Shown in pieces: positions 1-64,000 of a stretch of 64,000 nucleotides of DNA; the first letter of the stretch is position 1, and each line of letters opens with the position of its first letter. Origin of the DNA: Thermoguttaceae bacterium (GTDB lineage: Bacteria > Planctomycetota > Planctomycetia > Pirellulales > Thermoguttaceae); the NCBI GenBank assembly GCA_017937485.1, contig JAGBDN010000101.1, forward strand, positions 1 to 64,000, given 5' to 3'. A program made the position numbers and the translations under genes. The notes under the pieces are model-generated. The model saw only the letters and a list, made by a program, of their open reading frames with translations. It was not told the DNA's origin and did no database searches.

Positions 1-500
1 CCGAACGGCTCGTCGAGGAGCAAAATCTGCGGTTCGACCGCCAACGCTCGCGCCAACGCGACCCGTTGCCGCTGACCGCCGGAAAGTTGCGCCGGATAAC
101 GCCCCGCCAAGTTGTCCAGCTGAATCATATGCAACAACGACTCGACTTTTTCGCGGATTTGCGTCTTCGAAAGGCGCGACCGGCGCGGTTTCACCGTCAA
201 GCCGAAAGCGATGTTATCGAAAACGGTCATCTGCCGAAAGAGCGCGTAGTGCTGGAAAACGAACCCGACGCCGCGTTCGCCGATCTTCTTTTTATCGACC
301 TGCGCGCCGTGAAAAAGGACGGGCCCGCTTCCGACGTCGGGCGTTTCCAAACCGGCGATAATTCGCAAAAGCGTCGTCTTTCCCGAACCGGACGGGCCGA
401 GGAGCGCGACCAATTCGCCCGCGTTGATTCGGACGCTAACGTCGTTCAACGCTTTGAAATTGCCGAACGATTTCGTTATATTTCGAACTTCAATCCCCAT
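1..500 (-). CDS. cysA: Sulfate/thiosulfate ABC transporter ATP-binding protein CysA (partial, N-terminal part)
   Basis: ATPase subunit that powers sulfate import at the inner membrane. The frame starts at an ATG at 498-500 and runs off the window edge, so about 166 N-terminal residues are visible. They contain Walker A GPSGSGKT (35-42), a Q-loop in VFQHYALF (about 81-88), the ABC signature LSGGQRQR (139-146) and Walker B ILLLDEP (159-165). The order and spacing fit the CysA/PotA branch of importer ATPases. The gene lies 120 bases downstream of cysW on the same strand, which supports the sulfate assignment over other substrates. The C-terminal regulatory domain is outside the window. Confidence 0.9.
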
Positions 501-620
501 TTTTGCCTCGTCGTCTCCGTCTTGCGACGTTTTTATCGATTATGTTCAATTTCCGGTTTCGGTTCCGCGACCGGCGTTATGCGTCCGCTCGTTCCGTCGA
601 CCTCGACGCTCGCTTTTCCG

Positions 621-1517
621 TTATTCTTCGGTCGCGCGACTCATTTTCCATTCCAAAACAGCTTTCGCGACCAGCGTTAAAATCGCCGCCGCGGCCAACA
701 AAGAAGCGACCGCGAACGGCTCCGCTCCTTTGGCGTAACTTTGCTGCAAGTCCTCGATGTGAAGCGGCGCCGTGTTCGTTTTCGCCACTTTTCCGGCGAC
801 GACGGAAACCGCGCCGAATTCCCCCATCGCCCGAGCGTTGCAGAGAATCGCGCCGTACAACAGCGCCCATTTAACGTTCGGAAGCGTTACCCGCGTAAAA
901 ATTTGCCAACCGTTGGCGCCTAACACGCGCGCCGCTTGTTCCTCTTCCGTCCCTTGCGCCTCCATCACCGGAATCAATTCGCGCACGACGAAAGGAAACG
1001 TTACGAATATCGTCGCGATCACCACGCCCGGCGTCGCGAAAATAATTCTCACGTTGTGATCCAGCAACCAACGCCCCAGCGCCGACTGCGCGCAAAAAAG
1101 GAACAAAAACAGAAGACCGGCGATCACCGGAGAAATAGCGAAAGGCAGGTCGATTAGCGAAATTAGGAAACCTTTGCCCCAAAATTGAAATTTACCGAGG
1201 CACCACGCGGCCGCCAAACCAAAAATCACGTTCAAAACGACGGAAAAAAACGCCGCGATAAACGTCATCTTCATCGCGCGCATCGTGTCTTTGTCGACCA
1301 ACGCCCGCCAAAAAACGCTCAAACCGTCCGCAAGAGCTTCGTAAAACACGCAAATTAACGGCAGCAGAAGGAAAAACGTCAAAAACGCAAAGGTCGCGGC
1401 GATCAAAAGCGCGCGGCCCCAAAGCGGCTCGGTCGTCGCTCGCTGAACCGCGTGAAAGTGCGCTTTATACTCCGCGACGCTCGCGGCGCGAAGTTTTTTA
1501 GGCGTTTCAGAAGTCAT
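621..1517 (-). CDS. cysW: Sulfate ABC transporter permease CysW
   Basis: Inner-membrane permease subunit for sulfate uptake, 298 residues, normal for the family. It has an N-terminal cytoplasmic stretch, about six membrane segments and the permease-ATPase coupling (EAA) loop around EEEQAARVLGANGWQ. The segment GEFGAVSVVAGK near the C-terminus is typical of CysW rather than CysT. It is followed on the same strand by cysA. The partner permease cysT and a binding protein (cysP/sbp) are not next to it: the upstream neighbour is a BON-domain protein. The Shine-Dalgarno before the ATG is weak. An AT-rich leader precedes it. Confidence 0.9.
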   Translation of the reverse strand: MTSETPKKLRAASVAEYKAHFHAVQRATTEPLWGRALLIAATFAFLTFFLLLPLICVFYEALADGLSVFWRALVDKDTMRAMKMTFIAAFFSVVLNVIFGLAAAWCLGKFQFWGKGFLISLIDLPFAISPVIAGLLFLFLFCAQSALGRWLLDHNVRIIFATPGVVIATIFVTFPFVVRELIPVMEAQGTEEEQAARVLGANGWQIFTRVTLPNVKWALLYGAILCNARAMGEFGAVSVVAGKVAKTNTAPLHIEDLQQSYAKGAEPFAVASLLAAAAILTLVAKAVLEWKMSRATEE

Positions 1518-1876
1518 ATTGAATTGCTTTTCGTGTATTTTGCGCGCCGTCGCTTTGTTTTCGTCGCCGTCGCGCCCTTCCGTTCGCCGCCGTCTAGGGC
1601 GTTCGTCTTCTTTTCATTTATCGACGAACCGGCGAGCAAAACTAAAGAGAAACGCCGACAAACCCGCAAATTGTTGAAAATTTTTCACTATTTATTACAC
1701 AAAAACAATTTTTGTTTGATAAAAATCAATTTCTATTTGATTTTAACAATTATTTTCATCAACGAACACAATTCAAACAATAATAACTTATCGCTTTTCA
1801 AACAAAAAAACGCGACGCCGACGCATTGTCGGAATCGCGTTTCTAAAATTCAACAAAAATCGTTTTTCGTTCAAAT
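1518..1876. other. AT-rich leader upstream of cysW
   Basis: This 359-base gap separates the BON-domain gene from cysW. About 1660-1830 is strikingly AT-rich against its CpG-rich surroundings and contains the inverted repeat TTGAT-AAAA-ATCAA at 1716-1729. It probably holds the promoter and operator of the cysWA operon. Several A/T hexamers could serve as -10 boxes, so no single promoter can be assigned. A plus-strand open frame crosses it but has no coding character. Confidence 0.5.
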
Positions 1877-3136
1877 TCAAAGAGCGGAAGGCGCGCCGCT
1901 CCCAACGTCCGGCAAAATCGGAATCGTCGGCGCGGTTCCCGTCGGTATGTTCCCCGTCGGCGCGGCTCCCGAAGAAGGCGCGTTGGAAAGGCCCGGCGTC
2001 GGAGCGACCGGAACAAGCGCGCCGGGGCCGGAATCGTCCGGGCGAACGTAAGTCAACTGATTTTCAACGCGACGAACGTCCGGTTCGGCCAACAAAACGC
2101 GCCCGGCCGCTTCTCTCGCGCTCGGAGTCGGAACGACGCCTCGCACCGTCGCGACGCCGTCCCGAAACTCAACCGAAATAGGCGACAACGGGTTCACCGC
2201 CGGCGTTTGCAAAAGCCGAGTCGTCAAATACTCTTGATAAGAACGTCGTTTTTCCTCCGGCGAACGAACGGACGTCGGTTCGGGCAGGGGCGCGATCGGG
2301 GCTCCGACCGGCGCCAAAGACGCGCCCGCCCATTCGGAACGCACTCGCCCGTCGAGTTCGACCCAGCCGTCGCCGTTTCCCTCCGCGAAGCCGAAATCGC
2401 CGACGCCGCCTTGCCCCAATCTTAAATCGAACGGCGTTTGCGTCCAATCGCTAATCGGCGCTCGTCCGCGCATCCAAATCGTCGCCGGGTCGAACGCGTC
2501 GTCCAACGGAATCGCCGCCGTTTGGTTCGCGTCGAGGTTTTCAAGACCGGCCTTCGCTTGCGCCGCCAATTCCGCTTGCGCCGCCGCGATCTCTTCCGGC
2601 GTTCGTCCGTATCGAACGCCGCGCCGCCATTCGGAATGCGAAATCGGTTTCGGCTTTTTCGCCGTCGTCAATCGCGGGCCGTCCTGTTTTTTCAAACTTC
2701 CGGCCAACGCGCTTTCCGTTCGCTTCGCCGCTTTTTTCGCCTTTTGAATTTCGTTGCGCCAATAAAACAACTCGAAATTTTGCTTGCTTTGGAATTCGCT
2801 CGGGCCGACGAAACGCCCGCCCGCTCGTTTCGCGTCGACGCCGACGACGTTCCCGGCGCTTCCGCGAACGGCTCCGCTCGAAAAACGCGACTCTTCCGAT
2901 TTTGCCGACGGCTTAATCGCGCCGTCGTAACGCGCGCCGCTAAATCTTCCGTTCGGTTGGGTCGAATCTAAGAGCGAACCCGCCCCCTTTTTTTCGGTCG
3001 CCGTCGCAATTTGCCCCCAAGCGTCGCCGGACGCGACGTTCGAAAGCGTCGCAGCAACCGCCGCGAACGTTAAAATCGACGCGACGACGCGTCGGCGCCG
3101 CCCGTTCCGAACTTCCCTTCTCGTTTTTCGTTCCAT
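1877..3136 (-). CDS. Secreted protein with C-terminal BON-like domain
   Basis: A 419-residue protein with a basic N-terminus and a hydrophobic segment (about 18-40) that looks like a signal peptide. A long Arg/Ala/Pro-rich low-complexity middle follows. Near residues 320-365 a BON-like module is visible (VEFRDGVATVRGVVPT, then a stretch ending VRRVENQLTYV); BON domains bind lipid or peptidoglycan surfaces in exported proteins. The last 50 residues are Pro/Gly/Thr-rich with a repeated GxxPTGxAP pattern. It precedes cysW on the same strand, but the 359-base gap argues against a shared transcript. Role unknown, probably in the envelope. Confidence 0.65.
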   Translation of the reverse strand: MERKTRREVRNGRRRRVVASILTFAAVAATLSNVASGDAWGQIATATEKKGAGSLLDSTQPNGRFSGARYDGAIKPSAKSEESRFSSGAVRGSAGNVVGVDAKRAGGRFVGPSEFQSKQNFELFYWRNEIQKAKKAAKRTESALAGSLKKQDGPRLTTAKKPKPISHSEWRRGVRYGRTPEEIAAAQAELAAQAKAGLENLDANQTAAIPLDDAFDPATIWMRGRAPISDWTQTPFDLRLGQGGVGDFGFAEGNGDGWVELDGRVRSEWAGASLAPVGAPIAPLPEPTSVRSPEEKRRSYQEYLTTRLLQTPAVNPLSPISVEFRDGVATVRGVVPTPSAREAAGRVLLAEPDVRRVENQLTYVRPDDSGPGALVPVAPTPGLSNAPSSGAAPTGNIPTGTAPTIPILPDVGSGAPSAL

Positions 3137-3741
3137 CGTCCGTCTCTACTTTCTCCGAACGCCGCGCGCCGGTCGTTTCTCTCCGCCGTCGCTTTTAACG
3201 CTCGACGTTTTCTCCGCGTCCGTTTTTTCTTCTTCGCCCGTTTACGACGTAAAACTAGGGAAAATATAACGGTCGCGAGACTTTAACGCGTGAAATAAAA
3301 ATACTTCGACCTTTCGAATTATCGGCCGTTCGCTCGCCGCGCTTCAATTTTTTCGTCTTGCGCCGCGTTTCCTTTTTTCCTTCGCTTCGGCGACTCCGCC
3401 CGTTTCTTCCTACTTCGCTCTCCCATTTTTCCCATTTCTCCGCTTCGTTCTGTTCGAAAAAATTTCTCTCTTTCCCCTTGTCTCCCCAAAACGGCCAATA
3501 TTTTTCTCAAGTCGGCGTCCTAACGCGCCTTTTCCCCTTTCCGCGTCTTGACGGCGTTCAAAAATCGTTAAAATAAGTAAAACAATCAACGCAAGCCCTA
3601 CCGTCGCGTTCAATTTATTTTACCCATTTTCCCAAAACGCGACCGCGGTTCCTAAAAAAAAAGAAAAAAAAGCGCAACGCCGAGAATTTAGCGGCAACAA
3701 TTATATTGTCCGAACGTAAAAAGCAATAAAGAGTTTTTCCG
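3137..3741. other. Divergent intergenic region, no gene supported
   Basis: This 605-base gap lies between the divergently transcribed BON-domain and sigma-factor genes. It contains pyrimidine-rich low-complexity DNA, an A-rich run at about 3654-3670 and a possible -10 hexamer TATATT at 3702-3707 in front of the sigma gene. Short open frames here have no ribosome-binding sites and poor composition. Confidence 0.4.
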
Positions 3742-4497
3742 ATGACTTCCAACGCCGCGCTTTCCCCCCTCGTTTCCCCCCCTTCGCTCGACGCCGACGG
3801 CGTTTCGCTCGCGACGCGGGAAATCGCTTTCCCCGAGAACGCCGCCCTCGACGTTCCCGCCGACGCGACGCCCGCGGTCGCCGTCGACGAAAAAGAAAGC
3901 GCGTTCCCTCCAGTCGACGCGCCCCCCTCCGAACGCGACGTCGATTTTGTCGACGACGACGGGAAAATCGACTGGAACGCGGCCCTTTCGGCCAACGAAA
4001 GTCGACTTCGCTCGACGATCGCGACTCGGGTCGGCGAAAGCGCGGCGGTCGACGAAGTTTTCCAAGACGTCGCGCTCGCGGCGACCCGCCAAAAGGCGCC
4101 GATTCGCGACCCCCGCAAAATCGGCGCTTGGCTTCGTCGACTCGCGACCGTTTACTCGCTCCTTTATCGCCGTTCGATCGGTCGCAAAAAGAAGTTGTTG
4201 CAACGTTACCAAGATCGCGTTCCGGTTCGCGAAATCTCCGGAATCGACGCGGAGCCGCTCCATTGGCTCCTGCTCGAAGAACGTCGCGCGCTCGTTCGCG
4301 CGGCGACCGCCCTTCTTCCGGAAGACGAACGACGCGTTTTAACGTTAAAATACGCGGAAGAGAGAAGTTACAAAGAAATTGCCGAAGAAACCGGCGCGAC
4401 CGTTTCCGCCGTTCAGTCGAAACTGCATCGCGCTCGCGCTCGACTTCGCGAAAAGCTCGCCGAACTTGCGCCGACCGCGAACGCGCCCCCCGCTTAA
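3742..4497 (+). CDS. ECF-type RNA polymerase sigma factor
   Basis: Sigma-70 family factor of 251 residues expected to direct RNA polymerase to a small regulon. Region 2 lies around residues 85-150 (including VDEVFQDVALAA and RKIGAWLRRLATVYSLLYRR) and region 4 around 185-245, with the helix-turn-helix YKEIAEETGATVSAVQSKLH. An acidic, Ala/Pro-rich extension of about 75 residues precedes region 2 and is not part of the core fold. The next gene, 146 bases downstream, encodes a membrane protein of anti-sigma type, and a PDZ protein follows, so the three probably form one envelope-signalling module. Confidence 0.85.
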   Translation: MTSNAALSPLVSPPSLDADGVSLATREIAFPENAALDVPADATPAVAVDEKESAFPPVDAPPSERDVDFVDDDGKIDWNAALSANESRLRSTIATRVGESAAVDEVFQDVALAATRQKAPIRDPRKIGAWLRRLATVYSLLYRRSIGRKKKLLQRYQDRVPVREISGIDAEPLHWLLLEERRALVRAATALLPEDERRVLTLKYAEERSYKEIAEETGATVSAVQSKLHRARARLREKLAELAPTANAPPA

Positions 4498-4643
4498 CGG
4501 TCGCCGTTCGCGTCGTTTAATTTTCGTTTTCCCCGTCCGTTTCGACGTTTCGTCCCGCCCACCTCCGTTTTCTCTTCCGTCGAGCCGCGCCCAAACGTCG
4601 GCGACGCTCGCGAAGAAAACCGCCCGTCCCGGAAAGCCCAACA

Positions 4644-5582
4644 ATGGAAACGCCCCGCCTCCCCCTTTCCTTAACGCCGCCGACGCCGGAGCTTGAAACG
4701 CTCGTCGAACTGTTGGTCGACGACGAACTCGACGCCGTCGAGCGTCGCGCCCTTCTCGAACGTCTCGACGCCGTCGAGGGCGGTTGGAAGTACTGCGCGA
4801 CCGCCTTCCTTGAAGCGCAAACGTTTCGCAAAGCGTTTCGTTTTCTCGCCGTTTCCGAAAGCGCCGACGGTTCTTTCGACGCCGACGGCCGGCCGAACGA
4901 TTTCCTCGAACGCGCTCTCCTTGCCCAATCGGAGAACGTTCGCGCACCTTTCGACCGTCCGAACGCCGCGCCCGTCGCCGCGTCGCGTCGCGACCTCCCG
5001 GAACCGCGCATTATTCCGCTCCGTTCCTCCGTTTCGCGAAGTCGTTTCGGTCATTCGTTCGGCTCCGACGGTTCGGGCGGCGACGGGCCGCGACGGTTCG
5101 CTCGTTTTGCCGCGACGACGGCGGGCTTCCTCCTTTCGGTCGCGTTCGGCGCCCTTCTTTATCGTCAAATCGCGCCGACCGCGCCGCCTCCGGTCGCCGG
5201 CCCCCTCCGTCTTGAAAGCGGAGTCGACTTAGCCGCCGTCGAGACGCCCGCCGCCAACGTTTCGCCGCGCCGCGCCGCGTCGTCCGCGTCGGCGACGTCC
5301 GGAGCGCCGATTCGTTACGTTACTTTGCGCAGCCCGAGCCGTTCGCTCGACGACGTCGCCGTTCCTTGCGTCGAGGGCGATCTAAACGATTTAGCGACGT
5401 TGCGAGCGAGCCGCGCCGACGTTCTCGACGTTCCGCCGTCGGTCGTCGAAGCGCTTCAAACGCCCGGCGGACGCGTTCAAACGGTTCGCGACGAACTGCG
5501 TTTTCCGCTCGACGACGGTCGAACGATCGTGTTGCCGGTCGACGTTTACGAAATCCGGAGCGAATTTGTTCCGATATACTAA
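4644..5582 (+). CDS. Putative membrane-anchored anti-sigma factor
   Basis: A 312-residue protein. The N-terminal 60 residues (LVELLVDDELDAVERRALLERL and following) resemble the short helical sigma-binding domain of planctomycete anti-sigma factors. A Ser/Arg-rich linker and one transmembrane segment (about 155-175, TAGFLLSVAFGALLY) follow, then an exported Arg/Ser/Ala-rich tail. The HxxxCxxC zinc motif of the ZAS family is absent; only one Cys occurs in the N-terminal domain. The anti-sigma role is inferred from topology and position behind the ECF gene. Confidence 0.6.
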   Translation: METPRLPLSLTPPTPELETLVELLVDDELDAVERRALLERLDAVEGGWKYCATAFLEAQTFRKAFRFLAVSESADGSFDADGRPNDFLERALLAQSENVRAPFDRPNAAPVAASRRDLPEPRIIPLRSSVSRSRFGHSFGSDGSGGDGPRRFARFAATTAGFLLSVAFGALLYRQIAPTAPPPVAGPLRLESGVDLAAVETPAANVSPRRAASSASATSGAPIRYVTLRSPSRSLDDVAVPCVEGDLNDLATLRASRADVLDVPPSVVEALQTPGGRVQTVRDELRFPLDDGRTIVLPVDVYEIRSEFVPIY

Positions 5583-5686
5583 CGGCCGCCCCCAAGCGAT
5601 AAAACAAACAGAAAGCATTTTTCGCAACGCGGCTTCCCTAAACGTTTGAAACGCGCCGCGTCGTTTTTTCCAAAAGGAGTTGAAGT

Positions 5687-6829
5687 ATGAAACGCAACGT
5701 TTTTTCGCAAGAGTTCGCTTCCCGTCGTTTGCCGTTGGCTTGCGGCGTTTTGACCGCTTGCCTCGTCGGCGGAGGAATCGCCGTCGCGCAAACGAAACAA
5801 CTGAAAGAGCCCGCGGAACCGGTCGCCGCGACCGCCGCCGAAGAGACCGACGACGCGGCTCAAGCCCCCGTCGCCGCCAACGGCTCCTACTCGATCGTCG
5901 TCGAAAGCAAAACCGGCCCGGACGGCAAAACGATTCAAACGAAAAAGGTTTGGCGCGACGGAAAACTTGTTGAAAGCGAAGAAAAAACGCTCGACGGCGA
6001 CGCCGCCGACGCGACGATTCAACTTCCGAACGGCGAAACGGCGCCGGGTCGCGTTTTCCACTTCGACTTCAACGACGACGTTTTCGGCGATTTGGGCGTC
6101 GACGTCTCGCCGTTTGAAGGAATGCGTCGTCTCGAATCGCAAATGCGCGAACACCAAGAGGAAATGCGCGCGCAAATGGAAGAGCTGCGCCGCCGTTTCG
6201 GCGAAAACGCCCCGAACGGTTTCCTCGCGCCGCAAGACGGCGAAATCGCGGCGGCGCCGAGCAAGTACTGGATCGGCGCGACGGTCGAACCGACGCCGGA
6301 ACTCCTCGTCGCGCAACTTCCGATCAACGAAGGCGAAGGCATTTTGCTCCAATACGTCGTTCCGGACTCCCCGGCGGCGAAAGCCGGTTTGCAACGTTTC
6401 GACGTCGTCGTTAAAATCGACGGCGCGCCGATCGCCAACGCCTCCGACGTCGCGAAAATCGTCGACAAAACCGGCGACAAAACCGTTAAAGTCGAATTTT
6501 TCCGCAAAGGCAAGTTGACCGAAACGAAATTAACGCCCGCCGAACGCCCGCAAAACGACGCTCGCCTCGTTCCGTTCGGCGTCCCGAACGGCGGTTCGCG
6601 CTTTCAAATCGTTCGTCCCGGTTTGATCGTTTCGGCGCCGGAAGCTGAAAACGCCGAAGCGAAGCCCGCCGAAGAAACTCCGAAAGCCGAGGAAAACGCC
6701 GAAACGAAACCCGCCGAAGAAGCTCCGAAAGCCGAAGAAAACGCCGAAGCGAAACCCGCCGAGGAAACTCCGAAAGCCGAGGAAAACGCCGAAGCGAAAC
6801 CCGCCGAGGAAGCCCCGAAAGCCGAATAG
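5687..6829 (+). CDS. Exported PDZ-domain protein with repetitive C-terminal tail
   Basis: A 380-residue protein starting at an ATG with a strong Shine-Dalgarno (AAAGGAG). A signal-like hydrophobic segment lies at about 15-32. The middle contains a coiled-coil-like Glu/Arg/Met-rich stretch (about 145-180) and a PDZ domain (about 205-285: GILLQYVVPDSPAAKAGLQRF, a ligand loop, then DKTVKVEFFRKGK). No trypsin-like protease domain precedes the PDZ domain, unlike HtrA/DegP, so it probably binds peptides without cutting them. The last 60 residues are four 15-residue repeats. It lies 104 bases after the anti-sigma-like gene and ends in a clear terminator. Confidence 0.75.
   Translation: MKRNVFSQEFASRRLPLACGVLTACLVGGGIAVAQTKQLKEPAEPVAATAAEETDDAAQAPVAANGSYSIVVESKTGPDGKTIQTKKVWRDGKLVESEEKTLDGDAADATIQLPNGETAPGRVFHFDFNDDVFGDLGVDVSPFEGMRRLESQMREHQEEMRAQMEELRRRFGENAPNGFLAPQDGEIAAAPSKYWIGATVEPTPELLVAQLPINEGEGILLQYVVPDSPAAKAGLQRFDVVVKIDGAPIANASDVAKIVDKTGDKTVKVEFFRKGKLTETKLTPAERPQNDARLVPFGVPNGGSRFQIVRPGLIVSAPEAENAEAKPAEETPKAEENAETKPAEEAPKAEENAEAKPAEETPKAEENAEAKPAEEAPKAE
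6647..6826 (+). repeat. Four tandem 45-bp coding repeats
   Basis: Four in-frame 45-base units encode ENAEAKPAEETPKAE with small variations (T/A at two positions). They form the highly charged Ala/Glu/Pro/Lys tail of the PDZ protein. Such a tail is probably extended and could span periplasm or cell wall. Copy number is expected to vary between strains. Confidence 0.95.
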
Positions 6830-6867
6830 TCGCGACGCGGTTTCGTTCTCCGCTCGTCGCTAACGCC

Positions 6868-6905
6868 AAACGGCGTTCCGATTTTTCGTCGGAACGCCGT
6901 TTTTT
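6868..6905 (+). terminator. Intrinsic terminator after the PDZ gene
   Basis: The stem AAACGGCGTTCCGA (6868-6881) pairs with TCGGAACGCCGTTT (6889-6902) around a short T-rich loop, followed by a T run. It lies 39 bases past the stop codon. Confidence 0.9.
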
Positions 6906-7028
6906 AACGCTCGTTTCTCTTTCTTAACGAAGCGCCGACCGCTCGGAGTTTTAGGGTCAAGCGTCGCAGACCTCGCCGCCGATCGACTTTTTTTTGCGCC
7001 GAAACGTTTTTTCGCGACGAAGTTTCGA

Positions 7029-7934
7029 TTATCGCGTCGCAAACCAAACGCTTTCGCCGACGCCGAGCAAAACGATCGCCGCAAAGACGAAAAGTCCGAA
7101 AACGTTGCGCCCGGTTTTGCGCCGAACCGCCGCCGCGACGCCGAGCAAAACGACGACGCCGAGAAACGCGCCCCAATAACCGGCGCAAAATCCCCAAAGC
7201 GCCCCGAGCGCCGCCGCCTCCGCCCGCTCCGAACGCGGAATCGCTCGCCAAAAGAGAAGCGTCGCCGCGACGCCGGAACCGACGCTCGCCGCAAAAACGC
7301 CGCAACGCTCGACGAGAACGTCGGCTGCGCTTAGCGCTAAAATCGTCAAAAGGCCGAGAACCGGAACCGCCGCCGCGAACGATACCAACGATTTCGGAAC
7401 GGAGCCCTTGTCCCATTCGACAAACCCGAGAATCAAGGCCGCGTAAGCCGCGAACGCCCAAACGAACGAAAGCGCGACCGCCTTTTGCGCCGCCGCCCAA
7501 TAACCGTCGAACGTCAACGTCGTCGTTTGCGTCGGATCGGCTTCAAACGCCGCGACCGCCGCCTCCCACGCGGCCGAATATTCGGCAAATCCGCTCCAAT
7601 TTAACGTTTGCGACGAAAAACCGACCCAACCGCCGGCCAAAATCGACGCGCCAAAGAGAGCGCCGACCGCGCAACAAAGAAACTCGACGAACGGATATCG
7701 AACGCTAATCGGCGCCTTGCAGTCGCGGCAACGTCCGCGGAGCCAAAGCCAAGCGAGAATCGGCACGTTGTCGAACGGTCGCACCCGCGCGCCGCACTTC
7801 GGGCAATGCGACGGCGGCGAAATCAAGCTCATTCCTTCCGGAACGCGCCAAATCACGACGTTGAAAAAACTCCCGAACGCCGCGCCTAAAATCGCGATCC
7901 AACCGACCAAAATCGCCAAAAAAACCGTCGTCAT
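7029..7934 (-). CDS. Prepilin-peptidase-like membrane protein, catalytic aspartates replaced
   Basis: Homologue of type IV prepilin peptidases (A24, PilD/GspO), inner-membrane aspartyl proteases that cleave prepilin leaders. From the ATG at 7932-7934 it has 301 residues. The N-terminal domain is well kept: FGSFFNVVIWRVP (20-32) and the paired CxxC motifs (C44/C47, C69/C72). The C-terminal half is a multi-pass membrane domain in which the first catalytic Asp appears to be Glu173 (EWDKGSVP) and the second GxGD motif is not recognisable (SERAEAAALGALWGF, about 235-249). An upstream TTG would add 19 residues but lacks a better ribosome site. It may be a pseudoenzyme or have a shifted active site. 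Confidence 0.75.
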   Translation of the reverse strand: MTTVFLAILVGWIAILGAAFGSFFNVVIWRVPEGMSLISPPSHCPKCGARVRPFDNVPILAWLWLRGRCRDCKAPISVRYPFVEFLCCAVGALFGASILAGGWVGFSSQTLNWSGFAEYSAAWEAAVAAFEADPTQTTTLTFDGYWAAAQKAVALSFVWAFAAYAALILGFVEWDKGSVPKSLVSFAAAVPVLGLLTILALSAADVLVERCGVFAASVGSGVAATLLFWRAIPRSERAEAAALGALWGFCAGYWGAFLGVVVLLGVAAAVRRKTGRNVFGLFVFAAIVLLGVGESVWFATR

Positions 7935-8056
7935 CGCCGTTTTCGCCCTTTCTTTCCGCCGAAACCGGCGCAAAATCGGCGCGACCGTCAAAGTCGGCGA
8001 CGCGGTTCGCCGCGCCGCCGAACCGAGGAAAACGCCGCGTCGTCGTTTCCGCTCCG

Positions 8057-9028
8057 CTAAATCGTTTCTATCGCCGGTTTTTCAGGCGTCGCCGAATATT
8101 CAAAAAGCGTCGGCCAACATTTCCCGGTAATAAAGAGCCGGTTCTTCGCGCCGTCGAACGCGATTCCGTTAAGAACGTATTCCCAACTTTCGCGCAACGA
8201 TTCCGGAACGATTTTCGAAAAATCGATCGCTTGCAGAACGCGCCCGGACGTCGGGTCGATTCGAACGATCTTGTTCGTTTGATAAACGTTCGCCCAAAGC
8301 TCGCCGCCGACAAACTCCAATTCGTTCAAATTTATCAACTTGCGTTTGCGACCGCTCGCGTCGAGATAAAAAACGTCGAACGTTCGTTTCGCCCGGAACG
8401 TCTTCGGGTCGAGAACGCGAATTTTCGACGTTCCGTCGCTCATCGCCAACGTTTCCGTCGCGCCGTCGAACGCGAGTCCCCAACCTTCGCCGGAATATCG
8501 GAACTCGTCGAGTTTTTCGAACGTTTTTTTATCGAAAACAAAACAAGCGCGCTCCCGCCAAGTCAAGACGAAGATTCGGTCGTCGACGACGGCGATTCCT
8601 TCGGCGAAATAACGCTTCGAAAATCGATATTCTTGCAAAATTTTCCCCGTTTCGAGATCGATTTTGCGCAAAATCGACTTTCCGTATTGGCCGCCGCTTT
8701 CGTATAAAATTTCGCGACCGGTTTCCGCGTCGACTTCAAAAACAAGCCCTTGCGTATACGAGTCGGTCGCTCGGGCGCGGCGTTTCGTCAGCTTCAAATC
8801 GAACCGCGTCGGAAATTCGCGATTCGTCGCCGCGTCCGCCCCTTCGCTCGCCGCCTTTTTTTTCGCCGTCTGCGGCGTCTGCGGCGTTTGTCCAAACGCG
8901 ACCGCCGCCAACCCGCCCGTTCCCGTCGAACAAACGTTCGCCAACGCCGCGACGCCGACGCCCGCGACGCAACGTTTCAAGATTTCGCGCCGAGTCGCCC
9001 CGGCGTCGCCGTTCGTTCCGTTCCGCAC
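8057..9028 (-). CDS. Exported glutaminyl-peptide cyclotransferase
   Basis: A 323-residue beta-propeller enzyme of the plant/bacterial glutaminyl cyclase type, which converts N-terminal glutamine to pyroglutamate. Recognisable motifs are YTQGLVF, ESGGQYGKS, YFAEGIAVVDDRIFVLTW, GEGWGLAFDG, LNELEFVGGELWANV and VLNGIAFD. The N-terminus contains TRREILKR followed by a hydrophobic stretch, consistent with Tat export. It lies 92 bases downstream of uvrA on the same strand, with no obvious functional link. Confidence 0.88.
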   Translation of the reverse strand: MRNGTNGDAGATRREILKRCVAGVGVAALANVCSTGTGGLAAVAFGQTPQTPQTAKKKAASEGADAATNREFPTRFDLKLTKRRARATDSYTQGLVFEVDAETGREILYESGGQYGKSILRKIDLETGKILQEYRFSKRYFAEGIAVVDDRIFVLTWRERACFVFDKKTFEKLDEFRYSGEGWGLAFDGATETLAMSDGTSKIRVLDPKTFRAKRTFDVFYLDASGRKRKLINLNELEFVGGELWANVYQTNKIVRIDPTSGRVLQAIDFSKIVPESLRESWEYVLNGIAFDGAKNRLFITGKCWPTLFEYSATPEKPAIETI

Positions 9029-9120
9029 TTTTCCGCTCCTTCGTCTTTTCTTCGCCGACGCAAACCGCCCGACCGTCGCCGAAACGCCGCGCCCAACCGT
9101 CCAAACGCCGCGACGCGCCG

Positions 9121-12100
9121 CTATTTCGCCAACGCCGCCCGCAAAAATCGCCCGGTTTCGTTATTTTCCAACGCGGCGATTTCCTCCGGCGTTCCGGTCG
9201 CGACGATTTCGCCGCCGTCGACGCCCCCTTCCGGGCCCATATCGATAATCCAGTCGGCCGCCTTCATCACGTCGAGATGGTGTTCGACGACGAGAACGGT
9301 GTTTCCGGCGTCGACCAAGCGTTGCAAAACTTCGAGCAATTTTTCGACGTCTTGCGAGTGCAAACCGCACGTCGGTTCGTCCAACACGTACAAGGTGTTC
9401 CCGGTTTCGACGCGCGCCAACTCGGTCGCCAACTTCACGCGCTGCGCTTCTCCCCCCGAAAGAGTGGTCGAAGATTGCCCAAGTCGCAAATATCCAAGCC
9501 CGACTTGTTGGAAACTCTCCAATTGCCGAACGATCGTCGGGTAATTGGCGAAAAACTCGCGCGCTTCGTCGACCGACATATCCAGCACGTCGGCGATCGA
9601 CTTTTCTTTGTATCGCGCTTCGAGCGTTTGTCGATTAAAGCGCTTCCCTTCGCAGACCGGGCAAACGGCGCGCATATCGGGCAGGAAGTGCATTTCGATT
9701 TTTTGAATCCCTTGCCCTTGGCACTCTTCGCAACGCCCGCCCGCGACGTTGAAGCTGAACCGCCCCGCTTTGTACCCGCGACGTTTCGCGTCGCGCGAAT
9801 TGGCGAAAACTTTGCGGATTTCGTCGAAAATACCGGCGTAAGTCGCGGGATTGCTTCGCGGCGTCCGGCCAATCGGCGATTGGTCGATTTGAATCAACTT
9901 GTCGATTCGGCTCGCGCCGCGCAAACTCTTAAATTGCGTCGAACGCGCGCCGGCGCCGCTCAACCGTCGACGCAACGCCGGAACGAGCGTTTCGTTAAGA
10001 AGCGAACTCTTCCCGGAACCGCTGACGCCGGTAACGCAGGTGAAAACGCCCAACGGGAAGGTCGCGGTAACGTTTTTCAAATTGTTCGTCGTCGCTCCTT
10101 CAAGCACGATCGAACGGGTTTTAACGATTTTACGACGTTTTTCCGGAACGAAAATCTTCGACTTGCCGCTCAAATACCGTCCGGTCGCGGAAACGGCCTC
10201 GGCGGCGACTTGAGCGGGCGTTCCTTGCGCCAAAATTTCGCCGCCGAACTCGCCGGCTCCGGGCCCGACGTCGATCAACCAGTCGGCGCGCTCCATAATC
10301 GCTTCGTCGTGTTCGACGACAAGAACGGTGTTGCCCCGGTCGCAAAGCGCGCGCAACGACTCGATCAGCTTCTCGTTGTCGCGCGGATGCAACCCGGTCG
10401 ACGGCTCGTCCAAAATATAACAAACGCCCGACAACCCGCTTCCAAGGCCGGTCGTCAACCGAACGCGTTGCAATTCGCCGCCGCTCAAAGTGTCCGCCGC
10501 TCGGTCGAGCGTCAAATAATCGAGTCCAAGTCGATTCATCGCGTCCAAACGCTCAAGCGCTTGTTCGACGATCGGCGTCGCGATTTCTTGCTCGACCGGC
10601 TTAAAGGTCAAACTTCGGAACCATTCGAGCGCTTCGACGACCGTCAGCGCGGTCGCTTCGTGAATTTTCTTCCCGGCGACCGTCGTCGACCGCGCCTCCA
10701 ACCGCACCCGGGCGCCGCCGCAGTCGGGACAAACGACTTCGCCGCGGAACGTCGCCAAATAATCGCGTTCCCTTTTGCTTTTCGCCGCCGCGAACGCCGC
10801 GTCGAGCGTTGGAATCAGGCCGACGAAAGGCGCCGCGTCGACGGCGTCCAAACTCGCCGTCTCGCCTCGCGCCGCGACGTCGGCGTTTTCTCGCCCGCTC
10901 TCGTCGTCGCCGTTCGCCTCAGCTTCGGCGCCGCTCATCAACGACAGCAACGCGCGGTCGTCTTCGAGAATTAACGATTCGCGTTCCGGATTCAAAAGAC
11001 GACTCGAAATCGCGCCCTTTTCGCGTTTTTCGCGTTCGTTTTCCCCCGTCTTTTCCGGTTCGTCGCTCGATTCGTCGCCGCCGACGTCGGAAACGACGGC
11101 GTTTAAAAAGGCCCGCTTTTCATTACTCTCCGCGCCGTAAAAAAAGAGTTTGCGCGTTTTTTCGTCCCAAGTCCCGACCGGAGCGGCGGCCGCTTCGGGA
11201 GCGATTCTTTCAAACTCCGCCGTCAACGCTTGCAATTTGCGCCGCGCCGCCGTCGCCAATCCCTTGCCGAGAGCGAGCGCACCGTCGGCCAACGAAACGT
11301 CGGGGTTCGAAACCAATGCGTCCGGGTCGAACGCCTCGACCTTCCCGACGCCTTGGCAAACCGGGCAAGCGCCGTAAGGACTGTTGAAGCTAAAGGTGCG
11401 CGGCTCCAGCTCCATATACCCGACGCCGCATTTCGGGCAAGAATAAAGGGAACTAAAGAGCACGTCCTTCCAAACGCTGCGCGTTTTTCCTTCCGACGTC
11501 GTAACGCGTTCCTTCTCGTACAGGCAACAGACGAGCCCTTCGCTCAACTGCAACGCCGTTTTCAACGATTCAAGCAAACGCGCTTCAATTCCGTCGCGCA
11601 AAATCAGGCGGTCGACGATCGCTTCGATCGTATGCGCTTTTTTCGCGTCGAGCTCCGGCGCCGACGCGATTTCAATCAACGCCCCGTCGACTCGCGCCCG
11701 AGTGAAGCCGGTCTTAAGGAGCCGCCGAAAAACGTCTTTATGCGCCCCCTTTTTCCCGCGAACAATCGGCGCCAAGAGCATAAACCGCGTGTTCGGCGGC
11801 AAACGCAAAATTTCCTCGGACATCCGCTCGACAGTTTGCCGACGAATCGGGCGTCCGCATTGATAACAGTGGGCGACGCCGACGCGAGCGTAAAGAAGAC
11901 GCAAAAAATCGTAAATTTCCGTAACCGTCGCGACCGTGCTGCGCGGATTCGGCCCGCTCGAACGTTGGTCGAGGGCGATCGTCGGTTGAAGCCCGGAAAC
12001 CGAATCGACGTCCGGACGCTCGAGCTGATGCAAGAATTGGCGCGAATAAATCGAGAGGCTTTCAATATACTGCCGCTGCCCTTCCGCGAAAATCGTGTCG

Positions 12101-12342
12101 AACGCAAGGGAGCTTTTTCCGCTTCCGCTCGGCCCGGTCAACGCGGTAAGCCGATTCCAAGGAATATCGACGTCGACGTTTTTCAAATTGTGCGCTCGGG
12201 CGCCGACGACGCGAAGCGGCGGGTGAACCGGATCGAAAACGACGGCGTCGGTCTCGACAACTTTGCCGGCCCCAAGATTATCGACGGCGGGTTGCGTCGC
12301 GGCGTTTTCAAAACCAACGTTTTCTTCTCGCGGGTAATCCAT
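9121..12342 (-). CDS. uvrA: Excinuclease ABC subunit A (UvrA)
   Basis: DNA-damage recognition ATPase of nucleotide excision repair. At 1,073 residues it is about 130 longer than typical UvrA. Both ABC modules are present: Walker A GPSGSGKSS near residue 60 and GVSGSGKSS in the second half, each with a LSGGE-type signature (LSGGELQRVRL, LSGGEAQRVKL). Zinc-binding CxxC pairs are visible at CPKCGVGYMEL/CPVCQGVG, CPDCGG and CEECQGQG/CPVCEGKRF. The extra length is mainly an acidic, Glu/Ser/Asn-rich insertion around residues 405-505, plus about 25 residues before the first conserved strand. AGAGG precedes the ATG. Confidence 0.96.
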   Translation of the reverse strand: MDYPREENVGFENAATQPAVDNLGAGKVVETDAVVFDPVHPPLRVVGARAHNLKNVDVDIPWNRLTALTGPSGSGKSSLAFDTIFAEGQRQYIESLSIYSRQFLHQLERPDVDSVSGLQPTIALDQRSSGPNPRSTVATVTEIYDFLRLLYARVGVAHCYQCGRPIRRQTVERMSEEILRLPPNTRFMLLAPIVRGKKGAHKDVFRRLLKTGFTRARVDGALIEIASAPELDAKKAHTIEAIVDRLILRDGIEARLLESLKTALQLSEGLVCCLYEKERVTTSEGKTRSVWKDVLFSSLYSCPKCGVGYMELEPRTFSFNSPYGACPVCQGVGKVEAFDPDALVSNPDVSLADGALALGKGLATAARRKLQALTAEFERIAPEAAAAPVGTWDEKTRKLFFYGAESNEKRAFLNAVVSDVGGDESSDEPEKTGENEREKREKGAISSRLLNPERESLILEDDRALLSLMSGAEAEANGDDESGRENADVAARGETASLDAVDAAPFVGLIPTLDAAFAAAKSKRERDYLATFRGEVVCPDCGGARVRLEARSTTVAGKKIHEATALTVVEALEWFRSLTFKPVEQEIATPIVEQALERLDAMNRLGLDYLTLDRAADTLSGGELQRVRLTTGLGSGLSGVCYILDEPSTGLHPRDNEKLIESLRALCDRGNTVLVVEHDEAIMERADWLIDVGPGAGEFGGEILAQGTPAQVAAEAVSATGRYLSGKSKIFVPEKRRKIVKTRSIVLEGATTNNLKNVTATFPLGVFTCVTGVSGSGKSSLLNETLVPALRRRLSGAGARSTQFKSLRGASRIDKLIQIDQSPIGRTPRSNPATYAGIFDEIRKVFANSRDAKRRGYKAGRFSFNVAGGRCEECQGQGIQKIEMHFLPDMRAVCPVCEGKRFNRQTLEARYKEKSIADVLDMSVDEAREFFANYPTIVRQLESFQQVGLGYLRLGQSSTTLSGGEAQRVKLATELARVETGNTLYVLDEPTCGLHSQDVEKLLEVLQRLVDAGNTVLVVEHHLDVMKAADWIIDMGPEGGVDGGEIVATGTPEEIAALENNETGRFLRAALAK

Positions 12343-12490
12343 TTGCGCCTCTTTATTCTAACGCGTTCCGTCGAGCGCGCCGTAATGCTTCGTAACAATA
12401 AGGAAAAGGGGAAAATTCGATTCGTTCCAACGCCGTCGTTTTCGTTCGACAAGGAAAAGACGCCGCGGCGAATTGGCGATTATTTAAAAT

Positions 12491-14059
12491 TCAAAATTCG
12501 CGGCGCGCCGTCGCCTCGCGATAAACCCGAGCGAACGGAACGCCCGCTTTTCGCGCCGCTTCGTCGACGTCGGCGAACTCCGGCGACTCGGTTAAGATTT
12601 CGCCGTCGAGCGTCGCGCCGACTTTAACGCGAATCGGGCCGAACGACGTTTCGACCGTCTCCCAACGCCGCGCCAACGAACGGCGACGAACGGTCGTTTC
12701 GCGAACGCCGAACGTTCCGGACGTCCGGAAAAACGCGTCGACGACCGCCTCCCGTTTTTCCTCCGCGACGAGAGCGCTCAACTTGCAAGCCGGGCGGCCT
12801 TTTTTCATCAAAATCGGCGTCGTCCAAACGTCGAGGGCTCCGGCGTCGAAAAGCGCGGTCGCGACGGTCGCCAAACGTTCGCCGGTCGCGTCGTCGACGT
12901 TCGTCGCCAACTCGTAAAGCGTTTCGACGTTGTAACGCGCTTCCCAAGCCGCCGACGTTTCCGATTTCGGCGACATGGCGGGCGTTTTTCCGCTTTCTTC
13001 AACGGCGTTATCCGTTTCGTAAATCGACGCGCGCAACAAATTCGGTCGCGTTTCCATCTTCCGCGTTCCGAAGGAGTTGGCGGTCGCGACGATTCGGGCG
13101 CCGGTCGGAATCGCCTTCTTTTCCCAAACGGCGAAGAGCGCGGCGGCGGTCGGCGTCAACATTTCGCAACGCTCGTTATCGGAGGAGGTCGGGAGTCCGT
13201 AATTCCGCAACAAAATCGACGTCGCGGGCGCCGGAAGCGGGTAGACGCCGTGCGCGCAGCGGAACGTTCCCTCGCCGACCGGAAGCGGCGACAGCGAAAT
13301 CCCGTCGACGCCGAGCGCGTTCAACGCCAAAACGCAACCGACCGTGTCGACCAACGAATCGACCGCGCCGACTTCGTGAAAATGGACTTCGTCGACCGGT
13401 TTTTGGTGCGCCTCCGCCTCCGCGACCGCCAACGCTTCGAAGGCGGCGATCGCGTCGCGCTTCGTTTTCTCGTCGAGCGGCGACTCCGCGATCATTTGCC
13501 GAATCGACGCGAACGTCCGCCCGTGAACGTGTTCGTGCGAATGCGAGTGGTCGTGTTTATGCTCGTGATCGTGTTTATGCTCGTGGTCGTGTTTATGATC
13601 GTGATCGTGTTTATGATCGTGATCGTGTTTATGATCGTGATCGCGGTCGTGTATATGACCGTGTTCGTGTTTATGCTCGTGATCGCGTTTGTGACCGTGT
13701 TCGTGCTCGTGATCGTGATCGTCGTCGCGTTTGCGCTTGCATTTGCGTTCGCGTTTATCTTTGCGTTTGCAAACGCATTCGCAAGTCGGATCGCCGTCGG
13801 GGTTGCGCTTGCAAACGCAGGCGAAACGTTCTTCGCAAACGGCGCATTCGTCGTCCGCCGTCGGATTCAAGTCGACCGTCAAATAAACGCCGGTCGCGCC
13901 GAACTCCGACTTTTCGCCGACTTTTAAGGAAAAGGAATCGGGAATCAAACGGCGCAATTCCCGTTCGATATATCGCGGGTCGACGCCTAAACCGACCAAC
14001 GCGCCCAAAATCATATCGCCGGACGCGCCGCCGACGCTGTCGAATCGCAAAATTTTCAT
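12491..14059 (-). CDS. larC: LarC-type nickel insertion protein with Cys- and His-rich insertion
   Basis: LarC (pyridinium-3,5-bisthiocarboxylate mononucleotide nickel insertion protein) inserts Ni into the pincer cofactor of lactate racemase-type enzymes. The start MKILRFDSVGGASGDMILGA is diagnostic, and later motifs such as VHFHEVGAVDSLVD and AHGVYPLPAPAT fit. The reading frame is continuous, whereas some LarC genes need a frameshift between two segments. At 522 residues it is long because residues 71-180 form an insertion: eight Cys in 72-107 (CAVC, CVC, CECVC, C), then about 31 His in 115-179 alternating with Asp, Glu and Lys. LarB, LarE and LarA are not in the window. Confidence 0.9.
   Translation of the reverse strand: MKILRFDSVGGASGDMILGALVGLGVDPRYIERELRRLIPDSFSLKVGEKSEFGATGVYLTVDLNPTADDECAVCEERFACVCKRNPDGDPTCECVCKRKDKRERKCKRKRDDDHDHEHEHGHKRDHEHKHEHGHIHDRDHDHKHDHDHKHDHDHKHDHEHKHDHEHKHDHSHSHEHVHGRTFASIRQMIAESPLDEKTKRDAIAAFEALAVAEAEAHQKPVDEVHFHEVGAVDSLVDTVGCVLALNALGVDGISLSPLPVGEGTFRCAHGVYPLPAPATSILLRNYGLPTSSDNERCEMLTPTAAALFAVWEKKAIPTGARIVATANSFGTRKMETRPNLLRASIYETDNAVEESGKTPAMSPKSETSAAWEARYNVETLYELATNVDDATGERLATVATALFDAGALDVWTTPILMKKGRPACKLSALVAEEKREAVVDAFFRTSGTFGVRETTVRRRSLARRWETVETSFGPIRVKVGATLDGEILTESPEFADVDEAARKAGVPFARVYREATARREF
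13523..13717 (-). repeat. Degenerate 6- to 18-bp repeats encoding a His-rich tract
   Basis: Short units read on the minus strand as CAT/CAC-GAT/GAC-CAT-AAA and encode H-D-H-K/H-E-H-K patterns inside larC. They are coding simple repeats, not a CRISPR array. Confidence 0.9.
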
Positions 14060-14132
14060 CGTCGTTTTCCCTTTCGTTTCGTTCGCGCGTCAAACGACGC
14101 AAATTTTACGGATATTAACGGCTCCGCGGCGT

Positions 14133-15356
14133 TTATTTCTCGGCGTTCTTTTCGATTTTTTCGGAGCGCTCGGTCGCGATTTTTTCCAAAACACTCCTGA
14201 ACGCGCGCTCCATTTCGCCCTGTTTCGGCGTTCCTCCGACCGCGACCAAGTAAACGCCGACCGTTCCGTCGCGGTAAACGACGCCCTGCGTTCCAAGCGC
14301 GCCGCCGTGCCCGAACGTTCGGTCGTCGACCGTCAACCCGAACCCGTATTGCGCGTCGACGGCGGCGCCGGTTTGCTTCGACGTCATCGTCTCGACCGCT
14401 TTTTCCGACAAAACGCGCTTGCCGTTCGCCCCGACGCCGCGCCCGGCGAGCATTTGGTAAAATTTAACGACGTCCGGCGCCGACGCAAAAAGGCCCCCGC
14501 CCCCCTCGGCGTAACGCGGCGAACCGTCGTCGAGGGACGGCATTTGCTCGAAGCGAATCGGCTTTAAGCGCCCGGCGTCGGCGTTCCAACCGTAAGGCGT
14601 CGCCAAGCGTTCGAGTTGTTCGGCGCGCGGGTAAAAGGTCGAGTCGGTCATCTCGAGCGGCGCGAAAATCCGCTCTTCGACGAACGCTTCGAACGGCTTC
14701 CCGACGACCGCCTCGACCGCCGCCTGCGCGACGTCGATTCCGAGGTTCGAATAGGAGTAGCGCGTTCCCGGCTCCGCGATAAGGGGCGTCATCGCGACCG
14801 TTTTCATCAGCCGTCGAACCGGAAGGGAGTCGATTCCAAACGCCTCTTGGTAGGGGGTGATGAAACGCAAACCCGCCGTATGACTCAACGCTTGACGGAG
14901 CGTCGGCGGCGTTTTTACCGGGCGAAGGAGCGTCGTTCCGTCCTCGCGCGGCTCCGTGACGACGAGGCCGCGAAGCTCCGGCAAATACGTTTCGACCGGC
15001 GCGTCGAGGTCGAGTTTCCCTTCGTCGACGCAAATCATAACCGCCGCCGCGACGACCGCTTTCGTTTGCGAGGCGATCCAAAAATAGGAGTCGGCGCGCA
15101 TCGGACGTTTCGCTTCGACGTCGGCCCAACCGACCGCTTCGACCGCTAAAATCTCGGTCGGCGACGCGACAACGACGACGGCGCCGGGCGCGCTTCCCGA
15201 CTCGACGAACGGCGTCAATGCTTCCGCAAAGGAAGGAATCGCCGCCGGTTCCGACGCGTTCGCTTTCGAAACGCCCAGACCGGCCCCGAAAATCGCCGCG
15301 CTCAACAACGCCGCGCCTCCTAAAATTCTCGTTCGCCGCTTCGCCAACTTTTTCAT
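14133..15356 (-). CDS. Exported serine hydrolase, class C beta-lactamase/esterase family
   Basis: A 407-residue penicillin-binding-protein-fold hydrolase. The start at 15356 gives a signal peptide (MKKLAKRRTR, then a hydrophobic core ending VSKANA) with GAGGAAGG upstream; an ATG 33 bases earlier is possible. The catalytic SxxK is S96-QT-K99, the YxN motif is in YSYSNLGID (second Tyr) and the KTG-equivalent is HGG in FGHGGALGTQ. These features fit EstB-like esterases and D-aminopeptidase or beta-lactamase relatives; the natural substrate cannot be told. No ampR-like regulator is adjacent. Confidence 0.85.
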   Translation of the reverse strand: MKKLAKRRTRILGGAALLSAAIFGAGLGVSKANASEPAAIPSFAEALTPFVESGSAPGAVVVVASPTEILAVEAVGWADVEAKRPMRADSYFWIASQTKAVVAAAVMICVDEGKLDLDAPVETYLPELRGLVVTEPREDGTTLLRPVKTPPTLRQALSHTAGLRFITPYQEAFGIDSLPVRRLMKTVAMTPLIAEPGTRYSYSNLGIDVAQAAVEAVVGKPFEAFVEERIFAPLEMTDSTFYPRAEQLERLATPYGWNADAGRLKPIRFEQMPSLDDGSPRYAEGGGGLFASAPDVVKFYQMLAGRGVGANGKRVLSEKAVETMTSKQTGAAVDAQYGFGLTVDDRTFGHGGALGTQGVVYRDGTVGVYLVAVGGTPKQGEMERAFRSVLEKIATERSEKIEKNAEK

Positions 15357-15670
15357 CGTTCGCGCCCTTCCTCGTTTCGATTTTGCCATTATTACTTTAG
15401 CGCTTCAAACGCCGACGTCGCGCCGGTCGTCCGGACGCGTCGACGAACGCCTTCGCCAAGAAACGACGAAACGCTCGGAACCGTCGGGCCGAAGCCGCGA
15501 TTCCGAGAAACGTTAAAAATCGCCGTTTTCTATATTTTAGCCGAACGCGCCGACAAAATCAACGATTTTTTTGCAAATCGCGCTCGTTTCGGCGAAAAAT
15601 CGCGCGTCGACGCTCGCCGTCGGAGGCCAAACGCCGATTTTTCGCCGAAACCAAGGCCGAACGTTCCGCG
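15357..15670. other. Intergenic region, no gene seen
   Basis: A 314-base gap between the serine hydrolase and hisG, both on the minus strand. It holds CpG-rich sequence without a convincing promoter or terminator; a minus-strand open frame across part of it is a shadow of hisG in another frame. Confidence 0.3.
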
Positions 15671-16549
15671 TCAGTCGATGATTTTCTTGACTTGGAACTC
15701 GACGATTCCGCAAGCGCCGGCCTTTTTCAGTTCCGGAACGAGCGCGCGAACCGCTTTTTTGTCGACGACCGTCATCACGTCGTATTCTTCCGAGTTCGCG
15801 AGCGGCATCACCGTCGGGGCGTCGAGCGCCGGAAGGATCGCGAGCGCGGCGTCGAGCTTGTCTTTCGGAACGTTCATCATCAAGCCGGTTTTGCTTTCGG
15901 CGTTGAGCGACGCTTTGAGCATCAGGACGATATCGTCGATCTTTTCCTTCTTCCAAGCGTCGGCGTAAGCGTCTTTATTGACGATGAAGCGCGTCGTGCT
16001 TTGGAGAATTTCGTCGACGATGCGGAGCTTGTTCGCGCGGAGCGAGCTGCCGGTTTCGGTAACTTCGACGATGGCGTCGGCGAGTTTCGGCGGCTTGACT
16101 TCGGTCGCGCCCCAGCTGAATTCGACGTTCGCGGTAACGCCGTGTTTCGCCAAATAAGCCTTGGTGAGACCGACGGCTTCGGTCGCGATCGTTTTGCCTT
16201 CGAGGTCTTTCACCGTTTGAACCGGCGAGCTTTCCGGGACGCAGAGAACCCAACGAACCGGGCGGCGGCTGACCTTCGAGAAGATCAGTTCGGCGATTTC
16301 GATCACGTCGGCGCCGGTTTCGACGATCCAGTCGTGCCCGGTGAGCCCGGCGTCGAGAACGCCGTTGGCGACGTAACGCGCCATTTCTTGAGCGCGAATC
16401 AGCATGCATTCGATTTCGTCGTCGTCGATCGACGGGAAATAGCTGCGTTTTTCGACCGAAATGTTGTAACCGCTGTTGCGGAAGAGTTCGATCGTCGCTT
16501 CTTGGAGGCTGCCGGCCGGAATACCGAGTTTCAGCATTTTGTCGGACAT
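15671..16549 (-). CDS. hisG: ATP phosphoribosyltransferase (HisG, long form)
   Basis: First enzyme of histidine biosynthesis, condensing ATP with PRPP. From [15 protein letters not shown] it has 292 residues, the length of the long form that carries a C-terminal ACT-like regulatory domain and works without HisZ. Landmarks are [15 protein letters not shown] (about 74-88) and the region before [16 protein letters not shown] (about 155-170). A longer frame exists upstream, but the chosen ATG matches the family start. It lies directly behind hisI, and no other his genes are in the window. Confidence 0.93.
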
Positions 16550-16720
16550 TTGATTTCTTTCTTTTTCGTTCGTTATTTTATTTTTTTTCAAAGCGCGAGA
16601 AGCAAGGAAGCGGTCGAACGCCTGTTCTTGCGCTTCCCCTTCCCGCGACTTTGTTCTTTTGTTATTTAGCGCGACGCCTTGTTTTCGCCCGGCGCCGCTA
16701 GCGTTTTCCGCCGACTTCGC

Positions 16721-17128
16721 TTACTTCTTGTAAACTTCTTTCGGGTCGAAGACGCGTTCGCCGACGACGACGTAATCGTCGCCTTGGAGTTGACGGAAGA
16801 AGCAGCTCGGGTAACCTTCGTGGCAAGCGGAACCGCCGACTTGGTCGACCTTCAAGAGAAGCGTGTCGCAGTCGCAGTCGATGTAAATCCCATGAACCTT
16901 TTGGACGTTGCCGCTTTCTTCGCCTTTGCGCCAAAGTTTGTTGCGGCTGCGGCTGTAGTAAACGGCGTAACCGAGTTTCAGCGTTTCTTCGTAGCTTTCC
17001 TCGTTCATATACGCCATCATCAGGACTTCGCCGGTTTTATAGTCTTGCGCGATCGCGGGAACGAGCCCGTCGCCCTTTTTGAAGTTCGGACGGATTTTAT
17101 CGTTGCAGCAGCTGCAGGAATTGCTCAT
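16721..17128 (-). CDS. hisI: Phosphoribosyl-AMP cyclohydrolase (HisI)
   Basis: Third step of histidine biosynthesis, opening the adenine ring of PR-AMP. The 135-residue protein has the canonical metal-binding signature [16 protein letters not shown] followed by [12 protein letters not shown]. The HisE pyrophosphohydrolase domain is not fused. The start MSNSCSCC gives a short N-terminal Cys cluster absent from many homologues; an upstream frame adds nine basic residues and is less likely. hisG follows 171 bases downstream. Confidence 0.93.
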
Positions 17129-17382
17129 TTTTCTTTTCTTTCTTGCTTTTTGCACGTTTTACGTCGACGCCGCTTTTCGCGGAGCAAAACGCCGACGCGT
17201 TCTCGGGTAATCGGCTTATCGACGACGAAACGCTCGCCCGCTTTCGACTCGGTCTCGCCGTCAAAATCGTCAAAATCGACCGGCGCTAGCGACTCGCGCC
17301 GCCGAGTTCGACGTTAATATCGTTTAATTCAACGCAAACGACGCGTCTTTCGTCGCCGACGCGCCCCTTGCGGTTCGTTCGC

Positions 17383-20300
17383 TTATTGACGCGACGCGGC
17401 GACGGCTCGCAAACGTTCGAGCGTCGCGACGTTGACGTCGCGTTGCGTTTTCAGCTCTTCGAGGGAAGCGCGTTCCTTTTCGACGACGTGCGCCGGGGCC
17501 TTTTCGGCGAAACCGCCGGAAAGTTTCGCTTCCTTCGACTTAATGAAGCCTTCGAGTTTCTCGACTTCCTTTTCCTTTTTCTTGATTTCCGTCGCGACGT
17601 CGATCAGCTCGGCGACGTCGACGTAAACCTCCATCCCCGGCGCGGCGGCGTTCGACGAGAGAACCGGCGTTTCGACGTCGGGGCCGAACCCGGTCGCGAC
17701 CGCTCCGGCCATCGAACGGAAGTAATCCTTCATTGGGTCGAGGAGCGCGGCGATTTCGGCGTCGCACTTGACGGCGAACTTCACTTCGGTCTTCGGCGGG
17801 ACGTTTTGACGGGCGCGCGCTTCGCGGACGCAACGGAGCGCCTCTTGGAATTGCGCGAACCGCGCTTCGATCTCCGGGTCGATCGCCGCTTCGTCGACGG
17901 TCGGCCAAGGCGCGATCGAAACGCTTTCGGTCGCCTGCGTCGGAACGGCGCCGCGAATCGGGGCGAAGTCGGCCAAACGACGCCAAACTTCCTCCGTAAC
18001 GAACGGCGCGATCGGGTGCAGGAGCCGCAGGAGCGAATCCAAGACCGTCAACAAAACGTTTTGCGCCAAATTGCGACGCGCCGGGTCGAAGAGACGCGAC
18101 TTCGAAATTTCGACGTAAAAACTGCAGAATTCGTCCCAAGCGAAGTCGTACAGCGCGCGGGCGGCGTCCGAATACTTGTAACGTTCGAGCGATTCCGTAA
18201 CGCGTTGCGTAACGCTCGCCAAACGGCTCAAAATCCAGCGGTCTTCGACGAGAAGCTCGCTCGAGTCGAGCGCCTTCGGTTCGAAACCTTCCAAATTGAT
18301 CATCACGAAGCGCGACGCGTTCCACAGTTTGTTGCAGAAGTTGCGGGCGACTTCGAAACGTTCGCCGACGACCGGGCCGAGCGGAAGCGCTTTATCTTCC
18401 TCGGTTTCCGCCCATTGCGTCGAAAACGCTTGCTTGCATTTCGGGCAGTCGATACGCGGGAGCGTTCGGTTTTTCTTCGTTTGCTCGACCGTCGCGCCGC
18501 AATGCGGGCATTCGAAGTCGAGCGAAAGGCGAACGTCTTGGCTGTCGGTCGTCAGGAACGCGAGGGCGAAACGGAGCGCGTCGGCGCCGAATTTCTCCAT
18601 CACCGCGATCGGGTCGACGCCGTTCCCCTTCGACTTCGACATCCCTTCGCCGTACTTGTCCAAAATTTTCGGGTGAATGAAGACCGTTTCGAACGGTTTT
18701 TTCCCGGTGTTGAAGTAGCCGGCCAAGACCATCCGCGCGACCCAAAGGCTAATAATGTCGCGGCTGGTAATCAGGACGCTCGTCGGGTAATAATAGTCGA
18801 GTTCCGCCGTTTTTTCCGGCCAACCGAGGGTCGAGTGCGGCCAAAGCGCGGAGCTGAACCAGGTGTCGAGAACGTCGTCGTCGCGGACGAGCTTGCGACC
18901 CGGAACCGCGTCTTCGGCCAAATCTTCCGTTTGCGAGCAGACGAGCCAACCGCCGGTCGATTCGTCCGGACGCCACATCACGTCGGAACGCCCGGCGAAC
19001 GCGGTTTCGAGTTCCGCTTCGGTCGCGTCGGAGTACCAAATCGGAATGCGGTGCCCCCACCAAAGTTGGCGCCCGATCGGCCAGTCGCGTTTTTCGGAGA
19101 GCCAGTCGAGGTAGCCCTTGGCGTAACGCTCCGGCTTGATCTTGACTTCGCCGTTTTCGACCGCGTCCATCGCCGTTTGCGCCAAATCGGCCATCTTCAC
19201 GAACCATTGGTCGTTCAAATACGGCTCGATGGCGGTCTTCGAGCGGTCGGACGTCGCGATTTCGATCGTGCGGTCTTCGACCTTGACGAGGACGCCGAGT
19301 TCCTCGAGGTCGGCCAAGACGGCTTGACGCACTTTCTTGAGGTGCAGCCCTTGATATTTCCCGGCGTTTTCGTTGTACGTGCCGTCGCGGTTCAAGAGGT
19401 TGATCGCGGGCAAATCTTGACGCTTCCCGACTTCGTAGTCGTTCGGGTCGTGCGCCGGCGTGATTTTGACGCAACCGGTTCCCTTTTCCGGCTTCGCCCA
19501 AACGTCGGCGACGAGCGGAATTTCGCGGTTTTGGAGCGGGAGCGTAACCTTGCGCCCGGCTTTCGCCATTTCGGCCAGCTTAATCAAGCGCGGCAACGAG
19601 TCGACGCGGCGTTGGAGCAGGTCGTCGAGTTCCGCTTGAATTTCGTCTTTTTCGCGTTCCGGGCAGTCGGCCAACTTGGCGCGAAGCTCCTTTTCGACGC
19701 GGTCGAATTCCGCCGCCGGATCGGGGTGAACCGCGACCGCGACGTCGCCGAGCATCGTTTCCGGGCGCGTCGTCGCGACGGTAACGAACTCCGGCTCGCC
19801 CTCTTGCGGGTCGACGACCGGATAATTCAGGTACCAAAAGTTCCCGGCGACCGTTTCGTGGAAGACTTCGTCGTCGCTGACCGCCGTTTGGAGCGCGACG
19901 TCCCAGTTGACGAGACGTTTGCCGCGGTAAATCAGCCCTTCGGCGAAAAGCTTATAGAAGAAATGGCGCACCGCTTTCGCGCAAACGTCGTCGAGCGTGA
20001 AGCGTTGACGGCGCCAGTCGCAACTGCAGCCAAGCGCTTTAATTTGCCCGACGATACGGCGTTGATACTGGTCTTTCCAGTCCCAAATCCGTTGCACCAA
20101 CGCTTCGCGACCGAGATCCCAGCGCGTTTTCCCTTCGAGTTCGAAGAGACGGCGTTCGACGACCGCTTGCGTCGCGATCCCGGCGTGGTCGACGCCCGGA
20201 ACCCAAAGCGCTTCGTAGCCTTGCATCCGCTTCATCCGCACCAGCGCGTCTTGAAGCGTGTCGTTCAGCGCGTGCCCCAAATGGAGCGCGCCGGTAACGT

Positions 20301-20457
20301 TCGGCGGCGGGATAACGACCGTAAACGGCTTTTTATCCTTATTAACGTCGCTGTTAAAGAAGCCCTTTTCTTCCCAAAACGCCGTCTGACGCGCTTGCGC
20401 CGCCTGATGGTCGTATTGTTTCGGCAGATCGTTGATCAACTGTTCTTGATTTGTCAT
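17383..20457 (-). CDS. valS: Valyl-tRNA synthetase
   Basis: Class I synthetase charging tRNA-Val, 1,024 residues. The HIGH motif is HLGH (59-62, in PPNVTGALHLGHALND) and the KMSKS motif is GMSKSKGN (about 607-614). The editing domain is visible around TVATTRPETMLGDVAVAVHPD. A C-terminal coiled coil (KKKEKEVEKLEGFI) fits the usual tRNA-binding arm. After the KMSKS loop an inserted zinc ribbon with two CxxC pairs (CPHCG, CPKCK; about residues 648-680) separates the catalytic core from the anticodon-binding domain. A full-length open frame on the opposite strand is an antisense artefact. Confidence 0.97.
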   Translation of the reverse strand: MTNQEQLINDLPKQYDHQAAQARQTAFWEEKGFFNSDVNKDKKPFTVVIPPPNVTGALHLGHALNDTLQDALVRMKRMQGYEALWVPGVDHAGIATQAVVERRLFELEGKTRWDLGREALVQRIWDWKDQYQRRIVGQIKALGCSCDWRRQRFTLDDVCAKAVRHFFYKLFAEGLIYRGKRLVNWDVALQTAVSDDEVFHETVAGNFWYLNYPVVDPQEGEPEFVTVATTRPETMLGDVAVAVHPDPAAEFDRVEKELRAKLADCPEREKDEIQAELDDLLQRRVDSLPRLIKLAEMAKAGRKVTLPLQNREIPLVADVWAKPEKGTGCVKITPAHDPNDYEVGKRQDLPAINLLNRDGTYNENAGKYQGLHLKKVRQAVLADLEELGVLVKVEDRTIEIATSDRSKTAIEPYLNDQWFVKMADLAQTAMDAVENGEVKIKPERYAKGYLDWLSEKRDWPIGRQLWWGHRIPIWYSDATEAELETAFAGRSDVMWRPDESTGGWLVCSQTEDLAEDAVPGRKLVRDDDVLDTWFSSALWPHSTLGWPEKTAELDYYYPTSVLITSRDIISLWVARMVLAGYFNTGKKPFETVFIHPKILDKYGEGMSKSKGNGVDPIAVMEKFGADALRFALAFLTTDSQDVRLSLDFECPHCGATVEQTKKNRTLPRIDCPKCKQAFSTQWAETEEDKALPLGPVVGERFEVARNFCNKLWNASRFVMINLEGFEPKALDSSELLVEDRWILSRLASVTQRVTESLERYKYSDAARALYDFAWDEFCSFYVEISKSRLFDPARRNLAQNVLLTVLDSLLRLLHPIAPFVTEEVWRRLADFAPIRGAVPTQATESVSIAPWPTVDEAAIDPEIEARFAQFQEALRCVREARARQNVPPKTEVKFAVKCDAEIAALLDPMKDYFRSMAGAVATGFGPDVETPVLSSNAAAPGMEVYVDVAELIDVATEIKKKEKEVEKLEGFIKSKEAKLSGGFAEKAPAHVVEKERASLEELKTQRDVNVATLERLRAVAASRQ

Positions 20458-20862
20458 AACGCTGGAAAATAACGTCGGTCGCGCAATTTTTCCGCTTTTC
20501 CGCCGTCGGTCGTTTCCGTCCCCGAAACGTCGCCGCCGACGCCGTCCGAAAAAACGGCGCTAATGTTAAAAACGTAATACGAAACGCTGAACGCGCAAAA
20601 TCGGTTCAACCCTATTTTACGCTTTTTTCGTTCCAAGGGAAGGCCCCCGAACGCCGCGCTCGACGTTTTCTCGCAAATTAACCGACGTCGCGACGACCAA
20701 ACGCCCGCCCAAACGTTAAAATCAATTCAATCGTCAAAAACCCGACGCTTCGCCCAATCGCCGCCTTTTCAGCCGACCGTCGCTCGTTCAAACGCCCCGC
20801 GAGACGCTTCCCGTCAAGGCGACGCTGTAAATCAAACGTTTATCTAAAATTCAAAGACGCCT
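20458..20862. other. Intergenic region upstream of valS
   Basis: A 405-base gap between the DUF2760 gene and valS. It should contain the valS promoter, but no clean -35/-10 pair could be picked, and I see no T-box-like structure. Confidence 0.3.
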
Positions 20863-21444
20863 TTATTCGATTTCCATCGGAGCCAACGCCGCGACGTCGT
20901 CCGGCGCGCCCGACCAAATCGGCGGCGTCGCTTTCGTCGCGACCCAACCCGCGTGAACGAGTCGACCTGCGACCTTGCCGTCCGAATCGGGCGTCGCCGA
21001 GCGGCCCAAAACGCGAACCCGCGCCGAATTTTTCGCCGTTTCCGCGTCGAGTTCGATCGGCGCTCCCTCCTCCGCGTCGGCAAGCGGACGAATCGCGAAA
21101 AACCGCTCCAAAACCGCCGCGCAACGATCGTGAACGCCGCGAGCCGCCGCCCCGATCGCCGCCTCGTCCGCCCCGTCGAGCGACTCTTTAATAAAGTCGA
21201 CGAAGCGCGCCTCCCGTTGCAACGCCGCCAACAACGTCAGCGCCGACGTCGCGTCGGAAGCGCCTCGACCGCTCGCCGCGCCGGAACCGCCGACGCCGTT
21301 TTCGACGCGCTCTTTCGGCGGTTCTAGGGCCGAAGCCGAAACGTTCGCCGTCGCGCTTCCGTCCAACGCCGCCGCGACCCGATCCGCCGTTCCGTCGTTT
21401 TTAAACGACGCGAAAAAAGCCTTTATCGCCAACCCCAACCCCAT
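20863..21444 (-). CDS. DUF2760 family protein
   Basis: A 193-residue protein matching DUF2760 as I know it: start MGLGLAIKAFF, central LTLLAALQREARFVDFIKESL, then IGAAARGVHDRCAAVLERFF, ending with VHAGWVATK and LAPMEIE. Function unknown; in other bacteria these genes often sit beside Hsp70-like genes, which is not the case here. A low-complexity Ala/Ser/Gly stretch (about 25-65) is inserted after the first helix. A good Shine-Dalgarno (GGAGG) precedes the ATG. Confidence 0.75.
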   Translation of the reverse strand: MGLGLAIKAFFASFKNDGTADRVAAALDGSATANVSASALEPPKERVENGVGGSGAASGRGASDATSALTLLAALQREARFVDFIKESLDGADEAAIGAAARGVHDRCAAVLERFFAIRPLADAEEGAPIELDAETAKNSARVRVLGRSATPDSDGKVAGRLVHAGWVATKATPPIWSGAPDDVAALAPMEIE

Positions 21445-21911
21445 TTTTCGCCTCCGTCTCGCCGCTCCGGCTCGTCTTTGAATTTTTAATAAAAACGCTT
21501 AAAATCAAATTTCACAACGGGAACTTTGTCGTTTTCTTGCCGCCATAACGATTCCGAACGTCGGCGCCCCGAGAAAAATCGACAAAATTTCCCCCTTATT
21601 TATATAGACTTTATCCAAAAAAACAATACGCCCCCGTCGAGTTGGCGCATTTTTCGCTAAAAACGCCGAATTAGACGTAAAAAAATGGAAAAAATTGAAA
21701 AAGTTCCCGTTTTACCCGTTTTACAATCGCGCTCCTTCCGTTATAATTGTGAAAAAGCGGGCGACGGACGCGTCGCCGGTTTTGCCAATTCAACCAAATC
21801 GCCTTCCTTGCCGTTTTCCGTCGAGATTTTCGAGTCGCGACGACGTTCGGCGCGGGCGTTATTTATTCCGTCCTTATTTTTAGCGATTATTCGCTAGAAA
21901 GGCCCTTTCCA
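21445..21911. other. Divergent intergenic region with AT-rich segment
   Basis: A 467-base gap between the divergent DUF2760 and TIM-barrel genes. It contains AT-rich DNA at about 21590-21630, including TATATA-like sequence that may serve the minus-strand gene, and a plus-strand promoter listed separately. Short open frames inside have no coding signal. Confidence 0.35.
21720..21747 (+). promoter_or_regulatory. Sigma-70-like promoter for the TIM-barrel gene
   Basis: TTTACA (21720-21725), a 16-base spacer and a perfect TATAAT (21742-21747), 165 bases before the start codon. Confidence 0.6.
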
Positions 21912-22793
21912 ATGATGAATCGTCGCTCCTTCCTGCAAGCCGGTCTCGGCGCGGCCGCCGTCGCTTCCCTCCCGTCTTCCCTTTTCGCCGCTTATAAAAA
22001 GGGCGAAAAACGCATCCCGATCGCGCTTCAACTTTACTCGCTCCGCACCGTCGCCGGTCAAGACGTTCCGGCCGCGCTGAAAAAAGTCGCCGAAATGGGT
22101 TACGAAGGCGTCGAATTCGCCGGTTATTACGGTTTTGACGGTAAACCGCAAGAACTCCGCAAAATGCTCGACGACGTCGGGCTCAAAGCGACCAGCACGC
22201 ACATCGGCTTCGGCGCGATCCAAGGCGACGCCCTCAAGAAGAGCGCGGAAATCGCCCACGCTCTCGGCTTCAACAAACTGATCGTCCCGGGCGGTCTCGA
22301 AGGCCGTATCCGCGCGAGCCACGACTCGAACAAGAAAATCGCCGAAGAAATGAGCAAGTGCGCCGAAGAAGCCGCGAAACTCGACTGCCTCGTCGGTTTC
22401 CACGGCCACACGGGCGACTTCCTCTACATCAACGGCACGGAAGACTCCGCTTGGACGACGTTCTTCAACAACTGCGACGAACGCGTTATCGCCCAAGTCG
22501 ACGTCGGGTGGGCCAACAACGCGATGCGCAAACACGGGATCAAACTGACCCCGGCCGAAACGATCGCCGCTCTCCCGGGCCGCGGCAAGTGCATTCACAT
22601 CAAGTCGAACGGCGACGTTCACGGCTGCGCGGTCGCCGACTCCGACGACAAAGTCGATTGGGCTTCCGTTCTCGACGCTTGCCGCGAAAAGGGCGGCACC
22701 GAATGGTTCGTCGTCGAACAAGAACAATTCAAGGTCAATCCTTGGGAATCCGCCAAAGATTGCATCGACAACCTCAAGAAAATCGGTTGGTGA
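21912..22793 (+). CDS. Tat-exported sugar phosphate isomerase/epimerase (TIM barrel)
   Basis: A 293-residue xylose-isomerase-like TIM-barrel protein. The N-terminus MMNRRSFLQAGLGAAAVASL is a classical Tat signal. The barrel starts IPIALQLYSLR and continues with GYEGVEFAGYYG, a substrate region ending THIGFG, CLVGFHGHTGDF, AQVDVGWANNAM and CIHIKSNGD. Glu, Asp and His positions at strand ends fit divalent-metal sugar isomerases. Planctomycetes carry many such exported copies; the substrate is unknown. Start could be 21912 or 21915. Confidence 0.85.
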   Translation: MMNRRSFLQAGLGAAAVASLPSSLFAAYKKGEKRIPIALQLYSLRTVAGQDVPAALKKVAEMGYEGVEFAGYYGFDGKPQELRKMLDDVGLKATSTHIGFGAIQGDALKKSAEIAHALGFNKLIVPGGLEGRIRASHDSNKKIAEEMSKCAEEAAKLDCLVGFHGHTGDFLYINGTEDSAWTTFFNNCDERVIAQVDVGWANNAMRKHGIKLTPAETIAALPGRGKCIHIKSNGDVHGCAVADSDDKVDWASVLDACREKGGTEWFVVEQEQFKVNPWESAKDCIDNLKKIGW

Positions 22794-23301
22794 TCGCTCT
22801 TTGAGCCGACGTTTTCCGCGTCGCGATCTTTTACGACGCCCCGTTAGCGCCGCCGAACGCCCCGAACGCTCGCCGACGTTAACGGTCGCGTAAAGTTTAA
22901 CGCGCAAACGTCGAACCTTCTTTCCCGTTAACTCGCCGTTTGGCGGCGCGGTCGAACGCCGGTTCCCGCCGCTAAACGACGAGTCGGGTTGCGCGTCGCC
23001 TTAACGCGTCGGCGCCAAACGCTCGATTATTAGACGTTTTATTTTGACGGCGGCAAGACGCGCGTCATTCTCCGGTTTTGCAATCGGCGCTTGCCAAGTC
23101 GTTTTGACAAGAAAAATCGTTTTTTGGGAACTTCCACCTCCCGCTTTGTTCCAATATTCCGAACCGAATCTTTTAACCGGCGTCGGTCGCCGTTAATCTA
23201 AACGACGATTTGCCGATTATTTTCGGCTTCTTTGAACGCGCCGCCCTTCCGAATCAGCGCGTTTTGTTCGATATTAACGCGTTTTCGACGGGAGGTTCGC
23301 C
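22794..23301. other. Intergenic region, no gene seen
   Basis: A 508-base gap between two plus-strand genes. It contains TTGACA at 23104-23109 without a matching -10 box at normal spacing, and no clear terminator hairpin. Open frames on either strand here look like composition artefacts. Confidence 0.35.
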
Positions 23302-24777
23302 GTGCTTCGCTCTTTTTCGCTCGTTCGGTCGACGGTCGTTTCGGCGTCCGTTTTCGCGCTTTTCGCCGTTTTTACGTTCGGCGACGCCCGCGTCGCGTCG
23401 GCGGCGGTTCGTTTGCCCCGCGTTTTCGGCTCCGGAATGGTCTTGCAACGCGACGCGACGGTTCCCGTTTGGGGTTGGGGCGACGTCGGCGAAAAGGTAA
23501 CGGTTGAAATCGCGGGCGAAAAACAGTCGACGTCGGTCGGCGCGGACGGGCGTTGGCGCGTCGATTTGTCCCCGAAACCGGCGGGAGGCCCGTTTGAATT
23601 AAAGATTAACGCGACGAATAAAATCGTTTTGAGCGACGTTCTTTTCGGCGACGTTTGGATTTGCGCCGGTCAGTCGAATATGGGCTTTTCGTTGCGCCGC
23701 GCCAAGGACGCCGAAACCGAAATCGCGACGGCGAATTATCCGAATTTGCGCTTTTTAACGGTTCCTGCGAAGAGCGCGACGGAACCGCAAACCGATTTTA
23801 ACGCGACTTGGGAGACGTGTTCGCCGAAAACGGCGCGCGATTTTTCGGCGGTCGCTTACTTTTTCGGACGTCGGCTCCGCGAAACGATTCAGGTTCCGGT
23901 CGGGTTGCTCGAAGTCTCTTGGGGCGGCGCGTCTTGCGAGGCTTGGATCGAACCGCGTCTTTTGCTCGAACATCCGGAGCTTTCCGGTCTCGCCTCTCCG
24001 GCGCGATTAGAAAAAACGCCCGAAAATCAACGCGCCGGGGCCCTCCGCAACGGAATGCTCGAACCGCTCAAACCGTTCGCGATCAAAGGCGTCGTTTGGT
24101 ATCAAGGCGAAGCGAACGCCGGGCGCGCTTGGCAGTATCGCCTTCTTTTCCCGACGCTCGTCGAAAGTTGGCGGCAAGATTGGGAACAGGGCGATTTTCC
24201 GTTCTATTTTGTCCAACTCGCCAATTTTATGGCGCCGCGCCCGCAACCCGGCAACAGCTCTTGGGCGGAGTTGCGAGAGGCGCAAAGCCAAGCGGCGCGT
24301 CAACTTAGAAACGTCGGCCGCGCGGTCGCGATCGACGTCGGCGAGACGGCCGACGTTCACCCGAAAGACAAGAAACCGGTCGGCGAACGGCTTGCGTTGT
24401 TGGCGTTGGCGCGAACATACGGCGTCGACGTCGTTTGCGCCGGGCCGGAGTTTCGCTCGATGAAAATCGACGGAAACCGAGCCGTTTTGACGTTCGACAA
24501 TACCGACGGCGGCTTAAAAATCGGCGCGAACGCCCAGTGCGACGACGCCGAGTTGCGCGGGTTCGCCGTCGCGGGCGCCGATCGCAAATTTTATTGGGCG
24601 AAAGCGAAAATCGACGGCGAAACGGTCGTCGTTTCGGCGCCGGAGGTCGAGCGCCCGGTCGCCGTTCGATACGCTTGGGCCGACAACCCGATTTGCAACT
24701 TGACGAACGGCGCCGGTTTGCCCGCGAGCCCGTTCCGTTCCGACGTTTGGCCCGGCGTTACCGTCGACGCGCGTTGA
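23302..24777 (+). CDS. Exported sialate O-acetylesterase
   Basis: SGNH-family esterase of 491 residues that removes O-acetyl groups from sialic acid or related glycans. It starts at a GTG supported by a strong GGGAGG site. A signal peptide (to about residue 32) is followed by the family's N-terminal beta domain (RLPRVFGSGMVLQRD, VPVWGWG). The nucleophile block is CAGQSNM with Ser125; the catalytic Asp/His pair is D351-V-H353 in ETADVHPKDK. PVGLLEVSWGG fits the oxyanion region. An exported glycan-processing role is likely, next to other secreted genes. Confidence 0.9.
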   Translation: MLRSFSLVRSTVVSASVFALFAVFTFGDARVASAAVRLPRVFGSGMVLQRDATVPVWGWGDVGEKVTVEIAGEKQSTSVGADGRWRVDLSPKPAGGPFELKINATNKIVLSDVLFGDVWICAGQSNMGFSLRRAKDAETEIATANYPNLRFLTVPAKSATEPQTDFNATWETCSPKTARDFSAVAYFFGRRLRETIQVPVGLLEVSWGGASCEAWIEPRLLLEHPELSGLASPARLEKTPENQRAGALRNGMLEPLKPFAIKGVVWYQGEANAGRAWQYRLLFPTLVESWRQDWEQGDFPFYFVQLANFMAPRPQPGNSSWAELREAQSQAARQLRNVGRAVAIDVGETADVHPKDKKPVGERLALLALARTYGVDVVCAGPEFRSMKIDGNRAVLTFDNTDGGLKIGANAQCDDAELRGFAVAGADRKFYWAKAKIDGETVVVSAPEVERPVAVRYAWADNPICNLTNGAGLPASPFRSDVWPGVTVDAR

Positions 24778-24862
24778 TAAACGGCGCAAACAGCGGCAAA
24801 TTTAGCGATTTTACGGGGCCGTTCAATCAAACGTTTTCCAATTAACCAAGGTTTTTTCAACA

Positions 24863-26152
24863 ATGCGACGCGTTTCGAAATTTCGTCGACGTTTCATTAA
24901 GGGCGTTTTCCTCGTCGGCGCGACCGTTCCGGTTCTGTTTTCGCCCTCCTTTCCGGAACCGTCGGCGGAAGCGCCGCGTTTTTCCTTCGCTCGCCCTCTC
25001 TTCGCCGCCGGGCCAAACGATAATCCCGCCGAAAATCGACTTTTCGAACCGGTTTCGCTAACGCTCGACGGTTCGCCGCTCGTTTCGGTCTTGGAGCGGT
25101 ACGCCGAAATTTACCAATTCGCCTATTTTATCGACCGGCGCGTCGATCCGTCGACGTCGGTCGCGGGTTCGTTCGTCGACGTTCCGTTCGTCGACGCGTT
25201 GCGCAAGATGTTGGACGACGCGGAGTTAAGTTTCTGCGTCTTGAACGGTTCCGTCCTTTGCGTCGCTCCGAAAGACGCGGCGGGGGAACTTCTTCTCCTT
25301 TGCGCGTTGCGTCGGGAAGCGGCGGCGGAGTTTCCCAAGACCGTCGCGCAACGCTTGACCGCGACGGTCGATTTCGCCGTCGAAGATTTCGCGGAACCGG
25401 CGGCGACGTTCGAGCGGTTGGCGAACCGTTCGCGGTTGAAGTTCGCCGGGTTCGACAAAACGCCGTTCGACCGTTGGCGCGGCGCCGAGTTTAAGAACGT
25501 CGTCGTTTCCGACTTGACGACGCTTCTTCTTTTCGGTTTTGACGTCGATTATCGTTACGACGCGGCGGAAAAAGCGATTCGACCGGCGACGCTCGACCGA
25601 ACGCGGCAAGTCGAGCGCGTTTACCCGGAAGCCGACGCCGCAAAATTGCGAAAAACGGACTATCCAAACTGCCGATTCGCCGCCGCTCGACTCGACGGAA
25701 AAGACGCGGTTCAAGTTTCCGGGTCGTTCGCCGACGTCGCCCAGGTCGAATACGCCGTTTCGTTAATCAAACGCGAACGTTGGGCCGACGAAGCGCGTCG
25801 CAACGCCGACCGCCGAACCGCTCGAGCGGAAGCCGACGCCGCGGCGAATGTCGCGAACGCCGACGGAAAAACGAACGGAAAACGCAACTCCGGCGCGACC
25901 GGCGGGAAACGAAAAGTCGTTTCCGGCTCGATTAAGAATAAAACGTTGAAAGACGTTTTCGCGTTCCTCAAAACGAACGTCGGGCTCGAATGTTCGCTCG
26001 CTCCGTCCGCGACCGCCGCCGGTTTGAACCTTTCGACCCGAGTCAGCTGCGAGTTCCGCAACGCCGACGCGCAAAAAATCGCCGCGACGCTCGCCGCCGA
26101 ACTCGACGCCGAATTCGAACTCGACGGCGACCGCGTCGTTTTTTCAAAATAA
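24863..26152 (+). CDS. Exported protein with secretin N-domain-like repeats
   Basis: A 429-residue protein with an N-terminal signal segment (about 12-35). Residues 60-140 resemble the short STN/N0 domain found in secretins and TonB receptors (VSLTLDGSPLVSVLERYAEI, FVDVPFVDALRKML, LNGSVLCVAPK), and a similar fold may recur near the C-terminus (SGSIKNKTLKDVFAFLKT and following). No secretin pore domain is present. A Lys/Arg/Asn-rich linker separates the halves. It follows the esterase by 85 bases on the same strand and may share its transcript. Function unknown. Confidence 0.6.
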   Translation: MRRVSKFRRRFIKGVFLVGATVPVLFSPSFPEPSAEAPRFSFARPLFAAGPNDNPAENRLFEPVSLTLDGSPLVSVLERYAEIYQFAYFIDRRVDPSTSVAGSFVDVPFVDALRKMLDDAELSFCVLNGSVLCVAPKDAAGELLLLCALRREAAAEFPKTVAQRLTATVDFAVEDFAEPAATFERLANRSRLKFAGFDKTPFDRWRGAEFKNVVVSDLTTLLLFGFDVDYRYDAAEKAIRPATLDRTRQVERVYPEADAAKLRKTDYPNCRFAAARLDGKDAVQVSGSFADVAQVEYAVSLIKRERWADEARRNADRRTARAEADAAANVANADGKTNGKRNSGATGGKRKVVSGSIKNKTLKDVFAFLKTNVGLECSLAPSATAAGLNLSTRVSCEFRNADAQKIAATLAAELDAEFELDGDRVVFSK

Positions 26153-26207
26153 CGCGCCAATTTTCGCGACGCCGACGAAGCCGGGGGCGAAACGCTTCCT
26201 TCTCGTT

Positions 26208-27071
26208 TTAAACCTTCCGCTCCCAGCCGTCGGTCTTTTTGTCGCGCAAGATCGGCGTCAAGTAAAGCATTCCCATCCCCGCCATCACCGCGTCGCCCCA
26301 ACGCTGACCGTATCGCGCCATTCGAGTAAAGTCGCAAATTCGACCGCAATAGAACGGATAGTCGGAATCGGCGGTTTCGCTAAGTCGCATAAAACTAACC
26401 CGATTAAACCCGCGACTTAAATAAAACTTCGTCGACGGTTGTTCGAGGTTGCGCTTCGTCCGTTGAAGCTCGCGAACGTATTCCATAATCTGTCGCGAAA
26501 CGCGATACAACGATTTCGAAATGTAAAATTCCGGGTCGAACATTCCCGCCAACACGTCGAACGACGCGTCGGTCGCTTCGAGCGGAGAAATTCCCCCCAT
26601 CTTAGGAATGATCGCGTCAAACGTCGTAACGAAAACCGGGTAATTAGCCCAATCGTAATCGGTCGCGAGGAAGAACTCGCCGTCCGTCATCTCGGCGTTC
26701 ATAAAAAACTCCAAGCGCGGCCACAACTTAGGTTCCCACTTTGCGGCCGCCGCCTCCATTTTTTGGGCGTACCTCTTGTACGGGTGTTCGAAGAGCGCCG
26801 GGTCGACGTCCTCCAACTCGAAAACGCCGTCCGCCGCAAGGTCGCCGTAAAGCTCTTGGAATTTTTGGTCGTCGGCGCGGAACTCGCGAACCTCGCCCAA
26901 AAAGACGCCGTTCTTCGGCTTGTAACCGATTTCCAGCTCTTTCGCGTCGAGGTCGAACCAAAGGTCGTCGAACGGATCGCCCCCGTCTTTTTGGTCGATG
27001 AAATATTTGGCGTACAAAAGACGAATTTCCGCAAGTCGCCAATCGAACGCCGAAACCTTGGGTTTTGTCAT
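26208..27071 (-). CDS. Uncharacterised protein, paralogue of the gene at 27116-27985
   Basis: A 287-residue soluble protein of no family I recognise, preceded by a strong AAAGGAG site. It shares a common architecture with its upstream neighbour: S-x-x-DWRLA near the start, GDPFDDLWFDLDAKELEIG (about 31-49), GVFLGEVREF, SxFDxxFYI-like segments near 180, RGFNRVSFMR (about 226-235) with DSDYPFYCGR, and the shared end TDGWERKV. No signal peptide or membrane segment. The two genes, 44 bases apart, form an operon. Their soluble, divergent, tandem nature recalls immunity-protein families, but that is only a suggestion. Confidence 0.7.
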   Translation of the reverse strand: MTKPKVSAFDWRLAEIRLLYAKYFIDQKDGGDPFDDLWFDLDAKELEIGYKPKNGVFLGEVREFRADDQKFQELYGDLAADGVFELEDVDPALFEHPYKRYAQKMEAAAAKWEPKLWPRLEFFMNAEMTDGEFFLATDYDWANYPVFVTTFDAIIPKMGGISPLEATDASFDVLAGMFDPEFYISKSLYRVSRQIMEYVRELQRTKRNLEQPSTKFYLSRGFNRVSFMRLSETADSDYPFYCGRICDFTRMARYGQRWGDAVMAGMGMLYLTPILRDKKTDGWERKV

Positions 27072-27115
27072 TTCCTTCTCCTTTCATCGCGCTTCAATCG
27101 TTTGCGCCGCCTCGT

Positions 27116-27985
27116 TTAAACGCGACGTTCCCAGCCGTCGGTTTGAACGTTCGCCATTCGGTTGTAAATTTCGCTGATAACGCACGTTTTGAAAATTTCG
27201 AAACGCCCCTTGTAAATCCAATAAAAATGAGCATTTCCAATGCTTCCCATCGAGCCGCAATTATACGGGCAATCGCTGTCGAATCCGTCGCGAGTGAAAA
27301 ACAACCGGTTCAGCCCGCGACTGCAATAGACGTTAATTTCCGCGCGTTTGCTGTACGACGTTTCTTTAAATTTCTGAAAAAATTCCTCCGCGACGGTTCG
27401 GAACATCGTCTTTTTGATATAAAAGTCCATATCGAAAAGCGAGTGAACCGAAATGAAATGCAACGACCCCGACTCGTCCGGCGGAATCGGTTCCCCCACG
27501 CGGTCTAAAAAGTCGTTGACGCCGCCGATGAAAATCGGGTAGTCGAAATCGCGGTCGGGCAATTTAATGAATTTCGCGTCGGTAAACGTCGTGTTCGACC
27601 ATAAACCGATCTTCTTCCAAACCGGCTCCGGGTAGGTTTTGCAAACGTCTTCCAACATTTCGGCGCAATACCGAAGCGGATTGTCGTCGAAATCGACCGT
27701 TTCGTCGACCTCGATAATCCCCTTGTCCGACAATTCCGAAAAAACGTCGGCGAACTTCTTGGAATTGAACGTCGAGCTTTCCCCCGAAACGTAAAAATCG
27801 CGAACCTCGCCGATAAAAACGCCTTTTTCCGGCTTAACTCCAATCTCCAATTCATTCGAATCAAAATTGAACCATAAGTCGTCGAACGGGTCGCCAAGCT
27901 GTTTCGTATCGATGTAATAAAACAACTTGGTCAGACGCAAAAGCGCTAAGCGCCAATCGCGCGCTGAAACTAGCGGTTTTTCCAT
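27116..27985 (-). CDS. Uncharacterised protein, paralogue of the gene at 26208-27071
   Basis: A 289-residue protein from the ATG at 27983-27985, chosen because AAGGAG lies eight bases upstream and the start MEKPLVSARDWRL then aligns with MTKPKVSAFDWRL of its neighbour. Shared blocks include GDPFDDLWFNFDSNELEIG, GVFIGEVRDF, SLFDMDFYIKKTMFR, RGLNRLFFTRDGFDSDCPYNCG and the ending TDGWERRV. Overall divergence is high, so the duplication is old or evolving fast. It is first in a two-gene operon behind a clear promoter and a palindrome. Function unknown. Confidence 0.7.
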   Translation of the reverse strand: MEKPLVSARDWRLALLRLTKLFYYIDTKQLGDPFDDLWFNFDSNELEIGVKPEKGVFIGEVRDFYVSGESSTFNSKKFADVFSELSDKGIIEVDETVDFDDNPLRYCAEMLEDVCKTYPEPVWKKIGLWSNTTFTDAKFIKLPDRDFDYPIFIGGVNDFLDRVGEPIPPDESGSLHFISVHSLFDMDFYIKKTMFRTVAEEFFQKFKETSYSKRAEINVYCSRGLNRLFFTRDGFDSDCPYNCGSMGSIGNAHFYWIYKGRFEIFKTCVISEIYNRMANVQTDGWERRV

Positions 27986-28016
27986 AAACGAATCTCCTTG
28001 GGGTCTACGAACACGC

Positions 28017-28069
28017 ATTATAACCGCGTCGCCGCCGGGCGGCAAGTCGACCTAGGACGCCAGGCGTCC
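28017..28069 (-). promoter_or_regulatory. Promoter and palindromic operator candidate for the paralogue pair
   Basis: On the minus strand TTGCCG (28045-28040), a 17-base spacer and a perfect TATAAT (28022-28017) lie 32 bases before the start codon. Just upstream of the -35 box, 28055-28069 is the inverted repeat GGACGCC-A-GGCGTCC, a plausible regulator site. Confidence 0.55.
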
Positions 28070-28240
28070 AGTCTGAAGAAAAAAATTTTCGTTTGTTTCG
28101 CCCCGCCCGTTCGTAAAATCGCCGTTTTACGCCCTTTCGTTAGTCGTTACGTCGTCAAAAAAAAGGAAAATTATTCGGCGTTAATTTTCAAACGTTCGAC
28201 TGACGCGCCAAAATTAGAACATTCTAACAATTCTTCAATA

Positions 28241-28272
28241 AAAAGAGGCGCGAGTTCCCCCGCGCCTCTTTG
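28241..28272 (-). terminator. Intrinsic terminator for the beta-helix gene
   Basis: A GAGGCGCG/CGCGCCTC stem with a short loop, followed on the minus strand by TTTTTATT. It lies about 50 bases past the stop codon of the gene ending at 28323. Confidence 0.85.
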
Positions 28273-28322
28273 TCGACGACGTTAAACCGTTAAAATCGCT
28301 TTAATCCGCAAAGTCGAGCGTT

Positions 28323-30521
28323 TCAGCGCGCGAAACTCGGTTCGCGGTTCGGGCCGGCTTGCGAGTAATCGAACGGAACGAAGCCGATCTTCTCCGCCGG
28401 GGAGCCCGGTTTCAAACGGAAATCGTTCGCGTCCGCGTCGACGAACATCGGGTCGGCGACGAGTCCGCCGGCGTCTTGCCCGCTTTCTTGCGCCCAAGCG
28501 TCCCGCGTTTTCCCGACGAACGTCGCTTCGCCGCCGGCGTTGAACCAAAGGTTCGAGCGGTACTCGGCTTTCGCCTTGTCGGCGTTGTACCCGAACGCGA
28601 CGCCGTCCTTCCAATAAACGATATTCCGTTCGAAAACGATCGAAAGGTGCGGTTCGACCCGAGTGATCGCGACTTGGTGCGCCGGGCCGCCCTTGGCCGG
28701 GTTCGCTTTGCTCCGCGCTAAAATGTTGTTGCGAACGACGTTATTCTTCCCGTAATGTTGGTGGAACGAGCCGTCCATACAGTCGTAAACGAGATTGTTT
28801 TCGAGCAAAATCCCCTCGCTTCCCTCGTCCGGGTAAAGCCCCCAACCTCCGTAACCGTAAGACTCGACGTCGAAAATCACGTTGTTGCAGACGCGCGTTC
28901 CGGTTTGCGTTCCGAGGGTGTAAACGCCCCCCATATCGGCGAGTTTCCCTTGCCCGATCTTGTGAATCCGGTTGAACTCGATTCGGTTGCGGAACGCGTG
29001 CCCGCCGTTGTACCCCCAAACCCAACCGACCGAAACGCCGGTGTAAAAGAAGTCGGAAATATCGTTGTGCAAAATCGCTATTTCTTCCGTATTTTGTCCA
29101 ATCCAAACCGCCGTCGCCGACGCGTGGAAGCGCCCGCCTTGCGTAATCCAACAATTTTCGACGACGTTGCGAACGTCCATCTTCCCGCCGCCGACGCGAA
29201 CGCCCCCGGCGCCCAAGTCGTAAAGGTCGGCGTTTCGCATCGCGCAATCGGAGCAGTTTTTGAACCAAAGCCCGTATTCGCCGACGTGCGCGACGTTGCA
29301 ACCGTCAAAAACGATATTTTCGGCGTCGTCGACCGTCAAAACGGCGCGCGTGAAGAACGCCGATTGCGCCGGTTCGAACTGCGTCGGGCCCGGTTTCGCC
29401 AAATCGCCGGTAATCGCGACGTCGAGCCCCGCCGGGCGCATATGTTCGTCGAGTCGCGGCGAATCGGTATAAGCGAAGCTAATATTATCAAAGCGAATAT
29501 TAACGACTTTCTTATCTTGCGTCCCGGCGACGACCAGCAGACGAGCCAATCCGGCGACCGGCGCGACGAATCGGGCGGAGTCGAGCGTTTCGCCGTCGAG
29601 CGGTCGATAATAAACGGCGTTTTCGGCGCCCGCGTAAAACCATTCGCCCGGCGCGTCGAACGCCGTTCGCAAATTTTCAAGATAATAAAGGGACGAATCG
29701 CGCCAAGGGTTCCAAGACTTCATCGCCCCGCCGCGAGCGAGCAAGGCGTTCCGCTCCGGCGCGAACCCGAGCAAAATGCGGCGCGTCGTATCCCAATGAT
29801 GGTGAACGACGAACTGCGCGAACCGGAGTTCCGCCGCCGGGATTTCGGCCAACCGAAGCGCGTCGAGGTCGCCCGGTTTCGCCCGAAGTTCTTGCGCCGT
29901 CGAGTCGGTCGGAGCGCGGCGCGTTTGCGGGTTCATCGACGCTTCCTCCCAAATCGACGCGGGACGGAGGAAGTCGCCGCCGTTCGGGAAGCGGGCTCGG
30001 GTCGCGCGGCGTTCCGAAACGAAAAGTTGTTCGAAGTAGACGGGAGCGCCGTCGATTTTCGGGAGTTCGGCGCGCCAAACTTCGCCGGTCGCGTTTGGAA
30101 ACGCGCTCTTTTCGGCGTCGGTCGCGACGCGCCAACCGCCGATTTCGCGCCCGCCGAAAACGGTCGTCTTCCCGGGAACGCCGACGAAACGGGTTTTCGA
30201 GTCGCGGACGTCCAGCTCGAACGGAACGGTTCGCGGAAACTCGCCTTCGCCGAGCCGAATTTGGAAAACGCCGTCGCTTCCCGCCTTCCCGGCTTCCGCT
30301 CGAGCGGCCCGAACCGCGTCGCGGGCCCGTTCCAACGTCGCGAACGGCGCGGCTTCCGTTCCGGCGTTCGCGTCGTTGCCGTTCGGCGAAACGAAAAATT
30401 CGCCGACGACCGCCTCTTTCGCCGTTTCGTTCCCGAAAAGCGCCGCGTTTTCATTCGCCGCCGCGCCCCAAAGCGTTCCGATAAACGCCGCGCTTAACAA
30501 AATTCGTTGTAATTTGCGCAT
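28323..30521 (-). CDS. Exported parallel beta-helix protein
   Basis: A 732-residue secreted protein. The start MRKLQRILLSAAFIGTLWG at 30521 has GGGAG upstream and yields a signal peptide; a longer frame upstream is unsupported. FFVSPNGNDANAGTEAAPFATLERA (about 50-75, the first part of a pectate-lyase-type helix entry) marks the DUF1565/right-handed beta-helix family, and the second half repeats Asn-rich turns (NIVFDGCNVAHVGEYGLWF, NCWITQGG, AILHNDISDF, NNVIFDV, NNVVRNNILA). Such proteins are lyases or glycosidases acting on polysaccharides; the substrate is not evident. Confidence 0.82.
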   Translation of the reverse strand: MRKLQRILLSAAFIGTLWGAAANENAALFGNETAKEAVVGEFFVSPNGNDANAGTEAAPFATLERARDAVRAARAEAGKAGSDGVFQIRLGEGEFPRTVPFELDVRDSKTRFVGVPGKTTVFGGREIGGWRVATDAEKSAFPNATGEVWRAELPKIDGAPVYFEQLFVSERRATRARFPNGGDFLRPASIWEEASMNPQTRRAPTDSTAQELRAKPGDLDALRLAEIPAAELRFAQFVVHHHWDTTRRILLGFAPERNALLARGGAMKSWNPWRDSSLYYLENLRTAFDAPGEWFYAGAENAVYYRPLDGETLDSARFVAPVAGLARLLVVAGTQDKKVVNIRFDNISFAYTDSPRLDEHMRPAGLDVAITGDLAKPGPTQFEPAQSAFFTRAVLTVDDAENIVFDGCNVAHVGEYGLWFKNCSDCAMRNADLYDLGAGGVRVGGGKMDVRNVVENCWITQGGRFHASATAVWIGQNTEEIAILHNDISDFFYTGVSVGWVWGYNGGHAFRNRIEFNRIHKIGQGKLADMGGVYTLGTQTGTRVCNNVIFDVESYGYGGWGLYPDEGSEGILLENNLVYDCMDGSFHQHYGKNNVVRNNILARSKANPAKGGPAHQVAITRVEPHLSIVFERNIVYWKDGVAFGYNADKAKAEYRSNLWFNAGGEATFVGKTRDAWAQESGQDAGGLVADPMFVDADANDFRLKPGSPAEKIGFVPFDYSQAGPNREPSFAR

Positions 30522-30826
30522 AACGCTCCCTTTCTCGTCGATAAAAACCCAAAAATTACTAAAATCGATAAAACAGCTCCGCCAAAGCCGATCGCCGACG
30601 TTCGCCGTCCGCGCCCGACGCCCAATCAAGAAACGACGTTCTCAACAAACCGAAGCGCGCGCCCCGGTTTCAGCGCCGTTATTCAAAAGAAAAACAAATA
30701 TCGGAAGAGCCGCGGTCGTTTAAAGAACGCGCCTCTCCCGCCGTCGACGGCGAACTCGCTCGGTTCGCCGCCCGCGAACCGAAAAAACCGCCTATTTTCG
30801 CGATTTCTCCCCGTTTTCCGCTCGAA
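30522..30826. other. Intergenic region upstream of the beta-helix gene
   Basis: A 305-base gap on the minus-strand path between ribE and the beta-helix gene. It contains the 8-bp inverted repeat CGGTTCGC/GCGAACCG at about 30753-30773, without a U-tract on the right side for a terminator of ribE. No gene seen. Confidence 0.3.
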
Positions 30827-31429
30827 TCAGTCCCATTCTTGCGCTTCGAAGAGGCGTTGGACGTACTTCGAGAGAATATCCGTTTCAATATTCACTTTGT
30901 CGCCGATTTTGCGCGAACCAAGCGTCGTTTCCGCCAAGGTGAACGGAATCAGCGCGACGCTAAAGAGTTCCGGTTCGCAACGCACCAACGTCAAGCTGAC
31001 GCCGTCGACCGCGACCGAGCCCTTCGACGCCATATTCTTCGCCAAATCTTTCGGAATCCGGAAGTAATAGTCCGCGCATTCGCCGTTATGATCGTCAATC
31101 TTTACCAACTCGGCCAGTCCGTCGATATGTCCGCTGACGAAGTGCCCGCCGAGCCGCGCGTTCGACGCCAACGCTCGCTCCAAATTGACCGGCGAACCTT
31201 CGACCAAATCGCCGAGGTTCGTTCGCGAAAGGGTCTCCGGAACCGCTTGGAACGAGAGCGTCGTCTCCGTTTTCGCGACGACCGTCAAGCAACAGCCGTT
31301 GACCGCGACGCTGTCCGAAACCTCGACGCCGCTCGCAATTTTCGGCGCTTCGATCACGAGCGTGCAAATCGGCCCCTCGACGACAATTCGCGCGACCTTC
31401 CCCAACGTTTCGACAAGCCCAGTAAACAT
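30827..31429 (-). CDS. ribE: Riboflavin synthase alpha chain
   Basis: Catalyses the last step of riboflavin synthesis, dismutation of two lumazine molecules. From MFTGLVETLG, preceded by GGGGAG, it has 200 residues, the normal length. It contains the two tandem lumazine-binding domains: the first with VAVNGCCLTVV and the second with GSVAVDGVSLTLV, plus GGHFVSGHIDG between them. Other rib genes are absent nearby and no FMN riboswitch sequence is recognisable upstream. Confidence 0.95.
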   Translation of the reverse strand: MFTGLVETLGKVARIVVEGPICTLVIEAPKIASGVEVSDSVAVNGCCLTVVAKTETTLSFQAVPETLSRTNLGDLVEGSPVNLERALASNARLGGHFVSGHIDGLAELVKIDDHNGECADYYFRIPKDLAKNMASKGSVAVDGVSLTLVRCEPELFSVALIPFTLAETTLGSRKIGDKVNIETDILSKYVQRLFEAQEWD

Positions 31430-31705
31430 TTTTTTCTCCCCAAGCGCTTGCGCGCCTTTATTTACACTCGATACTAAACGAATAATCGTTAATTTCCGTC
31501 TTTCGATTCCCCCGCGCTTTAAAATCAAAGCCAATCGGCTAGAGTCGCGCTAAAATCCAAAGACGTTTATGGTAAAAATCGCTCCCAATCCATTTTTCGG
31601 CGTTCAACGGCGGCGGTTTCGCCTTTAATTATAACACAAACGCCGCTTTTTTAAAAGAGTCAAAACAATATTTATCTTTTTTTGGTTAACGCTCATTTTT
31701 CTAGC

Positions 31706-31733
31706 TTGACAAAATCAATTGTTATAGGATAAT
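31706..31733 (+). promoter_or_regulatory. Strong sigma-70-like promoter
   Basis: A perfect TTGACA (31706-31711), 16-base spacer and GATAAT (31728-31733) in an AT-rich setting. Transcription would start near 31740. Confidence 0.65.
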
Positions 31734-31739
31734 TATAAA

Positions 31740-31887
31740 CGCTTTATCAAAAAAATGAAATTTTCAAAAAAACCGACGACAAACTCATTCTTTTGAAAAA
31801 TTTCAAAAGATAGAAAAAAATCCCGCCTTATTTCCTATAAGCTCAATATTCCCGCCGCGAGCGGAAAATTTTGAGCGTTATTTTTGT
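31740..31887 (+). ncRNA. Candidate small RNA or leader transcript
   Basis: Between the promoter at 31706-31733 and an imperfect hairpin (31841-31876: GCTCAA...CCGC-loop-GCGG...TTGAGC) followed by GTTATTTTTG, a transcript of about 145 bases is predicted. It includes a 13-codon open frame (MKFSKKPTTNSFF) at 31755-31796, with no good ribosome site, and an inner hairpin at 31791-31808. If the hairpin is not a terminator, this is simply the long 5' leader of the ankyrin gene. Confidence 0.35.
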
Positions 31888-32038
31888 ACCGACAATCAAA
31901 AAAAAAACAAAATAGTTTATACGTTTGATTAGTATTATTTATCCCCGAAATTATCGTCGCTTGTTCCGACGCCTCGGCCCTAGTCTGTCGGATTCGGTTG
32001 GCGGCGTAGTTTTACCTTGACTTTAAAAGGCGTTTTTT

Positions 32039-32662
32039 ATGTGTTTTCGAATAACTCGCGGTATTGACGCGCGCCTCCTTGCGGCTTCTAAATCGGGCGA
32101 TTTACCGCAAGTTCGCAACCTTCTTCGACGCGGCGCGAACGTAAAAACGAGAAGTCCGAAAAACGAAACGCCGTTGCATTGCGCCGCTCGAAGCGGACAA
32201 TTTGAACTCGTTCGTTACCTTGTCGATTTAGGCGCCGATCTCAACGCGCGAACGCTTCGAGGCGCGTCGGTTTTGCGCTTCGCGACGCAATCGAAAAACC
32301 GTCGTCTCGTTCGTTGGCTTTTTGAAGAACTAAAAGCGCAATTTGCGGGCCCCGACGACCTCAACGCCGCTCTCTTCGGCGCGCTCGGCAAATGCGACTA
32401 TTTGATGGCGCGTCTTCTTGTCAAATACGGCGCGGACGTTCGAGCGCTCGGTTGGCATTCGCAAACGACGCTTCACGTCGCGGCTCGTTTGGGCGACCTT
32501 AGGTCGGTTCTTTGGCTCGTCAAAAAAGAAAATCTCCCCCTCGACGTAAAAGACGCGCTTGGGCAAACGCCGCGCGACCTCGCCGCGACCGACGAAATCC
32601 GCCAATATTTAGAAAATCGCCCTCCCGGCGCCGTCGATCCCTACTCCGACGCCCCCGCCTAA
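32039..32662 (+). CDS. Ankyrin-repeat protein
   Basis: A 207-residue protein consisting of about four to five ankyrin repeats: LLAASKSGDLPQVRNLLRRGA, NETPLHCAARSGQFELVRYLV, LRGASVLRFATQSKNRRLVRW, a short variant around GALGKCDYLMARLLVKYGA, and TTLHVAARLGDLRSVLWLV. No signal peptide, so probably a cytoplasmic protein-binding scaffold. The start has AAAAGG eight bases upstream. It stands alone on the plus strand, with a long AT-rich leader. A second, unrelated-looking ankyrin gene lies at 53616-54008. Confidence 0.85.
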   Translation: MCFRITRGIDARLLAASKSGDLPQVRNLLRRGANVKTRSPKNETPLHCAARSGQFELVRYLVDLGADLNARTLRGASVLRFATQSKNRRLVRWLFEELKAQFAGPDDLNAALFGALGKCDYLMARLLVKYGADVRALGWHSQTTLHVAARLGDLRSVLWLVKKENLPLDVKDALGQTPRDLAATDEIRQYLENRPPGAVDPYSDAPA

Positions 32663-32756
32663 TCTTCCATATAGAGAAAAACGCCGATATAGAGAGCGAA
32701 TTTCTCGCTTCTTACGTTCGCGTTAACCGCTAATTTCTCTCCCTCGAGCAACCTCT

Positions 32757-33458
32757 CTATTTTTGTTCGCCGTTCGTCTTTTCGCGCAGCCAAGCGGCGA
32801 ACGCGAAATGGTCGTCGAAATAAACGTCCGCAATTTCCCTAATCGTCTCTTTTCGCCTATCTTCCGTCGGATCGTAAATCGCGACGACGAAATATCCGGC
32901 TTTTTTCGCCGTTTCGACGGCGTGCAGCGCGTCTTCGACGACGATCGTTTCCTCGAGCGGCGTCCCTAAAAACTCGCGAGCGACGTCGAACACTTTCGCC
33001 GACTCCGCCTTTCCGACGCGGATTCCCGGGTCTTTGCAAGAGAAAAGCGCGCTAAAGAAACGGAGCGCGTCGTTGCGCCGGAGCCCCGCCGTCGCCAATT
33101 CCGACGAAGTCGCGGTCGCGAGCGCCGTTCCGACGCCCCGCTCCTTCAAGAGCCGAAGCGTTTCGTCGGCCCCCGGTTTCAGGGCCGCTTCCTCGTTGTA
33201 AAGCGTTATAAGACGCGACTTCATCGTTTCGACGATCTCCGCCAACTCGATTTTCAGCCCGTATTCGGTTCGAAAAAACTCCGCGCTTTGCCGCAAACTC
33301 ATCGTCGACAGCCGCTCGGTCAACTCCGGCCCCGCTTCGACGCCTTGAAGGCGCAAATATTCCAGCCCAAGCGCGTTCCATTGCGTCATTGTGTCGAGAA
33401 GCGTTCCGTCGAGGTCGAAAATCGCGCCGCTTAACCGTCTTAATCCGTTTTCTTTCAT
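32757..33458 (-). CDS. HAD-superfamily hydrolase (beta-phosphoglucomutase-like)
   Basis: A 233-residue phosphatase/mutase of HAD subfamily I. Motif I is FDLDGTLLDT (14-23), with the two nucleophile/acid aspartates; motif II is ATATSSE near residue 118; motif III/IV include GKAESAKVFD and VVEDALHAVETAKKAGYFVVA. The helical cap (about 25-85) is of the C1 type found in beta-phosphoglucomutase and sugar phosphatases. Substrate unknown. It is upstream of thiE on the same strand only in map order; there is no sign of coupling. Confidence 0.88.
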   Translation of the reverse strand: MKENGLRRLSGAIFDLDGTLLDTMTQWNALGLEYLRLQGVEAGPELTERLSTMSLRQSAEFFRTEYGLKIELAEIVETMKSRLITLYNEEAALKPGADETLRLLKERGVGTALATATSSELATAGLRRNDALRFFSALFSCKDPGIRVGKAESAKVFDVAREFLGTPLEETIVVEDALHAVETAKKAGYFVVAIYDPTEDRRKETIREIADVYFDDHFAFAAWLREKTNGEQK

Positions 33459-33545
33459 CTTTTTCGCTCTTTTACGTTCGCCGCGTTATCCCTTTATTTT
33501 ATCCAATTCGCCGCGTTGTTCGTCCGTTCAACTCAACGCGACCGG

Positions 33546-34244
33546 TCAATCTTTCGCAAACCGCCGCGTCAACCGGTCGAGTTCCCGCGTCGCCGCTTCA
33601 ACGTCGGCGTTTCCGAAAATCGCCGAAACGACCGCGACGCCGACGATTCCGGTTCCGGTCAACCGCTCGACTTGCGCCGCGCCGATTCCGCCGATCGCGA
33701 CGACCGGAACGGAAACCGCGTCGCAAATCGCTCGCAACGTTTCAAGCGAAACGGCGTCCGCGTCCGTCTTCGTCGACGTCGGAAAAACGGCCCCGACGCC
33801 GAGATAATCCGCCCCGCGCTCGACCGCAAGTCGAGCGTCGGCAACCGTTTGAGCCGAGACGCCGAGAATTCGATTCGGCCCGAGAAGGCGGCGCGCTTCC
33901 CCCGCTTCGAGGTCGCGTTGACCGACGTGCAGCCCGTCCGCGTCGCATTCGAGCGCGACGTCGAGCGCGTCGTCGATAATCAACGGAACGTCGAACCGTT
34001 CGCAAAGCCGCTTGACCGCGACCGCCTCCCGCCGAAATTCGTCGACGCTCAAATTCTTCTCGCGGAGCTGAACGACCGTCGCGCCGCCGCGAAGCGCCGC
34101 TTCGATCTGCGCCTCCAACGCTCGAATCGCTTCGTCGCCGGTCTTCGCGCCGAGCCAAGCTCGGTCGGTAACCGCGTAAAGTCGCAACGCCCGCCGCAAC
34201 GCCGCCGCGTCGAGCCGCTTTCGCGCCGTCAAGTTTTTACTCAT
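33546..34244 (-). CDS. thiE: Thiamine-phosphate synthase (ThiE)
   Basis: Joins HMP-PP and thiazole phosphate to form thiamine phosphate. From MSKNLTARKR it has 232 residues, fitting the TIM-barrel family. Diagnostic motifs are VVQLREK, LIIDDALDVALECDADGLHVGQ (first 20 residues or so of the phosphate-binding region), LGVSAQT, YLGVGAVFPTSTK and VAIGGIG. A longer frame upstream overlaps the gap after thiM and is not used. Together with thiM, 77 bases upstream, it forms a thiazole-salvage and coupling operon. Confidence 0.95.
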   Translation of the reverse strand: MSKNLTARKRLDAAALRRALRLYAVTDRAWLGAKTGDEAIRALEAQIEAALRGGATVVQLREKNLSVDEFRREAVAVKRLCERFDVPLIIDDALDVALECDADGLHVGQRDLEAGEARRLLGPNRILGVSAQTVADARLAVERGADYLGVGAVFPTSTKTDADAVSLETLRAICDAVSVPVVAIGGIGAAQVERLTGTGIVGVAVVSAIFGNADVEAATRELDRLTRRFAKD

Positions 34245-34321
34245 CGCCTCATTCTTCCCATTTTCTCGTTTTGCGCGACCGACCGACTCGACGCGTTTTG
34301 GCTTTTTTCGCTTTTTCGCGC

Positions 34322-35194
34322 TCAAACGCCGCCGAAAATCTCCGCTTCGACGCGCAAAAGTTCGGCGAAACGCTCCGGTTCCGTCGTCGAAGCCGCGTCG
34401 ATTAGCTCCGTTCGAAACGTCGCGGTTCCGCCGCCTCGCTCGACCGTTCGCCGCTCCGCGATCTCGCCGCAAACGCCGAACGCCGCCGTCGCCGCGACCG
34501 CCGCCTTCCAAACTCGTTCCCAATTCGCCGCGACGCAAGCGCCGAGAACCGCCGTCGACATACAGCCGGCCCCGGTAATTCGCGCCGCCCAAGACGAACC
34601 GTTCCGAACCGTCGCGAACCGCTCCGCGTCGACGACCAAATCGAGCGCGCCGGACGCGACGACCGTCGTCCGAAACGCCGCCGCGAACTCGCGCAAACGC
34701 TCCGCGACCGCTCGACGATTAACCTCCGAAACCGCGTCCGCAACCGCCGCGTCGACTCCGCGAACCGAGCCGACTCCGAACGCCAACGCGCCGATTTCCG
34801 AAACGTTTCCCCGAATCGCGGCGAATCGAATTTCGTTTAACAATCGTCGCGCCGTCTCCGTTCGCAAGCGCGACGCGCCGACGCCGACCGGATCGAGAAC
34901 CGCCGGAATCCCAAGTTCGTTCGCTCGCCGCGCCGCCGCGAACATCGCGTCGACCGTCGAGCGGTTGAGCGTTCCCAAATTGACGACGAGCCCCGACGAA
35001 AGCGCGACGATTTCCTCGACCTCAGCCGGTTCGTCCGCCATTATCGGGGAGGCGCCGAACGCCAGCAAAACGTTCGCGCAATCGTTCGCCGTTACATAAT
35101 TCGTTATACAGTGCGTCAACGGCGCCGCGCGACGCAAATTTCGCAACGTTTCCAGCGCGACCGCCGTCGAAAAAACCGGCTCGTTCGTCGTCAT
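34322..35194 (-). CDS. thiM: Hydroxyethylthiazole kinase (ThiM)
   Basis: Phosphorylates the thiazole alcohol for thiamine salvage. The 290-residue protein shows the family's blocks: PLTHCITNYVTANDCANVLLAFGASPIM (opening at about 25), the ATP-binding region LDPVGVGASRLR, IRGNVSEI (GNxxE motif) and the C-terminal GAGCMSTAVLGACVAA with the catalytic Cys in GAGCM. No TPP riboswitch could be recognised in the 122 bases upstream. The thiE gene follows. Confidence 0.94.
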   Translation of the reverse strand: MTTNEPVFSTAVALETLRNLRRAAPLTHCITNYVTANDCANVLLAFGASPIMADEPAEVEEIVALSSGLVVNLGTLNRSTVDAMFAAARRANELGIPAVLDPVGVGASRLRTETARRLLNEIRFAAIRGNVSEIGALAFGVGSVRGVDAAVADAVSEVNRRAVAERLREFAAAFRTTVVASGALDLVVDAERFATVRNGSSWAARITGAGCMSTAVLGACVAANWERVWKAAVAATAAFGVCGEIAERRTVERGGGTATFRTELIDAASTTEPERFAELLRVEAEIFGGV

Positions 35195-35242
35195 TCTCTT
35201 CGCCGTTTTCCTATTTTAGTCAAAAATTGTTCTCAACGCGAC

Positions 35243-35282
35243 AAAAAACGCCGTCGAGCGGCTAAAAACCGCGTCGACGGCG
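35243..35282 (-). terminator. Intrinsic terminator for the gene ending at 35317
   Basis: Thirteen base pairs (CGCCGTCGA/TCGACGGCG plus GCGG/CCGC with one bulge) close a 7-base loop; on the minus strand a run of T follows. It insulates the hydrolase gene from thiM. Confidence 0.88.
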
Positions 35283-35316
35283 CAAAAACCGTTCCAATTT
35301 TCAACGGCAAGCGTCG

Positions 35317-36735
35317 TTATTCGGCGCTTTTCGCGGCCTCGAACGCGGCGCGGAGTTCTTCAAGCGTCCGAACGGCGCCCTCCGGATACTTTTCGCAGTT
35401 CGGGCCGAACGGAAGCATCGCCTCCATCGGTTCGATCGTTACCTTCGATTCGTCGACGCGGCTCAAGTCGAGCCCCAACTCCTTCGCGAAGAAGGGATAG
35501 AGCGCGCCGCGGTTCGATTTCCCGTACCCGTGCGGCTCGTCGAAAATCTCGTATTCGACGCGGTCGGCGGCGTCGTAAAGGCCGTAAATCGACTGCAAGA
35601 ACGGATACTCTACCGTCGGAGTATTCTTCGTCCAGTCCTGTTTCGACGCGATCAACTTCAACGGTTTCGGCGCGAAGAGCGCGGCGACTTCGGCGTTCGT
35701 AATACAGCCGAGGCGCGAGTGGAACGCCGTCCCGCTTTCGCAGGGGCAACCGCCGTAAAAATGTCCGGAAACCATCACCGCCGGAACGCTGACGGTAATC
35801 CGCTCGTCGAGCGCCGACGCGTAAAACGTTTGCGAACCGCCGCCCGACTCGCCGGTGATCCCGATTCGCGTCGCGTCGACGTTTTCAAGGCTCGTCAAAT
35901 AGTCGATTACGCGAATCGTCGACCAAGCCTGAATCCCGCCGGAAATCGGGTCGCGGTGCGCGTCGACCTTCAGCGGCGTTTCTCCGGCGACCCAACCGAG
36001 CATCCCGTGCGCGAAAACGACGGCGCCCATCCGAGCCAACGTCGCGGCGCGATACTGTTGGTCGGCGGCGAAACGCCCTTCTTTCCCGTGCCCGTGCGGC
36101 GAAACGACCAACGGGAACGGGCCGTCGCCCTCGGTCGGACGGAAAAGCGTTCCGCAAACCCAATATTTCGGGAAAACTTCGAGCGCGACGTTCGTCGTCG
36201 AGTAACCGTCGTGTTGGCGCGTCTCGCCGACGATCGGGTTGAGCGGCGTTTTTTTCGGCGCCGGGTCGAGTTGAAACTCTTTCAAAAGGGTCGCGCGGAT
36301 TTCGTCGCGGCGTTTTTCCCAACTTTCGCGGTCGGCGTAACGGGCTTTCGCTCGTTCGAGGTGCGCGGCGGCTTCGTCTTCCGGGCGGTTCATATACCAA
36401 GGTTCGAAGACGCGGAAAGAATTTTCGCCGGTTTTTTCGAACGTTAAGTCGAGCGGCGCGAGGATATACGCCAAACGCAAGCTCGGATCGGCCCAATATT
36501 TCCAAGGCGCCATCGGAACTTTTTGTTCCAAATACGGCTTAACGTTCGCCGCGACTTCGATTTTTACGCCCAAGTCGGCTCGAGCCGCGTCGAGCAACTG
36601 GCTAAGCGTTTGCTCGTACCGCGCTTTATTATTTTTATAGGCGTAGTACGAGTGGTCTTGCGCGGACGCCGGGAGCGCCGCGGCGCCGACGAGCAAAGCC
36701 GCTCCAATCATCGAACAAAGGAAACGTCGGGACAT
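35317..36735 (-). CDS. Exported alpha/beta hydrolase (acetyl-xylan-esterase-like)
   Basis: A 472-residue secreted esterase. From the ATG at 36735 (GAGGAG upstream) a clear signal peptide ends in PASAQ. The alpha/beta-hydrolase core has the oxyanion region PHGHGKEGRF, nucleophile elbow GITGESGGGSQ and C-terminal catalytic His in DEPHGYGK; the acid is probably in the ASKQDWTKN segment. The general layout follows the acetyl-xylan esterase/dienelactone hydrolase group common in planctomycetes. A role in deacetylating plant or algal glycans is inferred. Confidence 0.8.
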   Translation of the reverse strand: MSRRFLCSMIGAALLVGAAALPASAQDHSYYAYKNNKARYEQTLSQLLDAARADLGVKIEVAANVKPYLEQKVPMAPWKYWADPSLRLAYILAPLDLTFEKTGENSFRVFEPWYMNRPEDEAAAHLERAKARYADRESWEKRRDEIRATLLKEFQLDPAPKKTPLNPIVGETRQHDGYSTTNVALEVFPKYWVCGTLFRPTEGDGPFPLVVSPHGHGKEGRFAADQQYRAATLARMGAVVFAHGMLGWVAGETPLKVDAHRDPISGGIQAWSTIRVIDYLTSLENVDATRIGITGESGGGSQTFYASALDERITVSVPAVMVSGHFYGGCPCESGTAFHSRLGCITNAEVAALFAPKPLKLIASKQDWTKNTPTVEYPFLQSIYGLYDAADRVEYEIFDEPHGYGKSNRGALYPFFAKELGLDLSRVDESKVTIEPMEAMLPFGPNCEKYPEGAVRTLEELRAAFEAAKSAE

Positions 36736-36864
36736 TTCGTTTTCTCCTCGAATTAACGTTGCTAAAATCACGTTTCGACGACGCGAAACTTACCGTATTT
36801 TACGTATTCTCCTTCGACTCGCCGCTTTCCGTCGCCAACGCGACCGTTAAAATCGGCGCGACCG

Positions 36865-37998
36865 TCAAATATCCTTTTGATACACGCGGTAACGTTTGCA
36901 ACGCTTGGCGCCGACGCGTTCCAGGACGTGGTTGATTTTGTCGTTGTTTTCGTCCGTCCAACCGAGTTCGGCGTTTTCGTACTTCAAGACGTTGCGTCCG
37001 TAATCGAACGTGTCCAAAATCAAACGCTCGGCGACGCCCTTGCGACGGTACTCCGGCAAGACGCAAAGCACCATCATTCGCGCGCCCTTGACCCGTTTCA
37101 GACGGTATTTCAAACGCAACGCCCCTAAAAACGGAACGCCCAACCACGACAACTTGCCGCCCAACGGACGCGCCGCCTCGTTGAAGTCCGGCACGGTGAT
37201 CGAAAAACCGACCGGTTTGCCGTCGACCTCGGCCAAAAGCGTTTGTTCCGGACACGCGATTTTCCGCAAATTGTCGGCGTAAGCGCGCACTTCCTCTTGC
37301 GTCAACGAAACGCACGCCCACCACCATTCGGAGCGCACCGCCTCGTAAACTTCCATACAGCGTTCGACGTCGGCGGCAAAGTTCTTCATCGAAATACCGC
37401 GCACCGTAAAGTTGTAACGCTTTTGCAAACGCTCGACGATCGGCCGCCATTGGTCGGCGAAAATCGCGCTCTCGTCGAACCACCACGAGAACAAGTCGCG
37501 GTTCTTTTGGAGCCCCCAATTGTCGAAAAGACGCGGGTAATAACTCGGATTGTACGGCATCATCACCTTGGCCGGCGAGTCGAACCCTTCGACCAAAAGC
37601 GCGCACTCGTAATTCGTCGAAAACTCGACCGGGCCAAAAAGAAGGTTGCGTTTGCGCTCTTCTTTCAACACTCGAGCGGCTTTGTCGAAAAGCGCGTTCG
37701 CGACGTTTTGATCGTCGACCGCCTCAAAAAAGCCGAACATCCCCATATTCGACCCGTTTTCCTCGTTAAAACGCGGGTCGTCCGACGCGACGACGCGTCC
37801 GAGAACCTCGTTTCCTTCGACGGCGAGGAACATTTTCGCCCAACCGTGTCGGAAAAACGGATTGCGTTTCGGGTCGAGTTTTTCGCGCGTTTGAAAGGCG
37901 AAAGGCGCGGTCCAATTCGGATCGTTTTTATAAATTTTACGCGGAAGTTCGATAAACTTCTTACGGTCGTTTTCGGTTTTAACTTCGATGATTTCCAT
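36865..37998 (-). CDS. GNAT-fold acyltransferase, YghO-like (paralogue of 38213-39343)
   Basis: A 377-residue protein resembling YghO-type proteins, which carry a C-terminal GNAT acyltransferase fold. Conserved blocks are FIELPRKIYKNDPNWTAP, NPFFRHGWAKMFLA, VLGRVVASDDPRF, GMFGFFEAVDD, LLFGPVEFSTNYECALLVEG, VMMPYNPSYYPRLFDNWGL and the acetyl-CoA-binding-like LCVLPEYRRKGVAERLI (about 318-334). The bacterial ceramide synthase bCerS has been related to this group, so acylation of a lipid amine is one possibility. The next gene upstream is a paralogue. Confidence 0.68.
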   Translation of the reverse strand: MEIIEVKTENDRKKFIELPRKIYKNDPNWTAPFAFQTREKLDPKRNPFFRHGWAKMFLAVEGNEVLGRVVASDDPRFNEENGSNMGMFGFFEAVDDQNVANALFDKAARVLKEERKRNLLFGPVEFSTNYECALLVEGFDSPAKVMMPYNPSYYPRLFDNWGLQKNRDLFSWWFDESAIFADQWRPIVERLQKRYNFTVRGISMKNFAADVERCMEVYEAVRSEWWWACVSLTQEEVRAYADNLRKIACPEQTLLAEVDGKPVGFSITVPDFNEAARPLGGKLSWLGVPFLGALRLKYRLKRVKGARMMVLCVLPEYRRKGVAERLILDTFDYGRNVLKYENAELGWTDENNDKINHVLERVGAKRCKRYRVYQKDI

Positions 37999-38212
37999 TT
38001 TGCGAACGCCGACTATTATTAATATAAGGACGATTTAAGTCGAAACGGGACGCGATCGCGCGCCGTCGTCCGCCGCTTTTACGCGACGCAAACGTTCCGC
38101 AAACGACGCCGCCGGTCGCGTTTCGTCGAATCGCGCCGACGAAGCCGAAACCGACCGCCGCGTCTGGCGACGTCGTTTGTTTTTCATTGGGGGGGGAGGA
38201 AATCAAATCGCG

Positions 38213-39343
38213 TTAAGCGATCTTTTTATCGTACACGCGGTACGTTTTATTGCGGACGGCGCCGCCTTTTTCCAAACTGCCGCGAGAGTATTGGTTCGAC
38301 TCAAGCACCCAAGAGAACTCCGCCTCTTGGACGCCGCACTCGAGCGTTTTCGGAACCAACGCGTTCAACAGAACGAGTCCGAGCCCGGTCATTTGGTACT
38401 CCGGCAAAACGTTCGTGCTGATAATGCGCATCCGTTTGATTTCCGAACGTTTTCGCAACAGTTTCAAGAAACCGAACGGGAACAAACGACCGTTAATCGC
38501 CTTGATTCGCGGGTTGTAGTCCGGCAGGCAGAACGTCGCGCCGACCGTTTTCCCGTCGACTTCGGCGACGATCGCCAATTCCGGCACCATCAAATACTTC
38601 ATCGAGGCGGCCATTTCGCGCAACTCGGCGTCGGAAAACGGCACGAACCCCCAAGTGTTCGAGAGCGATCGGTTGTAAATTTCGAGGAACATCCGCACGT
38701 CGGCTTCGAAATGTTTTTTATCGAGCGGACGAAGTTTAACGTCGTATCGCTCTTGAATCATTTCGGCGGTTCGCAAGTAACGTTCGCGCACCTTCGGGAG
38801 CATATCGATTTCGCCCCAATAAGCGTACATATCTTGCGACTTCGCCAAGCCGACGTTCTCGAACAGCCGCTCGTAATACGCCGGGTTGTACGTCATCATA
38901 AAGAACGGCGACGAATCGAACCCTTCGATCAAAAGCCCGACGGTGTGATTCATCGACGGATTCATCGGGCCGCGCATCGTTTCGCATCCTTGCCCTTTCA
39001 ACCAATCGGAAGCGGCGGCGAAGAGCGCGTCGGCGACGGCTTGGTCGTCGATCGATTCGTAAAACCCGAAAAACCCGACCTTATCGTCGTAACGCTCGAG
39101 GTGCCCGACGTTTAAAATCGCCGCGATTCGCCCGACGATTTTGCCGTCGCGTTCGGCCAAAAACGTTTGAATCTTGTTCCGTTCGTAAAACGGCTCTTTC
39201 GCGTATCCGACAAGGCCCTTCTCGCTAGCCAAGAGCGGCGGAATCCAATGCGGGTCGTTTTTATAAATCTCCCAAGGAAACAACAAAAAGCGTTTCTTAT
39301 CCCGTCTTGAAGTCGGCGTTATAATTTTGATTTCGCTCGTCAT
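38213..39343 (-). CDS. GNAT-fold acyltransferase, YghO-like (paralogue of 36865-37998)
   Basis: A 376-residue paralogue of the downstream gene, started at MTSEIKIITPT. It repeats the same blocks in order: FLLFPWEIYKNDPHWIPP, EPFYERNKIQTFLAE, IVGRIAAILN, VGFFGFYESIDD, MRGPMNPSMNHTVGLLIEG, FMMTYNPAYYERLFENVGL and a C-terminal CoA-binding-like stretch ending YQMTGLGLVLLNAL. The family relation is clear; the substrate is not. The 214-base gap between the two genes makes a shared transcript possible but unproven. Confidence 0.68.
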   Translation of the reverse strand: MTSEIKIITPTSRRDKKRFLLFPWEIYKNDPHWIPPLLASEKGLVGYAKEPFYERNKIQTFLAERDGKIVGRIAAILNVGHLERYDDKVGFFGFYESIDDQAVADALFAAASDWLKGQGCETMRGPMNPSMNHTVGLLIEGFDSSPFFMMTYNPAYYERLFENVGLAKSQDMYAYWGEIDMLPKVRERYLRTAEMIQERYDVKLRPLDKKHFEADVRMFLEIYNRSLSNTWGFVPFSDAELREMAASMKYLMVPELAIVAEVDGKTVGATFCLPDYNPRIKAINGRLFPFGFLKLLRKRSEIKRMRIISTNVLPEYQMTGLGLVLLNALVPKTLECGVQEAEFSWVLESNQYSRGSLEKGGAVRNKTYRVYDKKIA

Positions 39344-39437
39344 TAGGCGATTCCCGTTCGCACATTTCAAACGCGCCGTCGTTTTGGCGCCGTTTCACTT
39401 TTAACGGAAACTCGACCGTTTCCGTCGATATTAAAGT

Positions 39438-39968
39438 TTACTGTTGTTCCTTCCAAACGTTGAAGGAAGCGCGTTTTTCAAAGGGCAAACGCTCGGCCTT
39501 CGTCGGTTCCGACGGCGCGACGCCGATCGGCAACACGATTTGAACGCGTTTCCCTTTCGGAATTTGGAGAAGTTGGGCGATTTTTTCGGCGTTTTGATCG
39601 CGTCGCAACACGCCGTCGAGCCAAACGGAGTGAAACCCGAGCGCCGTGATCGCGAGCAACATATTTTGAACGGCGGCGGCGCAGTCCTCTTTATAAAACG
39701 ACATATCGGCGAAAACGGGCCGTTCGTCCGCGACGCAAACGATCGCCGCTTTCGCGGTTTTGCAAACCGGCGTCGGCATAATTTCGGCGATTTTCGCAAG
39801 AATCGCCGGATCGTCGACCGCGACGAAAGACGGCGACTGCGCGTTGCAAGCCGTCGGCGCTTCGATCGCCGCTTCGAGAATCTTCGTCAACGCTTCCCGC
39901 GACACCGGGGCGTCGGTAAATTCGCCGCGATAACAACGTCGGCGAGCGATCGCTTCAAAAATTTCCAT
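39438..39968 (-). CDS. Nitroreductase-family flavoprotein
   Basis: A 176-residue FMN-dependent oxidoreductase of the nitroreductase superfamily. The N-terminal FMN-binding arginines are in IARRRCYRGEFTD, with the conserved LEAAIEAPTACNAQSPSFVAV block (about 31-51, in two parts) and the family's AAVQNMLLAITALGFHSVWLDG helix (about 98-119). It is one of the short single-domain members. GGAGAG precedes the ATG. The physiological substrate is unknown. Confidence 0.87.
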   Translation of the reverse strand: MEIFEAIARRRCYRGEFTDAPVSREALTKILEAAIEAPTACNAQSPSFVAVDDPAILAKIAEIMPTPVCKTAKAAIVCVADERPVFADMSFYKEDCAAAVQNMLLAITALGFHSVWLDGVLRRDQNAEKIAQLLQIPKGKRVQIVLPIGVAPSEPTKAERLPFEKRASFNVWKEQQ

Positions 39969-40191
39969 CGTTTTCTCTCCGTTTTCTTCGTTTTTCTCGG
40001 CGCAACCGTCAAATTTTACGCCGCGACGCGACCGTTTAACGCGTTCAAGTCGTCGAATAAGTTCGACGTTTTCGCGCCTCGACGTTCACTCGAAACGCCA
40101 AAACGCCGAACATAACGATTTTATCGGCAAAATCCGTTGGAAACGCCGTTTCGCCGCTAAAATCGTCAAACGCGCCGCCGCATTCGCTTTT

Positions 40192-41226
40192 TCACTGCGA
40201 AATATGGAAGAGCAAGACGTCGCCTTCTTGAACGACGTATTCCTTCGTTTCGCGGTGGTTAAGCCCGGCCGCCTTCACTTCGCGCTCGCTTCCGAGACGA
40301 ATCAGGTCGTCGCAAGCGATCACTTCGCAGCGAATGAACTTTTTGATGAAGTCGGTGTGAATCTTCCCGGCGGCCTCGACCGCGGAGCTATTTTTGCGCG
40401 TCAGCCAACTGCGGACTTCCTTGTCGCCGGCGGTCAAGAAGACCATTTGACCGGAAGCGTCCATCAGCGTCCGAACGACTTTATCCCGACCGACGCGGGT
40501 CAACCCCATTTCTTCGAGGAACGCGTCCGCTTCCTCCGGCGCCATCTTCGAAAGTTCTAACTCAAGCCCGACCGAAACGGCGAGAACCGGCTCTTTTTCC
40601 GTCGCGAATTTATTATATTGCTCGAAATCGGTTTCGTCGTCGCCGGTGTTGACGAGAATCATTCGGCGTTTTTCGGTCAAAAAGCGGAAGGAACGCGTCG
40701 CTTTGTACTGCTCTTCCGTCATTTCTTCGGCGAGGAGCGGATTTCCGGCTTCGAGGCGTTCGCGGATAAGTTTCAGCGTTTCGTATTCGATTTCGAGCGC
40801 CTCTTGCTCTTCCTTCGAACGACGGCGCTTGAACTGCTCTTCAATCTTTTCGACGCGGTTCGTCGCGATTTCGAGGTCGGCGAGAATCATATCTTCGACG
40901 AACGCTTGCATTTCCGCGTCGACTTTCGAACCGTCGAACGCCGGAACGACGCAAACCAAGTAGTCGGCTTCGCGCAGGTGCGCCAACTTCGCGACGTTGC
41001 CGACGTGATCGCGGTTGAGACCGGGCGTGTCGACGATTTCCATCGAGGCGTAAGTAACCTTTTTCGGCTTATAAATTTCGCAAAGCGCCTCGATTCGCGG
41101 CTCCGGAATCGTCGCCGTCGCCAACTGCGACGAGTGAACCGCCGACGGGTCGGGCGTCGCGCCGCTCAACCACTCGAATAAGGAACTTTTACCGCTGCCC
41201 GCGTACCCAACCAATCCAACTTTCAT
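40192..41226 (-). CDS. YchF/OBG-like GTPase with C-terminal TGS-type domain
   Basis: A 344-residue P-loop NTPase. G1 is GYAGSGKSS (7-15), G3 is DTPGL (about 66-70), and the central helical region (about 125-195) is a Glu/Arg coiled coil as in YchF. The C-terminus (SAVEAAGKIHTDFIKKFI, EYVVQEGDVLLFHIS) matches the YchF TGS domain. It differs from housekeeping YchF: G1 lacks the LPNVGKS form, G3 is DTPGL instead of DIAGL, and the NKxD-equivalent is LVNTGDDE. It is therefore a divergent relative; role presumably ribosome- or stress-linked. Confidence 0.75.
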   Translation of the reverse strand: MKVGLVGYAGSGKSSLFEWLSGATPDPSAVHSSQLATATIPEPRIEALCEIYKPKKVTYASMEIVDTPGLNRDHVGNVAKLAHLREADYLVCVVPAFDGSKVDAEMQAFVEDMILADLEIATNRVEKIEEQFKRRRSKEEQEALEIEYETLKLIRERLEAGNPLLAEEMTEEQYKATRSFRFLTEKRRMILVNTGDDETDFEQYNKFATEKEPVLAVSVGLELELSKMAPEEADAFLEEMGLTRVGRDKVVRTLMDASGQMVFLTAGDKEVRSWLTRKNSSAVEAAGKIHTDFIKKFIRCEVIACDDLIRLGSEREVKAAGLNHRETKEYVVQEGDVLLFHISQ

Positions 41227-41379
41227 ATCGAACTCTTCAACCTAAACGTTAAAACCGTTTCAATTGTTAAAATCAACTCTTAAATTTTCTCTCCGGCGGC
41301 GCCGGTCGCGCTTTTTTCGTCAAACGCCCGAAAAATCGACGCGACCGCTCAACCGTTCCAACCGCCGCCGTCCGCCGTT

Positions 41380-42108
41380 TCACTTCAAAACGAAACCGAC
41401 GGGCATATACAGGATTCGTCCGCAAGCCGGGCAAGTCAAGGCCGCGCCGCCGCAAACTTTCGCGACCGTTTCGACCGGAAGACGGCGTCGGCAGGAACCG
41501 CAATAGCCTTCGCCGGTCAACGGAGCAAACGTTTCCTCGCCGCCGAAATCTTTAACGAGTCGAGCGTACAATCCGGCCCAATCGCGCGGCAAGCGTCCCT
41601 CGGCTTCGCGAAGCCGCGTTTGCGTTCGTTCGACGTCCGCCGCCAACTTCGGTTCCGACTCGGCGACGGTCGCCCGCGTTTTTTCGAGCCGCTCGGTCGC
41701 TTCTTTCAATTCGTTTTCGGCGCGCTCGACTTCGACGTCGAACTCTTCGGCGACGGTCAGCGCTTCGAACGCCGCTTCCGCCAACTCGTCGTTTTTATAC
41801 GCGATCGACTCGATTTGAATTTGAATCGACTCGTATTCTCGGTTCGACTTCGCCGCGTCGAGCTGGGCGCGCCGCCGTTCCAGCTCTTGCGCCGCGGCGT
41901 CCGACTCGCGCTCTTTTTCCTTCGCCGCCAAGAGGAGATTTTGTTTCTCCTCGCGCCGCGCCGTCAACGCGTCCGCCGCTTTTTTTTGCGCCGCGACGCT
42001 CGCCGCGACCGTCCGCCGCCCGCGCTGAATCCGGTAATTCAACTCGGCCAGCGCCCGCAAAATCCCGTGTAATTCGTCGATCAACGCGGCGATTTCTTTT
42101 CCGTCCAT
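41380..42108 (-). CDS. Coiled-coil protein with C-terminal C4 zinc ribbon
   Basis: A 242-residue protein with a long alpha-helical coiled coil (about 5-185, rich in Ala/Glu/Arg, including REYESIQIQIESI) and a C-terminal zinc ribbon: CGSC near 205-208 and CPAC near 226-229. This is the zf-RING_7/CT398 architecture, proposed to bind nucleic acid or flagellar and secretion partners. Its position between a GTPase and an RNA methyltransferase fits a housekeeping nucleic-acid role. Exact function unknown. Confidence 0.8.
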   Translation of the reverse strand: MDGKEIAALIDELHGILRALAELNYRIQRGRRTVAASVAAQKKAADALTARREEKQNLLLAAKEKERESDAAAQELERRRAQLDAAKSNREYESIQIQIESIAYKNDELAEAAFEALTVAEEFDVEVERAENELKEATERLEKTRATVAESEPKLAADVERTQTRLREAEGRLPRDWAGLYARLVKDFGGEETFAPLTGEGYCGSCRRRLPVETVAKVCGGAALTCPACGRILYMPVGFVLK

Positions 42109-42177
42109 CCCGTTTTACTCCGTTTATTTCGCCAAGTCAACCCATTTTATCTTTTTTTCGCCGTCCTTCGCCGCCGC

Positions 42178-43137
42178 TCAACTTTCCGCGTCCAACGACC
42201 GAACGCGACGCGCTTCGTAAAAAAAGACGGCGGCGGCGTTCGAAACGTTCAAGCTGTCGGCGATTCCCAACATCGGCAACCGCGCCTTTTTAAGGAGTCC
42301 GTCGGCGGCGTCCTCCGGCGTTTCGGTCGCCCAAATTTCGGTCAATCCGTCCGCTTCGCTCCCGAGAACGATCGCGGTCGAACGGCGGTAATCGAGTTGC
42401 GGATAAGGAATCGAGTCGTCGCAAAGCGCGGTCGCCCGTTGAATTTTGCGGCGACGCAGCCAATCGAGAACGTCCGGAGCCGCCGCGACGACGGTCGGAA
42501 CGCTGAAGATCGCGCCCAAACTCGACCGAATCGCGTTCGGATTGAAGAGGTCGAAATCGGGCGCCGCGACGATCAGCGCGTCCAACCCGGCGCCGTCCGC
42601 GCTTCGCAAAATCGCCCCGACGTTCCCCGGCTTCTCGACGCCCTCGATCACCGCGATCAACGGAGCTTCGCCCGTTTTTTCCGACTTCGCCGTCAACAAC
42701 GAATCCAACGCGTCGAGCGTCGTCGTTTTCGCCCGAACAACCGCGACGACCGCTTCGTCTCGTTCGCCGAACCCGATTTTTTCGAAAGCGCCGGTCGAAA
42801 GCGGAATCGTCGGAACGCCCGCCGCGTCGACCGTTTTCAAGAGGGTTCGCAAGTCGTCGAACCGTTTCTCGACCGCGTCGGCGTCCCGTTCGCTCTTCCC
42901 GGCTCGCGCTCGGACGGCGCTCAACGCCGCGTCGACGTCGACTTTCTCGTCGGCGACGACGTTTTTCCCGGCGTTCCAAAAGACCTCGACGAACTCGAAC
43001 CCGCGCTCCCAAGCTCGCGCCGCCTCGCGAACGCCGTCGATCAAAAAAAGGCCTTCGCGCCGACGAACCCGGCTCTCTCGCAAACGCGCCGCGTTTTTGA
43101 CGCGCGGATTCTGCTGACTGACGATCGCCGCGAACAT
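42178..43137 (-). CDS. SpoU/TrmH-family RNA 2'-O-methyltransferase
   Basis: A 319-residue RNA ribose methyltransferase of the SPOUT class. The start MFAAIVSQQNPRVKNAARLR is supported by GGGAG five bases upstream; a longer basic N-terminus is rejected. The N-terminal substrate-binding part (FLIDGVREAARAWERG) is followed by the SAM-binding knot: VEGVEKPGNVGAILRSADG (motif 1), VLGSEADGLTEI (motif 2) and IADSLNVSNAAAVFFYE (motif 3). The RNA target is not evident. An extended Asp/Ala-rich loop occurs around residues 70-110. Confidence 0.9.
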   Translation of the reverse strand: MFAAIVSQQNPRVKNAARLRESRVRRREGLFLIDGVREAARAWERGFEFVEVFWNAGKNVVADEKVDVDAALSAVRARAGKSERDADAVEKRFDDLRTLLKTVDAAGVPTIPLSTGAFEKIGFGERDEAVVAVVRAKTTTLDALDSLLTAKSEKTGEAPLIAVIEGVEKPGNVGAILRSADGAGLDALIVAAPDFDLFNPNAIRSSLGAIFSVPTVVAAAPDVLDWLRRRKIQRATALCDDSIPYPQLDYRRSTAIVLGSEADGLTEIWATETPEDAADGLLKKARLPMLGIADSLNVSNAAAVFFYEARRVRSLDAES

Positions 43138-43240
43138 ACCGCTCCCGCAAATTTTCAAAAGTTTAATCGACCTAACAAACCGTCGTCGCCGAAACGCGAG
43201 ACGACGGAAAAAACGCCGCAAAAAAGACGACGCCGTTCGT

Positions 43241-43269
43241 ATTGTAAAACGCGACGCGGCAAAAGTCAA
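43241..43269 (-). promoter_or_regulatory. Sigma-70-like promoter for the SpoU methyltransferase
   Basis: On the minus strand TTGACT (43269-43264), a 17-base spacer and TACAAT (43246-43241). It lies about 104 bases before the chosen start codon, which supports that start. Confidence 0.7.
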
Positions 43270-43434
43270 GAACCCCGGTCGTCGAGAAGAACGAATATTG
43301 CGTCCGAACGCGCCGACGACGCCGGTTTTAAGTTTTATAACGATTATAACAAGCGCAACGATAAGCGCGACCGACGCCCGCGACCGCCTCGCCGCTTTTT
43401 TTATTCCTAAACGACTCGAACCGCCGTTTCGATT

Positions 43435-43716
43435 TCATCCTCCAAAAAAAGTCGTCGTTTCGGGAATCTGTTCCCAAAGATTTCGCGCAAACTCCGCCAA
43501 GCGCGCGACCGACCAAGGAAGGAAAATCGCGACGGTCGCAAAAGTCGCGACAATTTTCAAAACCGTCGCGAACGCTTGGTCTTGAATCTGCGTCGCCGCC
43601 TGCAAAATTCCGGTCGCCAACCCGACGAGAACGCAAACGATCAACGCCGGCGCGCCGATTGTCAACATAATTTGCAACGCGTTTCGTCCCAAGACGATCG
43701 CCGTTTCCGTTTCCAT
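43435..43716 (-). CDS. fliQ: Flagellar export-gate protein FliQ
   Basis: A 93-residue protein with two membrane helices, part of the FliPQR export gate of flagella. The start METETAIVLGRNALQIMLTI is preceded by GGAGGAAGG; a longer frame upstream is not used. The conserved LVGLATGILQAATQIQDQAF (about 34-53) is the family hallmark. It follows fliP by 71 bases. The next expected genes, fliR and flhB, are not here. A non-flagellar type III system homologue (SctS) is less likely given fliO. Confidence 0.92.
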   Translation of the reverse strand: METETAIVLGRNALQIMLTIGAPALIVCVLVGLATGILQAATQIQDQAFATVLKIVATFATVAIFLPWSVARLAEFARNLWEQIPETTTFFGG

Positions 43717-43787
43717 TTCCTTCCTCCGTCGCGACGCGATAAACGCCGCTTTATTCCTTTTTATTTTCGCCGACGCGCCGTTTAACG

Positions 43788-45053
43788 TCAACCCGCCGCG
43801 CCGCTCCAAGCGAAACTTTCGAGCAACGACTTCACGACGAGCGTCCAACCGTCCGACAAAACAAACAACGCCAATTTAAAAGGAAGCGAAACGACGGTCG
43901 GCGGAAGCATCATCATTCCGGTCGAGACCAAAACCGACGAAACGACGACGTCGATAATCAAAAACGGAATCAAAACTTGAAAACCGATCAAAAACGCCGT
44001 TTTTAACTCGCTTAACAAAAACGCCGGAGCGAGCGCGCGCCAAGGCACGTCTTCGTAAAACTCCGGGTTTTCCTTACCGGGTATAAATTGCGTAAACACG
44101 CCGATCGTTTCAACGTTCCCAGTTTTCTCAATTTGACGCCAAAGGAAGGCGCGAATCGGCGCTTGGCCGCGTTGAAACGCTTCCGCGTTCGAAATTTGCC
44201 CCTCGGAATAAGGCGCGACGGCGGTCTCGTAAACCTCCGACCAAACCGGCGCCATTATTAATAAGGACAAAAAGACGGCCAACGCCGCGATCGTTTGATT
44301 CGACGGAACCTGCCCCGCCCCGATTCCTTGCCGCAAGAGCGACAAAACGACCGAAATCCGAACGAAAGACGTCGTCGCCAACAAAATCGCCGGCGCGACC
44401 GCTAAAATCGAAAAAGTCAACAGCGTTTTCAACGAGGTCGCGACGCTTTCGCGCCCGAACCAACCGTTCGGGCCTTGCGCCCAAAAATTCGTTTTTTCGT
44501 CGCCGCCGTCAAACTCGATTTCTTCCGACGCGCCCTTTGCGTTCGTCGCCGATCGCTCGACTTTTTCCGTCTCATTTTCGGCGACAGGCCGCGAAACTTG
44601 CCCGGCGTTCCCGGTTTCCGACGAACGCGAAACTTGTCCGGCGTTCCCGGCTTCCGACGAACGCGAAACTTGCCCGGCGTTCCCGGTTTCCGACGAACGC
44701 GAAACTTGTCCGGCGTTCCCGGCTTCCGACGAACGCGAAACTTGTCCGGCGTTCCCAGTTTCCGCGGAACGCGACGCCTTCCCGGCTTCGGTCTTCGTTA
44801 CAGGTTGCGCGATTTCGCCGGTTTCAACGGGAGCCGCGCCGTTATAATCGTTATAAAAGTCCAACTCGGTCGCGTCGACGCCCAGCGTCGCCTTGCCGGA
44901 GCGCTCCGTTTCAACCGCCGACGGAATCGCGGAGTTTTCTTGCGCCGACGCGTCCCCCACGAACGCCGCGACAATCGCGAACGCCGCGACGACGCCCCGG
45001 AAAAACGCCGCCGCTTTCGCTTTTTCCTCTTTGATTTTTCGCGTTTTTTTCAT
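43788..45053 (-). CDS. fliP: Flagellar export-gate protein FliP with repeat insertion
   Basis: Core subunit of the flagellar type III export gate. From the ATG at 45051-45053 it has 421 residues, about 170 more than usual. The C-terminal 230 residues are canonical FliP: LLTFSILAVAPAILLATTSF, RISVVLSLLRQGIGAGQVPSN, LSELKTAFLIGFQVLIPFLI and STGMMMLPPTVVSLPFKL. The N-terminal part has a signal peptide (to about 38) and a low-complexity region with five 12-residue repeats before the first gate helix. The start codon overlaps the fliO stop (TAATG), implying translational coupling. Confidence 0.93.
   Translation of the reverse strand: MKKTRKIKEEKAKAAAFFRGVVAAFAIVAAFVGDASAQENSAIPSAVETERSGKATLGVDATELDFYNDYNGAAPVETGEIAQPVTKTEAGKASRSAETGNAGQVSRSSEAGNAGQVSRSSETGNAGQVSRSSEAGNAGQVSRSSETGNAGQVSRPVAENETEKVERSATNAKGASEEIEFDGGDEKTNFWAQGPNGWFGRESVATSLKTLLTFSILAVAPAILLATTSFVRISVVLSLLRQGIGAGQVPSNQTIAALAVFLSLLIMAPVWSEVYETAVAPYSEGQISNAEAFQRGQAPIRAFLWRQIEKTGNVETIGVFTQFIPGKENPEFYEDVPWRALAPAFLLSELKTAFLIGFQVLIPFLIIDVVVSSVLVSTGMMMLPPTVVSLPFKLALFVLSDGWTLVVKSLLESFAWSGAAG
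44591..44770 (-). repeat. Five tandem 36-bp coding repeats in fliP
   Basis: Five direct 36-base units begin at 44591, 44627, 44663, 44699 and 44735. They encode S-R-S-S-E-A/T-G-N-A-G-Q-V. The last unit is the most diverged. They lie inside the reading frame and are not spaced like a CRISPR array. Confidence 0.95.
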
Positions 45054-45967
45054 TATCGCCGCCCTTCCGCTTTGAACGCCGTTCGCCAAACGCTCGCCGC
45101 GGCGCGCCCTCGTCGCCAAATCGCCGCCGCTTTTGCGCCGACGTCGCCGGTCGCCGCCGTTTCCTTTCGTCGTTCAATCTCCGCCAACATCGCGTTCGCC
45201 TCCTCGAAGTCGGCAATTTCGGCAAGCGGCGCAATCTTTTCCGGCGTTTTAGCCGCTAAAATCAACCTATTTCCCCAACGTATCGTCAGAAGGCGAGCTT
45301 TATCGCCGACGGCCAACGAGTCGACCACTTCCAACGCGCTCCCGACGCCGCCGTTTTTTACTCCCGTCCGCCTCAAAAGAGCGACCAACGCGAAAAAAGC
45401 GCCCAAAACGACCGCCAACGCGCCGAACGTCGAGACCAACGCGTTCCCCAACGAACCGCCGTTGCGTTTCGCGGAAGTCGGCTCGTCCCGCAAAATCGGC
45501 GTTTTCGACCGCGACGCGTCTTCGCCGTTTTTCGCCGTTTCTCCATTTTCACCGTTTGTCGCAACCGGCGTTTCCGGAGTCGGCGTTTCGACCGGTCGCT
45601 CGACGCTTAAAGGCGCCGCGTCGGGTTCGCTCCAAGCGACAAGCCGCGTTTCCCCGTCGACCGCGCTTTTGCGTTCGTTAAAATCGGCGTTTAAAAAATA
45701 ATCGGCAAAACTCGCCGATTCGACGCGATTTCTCGCCGCCGTCGCGTCGCTCTCGCCGACGACTTTCGGCGCCCCCGCAAAACCGTTTTTTTCGTTAATC
45801 TCGCTCGTTGAAACGGCGTTCGCTCCCCAACGCGGCCAAAATCCGCCGTTCTCGTTCGCCGTCGCGCCGTTCTCGAAAATCGCGACGAAAAACGCCGCCG
45901 CGCCAACGACCGCGACGCCCGTTCCAACGCTTATTTTTCGCCGTTTTGCTCGCTTTATTTTACGCAT
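45053..45967 (-). CDS. fliO: Flagellar biosynthesis protein FliO
   Basis: FliO assists assembly of the FliP ring. The 304-residue protein (start at 45967; an upstream TTG would add eight residues) has a signal/anchor near residue 15-30, a long low-complexity exported stretch and a second membrane segment about 170-190 (STFGALAVVLGAFFALVALL). The FliO domain follows: LEVVDSLAVGDKARLLTIRWG, NRLILAAKTPE. It is first in the fliO-fliP-fliQ operon behind a sigma-70-like promoter. Longer than typical FliO because of the exported stretch. Confidence 0.85.
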   Translation of the reverse strand: MRKIKRAKRRKISVGTGVAVVGAAAFFVAIFENGATANENGGFWPRWGANAVSTSEINEKNGFAGAPKVVGESDATAARNRVESASFADYFLNADFNERKSAVDGETRLVAWSEPDAAPLSVERPVETPTPETPVATNGENGETAKNGEDASRSKTPILRDEPTSAKRNGGSLGNALVSTFGALAVVLGAFFALVALLRRTGVKNGGVGSALEVVDSLAVGDKARLLTIRWGNRLILAAKTPEKIAPLAEIADFEEANAMLAEIERRKETAATGDVGAKAAAIWRRGRAAASVWRTAFKAEGRR

Positions 45968-46049
45968 TCCGTTTATTTTAACTTCAATCAATCGTTTTCG
46001 ATTTTCGCGCCGTTCCGTCTTTTACGTCGGCGATCCGGCGCGGCGTTCG

Positions 46050-46079
46050 ATTATACCGTCGGCGCCCCGGTCGATTCAA
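46050..46079 (-). promoter_or_regulatory. Sigma-70-like promoter for fliOPQ
   Basis: Minus-strand TTGAAT (46079-46074), an 18-base spacer and perfect TATAAT (46055-46050), about 82 bases before the fliO start. Confidence 0.65.
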
Positions 46080-46235
46080 GGCCAAATAACCGGCAAAACG
46101 CGGTTTTTCCGCAATTTTTTCGCGAATTCTTGCTTTCCCCCATTCGCCGTTTCTTTCCTCTTCCCCCTTATTCTTCCATTTCAAGCGTTCTTTTTCTTCA
46201 AAGGCGCTCGCCCGCCCTTTTGCGGTTAAACTCGC

Positions 46236-46289
46236 AAAAAAAACGCGCCGCTCCGCTTCGCCGATTGCTCGATAAAGCGGAACGACGCG
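46236..46289 (-). terminator. Intrinsic terminator after the DUF4091 gene
   Basis: A 15-bp stem (46275-46289 with 46244-46258; two G-U wobbles on the minus strand) followed by eight T residues on the minus strand. Confidence 0.85.
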
Positions 46290-46332
46290 CCGTCAAAAAC
46301 TCGCCGTTTTATCTATTTTCGCCAAAACGCTC

Positions 46333-46370
46333 CCGGAACGCTCGACTCGATTCGCCGTCGAGCGTTCCGG
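46333..46370 (-). terminator. Perfect 14-bp hairpin just past the DUF4091 stop codon
   Basis: CCGGAACGCTCGAC (46333-46346) pairs perfectly with 46357-46370 around a 10-base loop, 12 bases beyond the stop. Only a short T run follows, so it may protect the mRNA 3' end rather than terminate; the hairpin at 46236-46289 does the latter. Confidence 0.6.
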
Positions 46371-46382
46371 AAACCGCGACGT

Positions 46383-49300
46383 TTACGGAGCCGCCGTCAA
46401 CTCGGCCAACTTGCGCCCGACGTCGAGCCGAATCGCTTCGAACTCCGCCGGGTCGCTCATATACCGCGTCGCGAACCGCCCGCAACCGCATTGCAACGGC
46501 AGGTAGTTCAACGCTCGGTCGAGAACCGCTTGCGCCTCGGCCCGCTCCGGCGAGTCCGGTTTCGTCTTCGTTTGAATCGCGTCTCGCAAACCGACGAGCC
46601 AGCCCGCGTCCTCGACGCCGCGCCGCGCTTGCTCCGAACGAACCGAGTCGAGAATTTCGCCCGGTCGCCCGATCAAATCGCCCGGATAGAAAATGTACCC
46701 GTCGCCGTTCGGATAGCGGACGTAATACCGAACGCCCGGCTGATCCGATTGCGAAATATAGAGATGCGACGCGGACTCGAACGGGTCGCACGTATGCCAA
46801 GTCGCGCCCCAGAACTCGTACGCCTCGGCGCCGCGAGCGACGCAGGTATACGGCAGGAGCCGCTCGACGGCGTTGTACGGCGCGTCCAAGCACATTTGCC
46901 CGTCGGTCGTCCACCAGATTCGGCTTCCGGCGTCGCGAATTTTCGCCAACTCCGCCTCGCCGACCAGTCCGTAATGGCCGACGCCCCAAACGTCGAGATA
47001 GCCAAGCCATTCCGGCACGAAAACCCAAGTACTGCAGTAAATCGGGATTTTCGGGTCGACTTCGTGAATCATGTCGCAAAGCGCTTTCATCTGAACGATA
47101 ATTTCCCGCTTCGAGTAGAACGGCTCGTCCGAAATGTACAGGACGAGATTGTCGTCCCAGCCCTTTTCCTTGATATGTTCCCAATAAAGCTTCAACTTCG
47201 CTTGATACGCTTTTTTATATTCGGGACGCAAAACGCTTCGGTCGACGTTTTCATACGGATATTCGCCTTCGTAAGGTTTTTCGCCGTCGATTTCTTTCGG
47301 CGGCATTCCCCAACCGAAAAGGTAGAAATCGTGCGGAAAATACCCCGCTTTCGCGCCGAGTTCGTCGAAAAAGCGGCCCGTTACTCGGTCGTATTCGGCC
47401 CAATCGGCGGTCGCGACGCCCGTTTCTTTATTATACGAGAATTTCGGCGCGACGGTCGGCCCGTCCGGCGCGAGCTTTCGCTCGAGTAATTTTTCGCCTA
47501 TTTTCTCCAATTTAGCGGAGCGCGTCCCTTCGCCGTAAAAATCGGCGGAGATGCGAGCGTCGTAAATCGCCGAAACGTTCGTTTCCGGCGCCTCGAACGG
47601 CAAGACCTCGACGCGGTACGGAACGACGCGAACCGTTCCCGCCGCGTCCGCCGACGGCGCCGTTTCGGCCGAAATTTCGGTTTGCGTTAACTTTAACGCG
47701 TCCAAGTCGACCGCCGCCGTCGCCGCTTCTTGCGCCGACTCGCCGGAAACGCCCGATTTTTCCGTTTGCGACGACTTTTCCGCTTTCCCGCCGACGTCGC
47801 GCAAAACCAACTCGCCGACGTAAACGCCCGGGACGGTTTCCGGCGTCGTTCGGAAGCGGAGCCAAATCGCTCGGGTCGCGAACGCGTCGACCGGCGCGAC
47901 GCCGACTCTCGCCAACGCGTCGACGGCGAGCGAGTCGTTTTGCGACGCGGCCCGGCGACGCTCGAATTCGGCCAATCCGGCGGCGATTTCGGCGGCGAGT
48001 TCGGCTCGACGGCGTTTAAACTCGGCGCGCGCCGCGAGATTTTCGGCGGCGGAGCGTTTCGGCGTCGGTTTTCCCGTCTTGACCGTCTTCGCGGCGACCG
48101 GAATCAACGGGTCGGGCCAAAGTCCGATCCAGCCGTCCGACTGCGGCGTCGCGGTCGGGAATTTGCGCTTCGTTTCGAGCCCGGTTTCTTGATAATACGA
48201 ACTCGGATAATCGACAATAACGTTAGAAACGGCAAAAACTTCCGGCGCGTCGAGTTTGACCGTCCGCCCGTCCGCCGTTTTCAGCTCCGGCGCCCGAACG
48301 ACGACTTCGAGCCGTTCGTCCTTCGCCGACCGAATCGCCAGCTGAATCGTTTCCTCTTCGTTGAGCGCGAGCGCGCAAAACGCCGGATTTTCCGCGCCGA
48401 CCGGCGCTTCGTCCGCCGCGAACGTCGTATCCGGGAAGACCTTGACGACCGCCGGAACGTCGAAAACGCCGGTTCGCCCGCCGAGGAACGCGATCGGCTC
48501 GGCGTTCTCGACCGGAGCGACGAAAACGGAGTCGTACCGCGCCGTCCCCCGAGTTTGGCTCGTCAAGTGCAGGTCGAGGAACGCGCAGTCGTTCGTCGTT
48601 CGGATCGCGCCGGTTTTGAGGGCCCAATCGGTTTTGCCGCCGACCGGCTTCCCGAGCGACGACATCCCGCCTTCCGCGAGGTTCCAGTCGGCTCGCCGCG
48701 AATGAATATGCAGGTCGAACGATCCGGTAAACGCCTTGGCTTCCGAATCGGACGAAACGACGTACCCGATCAGGTAACAGCGGTTCGGCTCGACCGCGAC
48801 GCGCCGCCGCCAACCGCGCCAACGCAACTCCGCCGTTTCGTCGACCGTCATTTCGAGCGCCTTCGAGCCGAGCGCCGCGACGCCCGGTTCGACGACTTTA
48901 TACGAAACGCCCGGCTCGTCCGCGTCGCGCGACCAATCGGACTCGCCCGGCGGCAGGGTCGTTTTCGCGTCGACGTTTTCAAAATCGCCGTCCGCGACGA
49001 TATTATTCTCCGCAAGGAACGCCGGAAGCGTCAACGCGACGCCGTCGGCTTTGCCGGTTTCGCCGGTTTTAGCGGTTTCGGCGCCGCCGTTCTCCTTCGC
49101 GTCGCCGTTATTTTCGTTACTTCCCGCAAAGTCGGCCGGATTCGCCGTTTGGAGCGTCGTTCCCGGGAACGCTTGGTTCGCGAGATTCGCCCCTTCCGCC
49201 GAGCGTCGACCGGCGCCGTCCTTCGCGCCTTTGCCGGTTTTGCCGTTTTTACCGGTTTTCTCAACGACGGCGAAAACGTTCCGCGCTCCGGCGACGACGT

Positions 49301-50672
49301 TCGCTTCGAAGAAAACGGAGCCGTCGAAAAATTCGAGCGGCGTTTCTTTCGCGTTCAAGTCGAGAACGGCGAAGTCGCCCGCCCCGAGCGTTCGCCCCCA
49401 ACGCGTTTCGATCGGCGCCAAGTCGAGCCGAATCAGCCGCCGCCCGTCCGCCGACGGCGTTTCGACGCGAATAAGAACGCAACGCGCGCCCGAATATTGC
49501 GGAATCGCCGACTTTTCCGATTTTAACGTTTTTTCAACGGCGATTCCAAGTTTCGCCGGTTCGAAACGCTCCGCTCCGCGCGTCGCGTTCGGGTCGCCGC
49601 TCGGATAAACGGTCGGGGTCGCCGGAATCGCGAACGTTTCGCCGATTCGGAACGGGCGGGCGTTTTTCGGCAAATCGACGCCGGGTTCCTCGACAAGTTC
49701 GATTTCGACCGCGTCGAACCAAGCGGTTCCGGTTCCGCGCAAGACCGTCCCGAACTCGAGCCGGTTCGCGTCCGCCGGAACGGAGTAAACCTCCGAAAGC
49801 TCCGTCCAACCGAACTCCGTTTTATCGCTAAAACCGAGAAGCGGCGCCGCGATCATCGGCTTTTCCTCGTTCCCCAAGTGCAGGTACCAGCCGACCGTCC
49901 CGCGAACGTTTTCGCCGCGAACGCGCCCGGTAAAGCGGTACTTGCGCCCCGGTTCGACCGCGACGCCCCCTTGCCGCGCGGCGATCCAAGACGGTTCCGC
50001 CCCGTCCGCGACGTCGCAACGGACGCATTTTCGCCCCGAAAACGGGTTTTCGTCGACCCAACGCATCGAACGGTCGGCGCCGTCGACGTCGAACCGCCAA
50101 CCGCTCGGAACGTCGCCGGTTCCCGCTTCAAAGTCGAGGTTCGAGAGCCGCCGCCGAATTTGCGAATATTGATCCGGATGCGCCGTCGCGCGGTCGTTCC
50201 CGGCAAAGACGAGATAACGCGCCGTCGATTTCGCCGCGACGGTCGCCGGAATCGTCAACGAAAAACCTTCGCCGATTTCGCCGCGCTCGACCGTTTCGCC
50301 GTCCTTATTAATAATATTGAAAACGAACTCGACGCCGTCCGAGTCGCAAAACCGAACCGACTCCGCCCGTTCCCCGACGAGCGGAGCCGCGCCGTCGACC
50401 GGTTTTTCCGGCGTTCCGGCGATCGGAATCTCGACCGCCCGCTCCGACCAATCCCGCTCGGTCGCGTTTTCGACGAACAGCTCGAACGCGCTCGCCCATT
50501 CGCCCCCGCCGTCGCGACAAAGCCGCTGCGAAATCGCCCGAATCTCCGGGGTCGCGTCCGCGCTCCAAACCGCCGACGTTCCGAACGCCCCGAACGTTCC
50601 GAGCGTTCCGAAAGCGAGCGCCGCTCCGAGCCCGAGCGCCGCCCTTCGTTTTAACCGTTGAACTTCGCGCAT
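46383..50672 (-). CDS. Very large exported protein with DUF4091-type glycoside-hydrolase region
   Basis: A 1,429-residue secreted protein. The start at 50672 (MREVQRLKRR, AAAGGAG upstream) gives a signal peptide ending near VWSADA; a longer frame upstream overlaps the promoter and is rejected. Two carbohydrate-binding-like beta-sandwich modules can be discerned (FEAGTGDVPSGWRFDVDG and FENVDAKTTLPPGESDWSRD, each followed by DLHIHSRR- or YLHLGNEE-type strands). The C-terminal third is DUF4091-like, with FYLFGWGMPPKEI, DNLVLYISDEPFY and ARGAEAYEFWGATWH. A role in breaking down complex glycans is inferred. Confidence 0.75.
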   Translation of the reverse strand: MREVQRLKRRAALGLGAALAFGTLGTFGAFGTSAVWSADATPEIRAISQRLCRDGGGEWASAFELFVENATERDWSERAVEIPIAGTPEKPVDGAAPLVGERAESVRFCDSDGVEFVFNIINKDGETVERGEIGEGFSLTIPATVAAKSTARYLVFAGNDRATAHPDQYSQIRRRLSNLDFEAGTGDVPSGWRFDVDGADRSMRWVDENPFSGRKCVRCDVADGAEPSWIAARQGGVAVEPGRKYRFTGRVRGENVRGTVGWYLHLGNEEKPMIAAPLLGFSDKTEFGWTELSEVYSVPADANRLEFGTVLRGTGTAWFDAVEIELVEEPGVDLPKNARPFRIGETFAIPATPTVYPSGDPNATRGAERFEPAKLGIAVEKTLKSEKSAIPQYSGARCVLIRVETPSADGRRLIRLDLAPIETRWGRTLGAGDFAVLDLNAKETPLEFFDGSVFFEANVVAGARNVFAVVEKTGKNGKTGKGAKDGAGRRSAEGANLANQAFPGTTLQTANPADFAGSNENNGDAKENGGAETAKTGETGKADGVALTLPAFLAENNIVADGDFENVDAKTTLPPGESDWSRDADEPGVSYKVVEPGVAALGSKALEMTVDETAELRWRGWRRRVAVEPNRCYLIGYVVSSDSEAKAFTGSFDLHIHSRRADWNLAEGGMSSLGKPVGGKTDWALKTGAIRTTNDCAFLDLHLTSQTRGTARYDSVFVAPVENAEPIAFLGGRTGVFDVPAVVKVFPDTTFAADEAPVGAENPAFCALALNEEETIQLAIRSAKDERLEVVVRAPELKTADGRTVKLDAPEVFAVSNVIVDYPSSYYQETGLETKRKFPTATPQSDGWIGLWPDPLIPVAAKTVKTGKPTPKRSAAENLAARAEFKRRRAELAAEIAAGLAEFERRRAASQNDSLAVDALARVGVAPVDAFATRAIWLRFRTTPETVPGVYVGELVLRDVGGKAEKSSQTEKSGVSGESAQEAATAAVDLDALKLTQTEISAETAPSADAAGTVRVVPYRVEVLPFEAPETNVSAIYDARISADFYGEGTRSAKLEKIGEKLLERKLAPDGPTVAPKFSYNKETGVATADWAEYDRVTGRFFDELGAKAGYFPHDFYLFGWGMPPKEIDGEKPYEGEYPYENVDRSVLRPEYKKAYQAKLKLYWEHIKEKGWDDNLVLYISDEPFYSKREIIVQMKALCDMIHEVDPKIPIYCSTWVFVPEWLGYLDVWGVGHYGLVGEAELAKIRDAGSRIWWTTDGQMCLDAPYNAVERLLPYTCVARGAEAYEFWGATWHTCDPFESASHLYISQSDQPGVRYYVRYPNGDGYIFYPGDLIGRPGEILDSVRSEQARRGVEDAGWLVGLRDAIQTKTKPDSPERAEAQAVLDRALNYLPLQCGCGRFATRYMSDPAEFEAIRLDVGRKLAELTAAP

Positions 50673-50793
50673 ATTGCCTCTCCTTTGCGTTTTACCCATT
50701 TTAATGTTTTTCCGTCGCGACGTTCTCCCCGCCGCGCCCCCAAAAAACGCCGCCCAACGCGAACGCGCCGAAGCGTTTTTCGCAATTTCGCCG

Positions 50794-50822
50794 ATTATAC
50801 CGGAAGCGAACCGGCGTTTCAA
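50794..50822 (-). promoter_or_regulatory. Sigma-70-like promoter for the DUF4091 gene
   Basis: Minus-strand TTGAAA (50822-50817), 17-base spacer and perfect TATAAT (50799-50794). Confidence 0.75.
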
Positions 50823-50891
50823 GCGTTCGCCGTCGCGAAAACGAAAAAAACGGAAAATCGCCGAAAACGCCGACGCCGCCTCCCGCCGCCC

Positions 50892-50919
50892 TTGCGAACC
50901 GCCGCGACGCCGGTATAAT
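50892..50919 (+). promoter_or_regulatory. Sigma-70-like promoter for the aroB operon
   Basis: TTGCGA (50892-50897), 16-base spacer and perfect TATAAT (50914-50919), facing aroB. Confidence 0.55.
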
Positions 50920-51141
50920 TGACGGGAAACGTCGAACGTTCGGCAAAAACGCCGCGACGCGACGTCGCGCCAAGAAAGAAACAAGCAAAAAACGGTTTAT
51001 TCAACAAAAAAGCGTTTTCGAACGCCGCGTCGCCGTTCAAAAACGGTTAAACGCGACGTTTTCAAGAAACGGACGTCCCAACGCCGTTTTTGTCGCAAAA
51101 ATTTTAAAATCAAACCTCGCGTCGAAGAAACGGCGGTCAAG

Positions 51142-52275
51142 ATGATTACAATCCCGGTTGAATTAAGCGAACGAAGTTACGATATTCAAATTGAAGAGGG
51201 CGCGCTCGAGCGTTCCGGCGTCGCGTTGGCGTCGTTGGGGGACGTTTCCCGCGTCTTGCTCGTTACCGACGAGAACGTCGACGCCCTTTATACGGAAACG
51301 GTCGCGGCGGCCCTCGTCGACCGCGGGCTCGACCTCGACGTCGTCGTTATTCCGGCGGGCGAAGAGAGCAAAACGATCGAAACAGCGAACTCCCTTTGGG
51401 AGCGCTTCCTCGAAGTCGGCGCCGACCGCAAGTCGGTCGCGGTCGCGCTTGGCGGCGGGGTCGTCGGCGACTTAACCGGTTTCGTCGCGGCGACTTACGT
51501 TCGCGGAATCCGCTTCTTTCAAATCCCGACGACGCTCTTGGCGCAAGTCGACAGTTCCGTCGGCGGCAAGACGGCGGTCGACCTTCCCGGCGGCAAGAAT
51601 ATGGTCGGCGCCTTTTGGCAACCGGGGGGCGTCCTGATCGACCCGAACGTTTTGGCGACGCTTCCGGCCGACCAATACCGCGCGGGTCTCGGCGAAGTCG
51701 TCAAATACGGCGCGTCGCTCGACGCCGATTTCTTCGCCTTTTTGGAGCGCAACGTCGAAAAGATCGCCGCCCGCGACCCGGAAACGCTCGGCGCCGTCGT
51801 CGCAAAATGTTGCGAAATCAAAGCGCAAGTCGTTTCGGAAGACGAGTTTGAAACGACCGGGCGCCGCGCGCTCTTGAATTACGGGCACACGTTCGGACAC
51901 GCGCTCGAATCGGCGCTCGGTTACGGGACGCTTTTACACGGCGACGGCGTTTCGATCGGCTCGCTCGCCGCCGCTCGACTCGCCAAGCGCTTGGCCGAAA
52001 AGGGCGATTCCCGCTTCTCCGCCATCGACGGCGCTTGGGTCGCGCGTCAAACGGAACTCTTGGAACGGCTTGGACTTCCGACGTCGCTCGAAGTCGTCGG
52101 ACGGCGAATCGGCGACGCGCCGGAAACGTCGGTCGAACGGCTCGTCGACCTGATGCGAACCGACAAAAAGGCGGAGTTCGGCAAGTTGAGCTTCGTTCTC
52201 CCGACCGGGCTCGGCGAGTGCGTCCGTCTCCGCGACGTTTCCCCCGAAGACGCCGCCGCGGCGCTGACCGAATGA
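51142..52275 (+). CDS. aroB: 3-dehydroquinate synthase
   Basis: Second enzyme of the shikimate pathway, an NAD- and zinc-dependent cyclase. The 377-residue protein has the NAD-binding block GGGVVGDLTGFVAATYVRG and the catalytic DSSVGGKTAVD followed by PGGKNMVGAF. The zinc ligands are expected at Glu in RAGLGEVVKYG and the two His in NYGHTFGHALE and LLHGDGVSIG. Full length and clean. Its last codons overlap the start of the next gene (ATGA), so the two are translationally coupled. Confidence 0.97.
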   Translation: MITIPVELSERSYDIQIEEGALERSGVALASLGDVSRVLLVTDENVDALYTETVAAALVDRGLDLDVVVIPAGEESKTIETANSLWERFLEVGADRKSVAVALGGGVVGDLTGFVAATYVRGIRFFQIPTTLLAQVDSSVGGKTAVDLPGGKNMVGAFWQPGGVLIDPNVLATLPADQYRAGLGEVVKYGASLDADFFAFLERNVEKIAARDPETLGAVVAKCCEIKAQVVSEDEFETTGRRALLNYGHTFGHALESALGYGTLLHGDGVSIGSLAAARLAKRLAEKGDSRFSAIDGAWVARQTELLERLGLPTSLEVVGRRIGDAPETSVERLVDLMRTDKKAEFGKLSFVLPTGLGECVRLRDVSPEDAAAALTE

Positions 52276-53213
52276 GCGCGAAACGCCGTCCGAAAAAGCG
52301 CAAAACCGCGCCGCCGCCCGCCGCGAAGAAGTCGGCAAAACCGGTTAAGTCGCCGGAATCAACCAAACCGGCGAACGGCGACGGCTCGACCGCGTTCCAA
52401 CCGACAAAACCGGCGAACGGCGACGGCTCGACCGCGTCCAAACCGACGCCCTTCCCGTCGACGCGACCGCTCCAACCCGCCGAGTCGACGCCGGGCGCCG
52501 CGTCCCGTTTTTCCGACGCGTTCGTCGCCGGAGCGTCCTGTTTGAAAACGTCGAAATTCGTTTCAAAAACTTTTAGCGCGTTTTCCCGAGCGTCGGCGGG
52601 ACTCTTCGACGGCTCGGCCCGCCCGAAAACGCCCCGTCAAGAAGCGGACGACCGCGAAGCGCGCTTTGTCGCCGGGGTCGCGGCGCTCGCGTTCGCCGTC
52701 GGCGTCGTTTTCTTCTTCGCCGGAAAAGCAAGCCGCCGTCTCGACCCGCCGTCGAGGCCGGGCGCCGCGACGATTCCAACGCCGCAAAAGTTGGCCGACG
52801 CGGTCGCCGCCGAAGTCGAAAAGGCGCGTTCCAACGCGATTCGCCGACGCGAAATTATCGAAACGAGCGTCAAAACCGCCGCGTCCGACGACGTTAACGT
52901 CAAAACCGATTTTAACGCCGCCGACGCGACCGCTCCGACCGCCGTTAACGTCGACGCGAAAACCGCCGACGCGACCGGCCCGAACGCCGAAACGCTCGCG
53001 TTCGTCGTCGATCTTAACTCCGCGTCGAAAGCGGAGTTAACGAACCTGCCGCGCGTCGGCGAAACGCTTGCGGAGCGGATTGTCGAGCGCCGCGAAGAAC
53101 TCGGCGGCTTCCGCTCGGTCGACGATTTGCTCGGCGTTAAAGGAATCGGCGAAAAGACGCTCGACCGAATGCGCCCGTTTTGCGTCGTCGCGCCGCTCGA
53201 CGACGCCGAGTAA
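52272..53213 (+). CDS. ComEA-like helix-hairpin-helix membrane protein
   Basis: A 313-residue protein starting at ATG 52272, overlapping the aroB stop by four bases. A basic Lys/Pro-rich N-terminus carries two copies of TKPANGDGST, followed by one membrane segment (about 137-158, VAALAFAVGVVFFFAGKAS). The exported C-terminus ends in a ComEA-type helix-hairpin-helix pair: VDLNSASKAELTNLPRVGE and DDLLGVKGIGEKTLDRMRPF. ComEA binds incoming DNA in natural transformation; here the coupling to aroB is unusual and the role is inferred from the domain. Confidence 0.82.
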   Translation: MSAKRRPKKRKTAPPPAAKKSAKPVKSPESTKPANGDGSTAFQPTKPANGDGSTASKPTPFPSTRPLQPAESTPGAASRFSDAFVAGASCLKTSKFVSKTFSAFSRASAGLFDGSARPKTPRQEADDREARFVAGVAALAFAVGVVFFFAGKASRRLDPPSRPGAATIPTPQKLADAVAAEVEKARSNAIRRREIIETSVKTAASDDVNVKTDFNAADATAPTAVNVDAKTADATGPNAETLAFVVDLNSASKAELTNLPRVGETLAERIVERREELGGFRSVDDLLGVKGIGEKTLDRMRPFCVVAPLDDAE

Positions 53214-53560
53214 CCGCGCCGCGACTTTCGTCCCGTCAAAACGGCGCGACTTCAAGCCGCCAAACAACGCGCCCCCGCTCGACGTCGCCAAGCGTCCGCG
53301 CTTTCGCAAACGTTATCCTTTCTCGACTTAATTTCAACGTCAAACCGCTAAAAACTCGACGCTTCCCAGCGGAGCGCCGAGTCTTTTTGCGTTCGAACGC
53401 CCCGATTAACGCAACCCCTCGACAAACCGCGCGACGCAAGGATTAAATCGAAACCGCTTCGCGTCTTTCGTTCCGCCAAAACGCCGCGACGTCAAGTCAA
53501 ACGAATCGACGACGCCCGACGACGCCAAGCGCCCGCGTCGAGACCGCCGAAAAACCGCGA
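53214..53560 (-). pseudogene. Degenerate copies of the 3' end of the neighbouring ankyrin gene
   Basis: Between two convergent genes lie decayed copies of the ankyrin gene's C-terminal coding region. One (about 53406-53500) reads SRRFGGTKDAKRFRFNPCVARF then VEGLR-stop, matching ARFDGLDAESLTLNPYVERF/IESLR of the intact gene. A second (about 53214-53262) reads LKSRRFDGTKVAAR; 53221-53256 is about 86% identical to 53461-53496. A third patch (about 53530-53556) reads RFFGGLDAG. None has an upstream body or start. They probably arose by local duplication and decay. Confidence 0.6.
53355..53388 (+). terminator. Intrinsic terminator after the aroB-comEA operon
   Basis: CTCGACGCT pairs with AGCGCCGAG (one mismatch) around a 9-base loop, followed by TCTTTTTG. 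It lies 140 bases past the ComEA-like stop codon, inside the remnant region. Confidence 0.7.
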
Positions 53561-53615
53561 CACCCTGTCGCTAAACAGCGCGACGCCGTTCGCTCGTCTC
53601 AACAGGCGACGGCGA

Positions 53616-54008
53616 TTAGCGCAAAGATTCGATAAACCGCTCGACGTAAGGATTAAGCGTTAGCGATTCCGCGTCGAGACCGTCGAAGCGGGCGCCGCGT
53701 TTGATCAATTCGATCGCGGGGCGTTGATGCAAAAACTTTACCCAACCCTCCAAAGGCGTCGCGCCGTCGTTCGAACGCGCTTCGACGTCCGCTCCGGCGT
53801 CGATTAAGAGATTAATAACGTCGACGCTCGTCGCGAAATGAAGCGGCGTCTTTCCGTCGGCGTTCTTTTGGTCGACGTCGCAACCCGCTTTAAGGAGGAG
53901 GCGGCAGATTTCCGGTTGTCGGCGCCGAGCGGCAAGCGTTAGCAAAGGCAAGCCGTTTCGACTCGTTTCGGCGAAATCGACGGCGTTTTGCGCAAGAAGC
54001 TCCTTCAT
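53616..54008 (-). CDS. Short ankyrin-repeat protein, immunity-like context
   Basis: A 130-residue ankyrin protein starting at ATG 54006-54008, which overlaps the stop of the upstream SUKH-like gene (ATGA). Repeats visible: LPLLTLAARRRQPEICRLLL, KTPLHFATSVDVINLLIDAG and ATPLEGWVKFLHQRPAIELI. It ends TLNPYVERFIESLR. Small ankyrin proteins next to SUKH genes are typical of immunity arrays in polymorphic toxin systems. Fragments of the same 3' end lie downstream. Confidence 0.75.
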   Translation of the reverse strand: MKELLAQNAVDFAETSRNGLPLLTLAARRRQPEICRLLLKAGCDVDQKNADGKTPLHFATSVDVINLLIDAGADVEARSNDGATPLEGWVKFLHQRPAIELIKRGARFDGLDAESLTLNPYVERFIESLR

Positions 54009-54528
54009 CCGTCGACGCGGCCCTCCTCGACGATTCGGCAAACGGGCGACGTTTCCTCGCCGTCGCTTTGGTAAATATTGTCGAGATACGCGGCGAAAGA
54101 ATCGGCGATTTTCCAAATTTCCCCCGTTTCGCGGTCGCGCAACCCGACGACGCCCGTTTTTTTACGACCACCGCAGAAAACGCCGAACAGTTTGCGGGAA
54201 ACCTTCAAACAATATTCGTTTCCGTAAGGATCGCGCCCGACCGGCAAAAACCCGCGCCCGTTCGGACAATCCGCCTCCCAATCTCGCGCCGCCGTTTGCA
54301 AATCCCAAAAACCGAACGGCGCGTTCAAGGCGTAAAGGAGGTCGATCGCGTCGACGCGGTCGTCGCTCGGCGGCCCGACAAGCGCTATTCGCCGGTAAAG
54401 AGCCCGCCGTTCGAAGCGAGCAAAAACTCGACGTATTCCTCCGGCAAAACGACGCCGTTTCGCGCCTCGAACCGCTTAATCTCGTCGAGCGTCGGCGCCG
54501 GAAAGGAATCGATCACCCGCGCTTTCAT
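54005..54528 (-). pseudogene. SUKH (SMI1/KNR4-like) immunity-type gene, frameshifted
   Basis: Starting at ATG 54526-54528, the frame reads MKARVIDSFPAPTLDEIKRF, then EARNGVVLPEEYVEFLLASN and stops at 54385-54387 after 47 residues. The next frame continues as YRRIALVGPPSDDRVDAIDL, then LYALNAPFGFWDLQTAARDW and GFLPVGRDPYGNEYCLKV, and runs to 54005. Joined by a -1 shift near 54385-54400 this gives about 174 residues with the SUKH pattern LPEEYxEFLLxxNGG...GRDPxGNxYCLKV. Either a decayed gene or a sequence error. A strong promoter lies about 100 bases upstream. Confidence 0.65.
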
Positions 54529-54869
54529 TGGAGCGTTTATTTCTTCTTCTCCTTAACTTGTTGATTTTGAATCGGTTAACAAAATCGGCGAATCCAAACG
54601 TCAAAAGCGCGACAAAACGCCGCCAACCCCGATTATACGCGCCGACGCTCGCCAAGTCAAGCGTTTTGCGAAAAAAGTCCTCAATGTTTTGCGACAAGCA
54701 ATTGCGTTTCCCAATTTCCCAACGCCGCGACGCGACGCCGCCCGGCCAAATCGCGCCCGCTTCGTTAACGACGTCAAAAAAGCGACGCCGCGTCGATTAC
54801 CTCCGAGAGTCGCAAGAAGTTCGGCAAATTCGCCCCGGTCGCCGAAACCTCGACGAACGCCGGGATTGA
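54529..54869. other. Intergenic region between the island genes
   Basis: A 341-base stretch that holds the promoter of the SUKH-ankyrin pair (54632-54660) and otherwise no recognisable gene or hairpin. It ends at the inverted repeat of the transposase remnant. Confidence 0.4.
54632..54660 (-). promoter_or_regulatory. Near-consensus sigma-70 promoter for the SUKH-ankyrin operon
   Basis: Minus-strand TTGACT (54660-54655), a 17-base spacer and perfect TATAAT (54637-54632), among the best matches in the window, 104 bases before the SUKH-like start codon. Confidence 0.8.
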
Positions 54870-54975
54870 CTTAGGGCGTGTTGCCATTAACGGTTAAGTA
54901 AAATAACGATTGTTACAAAGTTTAAAAACGCCGAAAACATAACGTCGAGTTTATCGTAACGCGAAAAATATCCGC
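54870..54975 (-). mobile_element. Remnant of an IS5-family element (transposase C-terminus and one end)
   Basis: The minus strand reads FRGYFSRYDKLDVMFSAFLN followed by FVTIVILLNR and a stop at 54887-54889; R-Y-D-K-x-x-x-x-F followed by a hydrophobic tail is the C-terminal signature of IS5-type DDE transposases. Just beyond the stop lies TTAGGGCGTGTTGCCATTAA (54871-54890), which resembles the terminal inverted repeats of that family. The rest of the element is missing: the sequence switches to the phage-like gene at about 54975. Confidence 0.6.
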
Positions 54976-54981
54976 GAAACG

Positions 54982-56027
54982 TTGCCGGAACTGGAAGCGG
55001 CGATTGCGGAAGTCGGCGGCGACGACGCGGTATCGCAAATTTGGGGGCGCGAAGCGTTTTTGAGGGCCCGCGAATACGTCGAAAAATGGAACGATTCGCG
55101 CGACTGGATCGACCTTAAAACCGAACAAAAAGTCGACTTAAACGCCTACGCCGCGCAAAAGATCGCCGGAACGCCGAAAGAAGCCGCCGCGATTCTGCGA
55201 CACTATGCCGCCGACGCGAAATTGCAAGCGCCGCAATCGGAAGGCGAAACGTTCGGGCTTGCCGTTGGCAAAGATCGCAAAGCCAAAACGTCGTTTATCG
55301 GGCGTTGGTTCCGCGCCGCGTCGAACAACGACGGCGACGACTTGCCGGAATACAACCCGCAAGAGTGGCAAGACGAAGAACGCTATCTTGCGGAAACAAA
55401 AGCGGAAATTGCCGCGTTTCGCAAAACGTCGGCGGCGCAAGATTTTAAAGGAGTCGCCGACTTCCTCCGCAAAAATATAATATCGACGTTTCCGGGCTTG
55501 ACACGGCGCCGGAAATTGCGACAATTTACACAGACGGGATTCTTGACGTTATGGAACGTTTCGGCAACGTTGGAACGCTTCGACAAGTTGTCGTCGTCGA
55601 TTATTTGCCGAACGGGGAAGTTGCGCGATTTACCCCCAATACGTCAAAAATGGAGGTTTTGCGACTTTCGCGCAAAGAACTTGCGACAACTGTTAAAGAA
55701 GAATTTGGAAAAGGGAACTGGGCCTCCGGCGATTTGCGCGGCGTTGCACGGCACGAAATGGGACACGTTATTTCGGCGTATCTTCAAGACGACGCGTTCG
55801 CCGGTACTGTTTGCGCTCGATTTTTGCGGGTTCGCGATCGGATATACGCCGAAGCCGCTAATTTGTCGCCTGAACGTTGGAAAAGCGCCTACTCGTTTCG
55901 CGACGGCGAAGAATTTTTCGCCGAACTTATCGCCGCGTATCTCGTCGACTCTTTGCCGCAAAGACGCAAAGAGCAAGCGCGCTCTTTTGTTGAAGAACTT
56001 TTAACCCAAACGCCTTTAAGGGGCTGA
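54982..56027 (+). pseudogene. Phage-like protein with HExxH-type motif, frameshifted and 5'-truncated
   Basis: Two frames make one protein of about 348 residues. The first (open from 54943; first possible start TTG 54982) contains SQIWGREAFLRAREYVEKWN, DSRDWIDLKTEQKVDLNAYA and AGTPKEAAAILRHYAADAK, and leaves the correct frame at the A run 55471-55475 (LRKN). The second continues as KYNIDVSGLDTAPEIATIYT, then DGILDVMERFGN, with ARHEMGHVISAYL near residue 260 as a metallopeptidase-like zinc site, and ends at 56027. A single missing A explains the shift. The protein resembles internal parts of phage head or toxin-peptidase proteins. The 5' end abuts the IS remnant. Confidence 0.55.
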
Positions 56028-56028
56028 A

Positions 56029-56337
56029 ATGTTGTTGTCGCACAAATTCAATCAATACCTTGAACAAAACGACGACCCCGAACTTTATCGCGGCCAAGGC
56101 GTTTGGATTAAAGACGATACGCCGCCGGAAATCGTTGAAGAACTACGCGCAATCCACGAATGCGCCGTTTCGGGGGGGCTCCCCTATATGTTCCTTGATT
56201 TTTTAGCGGAAGACATTGAAAAGGGGCTTGTAGAACAACGCTTCCCCGGTAGCGACGCATACCGCAAAGGAACGCGCCCCCCGAAACTCGACCTTGCCGC
56301 GCGTCGCGAACGAAGACGGCGCGACGAAGAAAAATAA
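56029..56337 (+). CDS. Small hypothetical protein in the mobile island
   Basis: A 102-residue soluble protein with AAGGGG eight bases before the ATG; it starts one base after the stop of the preceding frame. The middle (LYRGQGVWIKDDTPPEIVEE and SGGLPYMFLDFLAEDIEKGL) is acidic, the tail very basic (ARRERRRRDEEK). No family recognised. Tight spacing suggests co-transcription with its neighbours, as in phage modules. Confidence 0.6.
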   Translation: MLLSHKFNQYLEQNDDPELYRGQGVWIKDDTPPEIVEELRAIHECAVSGGLPYMFLDFLAEDIEKGLVEQRFPGSDAYRKGTRPPKLDLAARRERRRRDEEK

Positions 56338-56359
56338 ACGTTTTACGGCAGGATAACCG

Positions 56360-56605
56360 ATGAGAAGTATTAAATTTTTGCGTCGCGTCGTCGACCTTGT
56401 TTACGCGATGGACGAACGCGAACGTTGGGAGCGCCGCGAACTTGCCGGCGTCGGCGTTTTTATCGTTTTACCGCCGACGCTTACGCCGAAAAAGCTCGAA
56501 CGTTTGCGTTGGCTCGACGCGCTTGGTTTTCGCGAACTTGACGCGCACATTTTCGCGAATTTCCTGCCCGACGGCGAGCGCCCGGCGGACGTTTCCGCGC
56601 TGTGA
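56360..56605 (+). CDS. Small hypothetical protein in the mobile island
   Basis: An 81-residue protein preceded by AGGA. Sequence features are a basic N-terminus (MRSIKFLRRVVDLVYAMDE), an ERERWERRE helix and the end GERPADVSAL. No known family. It lies 22 bases after the preceding gene. Its last 27 bases recur at the end of the gene at 56868-57128. Confidence 0.5.
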   Translation: MRSIKFLRRVVDLVYAMDERERWERRELAGVGVFIVLPPTLTPKKLERLRWLDALGFRELDAHIFANFLPDGERPADVSAL

Positions 56606-56607
56606 GG
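56581..56607 (+). repeat. 27-bp direct repeat, copy 1
   Basis: CCCGGCGGACGTTTCCGCGC plus seven bases, at the 3' end of the gene ending 56605; 24 of 27 bases match copy 2 at 57104-57130. Confidence 0.8.
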
Positions 56608-56617
56608 AGGAAACAAA

Positions 56618-56878
56618 ACGAACGCAGATTTTCCGCAAGGCTTAGTCGGCGGCGTTTGGGCGGGCTTTTGGGTCTTGGCTCCGATTTTCGCGCGTCTGTT
56701 TGGAGCGACAACGAGACAGGCGCCCGATTGGCTCCGCCCGCAAGCCGACCCGGAACTTTTGGCGGTCGCGCGCGAAATCCTCGCCGAACGCGAAGCGAAC
56801 GGCGGAGAGCCGCCGTCGGAAAACGAACTGGTCGAGACGATCGCCGAACGCGTAAAAGGAAAACAAAATGAAGTTTGA
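56618..56878 (+). CDS. Small membrane-like hypothetical protein, probable non-ATG start
   Basis: An open frame continues upstream of the first usual start (TTG 56675) and reads NADFPQGLVGGVWAGFWVLA after an ACG at 56618-56620. GAGGAGG lies at the right distance before that ACG, so the original start was probably there (perhaps an ATG changed to ACG). From it the protein has 86 residues with one possible membrane helix and an acidic helical tail (DPELLAVAREILAEREANGG). Starting at TTG 56675 gives 67 residues without ribosome site. It overlaps the next gene by 11 bases. Function unknown. Confidence 0.45.
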   Translation, partial: TNADFPQGLVGGVWAGFWVLAPIFARLFGATTRQAPDWLRPQADPELLAVAREILAEREANGGEPPSENELVETIAERVKGKQNEV

Positions 56879-57128
56879 ATTTGAAGTCGTCGCGACGGAG
56901 CGTCAAACGGTCGGCGTCGACGCTTCGACGACGGGGCGTAATTGGGGCGAAACGGTCGACGCCGCGTGGCGCGAAGCGGAACTTGCGGCGCTTCTGTTTG
57001 CGGGCCCCGCTCGAAGCGAAGGGGCAAGCGTTTGCGTCCGAATGAAGTCGCGCGGCGGCGCGCAATCGTTAAGCGATTGGCGCGAATTTGGGCCCGACGT
57101 TAACCCGGCGGACGCTCCCGCGCTGTAA
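56868..57128 (+). CDS. Small hypothetical protein in the mobile island
   Basis: An 86-residue protein, MKFEFEVVATERQTVGVDAS followed by an amphipathic helix (ETVDAAWREAELAALLF) and the end NPADAPAL. AAAGGA lies before the ATG. The start overlaps the preceding gene by 11 bases, typical of compact phage or plasmid gene clusters. No family recognised. A terminator follows after 37 bases, marking the end of the island's plus-strand transcript. Confidence 0.55.
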   Translation: MKFEFEVVATERQTVGVDASTTGRNWGETVDAAWREAELAALLFAGPARSEGASVCVRMKSRGGAQSLSDWREFGPDVNPADAPAL

Positions 57129-57130
57129 GG
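57104..57130 (+). repeat. 27-bp direct repeat, copy 2
   Basis: CCCGGCGGACGCTCCCGCGC plus seven bases, across the stop codon of the gene ending 57128; differs from copy 1 at three positions. Both copies encode P-A-D-x-x-A-L-stop. Confidence 0.8.
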
Positions 57131-57165
57131 AATGTGCCGGCGGAAATTTTGGAAGCGCGACGCAA

Positions 57166-57203
57166 AAGCCGCAAACGCCGCCGTTCGTCGCGGCTTTTTT
57201 TAT
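57166..57203 (+). terminator. Intrinsic terminator closing the island
   Basis: AAGCCGC (57166-57172) and GCGGCTT (57190-57196) form a stem followed by TTTTTATT. Confidence 0.8.
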
Positions 57204-57310
57204 TTCTTGACGCTCGTTTGTCGCGGCGCCGACAATTCCCCTAACGCTCGACGATGGTCGCGGCGTATCGAACGCGTTCCATTTTTCGCCTTTCTTCGCC
57301 CCCTCTCGTC

Positions 57311-57349
57311 AAAAAAACAAAAGCGCCGCTCCTTTCAGCGGAGCGGCGC
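57311..57349 (-). terminator. Intrinsic terminator for the GHL10 gene
   Basis: A perfect 10-bp stem GCGCCGCTCC/GGAGCGGCGC (57323-57349) with a 7-base loop, followed on the minus strand by TTTTGTTTTTTT. It lies 69 bases past the stop codon at 57418. Confidence 0.9.
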
Positions 57350-57417
57350 AAAGAACCGACGCGGCGAGCGACGGCCTCTAAGCGTCGCGATTTTATCGCT
57401 TCTCGGTTCGGCGAACG

Positions 57418-60198
57418 TTACTTCCCGCTTTGGGGCGACTCGCTCGTTTTACCCAGCCCGGCTTTCAGACGCTCGGTCGGTTCCGACGTCGCGCCTTTTT
57501 TCAGCGCCGGGAGCGCGACCTTCGCCGTTCGCGGGTCGAGATTGAAGATCGTAAAACCGTCCGCGCCCGCCTTGCGCGCCTCGACGACTTGCGCCGCGAC
57601 CTGCTCCGCCCCCATCGAAATCCCGGTCGCCGTCATTCCGATTCCCGGGTAAACCGGCGTTCGACCGCCGACCGCGTCGAGCTGGCCGCGAACCGTCGCC
57701 GCGAACCCCGCCGCGTCCGCCGTGTAATCCATCGGGCAAACGAAGTCGAGCAGGCCTTCGTCGATCCAGCCGATCCAGTCTTGCGCGACCGACCGCTTCG
57801 CCGAGTCGACTCCGGCGAAAACCGCCGCCGAAAGCGCGACGTCCGGACGTTTTTCGTCGAGCGTCTTCCGAATCGAGCGAACCAGCGACGTAATACGCGA
57901 GCGCCGCCATTCCTCGAACGCCGCGCGAATCTCCTTATTCTCGCGAACGCAAGTCGGGAAATCGTCGAGTTTGCGTCCGGTCTTCCGCTCGTATTCCGCC
58001 GAGAACCGCTCCTTGCAGCCGTCGCAGAAGCAATGATCGTTATCCGGGTAACGGATGTAGTCGAGGTGAATCCCGTCGACGTCGTACTTCGTCGCGACCT
58101 CTTCGAGCGCCGCCCGTTCAAGTTCGAGGTTCGCCGGGTGCGACGGGCAAAGCCAAGGCGACTCCTCGCCGTCGAGCGAAACTTGGAGCCGACCTTGCGC
58201 CCGCATCTCCGCTAAAAACTCCGCCGGAGCGTTCGACGCGTTGAAGCAAACCTTCCAAATATGCGTCTCGAGCCCCCGTTTTTTGCAGGCCGCGACCGCC
58301 GCCGCGATTTGGTCGCCGTATTCCTCGACCGACGGCGCGACCGGAAGAATTTCGCTCCGATAATAAGCGACGCCGCCCCAAAGCATATTCGGAACAACGC
58401 CGTTAAAGCCGGCGTCCGCAAGCGCTTGCGCCGTCTTATCCCAATTGCCGCGTTCGATTCCAAACCCGGAATGCTCCCACCAGAAGCGGCCTTCTCCGGC
58501 TCGCGACGGCAACGAACGGCAGTACGCGTCGACAAATTCGGCCCGAATCGCCTCGACGTCCGCCCGCAACGCCGTCAAATTTTTCCGACTTTTCGCCGTT
58601 TCCGCGTCTTTCGCTCCTTGCTTATTCGCCGTAATCTCGGCGTTTTCCTTATTTTGCGCAACGCCCGCGTTCTTTGCATTCCCCGCGTTTTCGGCGTTAA
58701 AATCGGCAAACTCTTCCCCGCCGATCAGCCTAGCGACGTCGGCGAGCGTCCAACCGCGTTGCGCCAACGCTTTTTCGAGCGCGTCGAGCGTTTGCCGCCG
58801 CTTCGCCGGAACGTCGGCCTCCGGTTCGAGCCCGATTTCGAAAATCGAACGCCAACTTTGCCAAGCGCGCCGCCGTTCGAGGTTCCGGTCGAACGCCGAA
58901 ACGAACGCTTCGACAAGCGTCGCTTGCGCCGCCGCGCCCTCGTCGAGGAAGATATGCGAGCAGAACAAGCCGTTAGGACTCGCCAAAATCGCCGGCTGGT
59001 CGACCGATTTTCCGTTTTTATCGAACCAAACGGCCAACTTGCGCGCCCGCTTATCCCCAAAAATCGGCGAAGTCCGCGCCCCTTCCCAACCGGCGAGCGG
59101 TTCCGCCGTCATTAGCGCCCAAGAATGCTGTTCGATTTTCGCCGGCAGCTCGAACCCGCGCGCCGTCGCCTCTTGCAAAACGCTTGCGTCGAAGCGCATC
59201 TCCGCGACGTCGAACCCGGCGTCCTCGCAACGGACGTAATGCCCGCGCTCGAACCCAAGTTTTCGCAACAATTTTTCCGGCGCGTTGTAAAAAGCGAAGA
59301 CGAAGCCGCCGTCGTCGACGTAATCGCAAAGCGCGTCGACCGTTTCGGGCCGAATCCGCTCGGCGATCGGGAGGAAAACGCAGGGCCGTCCGCGCAACGC
59401 CTCCGCCGAAACGCCGTTCGCGTCGATTCGCCCGACCGAGAACCCGGCCCGGCTCAGCGAACGAGCGCAAGACGAAACGACCCAATCGTTCCCGCCGGTC
59501 TCGTCGACGTCGAGAATCGGGAAAGCGAACCGCGACGCGTCGAGCGAGCGGAAAACGACGCGCCCGTCGACCGGGCCGCCGCGCCAAAAAGAGACCCGAA
59601 TCGCGTCGATTTTGTCCCAACCCGCCGGTTTTCCCTCCGACATATATCCGCCTTTTTCAAAGAGATACGTCGTTTCGCCGGTCGCCGAGCGTCGGGGCGC
59701 GCCGGTCATAGAGTACCAGCCGGCCCCGCTTTTGAAGTAAAGGGTCGCGGAACCGATTCCCTCCGGATTTTCGAGTCGGCAAGAGATCGCGAATCGGTCG
59801 AACGTCGAGCAGTCGGCTTTAAACGTCAGGTCGAGCGAAAAACGCTCCGCGTCCGATTCCGACGCGTAATTCAAGTCGACCGTTTTTCCGTTAAAATCGA
59901 TCAACTCGGTTCGGTCGGTCGCGAAAAACTCGTCGAAAAAGGTCGGCGAAAGGAGGAAATCGCGCGCCGTTTTTTTATTTTCGGGGCCGACGTCGTTTTT
60001 CGACGCCGAAATCGCCGTCTCAACCTCGGCAAAACCCGCCTCGTTCGCCCAACTTGCCCCGTTCGCCCAATATTCGAATCCCGCCGCCCCGCAAACCGCG
60101 ACGCCGCCGAGAACCGACGCCGAAAGCGCCGTCGTCAACGTCGAGAAAACGCCGCCGACTCTTCGCCTATTTCCCTTAACCGTTTCATTGCGTTTCAT
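57418..60198 (-). CDS. Exported family-10-like glycoside hydrolase (GHL10)
   Basis: A 926-residue secreted protein from MKRNETVKGN at 60198, with a signal-like segment at about 17-42. The N-terminal half contains a carbohydrate-binding-like beta domain (RFSLDLTFKADCSTFDRFAI and following). Residues about 600-920 form a GHL10/DUF187 TIM barrel: EHSGFGIERGNWDKTAQALA, LETHIWKVCFNAS, DVDGIHLDYIRYP with the active-site Asp/Arg cluster, LLDFVCPMDYTAD and PVYPGIGMTATG. CFCDGC suggests a metal or disulphide site. A glutamine/alanine-rich linker (about 545-600) joins the parts. Likely acts on exogenous polysaccharide. Confidence 0.85.
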   Translation of the reverse strand: MKRNETVKGNRRRVGGVFSTLTTALSASVLGGVAVCGAAGFEYWANGASWANEAGFAEVETAISASKNDVGPENKKTARDFLLSPTFFDEFFATDRTELIDFNGKTVDLNYASESDAERFSLDLTFKADCSTFDRFAISCRLENPEGIGSATLYFKSGAGWYSMTGAPRRSATGETTYLFEKGGYMSEGKPAGWDKIDAIRVSFWRGGPVDGRVVFRSLDASRFAFPILDVDETGGNDWVVSSCARSLSRAGFSVGRIDANGVSAEALRGRPCVFLPIAERIRPETVDALCDYVDDGGFVFAFYNAPEKLLRKLGFERGHYVRCEDAGFDVAEMRFDASVLQEATARGFELPAKIEQHSWALMTAEPLAGWEGARTSPIFGDKRARKLAVWFDKNGKSVDQPAILASPNGLFCSHIFLDEGAAAQATLVEAFVSAFDRNLERRRAWQSWRSIFEIGLEPEADVPAKRRQTLDALEKALAQRGWTLADVARLIGGEEFADFNAENAGNAKNAGVAQNKENAEITANKQGAKDAETAKSRKNLTALRADVEAIRAEFVDAYCRSLPSRAGEGRFWWEHSGFGIERGNWDKTAQALADAGFNGVVPNMLWGGVAYYRSEILPVAPSVEEYGDQIAAAVAACKKRGLETHIWKVCFNASNAPAEFLAEMRAQGRLQVSLDGEESPWLCPSHPANLELERAALEEVATKYDVDGIHLDYIRYPDNDHCFCDGCKERFSAEYERKTGRKLDDFPTCVRENKEIRAAFEEWRRSRITSLVRSIRKTLDEKRPDVALSAAVFAGVDSAKRSVAQDWIGWIDEGLLDFVCPMDYTADAAGFAATVRGQLDAVGGRTPVYPGIGMTATGISMGAEQVAAQVVEARKAGADGFTIFNLDPRTAKVALPALKKGATSEPTERLKAGLGKTSESPQSGK

Positions 60199-60765
60199 CG
60201 TCAAACACCCCCGCTTTCTCGTTAATCTTCTTATCTTGCGCGTTTTACCAAACAACCGCCAAAAAACACGCGTCTCCAACGTCCGTTTTGCCCTTATTTA
60301 TTAATAAACGTTCAAAACGCAGCGCCGGTTCGCTATCATCTTAAACAATCTCGACGGCAAAAGCAAGCGCCCGACGCCGCCGATTCGCAAAATCGCGCAA
60401 AATCGCCCCTTTTTCGCCCTTTTTTCTTGCCGTTCGGTCGAACGCTCGCGACGCCGCGCTTCATCGCCGCTTTTTTCCCGCTTTTTCCCTTTTTTACCGC
60501 GTCAAACGCCGCCGTTGCCCCGTCGACGGCGCAAAAATCCGCAAAAAATAAAAAAATTTCCGAGAAAATCGCGTTTTGCGTTTGAAAAAGAGCGGCCCGC
60601 GCGGTATACTGAAGAAAAGTCGAGTCGACGACGGCGGGCGGTCGCCGCCCTATATTTTATCCAAACGTCAAAACTCGCAAAATCGATACCAACGCGACGC
60701 AAAACCGGCGTCGCGGCGCTTTTTTTACCGAAAATCGCTTTAGCGCGCAAGAAAGGAATTTTAAT
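60199..60765. other. Divergent intergenic region between GHL10 and TIM-barrel genes
   Basis: A 567-base gap. For the minus-strand gene TTGCTT (60366-60361) and TAAGAT (60343-60338) with 17-base spacing are a weak candidate promoter. For the plus-strand gene a much better promoter lies at 60582-60610. No gene seen. Confidence 0.4.
60582..60610 (+). promoter_or_regulatory. Sigma-70-like promoter for the TIM-barrel gene
   Basis: TTGAAA (60582-60587), 17-base spacer and TATACT (60605-60610), giving a leader of about 150 bases. Confidence 0.7.
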
Positions 60766-61608
60766 ATGGAAAAAATGCCGATCGGCGTTTTCGCCAGCAT
60801 CGACGCGGGTCTTGGCGTCAAATTGGAAGTCGTTCGCGACCTCGGCGTCAAAACGATTCAACTGCACACCCCGGCGAAAGAGTCCCGCACTCCGGAAAAC
60901 GCTAAGGCGTTCCTCGCCAAGCTCGACGAATACGGCATTAAAACGACCGTCGTCTTCCTCGGCTTCGAAGGCGAAAGTTACGAAACGATCGAAATCACCG
61001 CGAAAACGGTCGGTTTCGTTCCGGAAGAAACCCGCGCCGCTCGTCTCGCCGAAGCTCGCGAAATCGCCGACTTCGCCAAACTCCTCGGCGTCGAAGCGAT
61101 CGGTTCGCACATCGGTTTCGTTCCGCACGACGTCGACTCCGACCTTTACAAAGGAATGGTCGCCGCGATTCAAGAATATTGCGACTACCTGAAAGGCAAC
61201 GGCCAACGCCTCCACCTCGAAACCGGCCAAGAAACCGCCGAAAACCTCCTCGCGTTCCTTAGCGACGTTAACCGCGACAACATCTTCATCAACTTCGACC
61301 CGGCGAACCTCATTCTGTACGGAATGGGCGAACCGATCGAATCGCTGAAAAAAGTCGCGAAATATATTCGCTCCTGCCACTGCAAGGACGCGAAGAAAAC
61401 GACCGGCGTTCCGGGCGTCGATTGGGGTTGCGAAGTTCCGTTCGGCCAAGGCGACGTCGACGCGAAACTCTTCATCCAAACGCTCGCCGAAGTCGGGTAC
61501 GAAGGCCCGCTGACGATCGAACGCGAAATTCCGGAAGAACCGGAACGCCAAAAGGCCGAAATCGGTCAAGCGATCGAAGTCATCAACGCGATCAAAGCGA
61601 CCCTTTAG
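60766..61608 (+). CDS. Sugar phosphate isomerase/epimerase (TIM barrel)
   Basis: A 280-residue cytoplasmic xylose-isomerase-like protein; no signal peptide, unlike the copy at 21912. Barrel motifs include IGVFASIDAGLG, VKTIQLHTPAK, AIGSHIGFVPHD, LHLETGQETAENLL with catalytic Glu, NIFINFDPANLILY, CHCKDAK and a C-terminal Glu in GPLTIEREI. These fit metal-dependent hexose or inositol epimerases; the exact substrate is unknown. The codon usage is that of a well-expressed gene (AAC, CTC, GAA) and a strong promoter precedes it. Confidence 0.88.
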   Translation: MEKMPIGVFASIDAGLGVKLEVVRDLGVKTIQLHTPAKESRTPENAKAFLAKLDEYGIKTTVVFLGFEGESYETIEITAKTVGFVPEETRAARLAEAREIADFAKLLGVEAIGSHIGFVPHDVDSDLYKGMVAAIQEYCDYLKGNGQRLHLETGQETAENLLAFLSDVNRDNIFINFDPANLILYGMGEPIESLKKVAKYIRSCHCKDAKKTTGVPGVDWGCEVPFGQGDVDAKLFIQTLAEVGYEGPLTIEREIPEEPERQKAEIGQAIEVINAIKATL

Positions 61609-61678
61609 TCGTTTAATCGCGCCGTTTTAACCGACGGTAAAAACGTTCGTTAAAGCGTTTCCTTTTTCCGTTTAAAAT

Positions 61679-61719
61679 CGAGCGAGTCGCGCCTGAATTT
61701 TCGGCGATTCGCTCGTTTT
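61679..61719 (+). terminator. Intrinsic terminator after the TIM-barrel gene
   Basis: CGAGCGAGTCGC (61679-61690) pairs with GCGATTCGCTCG (61704-61715), one G-U pair, followed by TTTTA. Confidence 0.85.
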
Positions 61720-61805
61720 AAGCGGACGGGGTCGCGTTTGGCCTCGTCGCGACGAACGCCGCCCTCCTTATTCCCCCCTTAAAACTTTCAAGGACGAAAA
61801 ACTCG

Positions 61806-62111
61806 ATGCCCAACCTGACGAACACCTATCCGCACTCGCTCGGCAAAGAAGAAGCCGCGCGGCGTCTTAAAGAACGAATCGCTTCCGAAAAAATCAACAA
61901 GGCGAACGTCGCTTCCGTTTCGAAAGAGGTTTGGAACGACCCGTACAACCTCGATTTCTCGATGACGCTTTTCAATTACCGCGTCGACGGAACCTTGAAG
62001 GTCGAAGACGCGGAAATCGTCGTCAACTTGAATCTTCCCTTCGTCGCAATGATGGTTAAAGGGATGATTGAAGATCAAATGAAACAGCAAATGGATCTGA
62101 TGCTGGCCTAA
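61806..62111 (+). CDS. PHA_gran_rgn (polyhydroxyalkanoate-system) family protein
   Basis: A 101-residue protein matching the PHA granule regulator-type family (PF09650 as I know it): TYPHSLGKEEAARRLKERI (6-24), a middle strand pair TLFNYRVDGTLKVEDAEIVV and the end VNLNLPFVAMMVKGMIEDQM. The family name comes from genomic association with PHA synthesis; no phaC or phasin is in the window, so a role in PHA is uncertain. AAGGA precedes the ATG. Confidence 0.72.
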   Translation: MPNLTNTYPHSLGKEEAARRLKERIASEKINKANVASVSKEVWNDPYNLDFSMTLFNYRVDGTLKVEDAEIVVNLNLPFVAMMVKGMIEDQMKQQMDLMLA

Positions 62112-62206
62112 GCGTCCGTTTCACTTTTCCTTACCAATCCTTACAAAGCGCCGTTTTTCGCGGGGCCGTTCGATTAAAGCAACGGAAAATACATTTTAAA
62201 AGTTCA

Positions 62207-63166
62207 ATGAAGATTGTCGTTTTAGACGGATTTACCGCCAACCCCGGCGACTTAAGTTGGGACGCCTTCCGCGAACTAGGCGACCTAACGGTTTACGACC
62301 GCACTCCCGCTTCCGAAACGGTCGCTCGCGCCGTCGACGCCGACGCCGTTTTGACGAATAAGGTCGTTTTCGACGCGGAAACGCTCGACGCGCTTCCGAA
62401 TTTGCGGTATATCGGGGTTTTAGCGACCGGATTCAACGTCGTCGACCTTCAAAAAGCGCGCGAACAAGGCGTCGTCGTTACCAACGTCCCGACTTATAGC
62501 GCCGAATCGGTCGTTCAAGCGACTTTCGCGCACCTGCTGAACCTTGCGTCGAGTCTCGCCGTCAACGCGGCGGCGGTTCGGGACGGAGCTTGGTCGACCG
62601 CGCCCGATTTTACCTTTTCGCGCGGCCCGTTGACGGAGCTTTTCGGCAAGCGGTTCGGAATCGTCGGTTTCGGAACGATCGGGCGCCGCGTCGCGGAAGT
62701 CGCTCGAGCGTTCGGAATGGAGGTCGTCGCGTTCGGCCCGCGGTTGACGGTCGGTTCGGAACCTGCGCCGGGCGTTCGCGCCGTTAATCTCGACGAACTT
62801 TTCGCGACGAGCGACGCGATTTCGTTGCATTGCCCGCTGACCGAAGCGACGAAAAACTTGGTCGACGCGGAGCGTTTAAGTCGCGTCAAAACCGGCGCTT
62901 GGCTGATCAACACCGGGCGCGGCCCGTTGCTCGACGAAGCGGCGGTCGCGGCGGCGCTTGCCTCTGGAAAACTCGGCGGCGTCGGCGTCGACGTTCTCTC
63001 GACCGAGCCTCCCGCCCCGGATAACCCGCTGATCGGCGCGCCAAACTGTTTCATTTCGCCGCACACCGCTTGGGCGACGCTCGAAGCGCGAACCCGTCTG
63101 CTCGCCGTCGCCGCCGAAAATTTGCGCGCGTTCGCCGCCGGACGCCCGGTCAACGTCGTTAATTAA
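62207..63166 (+). CDS. D-2-hydroxyacid dehydrogenase (hydroxypyruvate reductase/glycerate dehydrogenase-like)
   Basis: A 319-residue NAD(P)-dependent dehydrogenase of the D-isomer-specific family. The Rossmann dinucleotide motif is GFGTIGRRVAE (about 154-164). Catalytic residues are the Arg in LINTGRGPLLDE (about 232), the Glu in DVLSTEPP and the His in FISPHTAWATLEAR (about 283). The N-terminal MKIVVLDGFTANPGDLSWDA resembles glycerate dehydrogenase (HprA) more than SerA, and no ACT domain follows. It probably interconverts hydroxypyruvate and glycerate. Weak Shine-Dalgarno. Confidence 0.9.
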   Translation: MKIVVLDGFTANPGDLSWDAFRELGDLTVYDRTPASETVARAVDADAVLTNKVVFDAETLDALPNLRYIGVLATGFNVVDLQKAREQGVVVTNVPTYSAESVVQATFAHLLNLASSLAVNAAAVRDGAWSTAPDFTFSRGPLTELFGKRFGIVGFGTIGRRVAEVARAFGMEVVAFGPRLTVGSEPAPGVRAVNLDELFATSDAISLHCPLTEATKNLVDAERLSRVKTGAWLINTGRGPLLDEAAVAAALASGKLGGVGVDVLSTEPPAPDNPLIGAPNCFISPHTAWATLEARTRLLAVAAENLRAFAAGRPVNVVN

Positions 63167-63309
63167 TCGGTCGGTAAAGCGTCGTAATTTCACCGCGTTT
63201 CCTATTTTAACGTCGCCCCCTTGCCTCAACCGGCGAATTTGCCCGCTTTAAGCTGAATGCGTCGACTCCGGCGCGAAATCCGCGCAAATTTTAACGATTT
63301 TAACGCCCA

Positions 63310-63885
63310 ATGGAAATAAAAACGCCTTTCCCAACTTGGCCGGTCGACGCGGCGCGACCGTCGGCGCGAGCCGAGTGCGCGGCGTTGGCCGTTTTCGAGT
63401 TGGCGCTCGAACGCCCGACCGGTCGTCCGACGTCGGCGCGGAAAATCGCCGAAAAATACGGCCTTTCGGAACGTTTTTTAACGCAAGTGTTGCAACGTCT
63501 CCGCCGTTTTGGGATCGTCGAAACGGCGCGCGGCTCGTTCGGCGGTTTTCGTTTAACGGCCGATCCCGCCGAACTGACGCTCGGCTTCGTCGTCGCCGCC
63601 GCCGAAACGGCTCCTCCCAAGTCGGAAAAACCGAAATTTGAAGAACGAGAAGTCGAAAACGACGCGCCGACGGCCCCGGCGTTCGGCAAAGACCGCGCGA
63701 CCGACAAACGACGCAAACTCGTTCCCGTCGTCTCCTCAAACGCCGAAGCCGACGCGACCCGCGCTCTCTTCGACCGCGCTTGGCGAGACGCGGAAACGAA
63801 GCGGCAAGAATTTTTGAACGCGATTCTAATCTCCGAGTTAGTCGACGCCGCCCGCAAAACCGCCCCCGTCAATTTTACTATTTAG
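63310..63885 (+). CDS. Rrf2-type transcriptional regulator without Fe-S cysteines
   Basis: A 191-residue winged-helix regulator of the Rrf2/IscR group. The DNA-binding helix-turn-helix is SARKIAEKYGLSERFLTQVL (about 43-62) followed by the wing RRFGIVETARGSFGGFRLTA. Family members such as IscR use three Cys in the C-terminal half to bind an Fe-S cluster; here the only Cys is at residue 24 and the corresponding loop is a Lys/Glu/Pro-rich stretch (about 100-135). The start ATG at 63310 has no clear ribosome site. Target genes unknown. Confidence 0.78.
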   Translation: MEIKTPFPTWPVDAARPSARAECAALAVFELALERPTGRPTSARKIAEKYGLSERFLTQVLQRLRRFGIVETARGSFGGFRLTADPAELTLGFVVAAAETAPPKSEKPKFEEREVENDAPTAPAFGKDRATDKRRKLVPVVSSNAEADATRALFDRAWRDAETKRQEFLNAILISELVDAARKTAPVNFTI

Positions 63886-64000
63886 CCTAAACTAACGTCT
63901 TCGAACAACGTCGACGCGTTTTCGCCCCTCGTTTCCGTTTCCTTCCCGCCTTTTTCAATCGACGCGACGCCCGCCAATGACTTCCGTTCCTTTCGACGCT
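63886..64000. other. Window end; possible start of a further gene
   Basis: The last 115 bases follow the regulator gene. An ATG at 63977-63979 opens a plus-strand frame (MTSVPFDA) cut by the window end; too little is visible to support a gene. Confidence 0.2.

Follow-up and report, generated by a model that had tools for sequence, protein, structure and literature searches.

A histidine-rich insert preceded by a cysteine module in LarC of a Thermoguttaceae gut bacterium, probably an accessory nickel-binding loop

The window that we analysed, a 64,000-nucleotide stretch of contig JAGBDN010000101.1 from a Thermoguttaceae bacterium, contains on its minus strand a larC gene (12491..14059) that codes for a 522-aa protein in which LarC1 and LarC2 are joined in a single reading frame. 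LarC is the nickel insertase, a cyclometallase, of the pathway that makes the nickel-pincer nucleotide. Congruently with the initial annotation, which had called the protein LarC, the gene product matched the Pfam profile PF01969 (E 1e-113, 380 bits) and the NCBIfam models TIGR00299 for LarC1 (175 bits, cut-off 90) and NF052512 for LarC2 (137 bits, cut-off 50), all above their cut-offs. The N-terminal core (13865..14059, minus strand, residues 1-65) includes the conserved GASGDM region and was modelled with a pLDDT of 94-97 at residues 1-60; the rest of the protein (12494..13519, minus strand, residues 181-522) carries the TIGR00299 match at residues 181-345 and LarC2 at 382-498. In the AlphaFold model, for which 49 LarC sequences were used as input, the pLDDT of the LarC core was mostly >90, and Foldseek matched the LarC2 part to 6bwo/6bwq (TMt 0.88-0.90, E 2e-14). 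The gene product is a genuine LarC with intact core domains. CTP-dependent nickel insertion has been reported for the LarC of L. plantarum and Moorella (PMC11796402).

Between the two core segments lies a metal-ligand insert (13520..13864, minus strand, residues 66-180), whose metal binding is predicted from its composition. It begins with a Cys module (13724..13864, minus strand, residues 66-112) that has its eight Cys at residues 72-107 (nt 13739-13846) in the arrangement CxxC-x5-CxC-x9-CxCxC-x9-C and includes the basic linker KRKDKRERKCKRKRD, and continues with a His tract (13523..13717, minus strand, residues 115-179) made mostly of (HDHKHD)n and encoded by an 18-bp tandem repeat (13547..13722, no strand assigned) of 9.4 copies with 81% matches. 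Translation confirmed the eight Cys and about 31 His originally noted in residues 71-180 (13520-13849): the Cys are residues 72, 75, 81, 83, 93, 95, 97 and 107, the only others in LarC being 242, 268, 298 and 425, and exactly 31 His lie between residues 115 and 179. With a binomial model using the Cys and His frequency of this LarC outside the insert (0.97% each), the chance of finding eight Cys in 36 residues is ~2e-9 and that of 31 His in 65 residues ~1e-44; given the rest of LarC, neither density is a chance event. Two other candidates in this region were discarded, namely a plus-strand ORF at 13250-13927, which is the hydrophobic mirror of the His codons, and weak Zip, U2AF and TRK matches, which arise from the composition of the His tract.

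In the AlphaFold model the insert (residues 66-180) has a pLDDT of ~40-55 and shows no more than weak strands close to the CxC motifs, so that it is predicted to be a disordered segment between two well-predicted core segments. A solved LarC structure, chain 12bi, lacks the insert, its sequence across this site being VQVTGS-QPHRHL, and LarCs from the family and order of this bacterium have only ~6 residues there. Because these insertless LarCs run straight across the site we consider the loop accessory, and since many LarCs do without an insert it is dispensable for catalysis. When a 56-aa piece containing the Cys module was modelled in isolation it gave a helix plus a beta-hairpin (residues 19-25 and 31-37, block pLDDT 69-76), at the low overall confidence of a mean pLDDT of 61 and a pTM of 0.36, and a Foldseek search with this model found no match under E 2.5. 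Neither Pfam profiles nor Foldseek matched the module to a zinc ribbon or other Cys-metal domain; the best Pfam profile, Metallothio_5, reached 9.3 bits (cut-off 25, E 1.7), which does not make it a metallothionein.

To place the insert among its relatives we compared 135 LarCs, comprising those of congeners, of the same family and order, of same-phylum members with long inserts picked by match length, and hits from an 84,980-species collection found partly by His-tract patterns; the sample is biased towards inserts and gives no prevalence. In 84 of them, from Bacillota, Desulfovibrionales, Verrucomicrobiota, archaea and others, at least 9 His occupy the insert site, in inserts that are very variable. 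The window LarC belongs to this His-rich subgroup, its insert following the N-terminal core and preceding the HGRT/HRxL helix. A His-rich loop is thus an ordinary, recurrent feature of LarC in many phyla, in line with the earlier statement that such loops are known in this protein. That statement had been coupled to the claim that an adjacent Cys module is unusual, and the comparison of homologues bears it out: four or more Cys next to the His tract were found in 5/11 LarCs of the genus and in 0/73 His-rich LarCs outside it (Fisher p 1.5e-5, a value that overstates the evidence, as the congeners are related). The Cys module is uncommon in LarC, and within the compared set a Cys cluster is confined to the window's genus. 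His or Cys tracts in LarC are nowhere described in the open-access literature that we searched, a body that does not include two original LarC papers.

The window's genus consists of Thermoguttaceae gut MAGs, of which we searched 20 genomes for the module and compared 11 LarCs. The exact 8-Cys module is present in 3/20 genomes, those of the sister species G000 (the window genome), G016 and G011, always in LarC and nowhere else. All eight Cys are invariant across the three species, and one Cys codon has changed synonymously. Throughout the 47-codon module synonymous changes per site exceed nonsynonymous ones (Fisher p 0.0004, 0.029 and 0.005 for three sister-species pairs that are not independent of each other), with a dN/dS of ~0.16-0.24 versus ~0.05-0.10 for most core comparisons. 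The few variable positions never fall on a Cys, a pattern that alone is not significant. The Cys module is therefore under protein-level purifying selection, although less constrained than the core, and this pattern together with the invariance of the eight Cys shows that the reading frame is real. Beside the constrained module the His tract turns over by repeat expansion. We also considered as a DNA site a 16-bp perfect palindrome, TGCGTTTGCAAACGCA, which encodes one CVCKR and recurs with a single mismatch at the second CVCKR; since it is absent elsewhere in the genome and the perfect copy is broken synonymously in both sister species, we rejected this and regard it as a codon by-product.

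Outside these three species the loop takes other forms. The close sister G010 has eight Cys in a layout differing from the module, the G002 LarC has six Cys scattered among the His, that of G005 (L100) shows CC, CC and CxC before its sequence ends at the contig end, and that of G008 has no Cys in the insert; the genus thus has four Cys layouts or more, namely those of G000/G016/G011, of G010, of G002 and of G005. Among the 11 congeners the insert ranges from 23 to 121 residues, with 9-31 His and 0-10 Cys, and in 11/11 of them the loop is rich in His and acidic residues at any length. Either Cys were recruited beside the His tract more than once in the genus or the loop was reshaped fast, and the module is a recent addition within the genus, a lineage-specific variant of a known theme. 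In several MAGs (L098, L099, L100, L101 and L109) a contig end interrupts LarC inside or beside the His tract, as is expected if the repeat breaks short-read assembly.

In the LarC tree, whose long branches call for caution, the LarC of the genus is not sister to those of its own family and order. Instead, it groups with LarCs from two MAGs, one of Kiritimatiellae from goat rumen and one of Verrucomicrobia (L111 and L113; support 100/99), relatives that also carry His-rich inserts, and a constraint placing it with its own family and order was rejected (AU p 0.0004). The simplest reading of the tree is that an insertless LarC was probably replaced horizontally by a His-loop LarC.

None of the neighbours of larC, which we take by eye from the sequence to be a UvrA-like protein, a beta-lactamase-family hydrolase, HisG, HisI and ValRS, is a lar gene. 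The initial annotation had pointed to larA, larB and larE as possible companions elsewhere in the genome, with LarC serving a lactate racemase cofactor. All three homologues are indeed present: profile searches detected LarB (243 bits), LarE (231 bits) and a LarA-family protein (L095:2319-3731). The lactate racemase part gained no support, as the last fits NF052594, 'nickel-dependent putative hexonate epimerase' (549 bits, E 5e-165), far better than lactate racemase (only 25). The nickel-pincer pathway looks complete in this genome, and the profile match suggests that the window LarC most likely serves a sugar-acid epimerase. A search for other nickel enzymes, limited to [NiFe]-hydrogenase and urease, found no [NiFe]-hydrogenase large subunit and no urease in the 20 genomes of the genus, so that the nickel use we detected is that of the pincer cofactor. 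The LarE of this genome (L097:2117-3073) has a CxxC plus a distant Cys (CYWC...NPC), an arrangement that PMC9283937 reports for LarE of the [4Fe-4S] type as opposed to the sacrificial one.

From its composition, its place in the protein and the analogy with SlyD and HspA, the insert is probably an accessory loop, intrinsically disordered and able to bind metal, that brings Ni(II) together at LarC. The His tract would bind several Ni(II) ions loosely, the thiolates of the Cys module would hold Ni(II), or possibly Zn(II), with higher affinity, and nickel would thereby be concentrated beside the active site, from where LarC would insert it into the pyridinium-bisthiocarboxylate precursor. We infer in this way the binding of nickel by the loop, its storage or feeding, the affinity added by the Cys part, the identity of the metal and its transfer. 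A point against this reading is that Cys/His sites often bind Zn(II) or Cu(I) in preference to Ni(II). The open-access literature that we read does not address the nickel source of LarC.

The closest counterparts are the His-rich LarCs of other bacteria and archaea (PF01969), which share the enzyme, the insertion site and a His/Asp/Glu-rich loop of similar length but not the compact, conserved module of eight Cys. The tail of E. coli SlyD has 13 His and 6 Cys and binds up to 7 Ni (PMC7840056, PMC7055735); like the LarC insert, judged by the composition and predicted disorder of the latter, it is a disordered, species-variable segment of mixed His, Cys and acidic residues on a nickel-maturation factor, but it is the C-terminal tail of a prolyl isomerase/chaperone, whereas in LarC the segment lies inside the protein and keeps its Cys apart from its His. 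In H. pylori the His/Cys-rich C-terminal extension of HspA sequesters nickel (PMC7840056), a function that the LarC insert may share; both are lineage-specific additions to a housekeeping protein, HspA being a GroES chaperonin and LarC a cofactor-synthesis enzyme. The N-terminal motif of E. coli HypB (Cys2, Cys5 and Cys7; PMC7055735) is a thiolate-rich nickel site with CxxCxC spacing on a nickel-insertion protein, and the module would be another such thiolate-rich site; HypB differs in using three Cys plus the N-terminal amine and in being a GTPase unrelated to LarC. According to the accessible text of one report, the RcnA of cable bacteria has an expanded His loop of 100-123 aa with 33-53 His (PMC11247825), likewise a lineage-specific expansion in a nickel protein; RcnA is a membrane exporter and that text describes no Cys module in its loop, unlike LarC.

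The repeat that encodes the His tract, the spread of loop lengths in the genus, the LarCs that lack an insert and the tandem-repeat segments of two other window proteins would all fit a near-neutral low-complexity expansion at a permissive site, in which metal ligands arise readily by drift of the 18-bp repeat and the loop itself does little. This is unlikely as a full account, as it sits poorly with the His and acidic richness kept by every congener whatever the loop length, with the same solution in many phyla and with purifying selection on the Cys module, but growth of the His tract by the repeat could be partly neutral. Only slightly less credible is that the module is a discrete thiolate site in tandem with a His nickel buffer, which would either pass nickel from weak His to tight Cys sites and on to the cyclometallation site or report loading; if true, it would be a two-stage nickel relay built into a nickel insertase.

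It is still more doubtful that the module forms a small thiolate site for zinc with a structural or regulatory role, apart from the His nickel buffer, through which the first part of the loop would be folded or LarC gated; this would be a real two-mode element or sensor. The CxxC/CxC/CxCxC spacing, the Cys invariant in three species and the helix and hairpin of the isolated model agree with such a site; the low confidence of that model, the failure to match any fold or Pfam family and the different form found in the close sister G010 argue against it. The two-mode metal store or sensor of the initial annotation gained no support beyond plausibility: the module is limited to three sister species and has no recognisable fold, congeners that have this enzyme show different arrangements of Cys or hardly any Cys, and mixed His/Cys tails were already known on SlyD and HspA. 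A sensor role is possible, and nothing in our analysis points to it. Finally, the metallothionein-like CxC and CxxC motifs and the capacity of His and Cys to bind many metals might suggest a general sink for excess Zn, Cu, Co or Ni instead of a feed for the insertase; this is very unlikely, since a nickel enzyme of presumably low abundance would be a poor place for a bulk sink, the loop sits at one fixed site of LarC and the module is found nowhere else in the 20 genomes.

For the preferred reading, a loop that concentrates nickel, the genus offers a natural series of one enzyme varying at one site in His and Cys number, a ready test set for asking if nickel affinity or the rate of insertion depends on the ligands in the loop; otherwise it would extend by a small step what is known of nickel chaperones with His/Cys tails.

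Elsewhere in the window, a PDZ-like protein (by eye; 5687-6829) terminates in four copies of a 45-bp repeat with a high content of E, A, P and K, and a protein resembling FliP (by eye; 43788-45119) contains a 36-bp, 5-copy repeat, SRSSETGNAGQV, in its N-terminal part.
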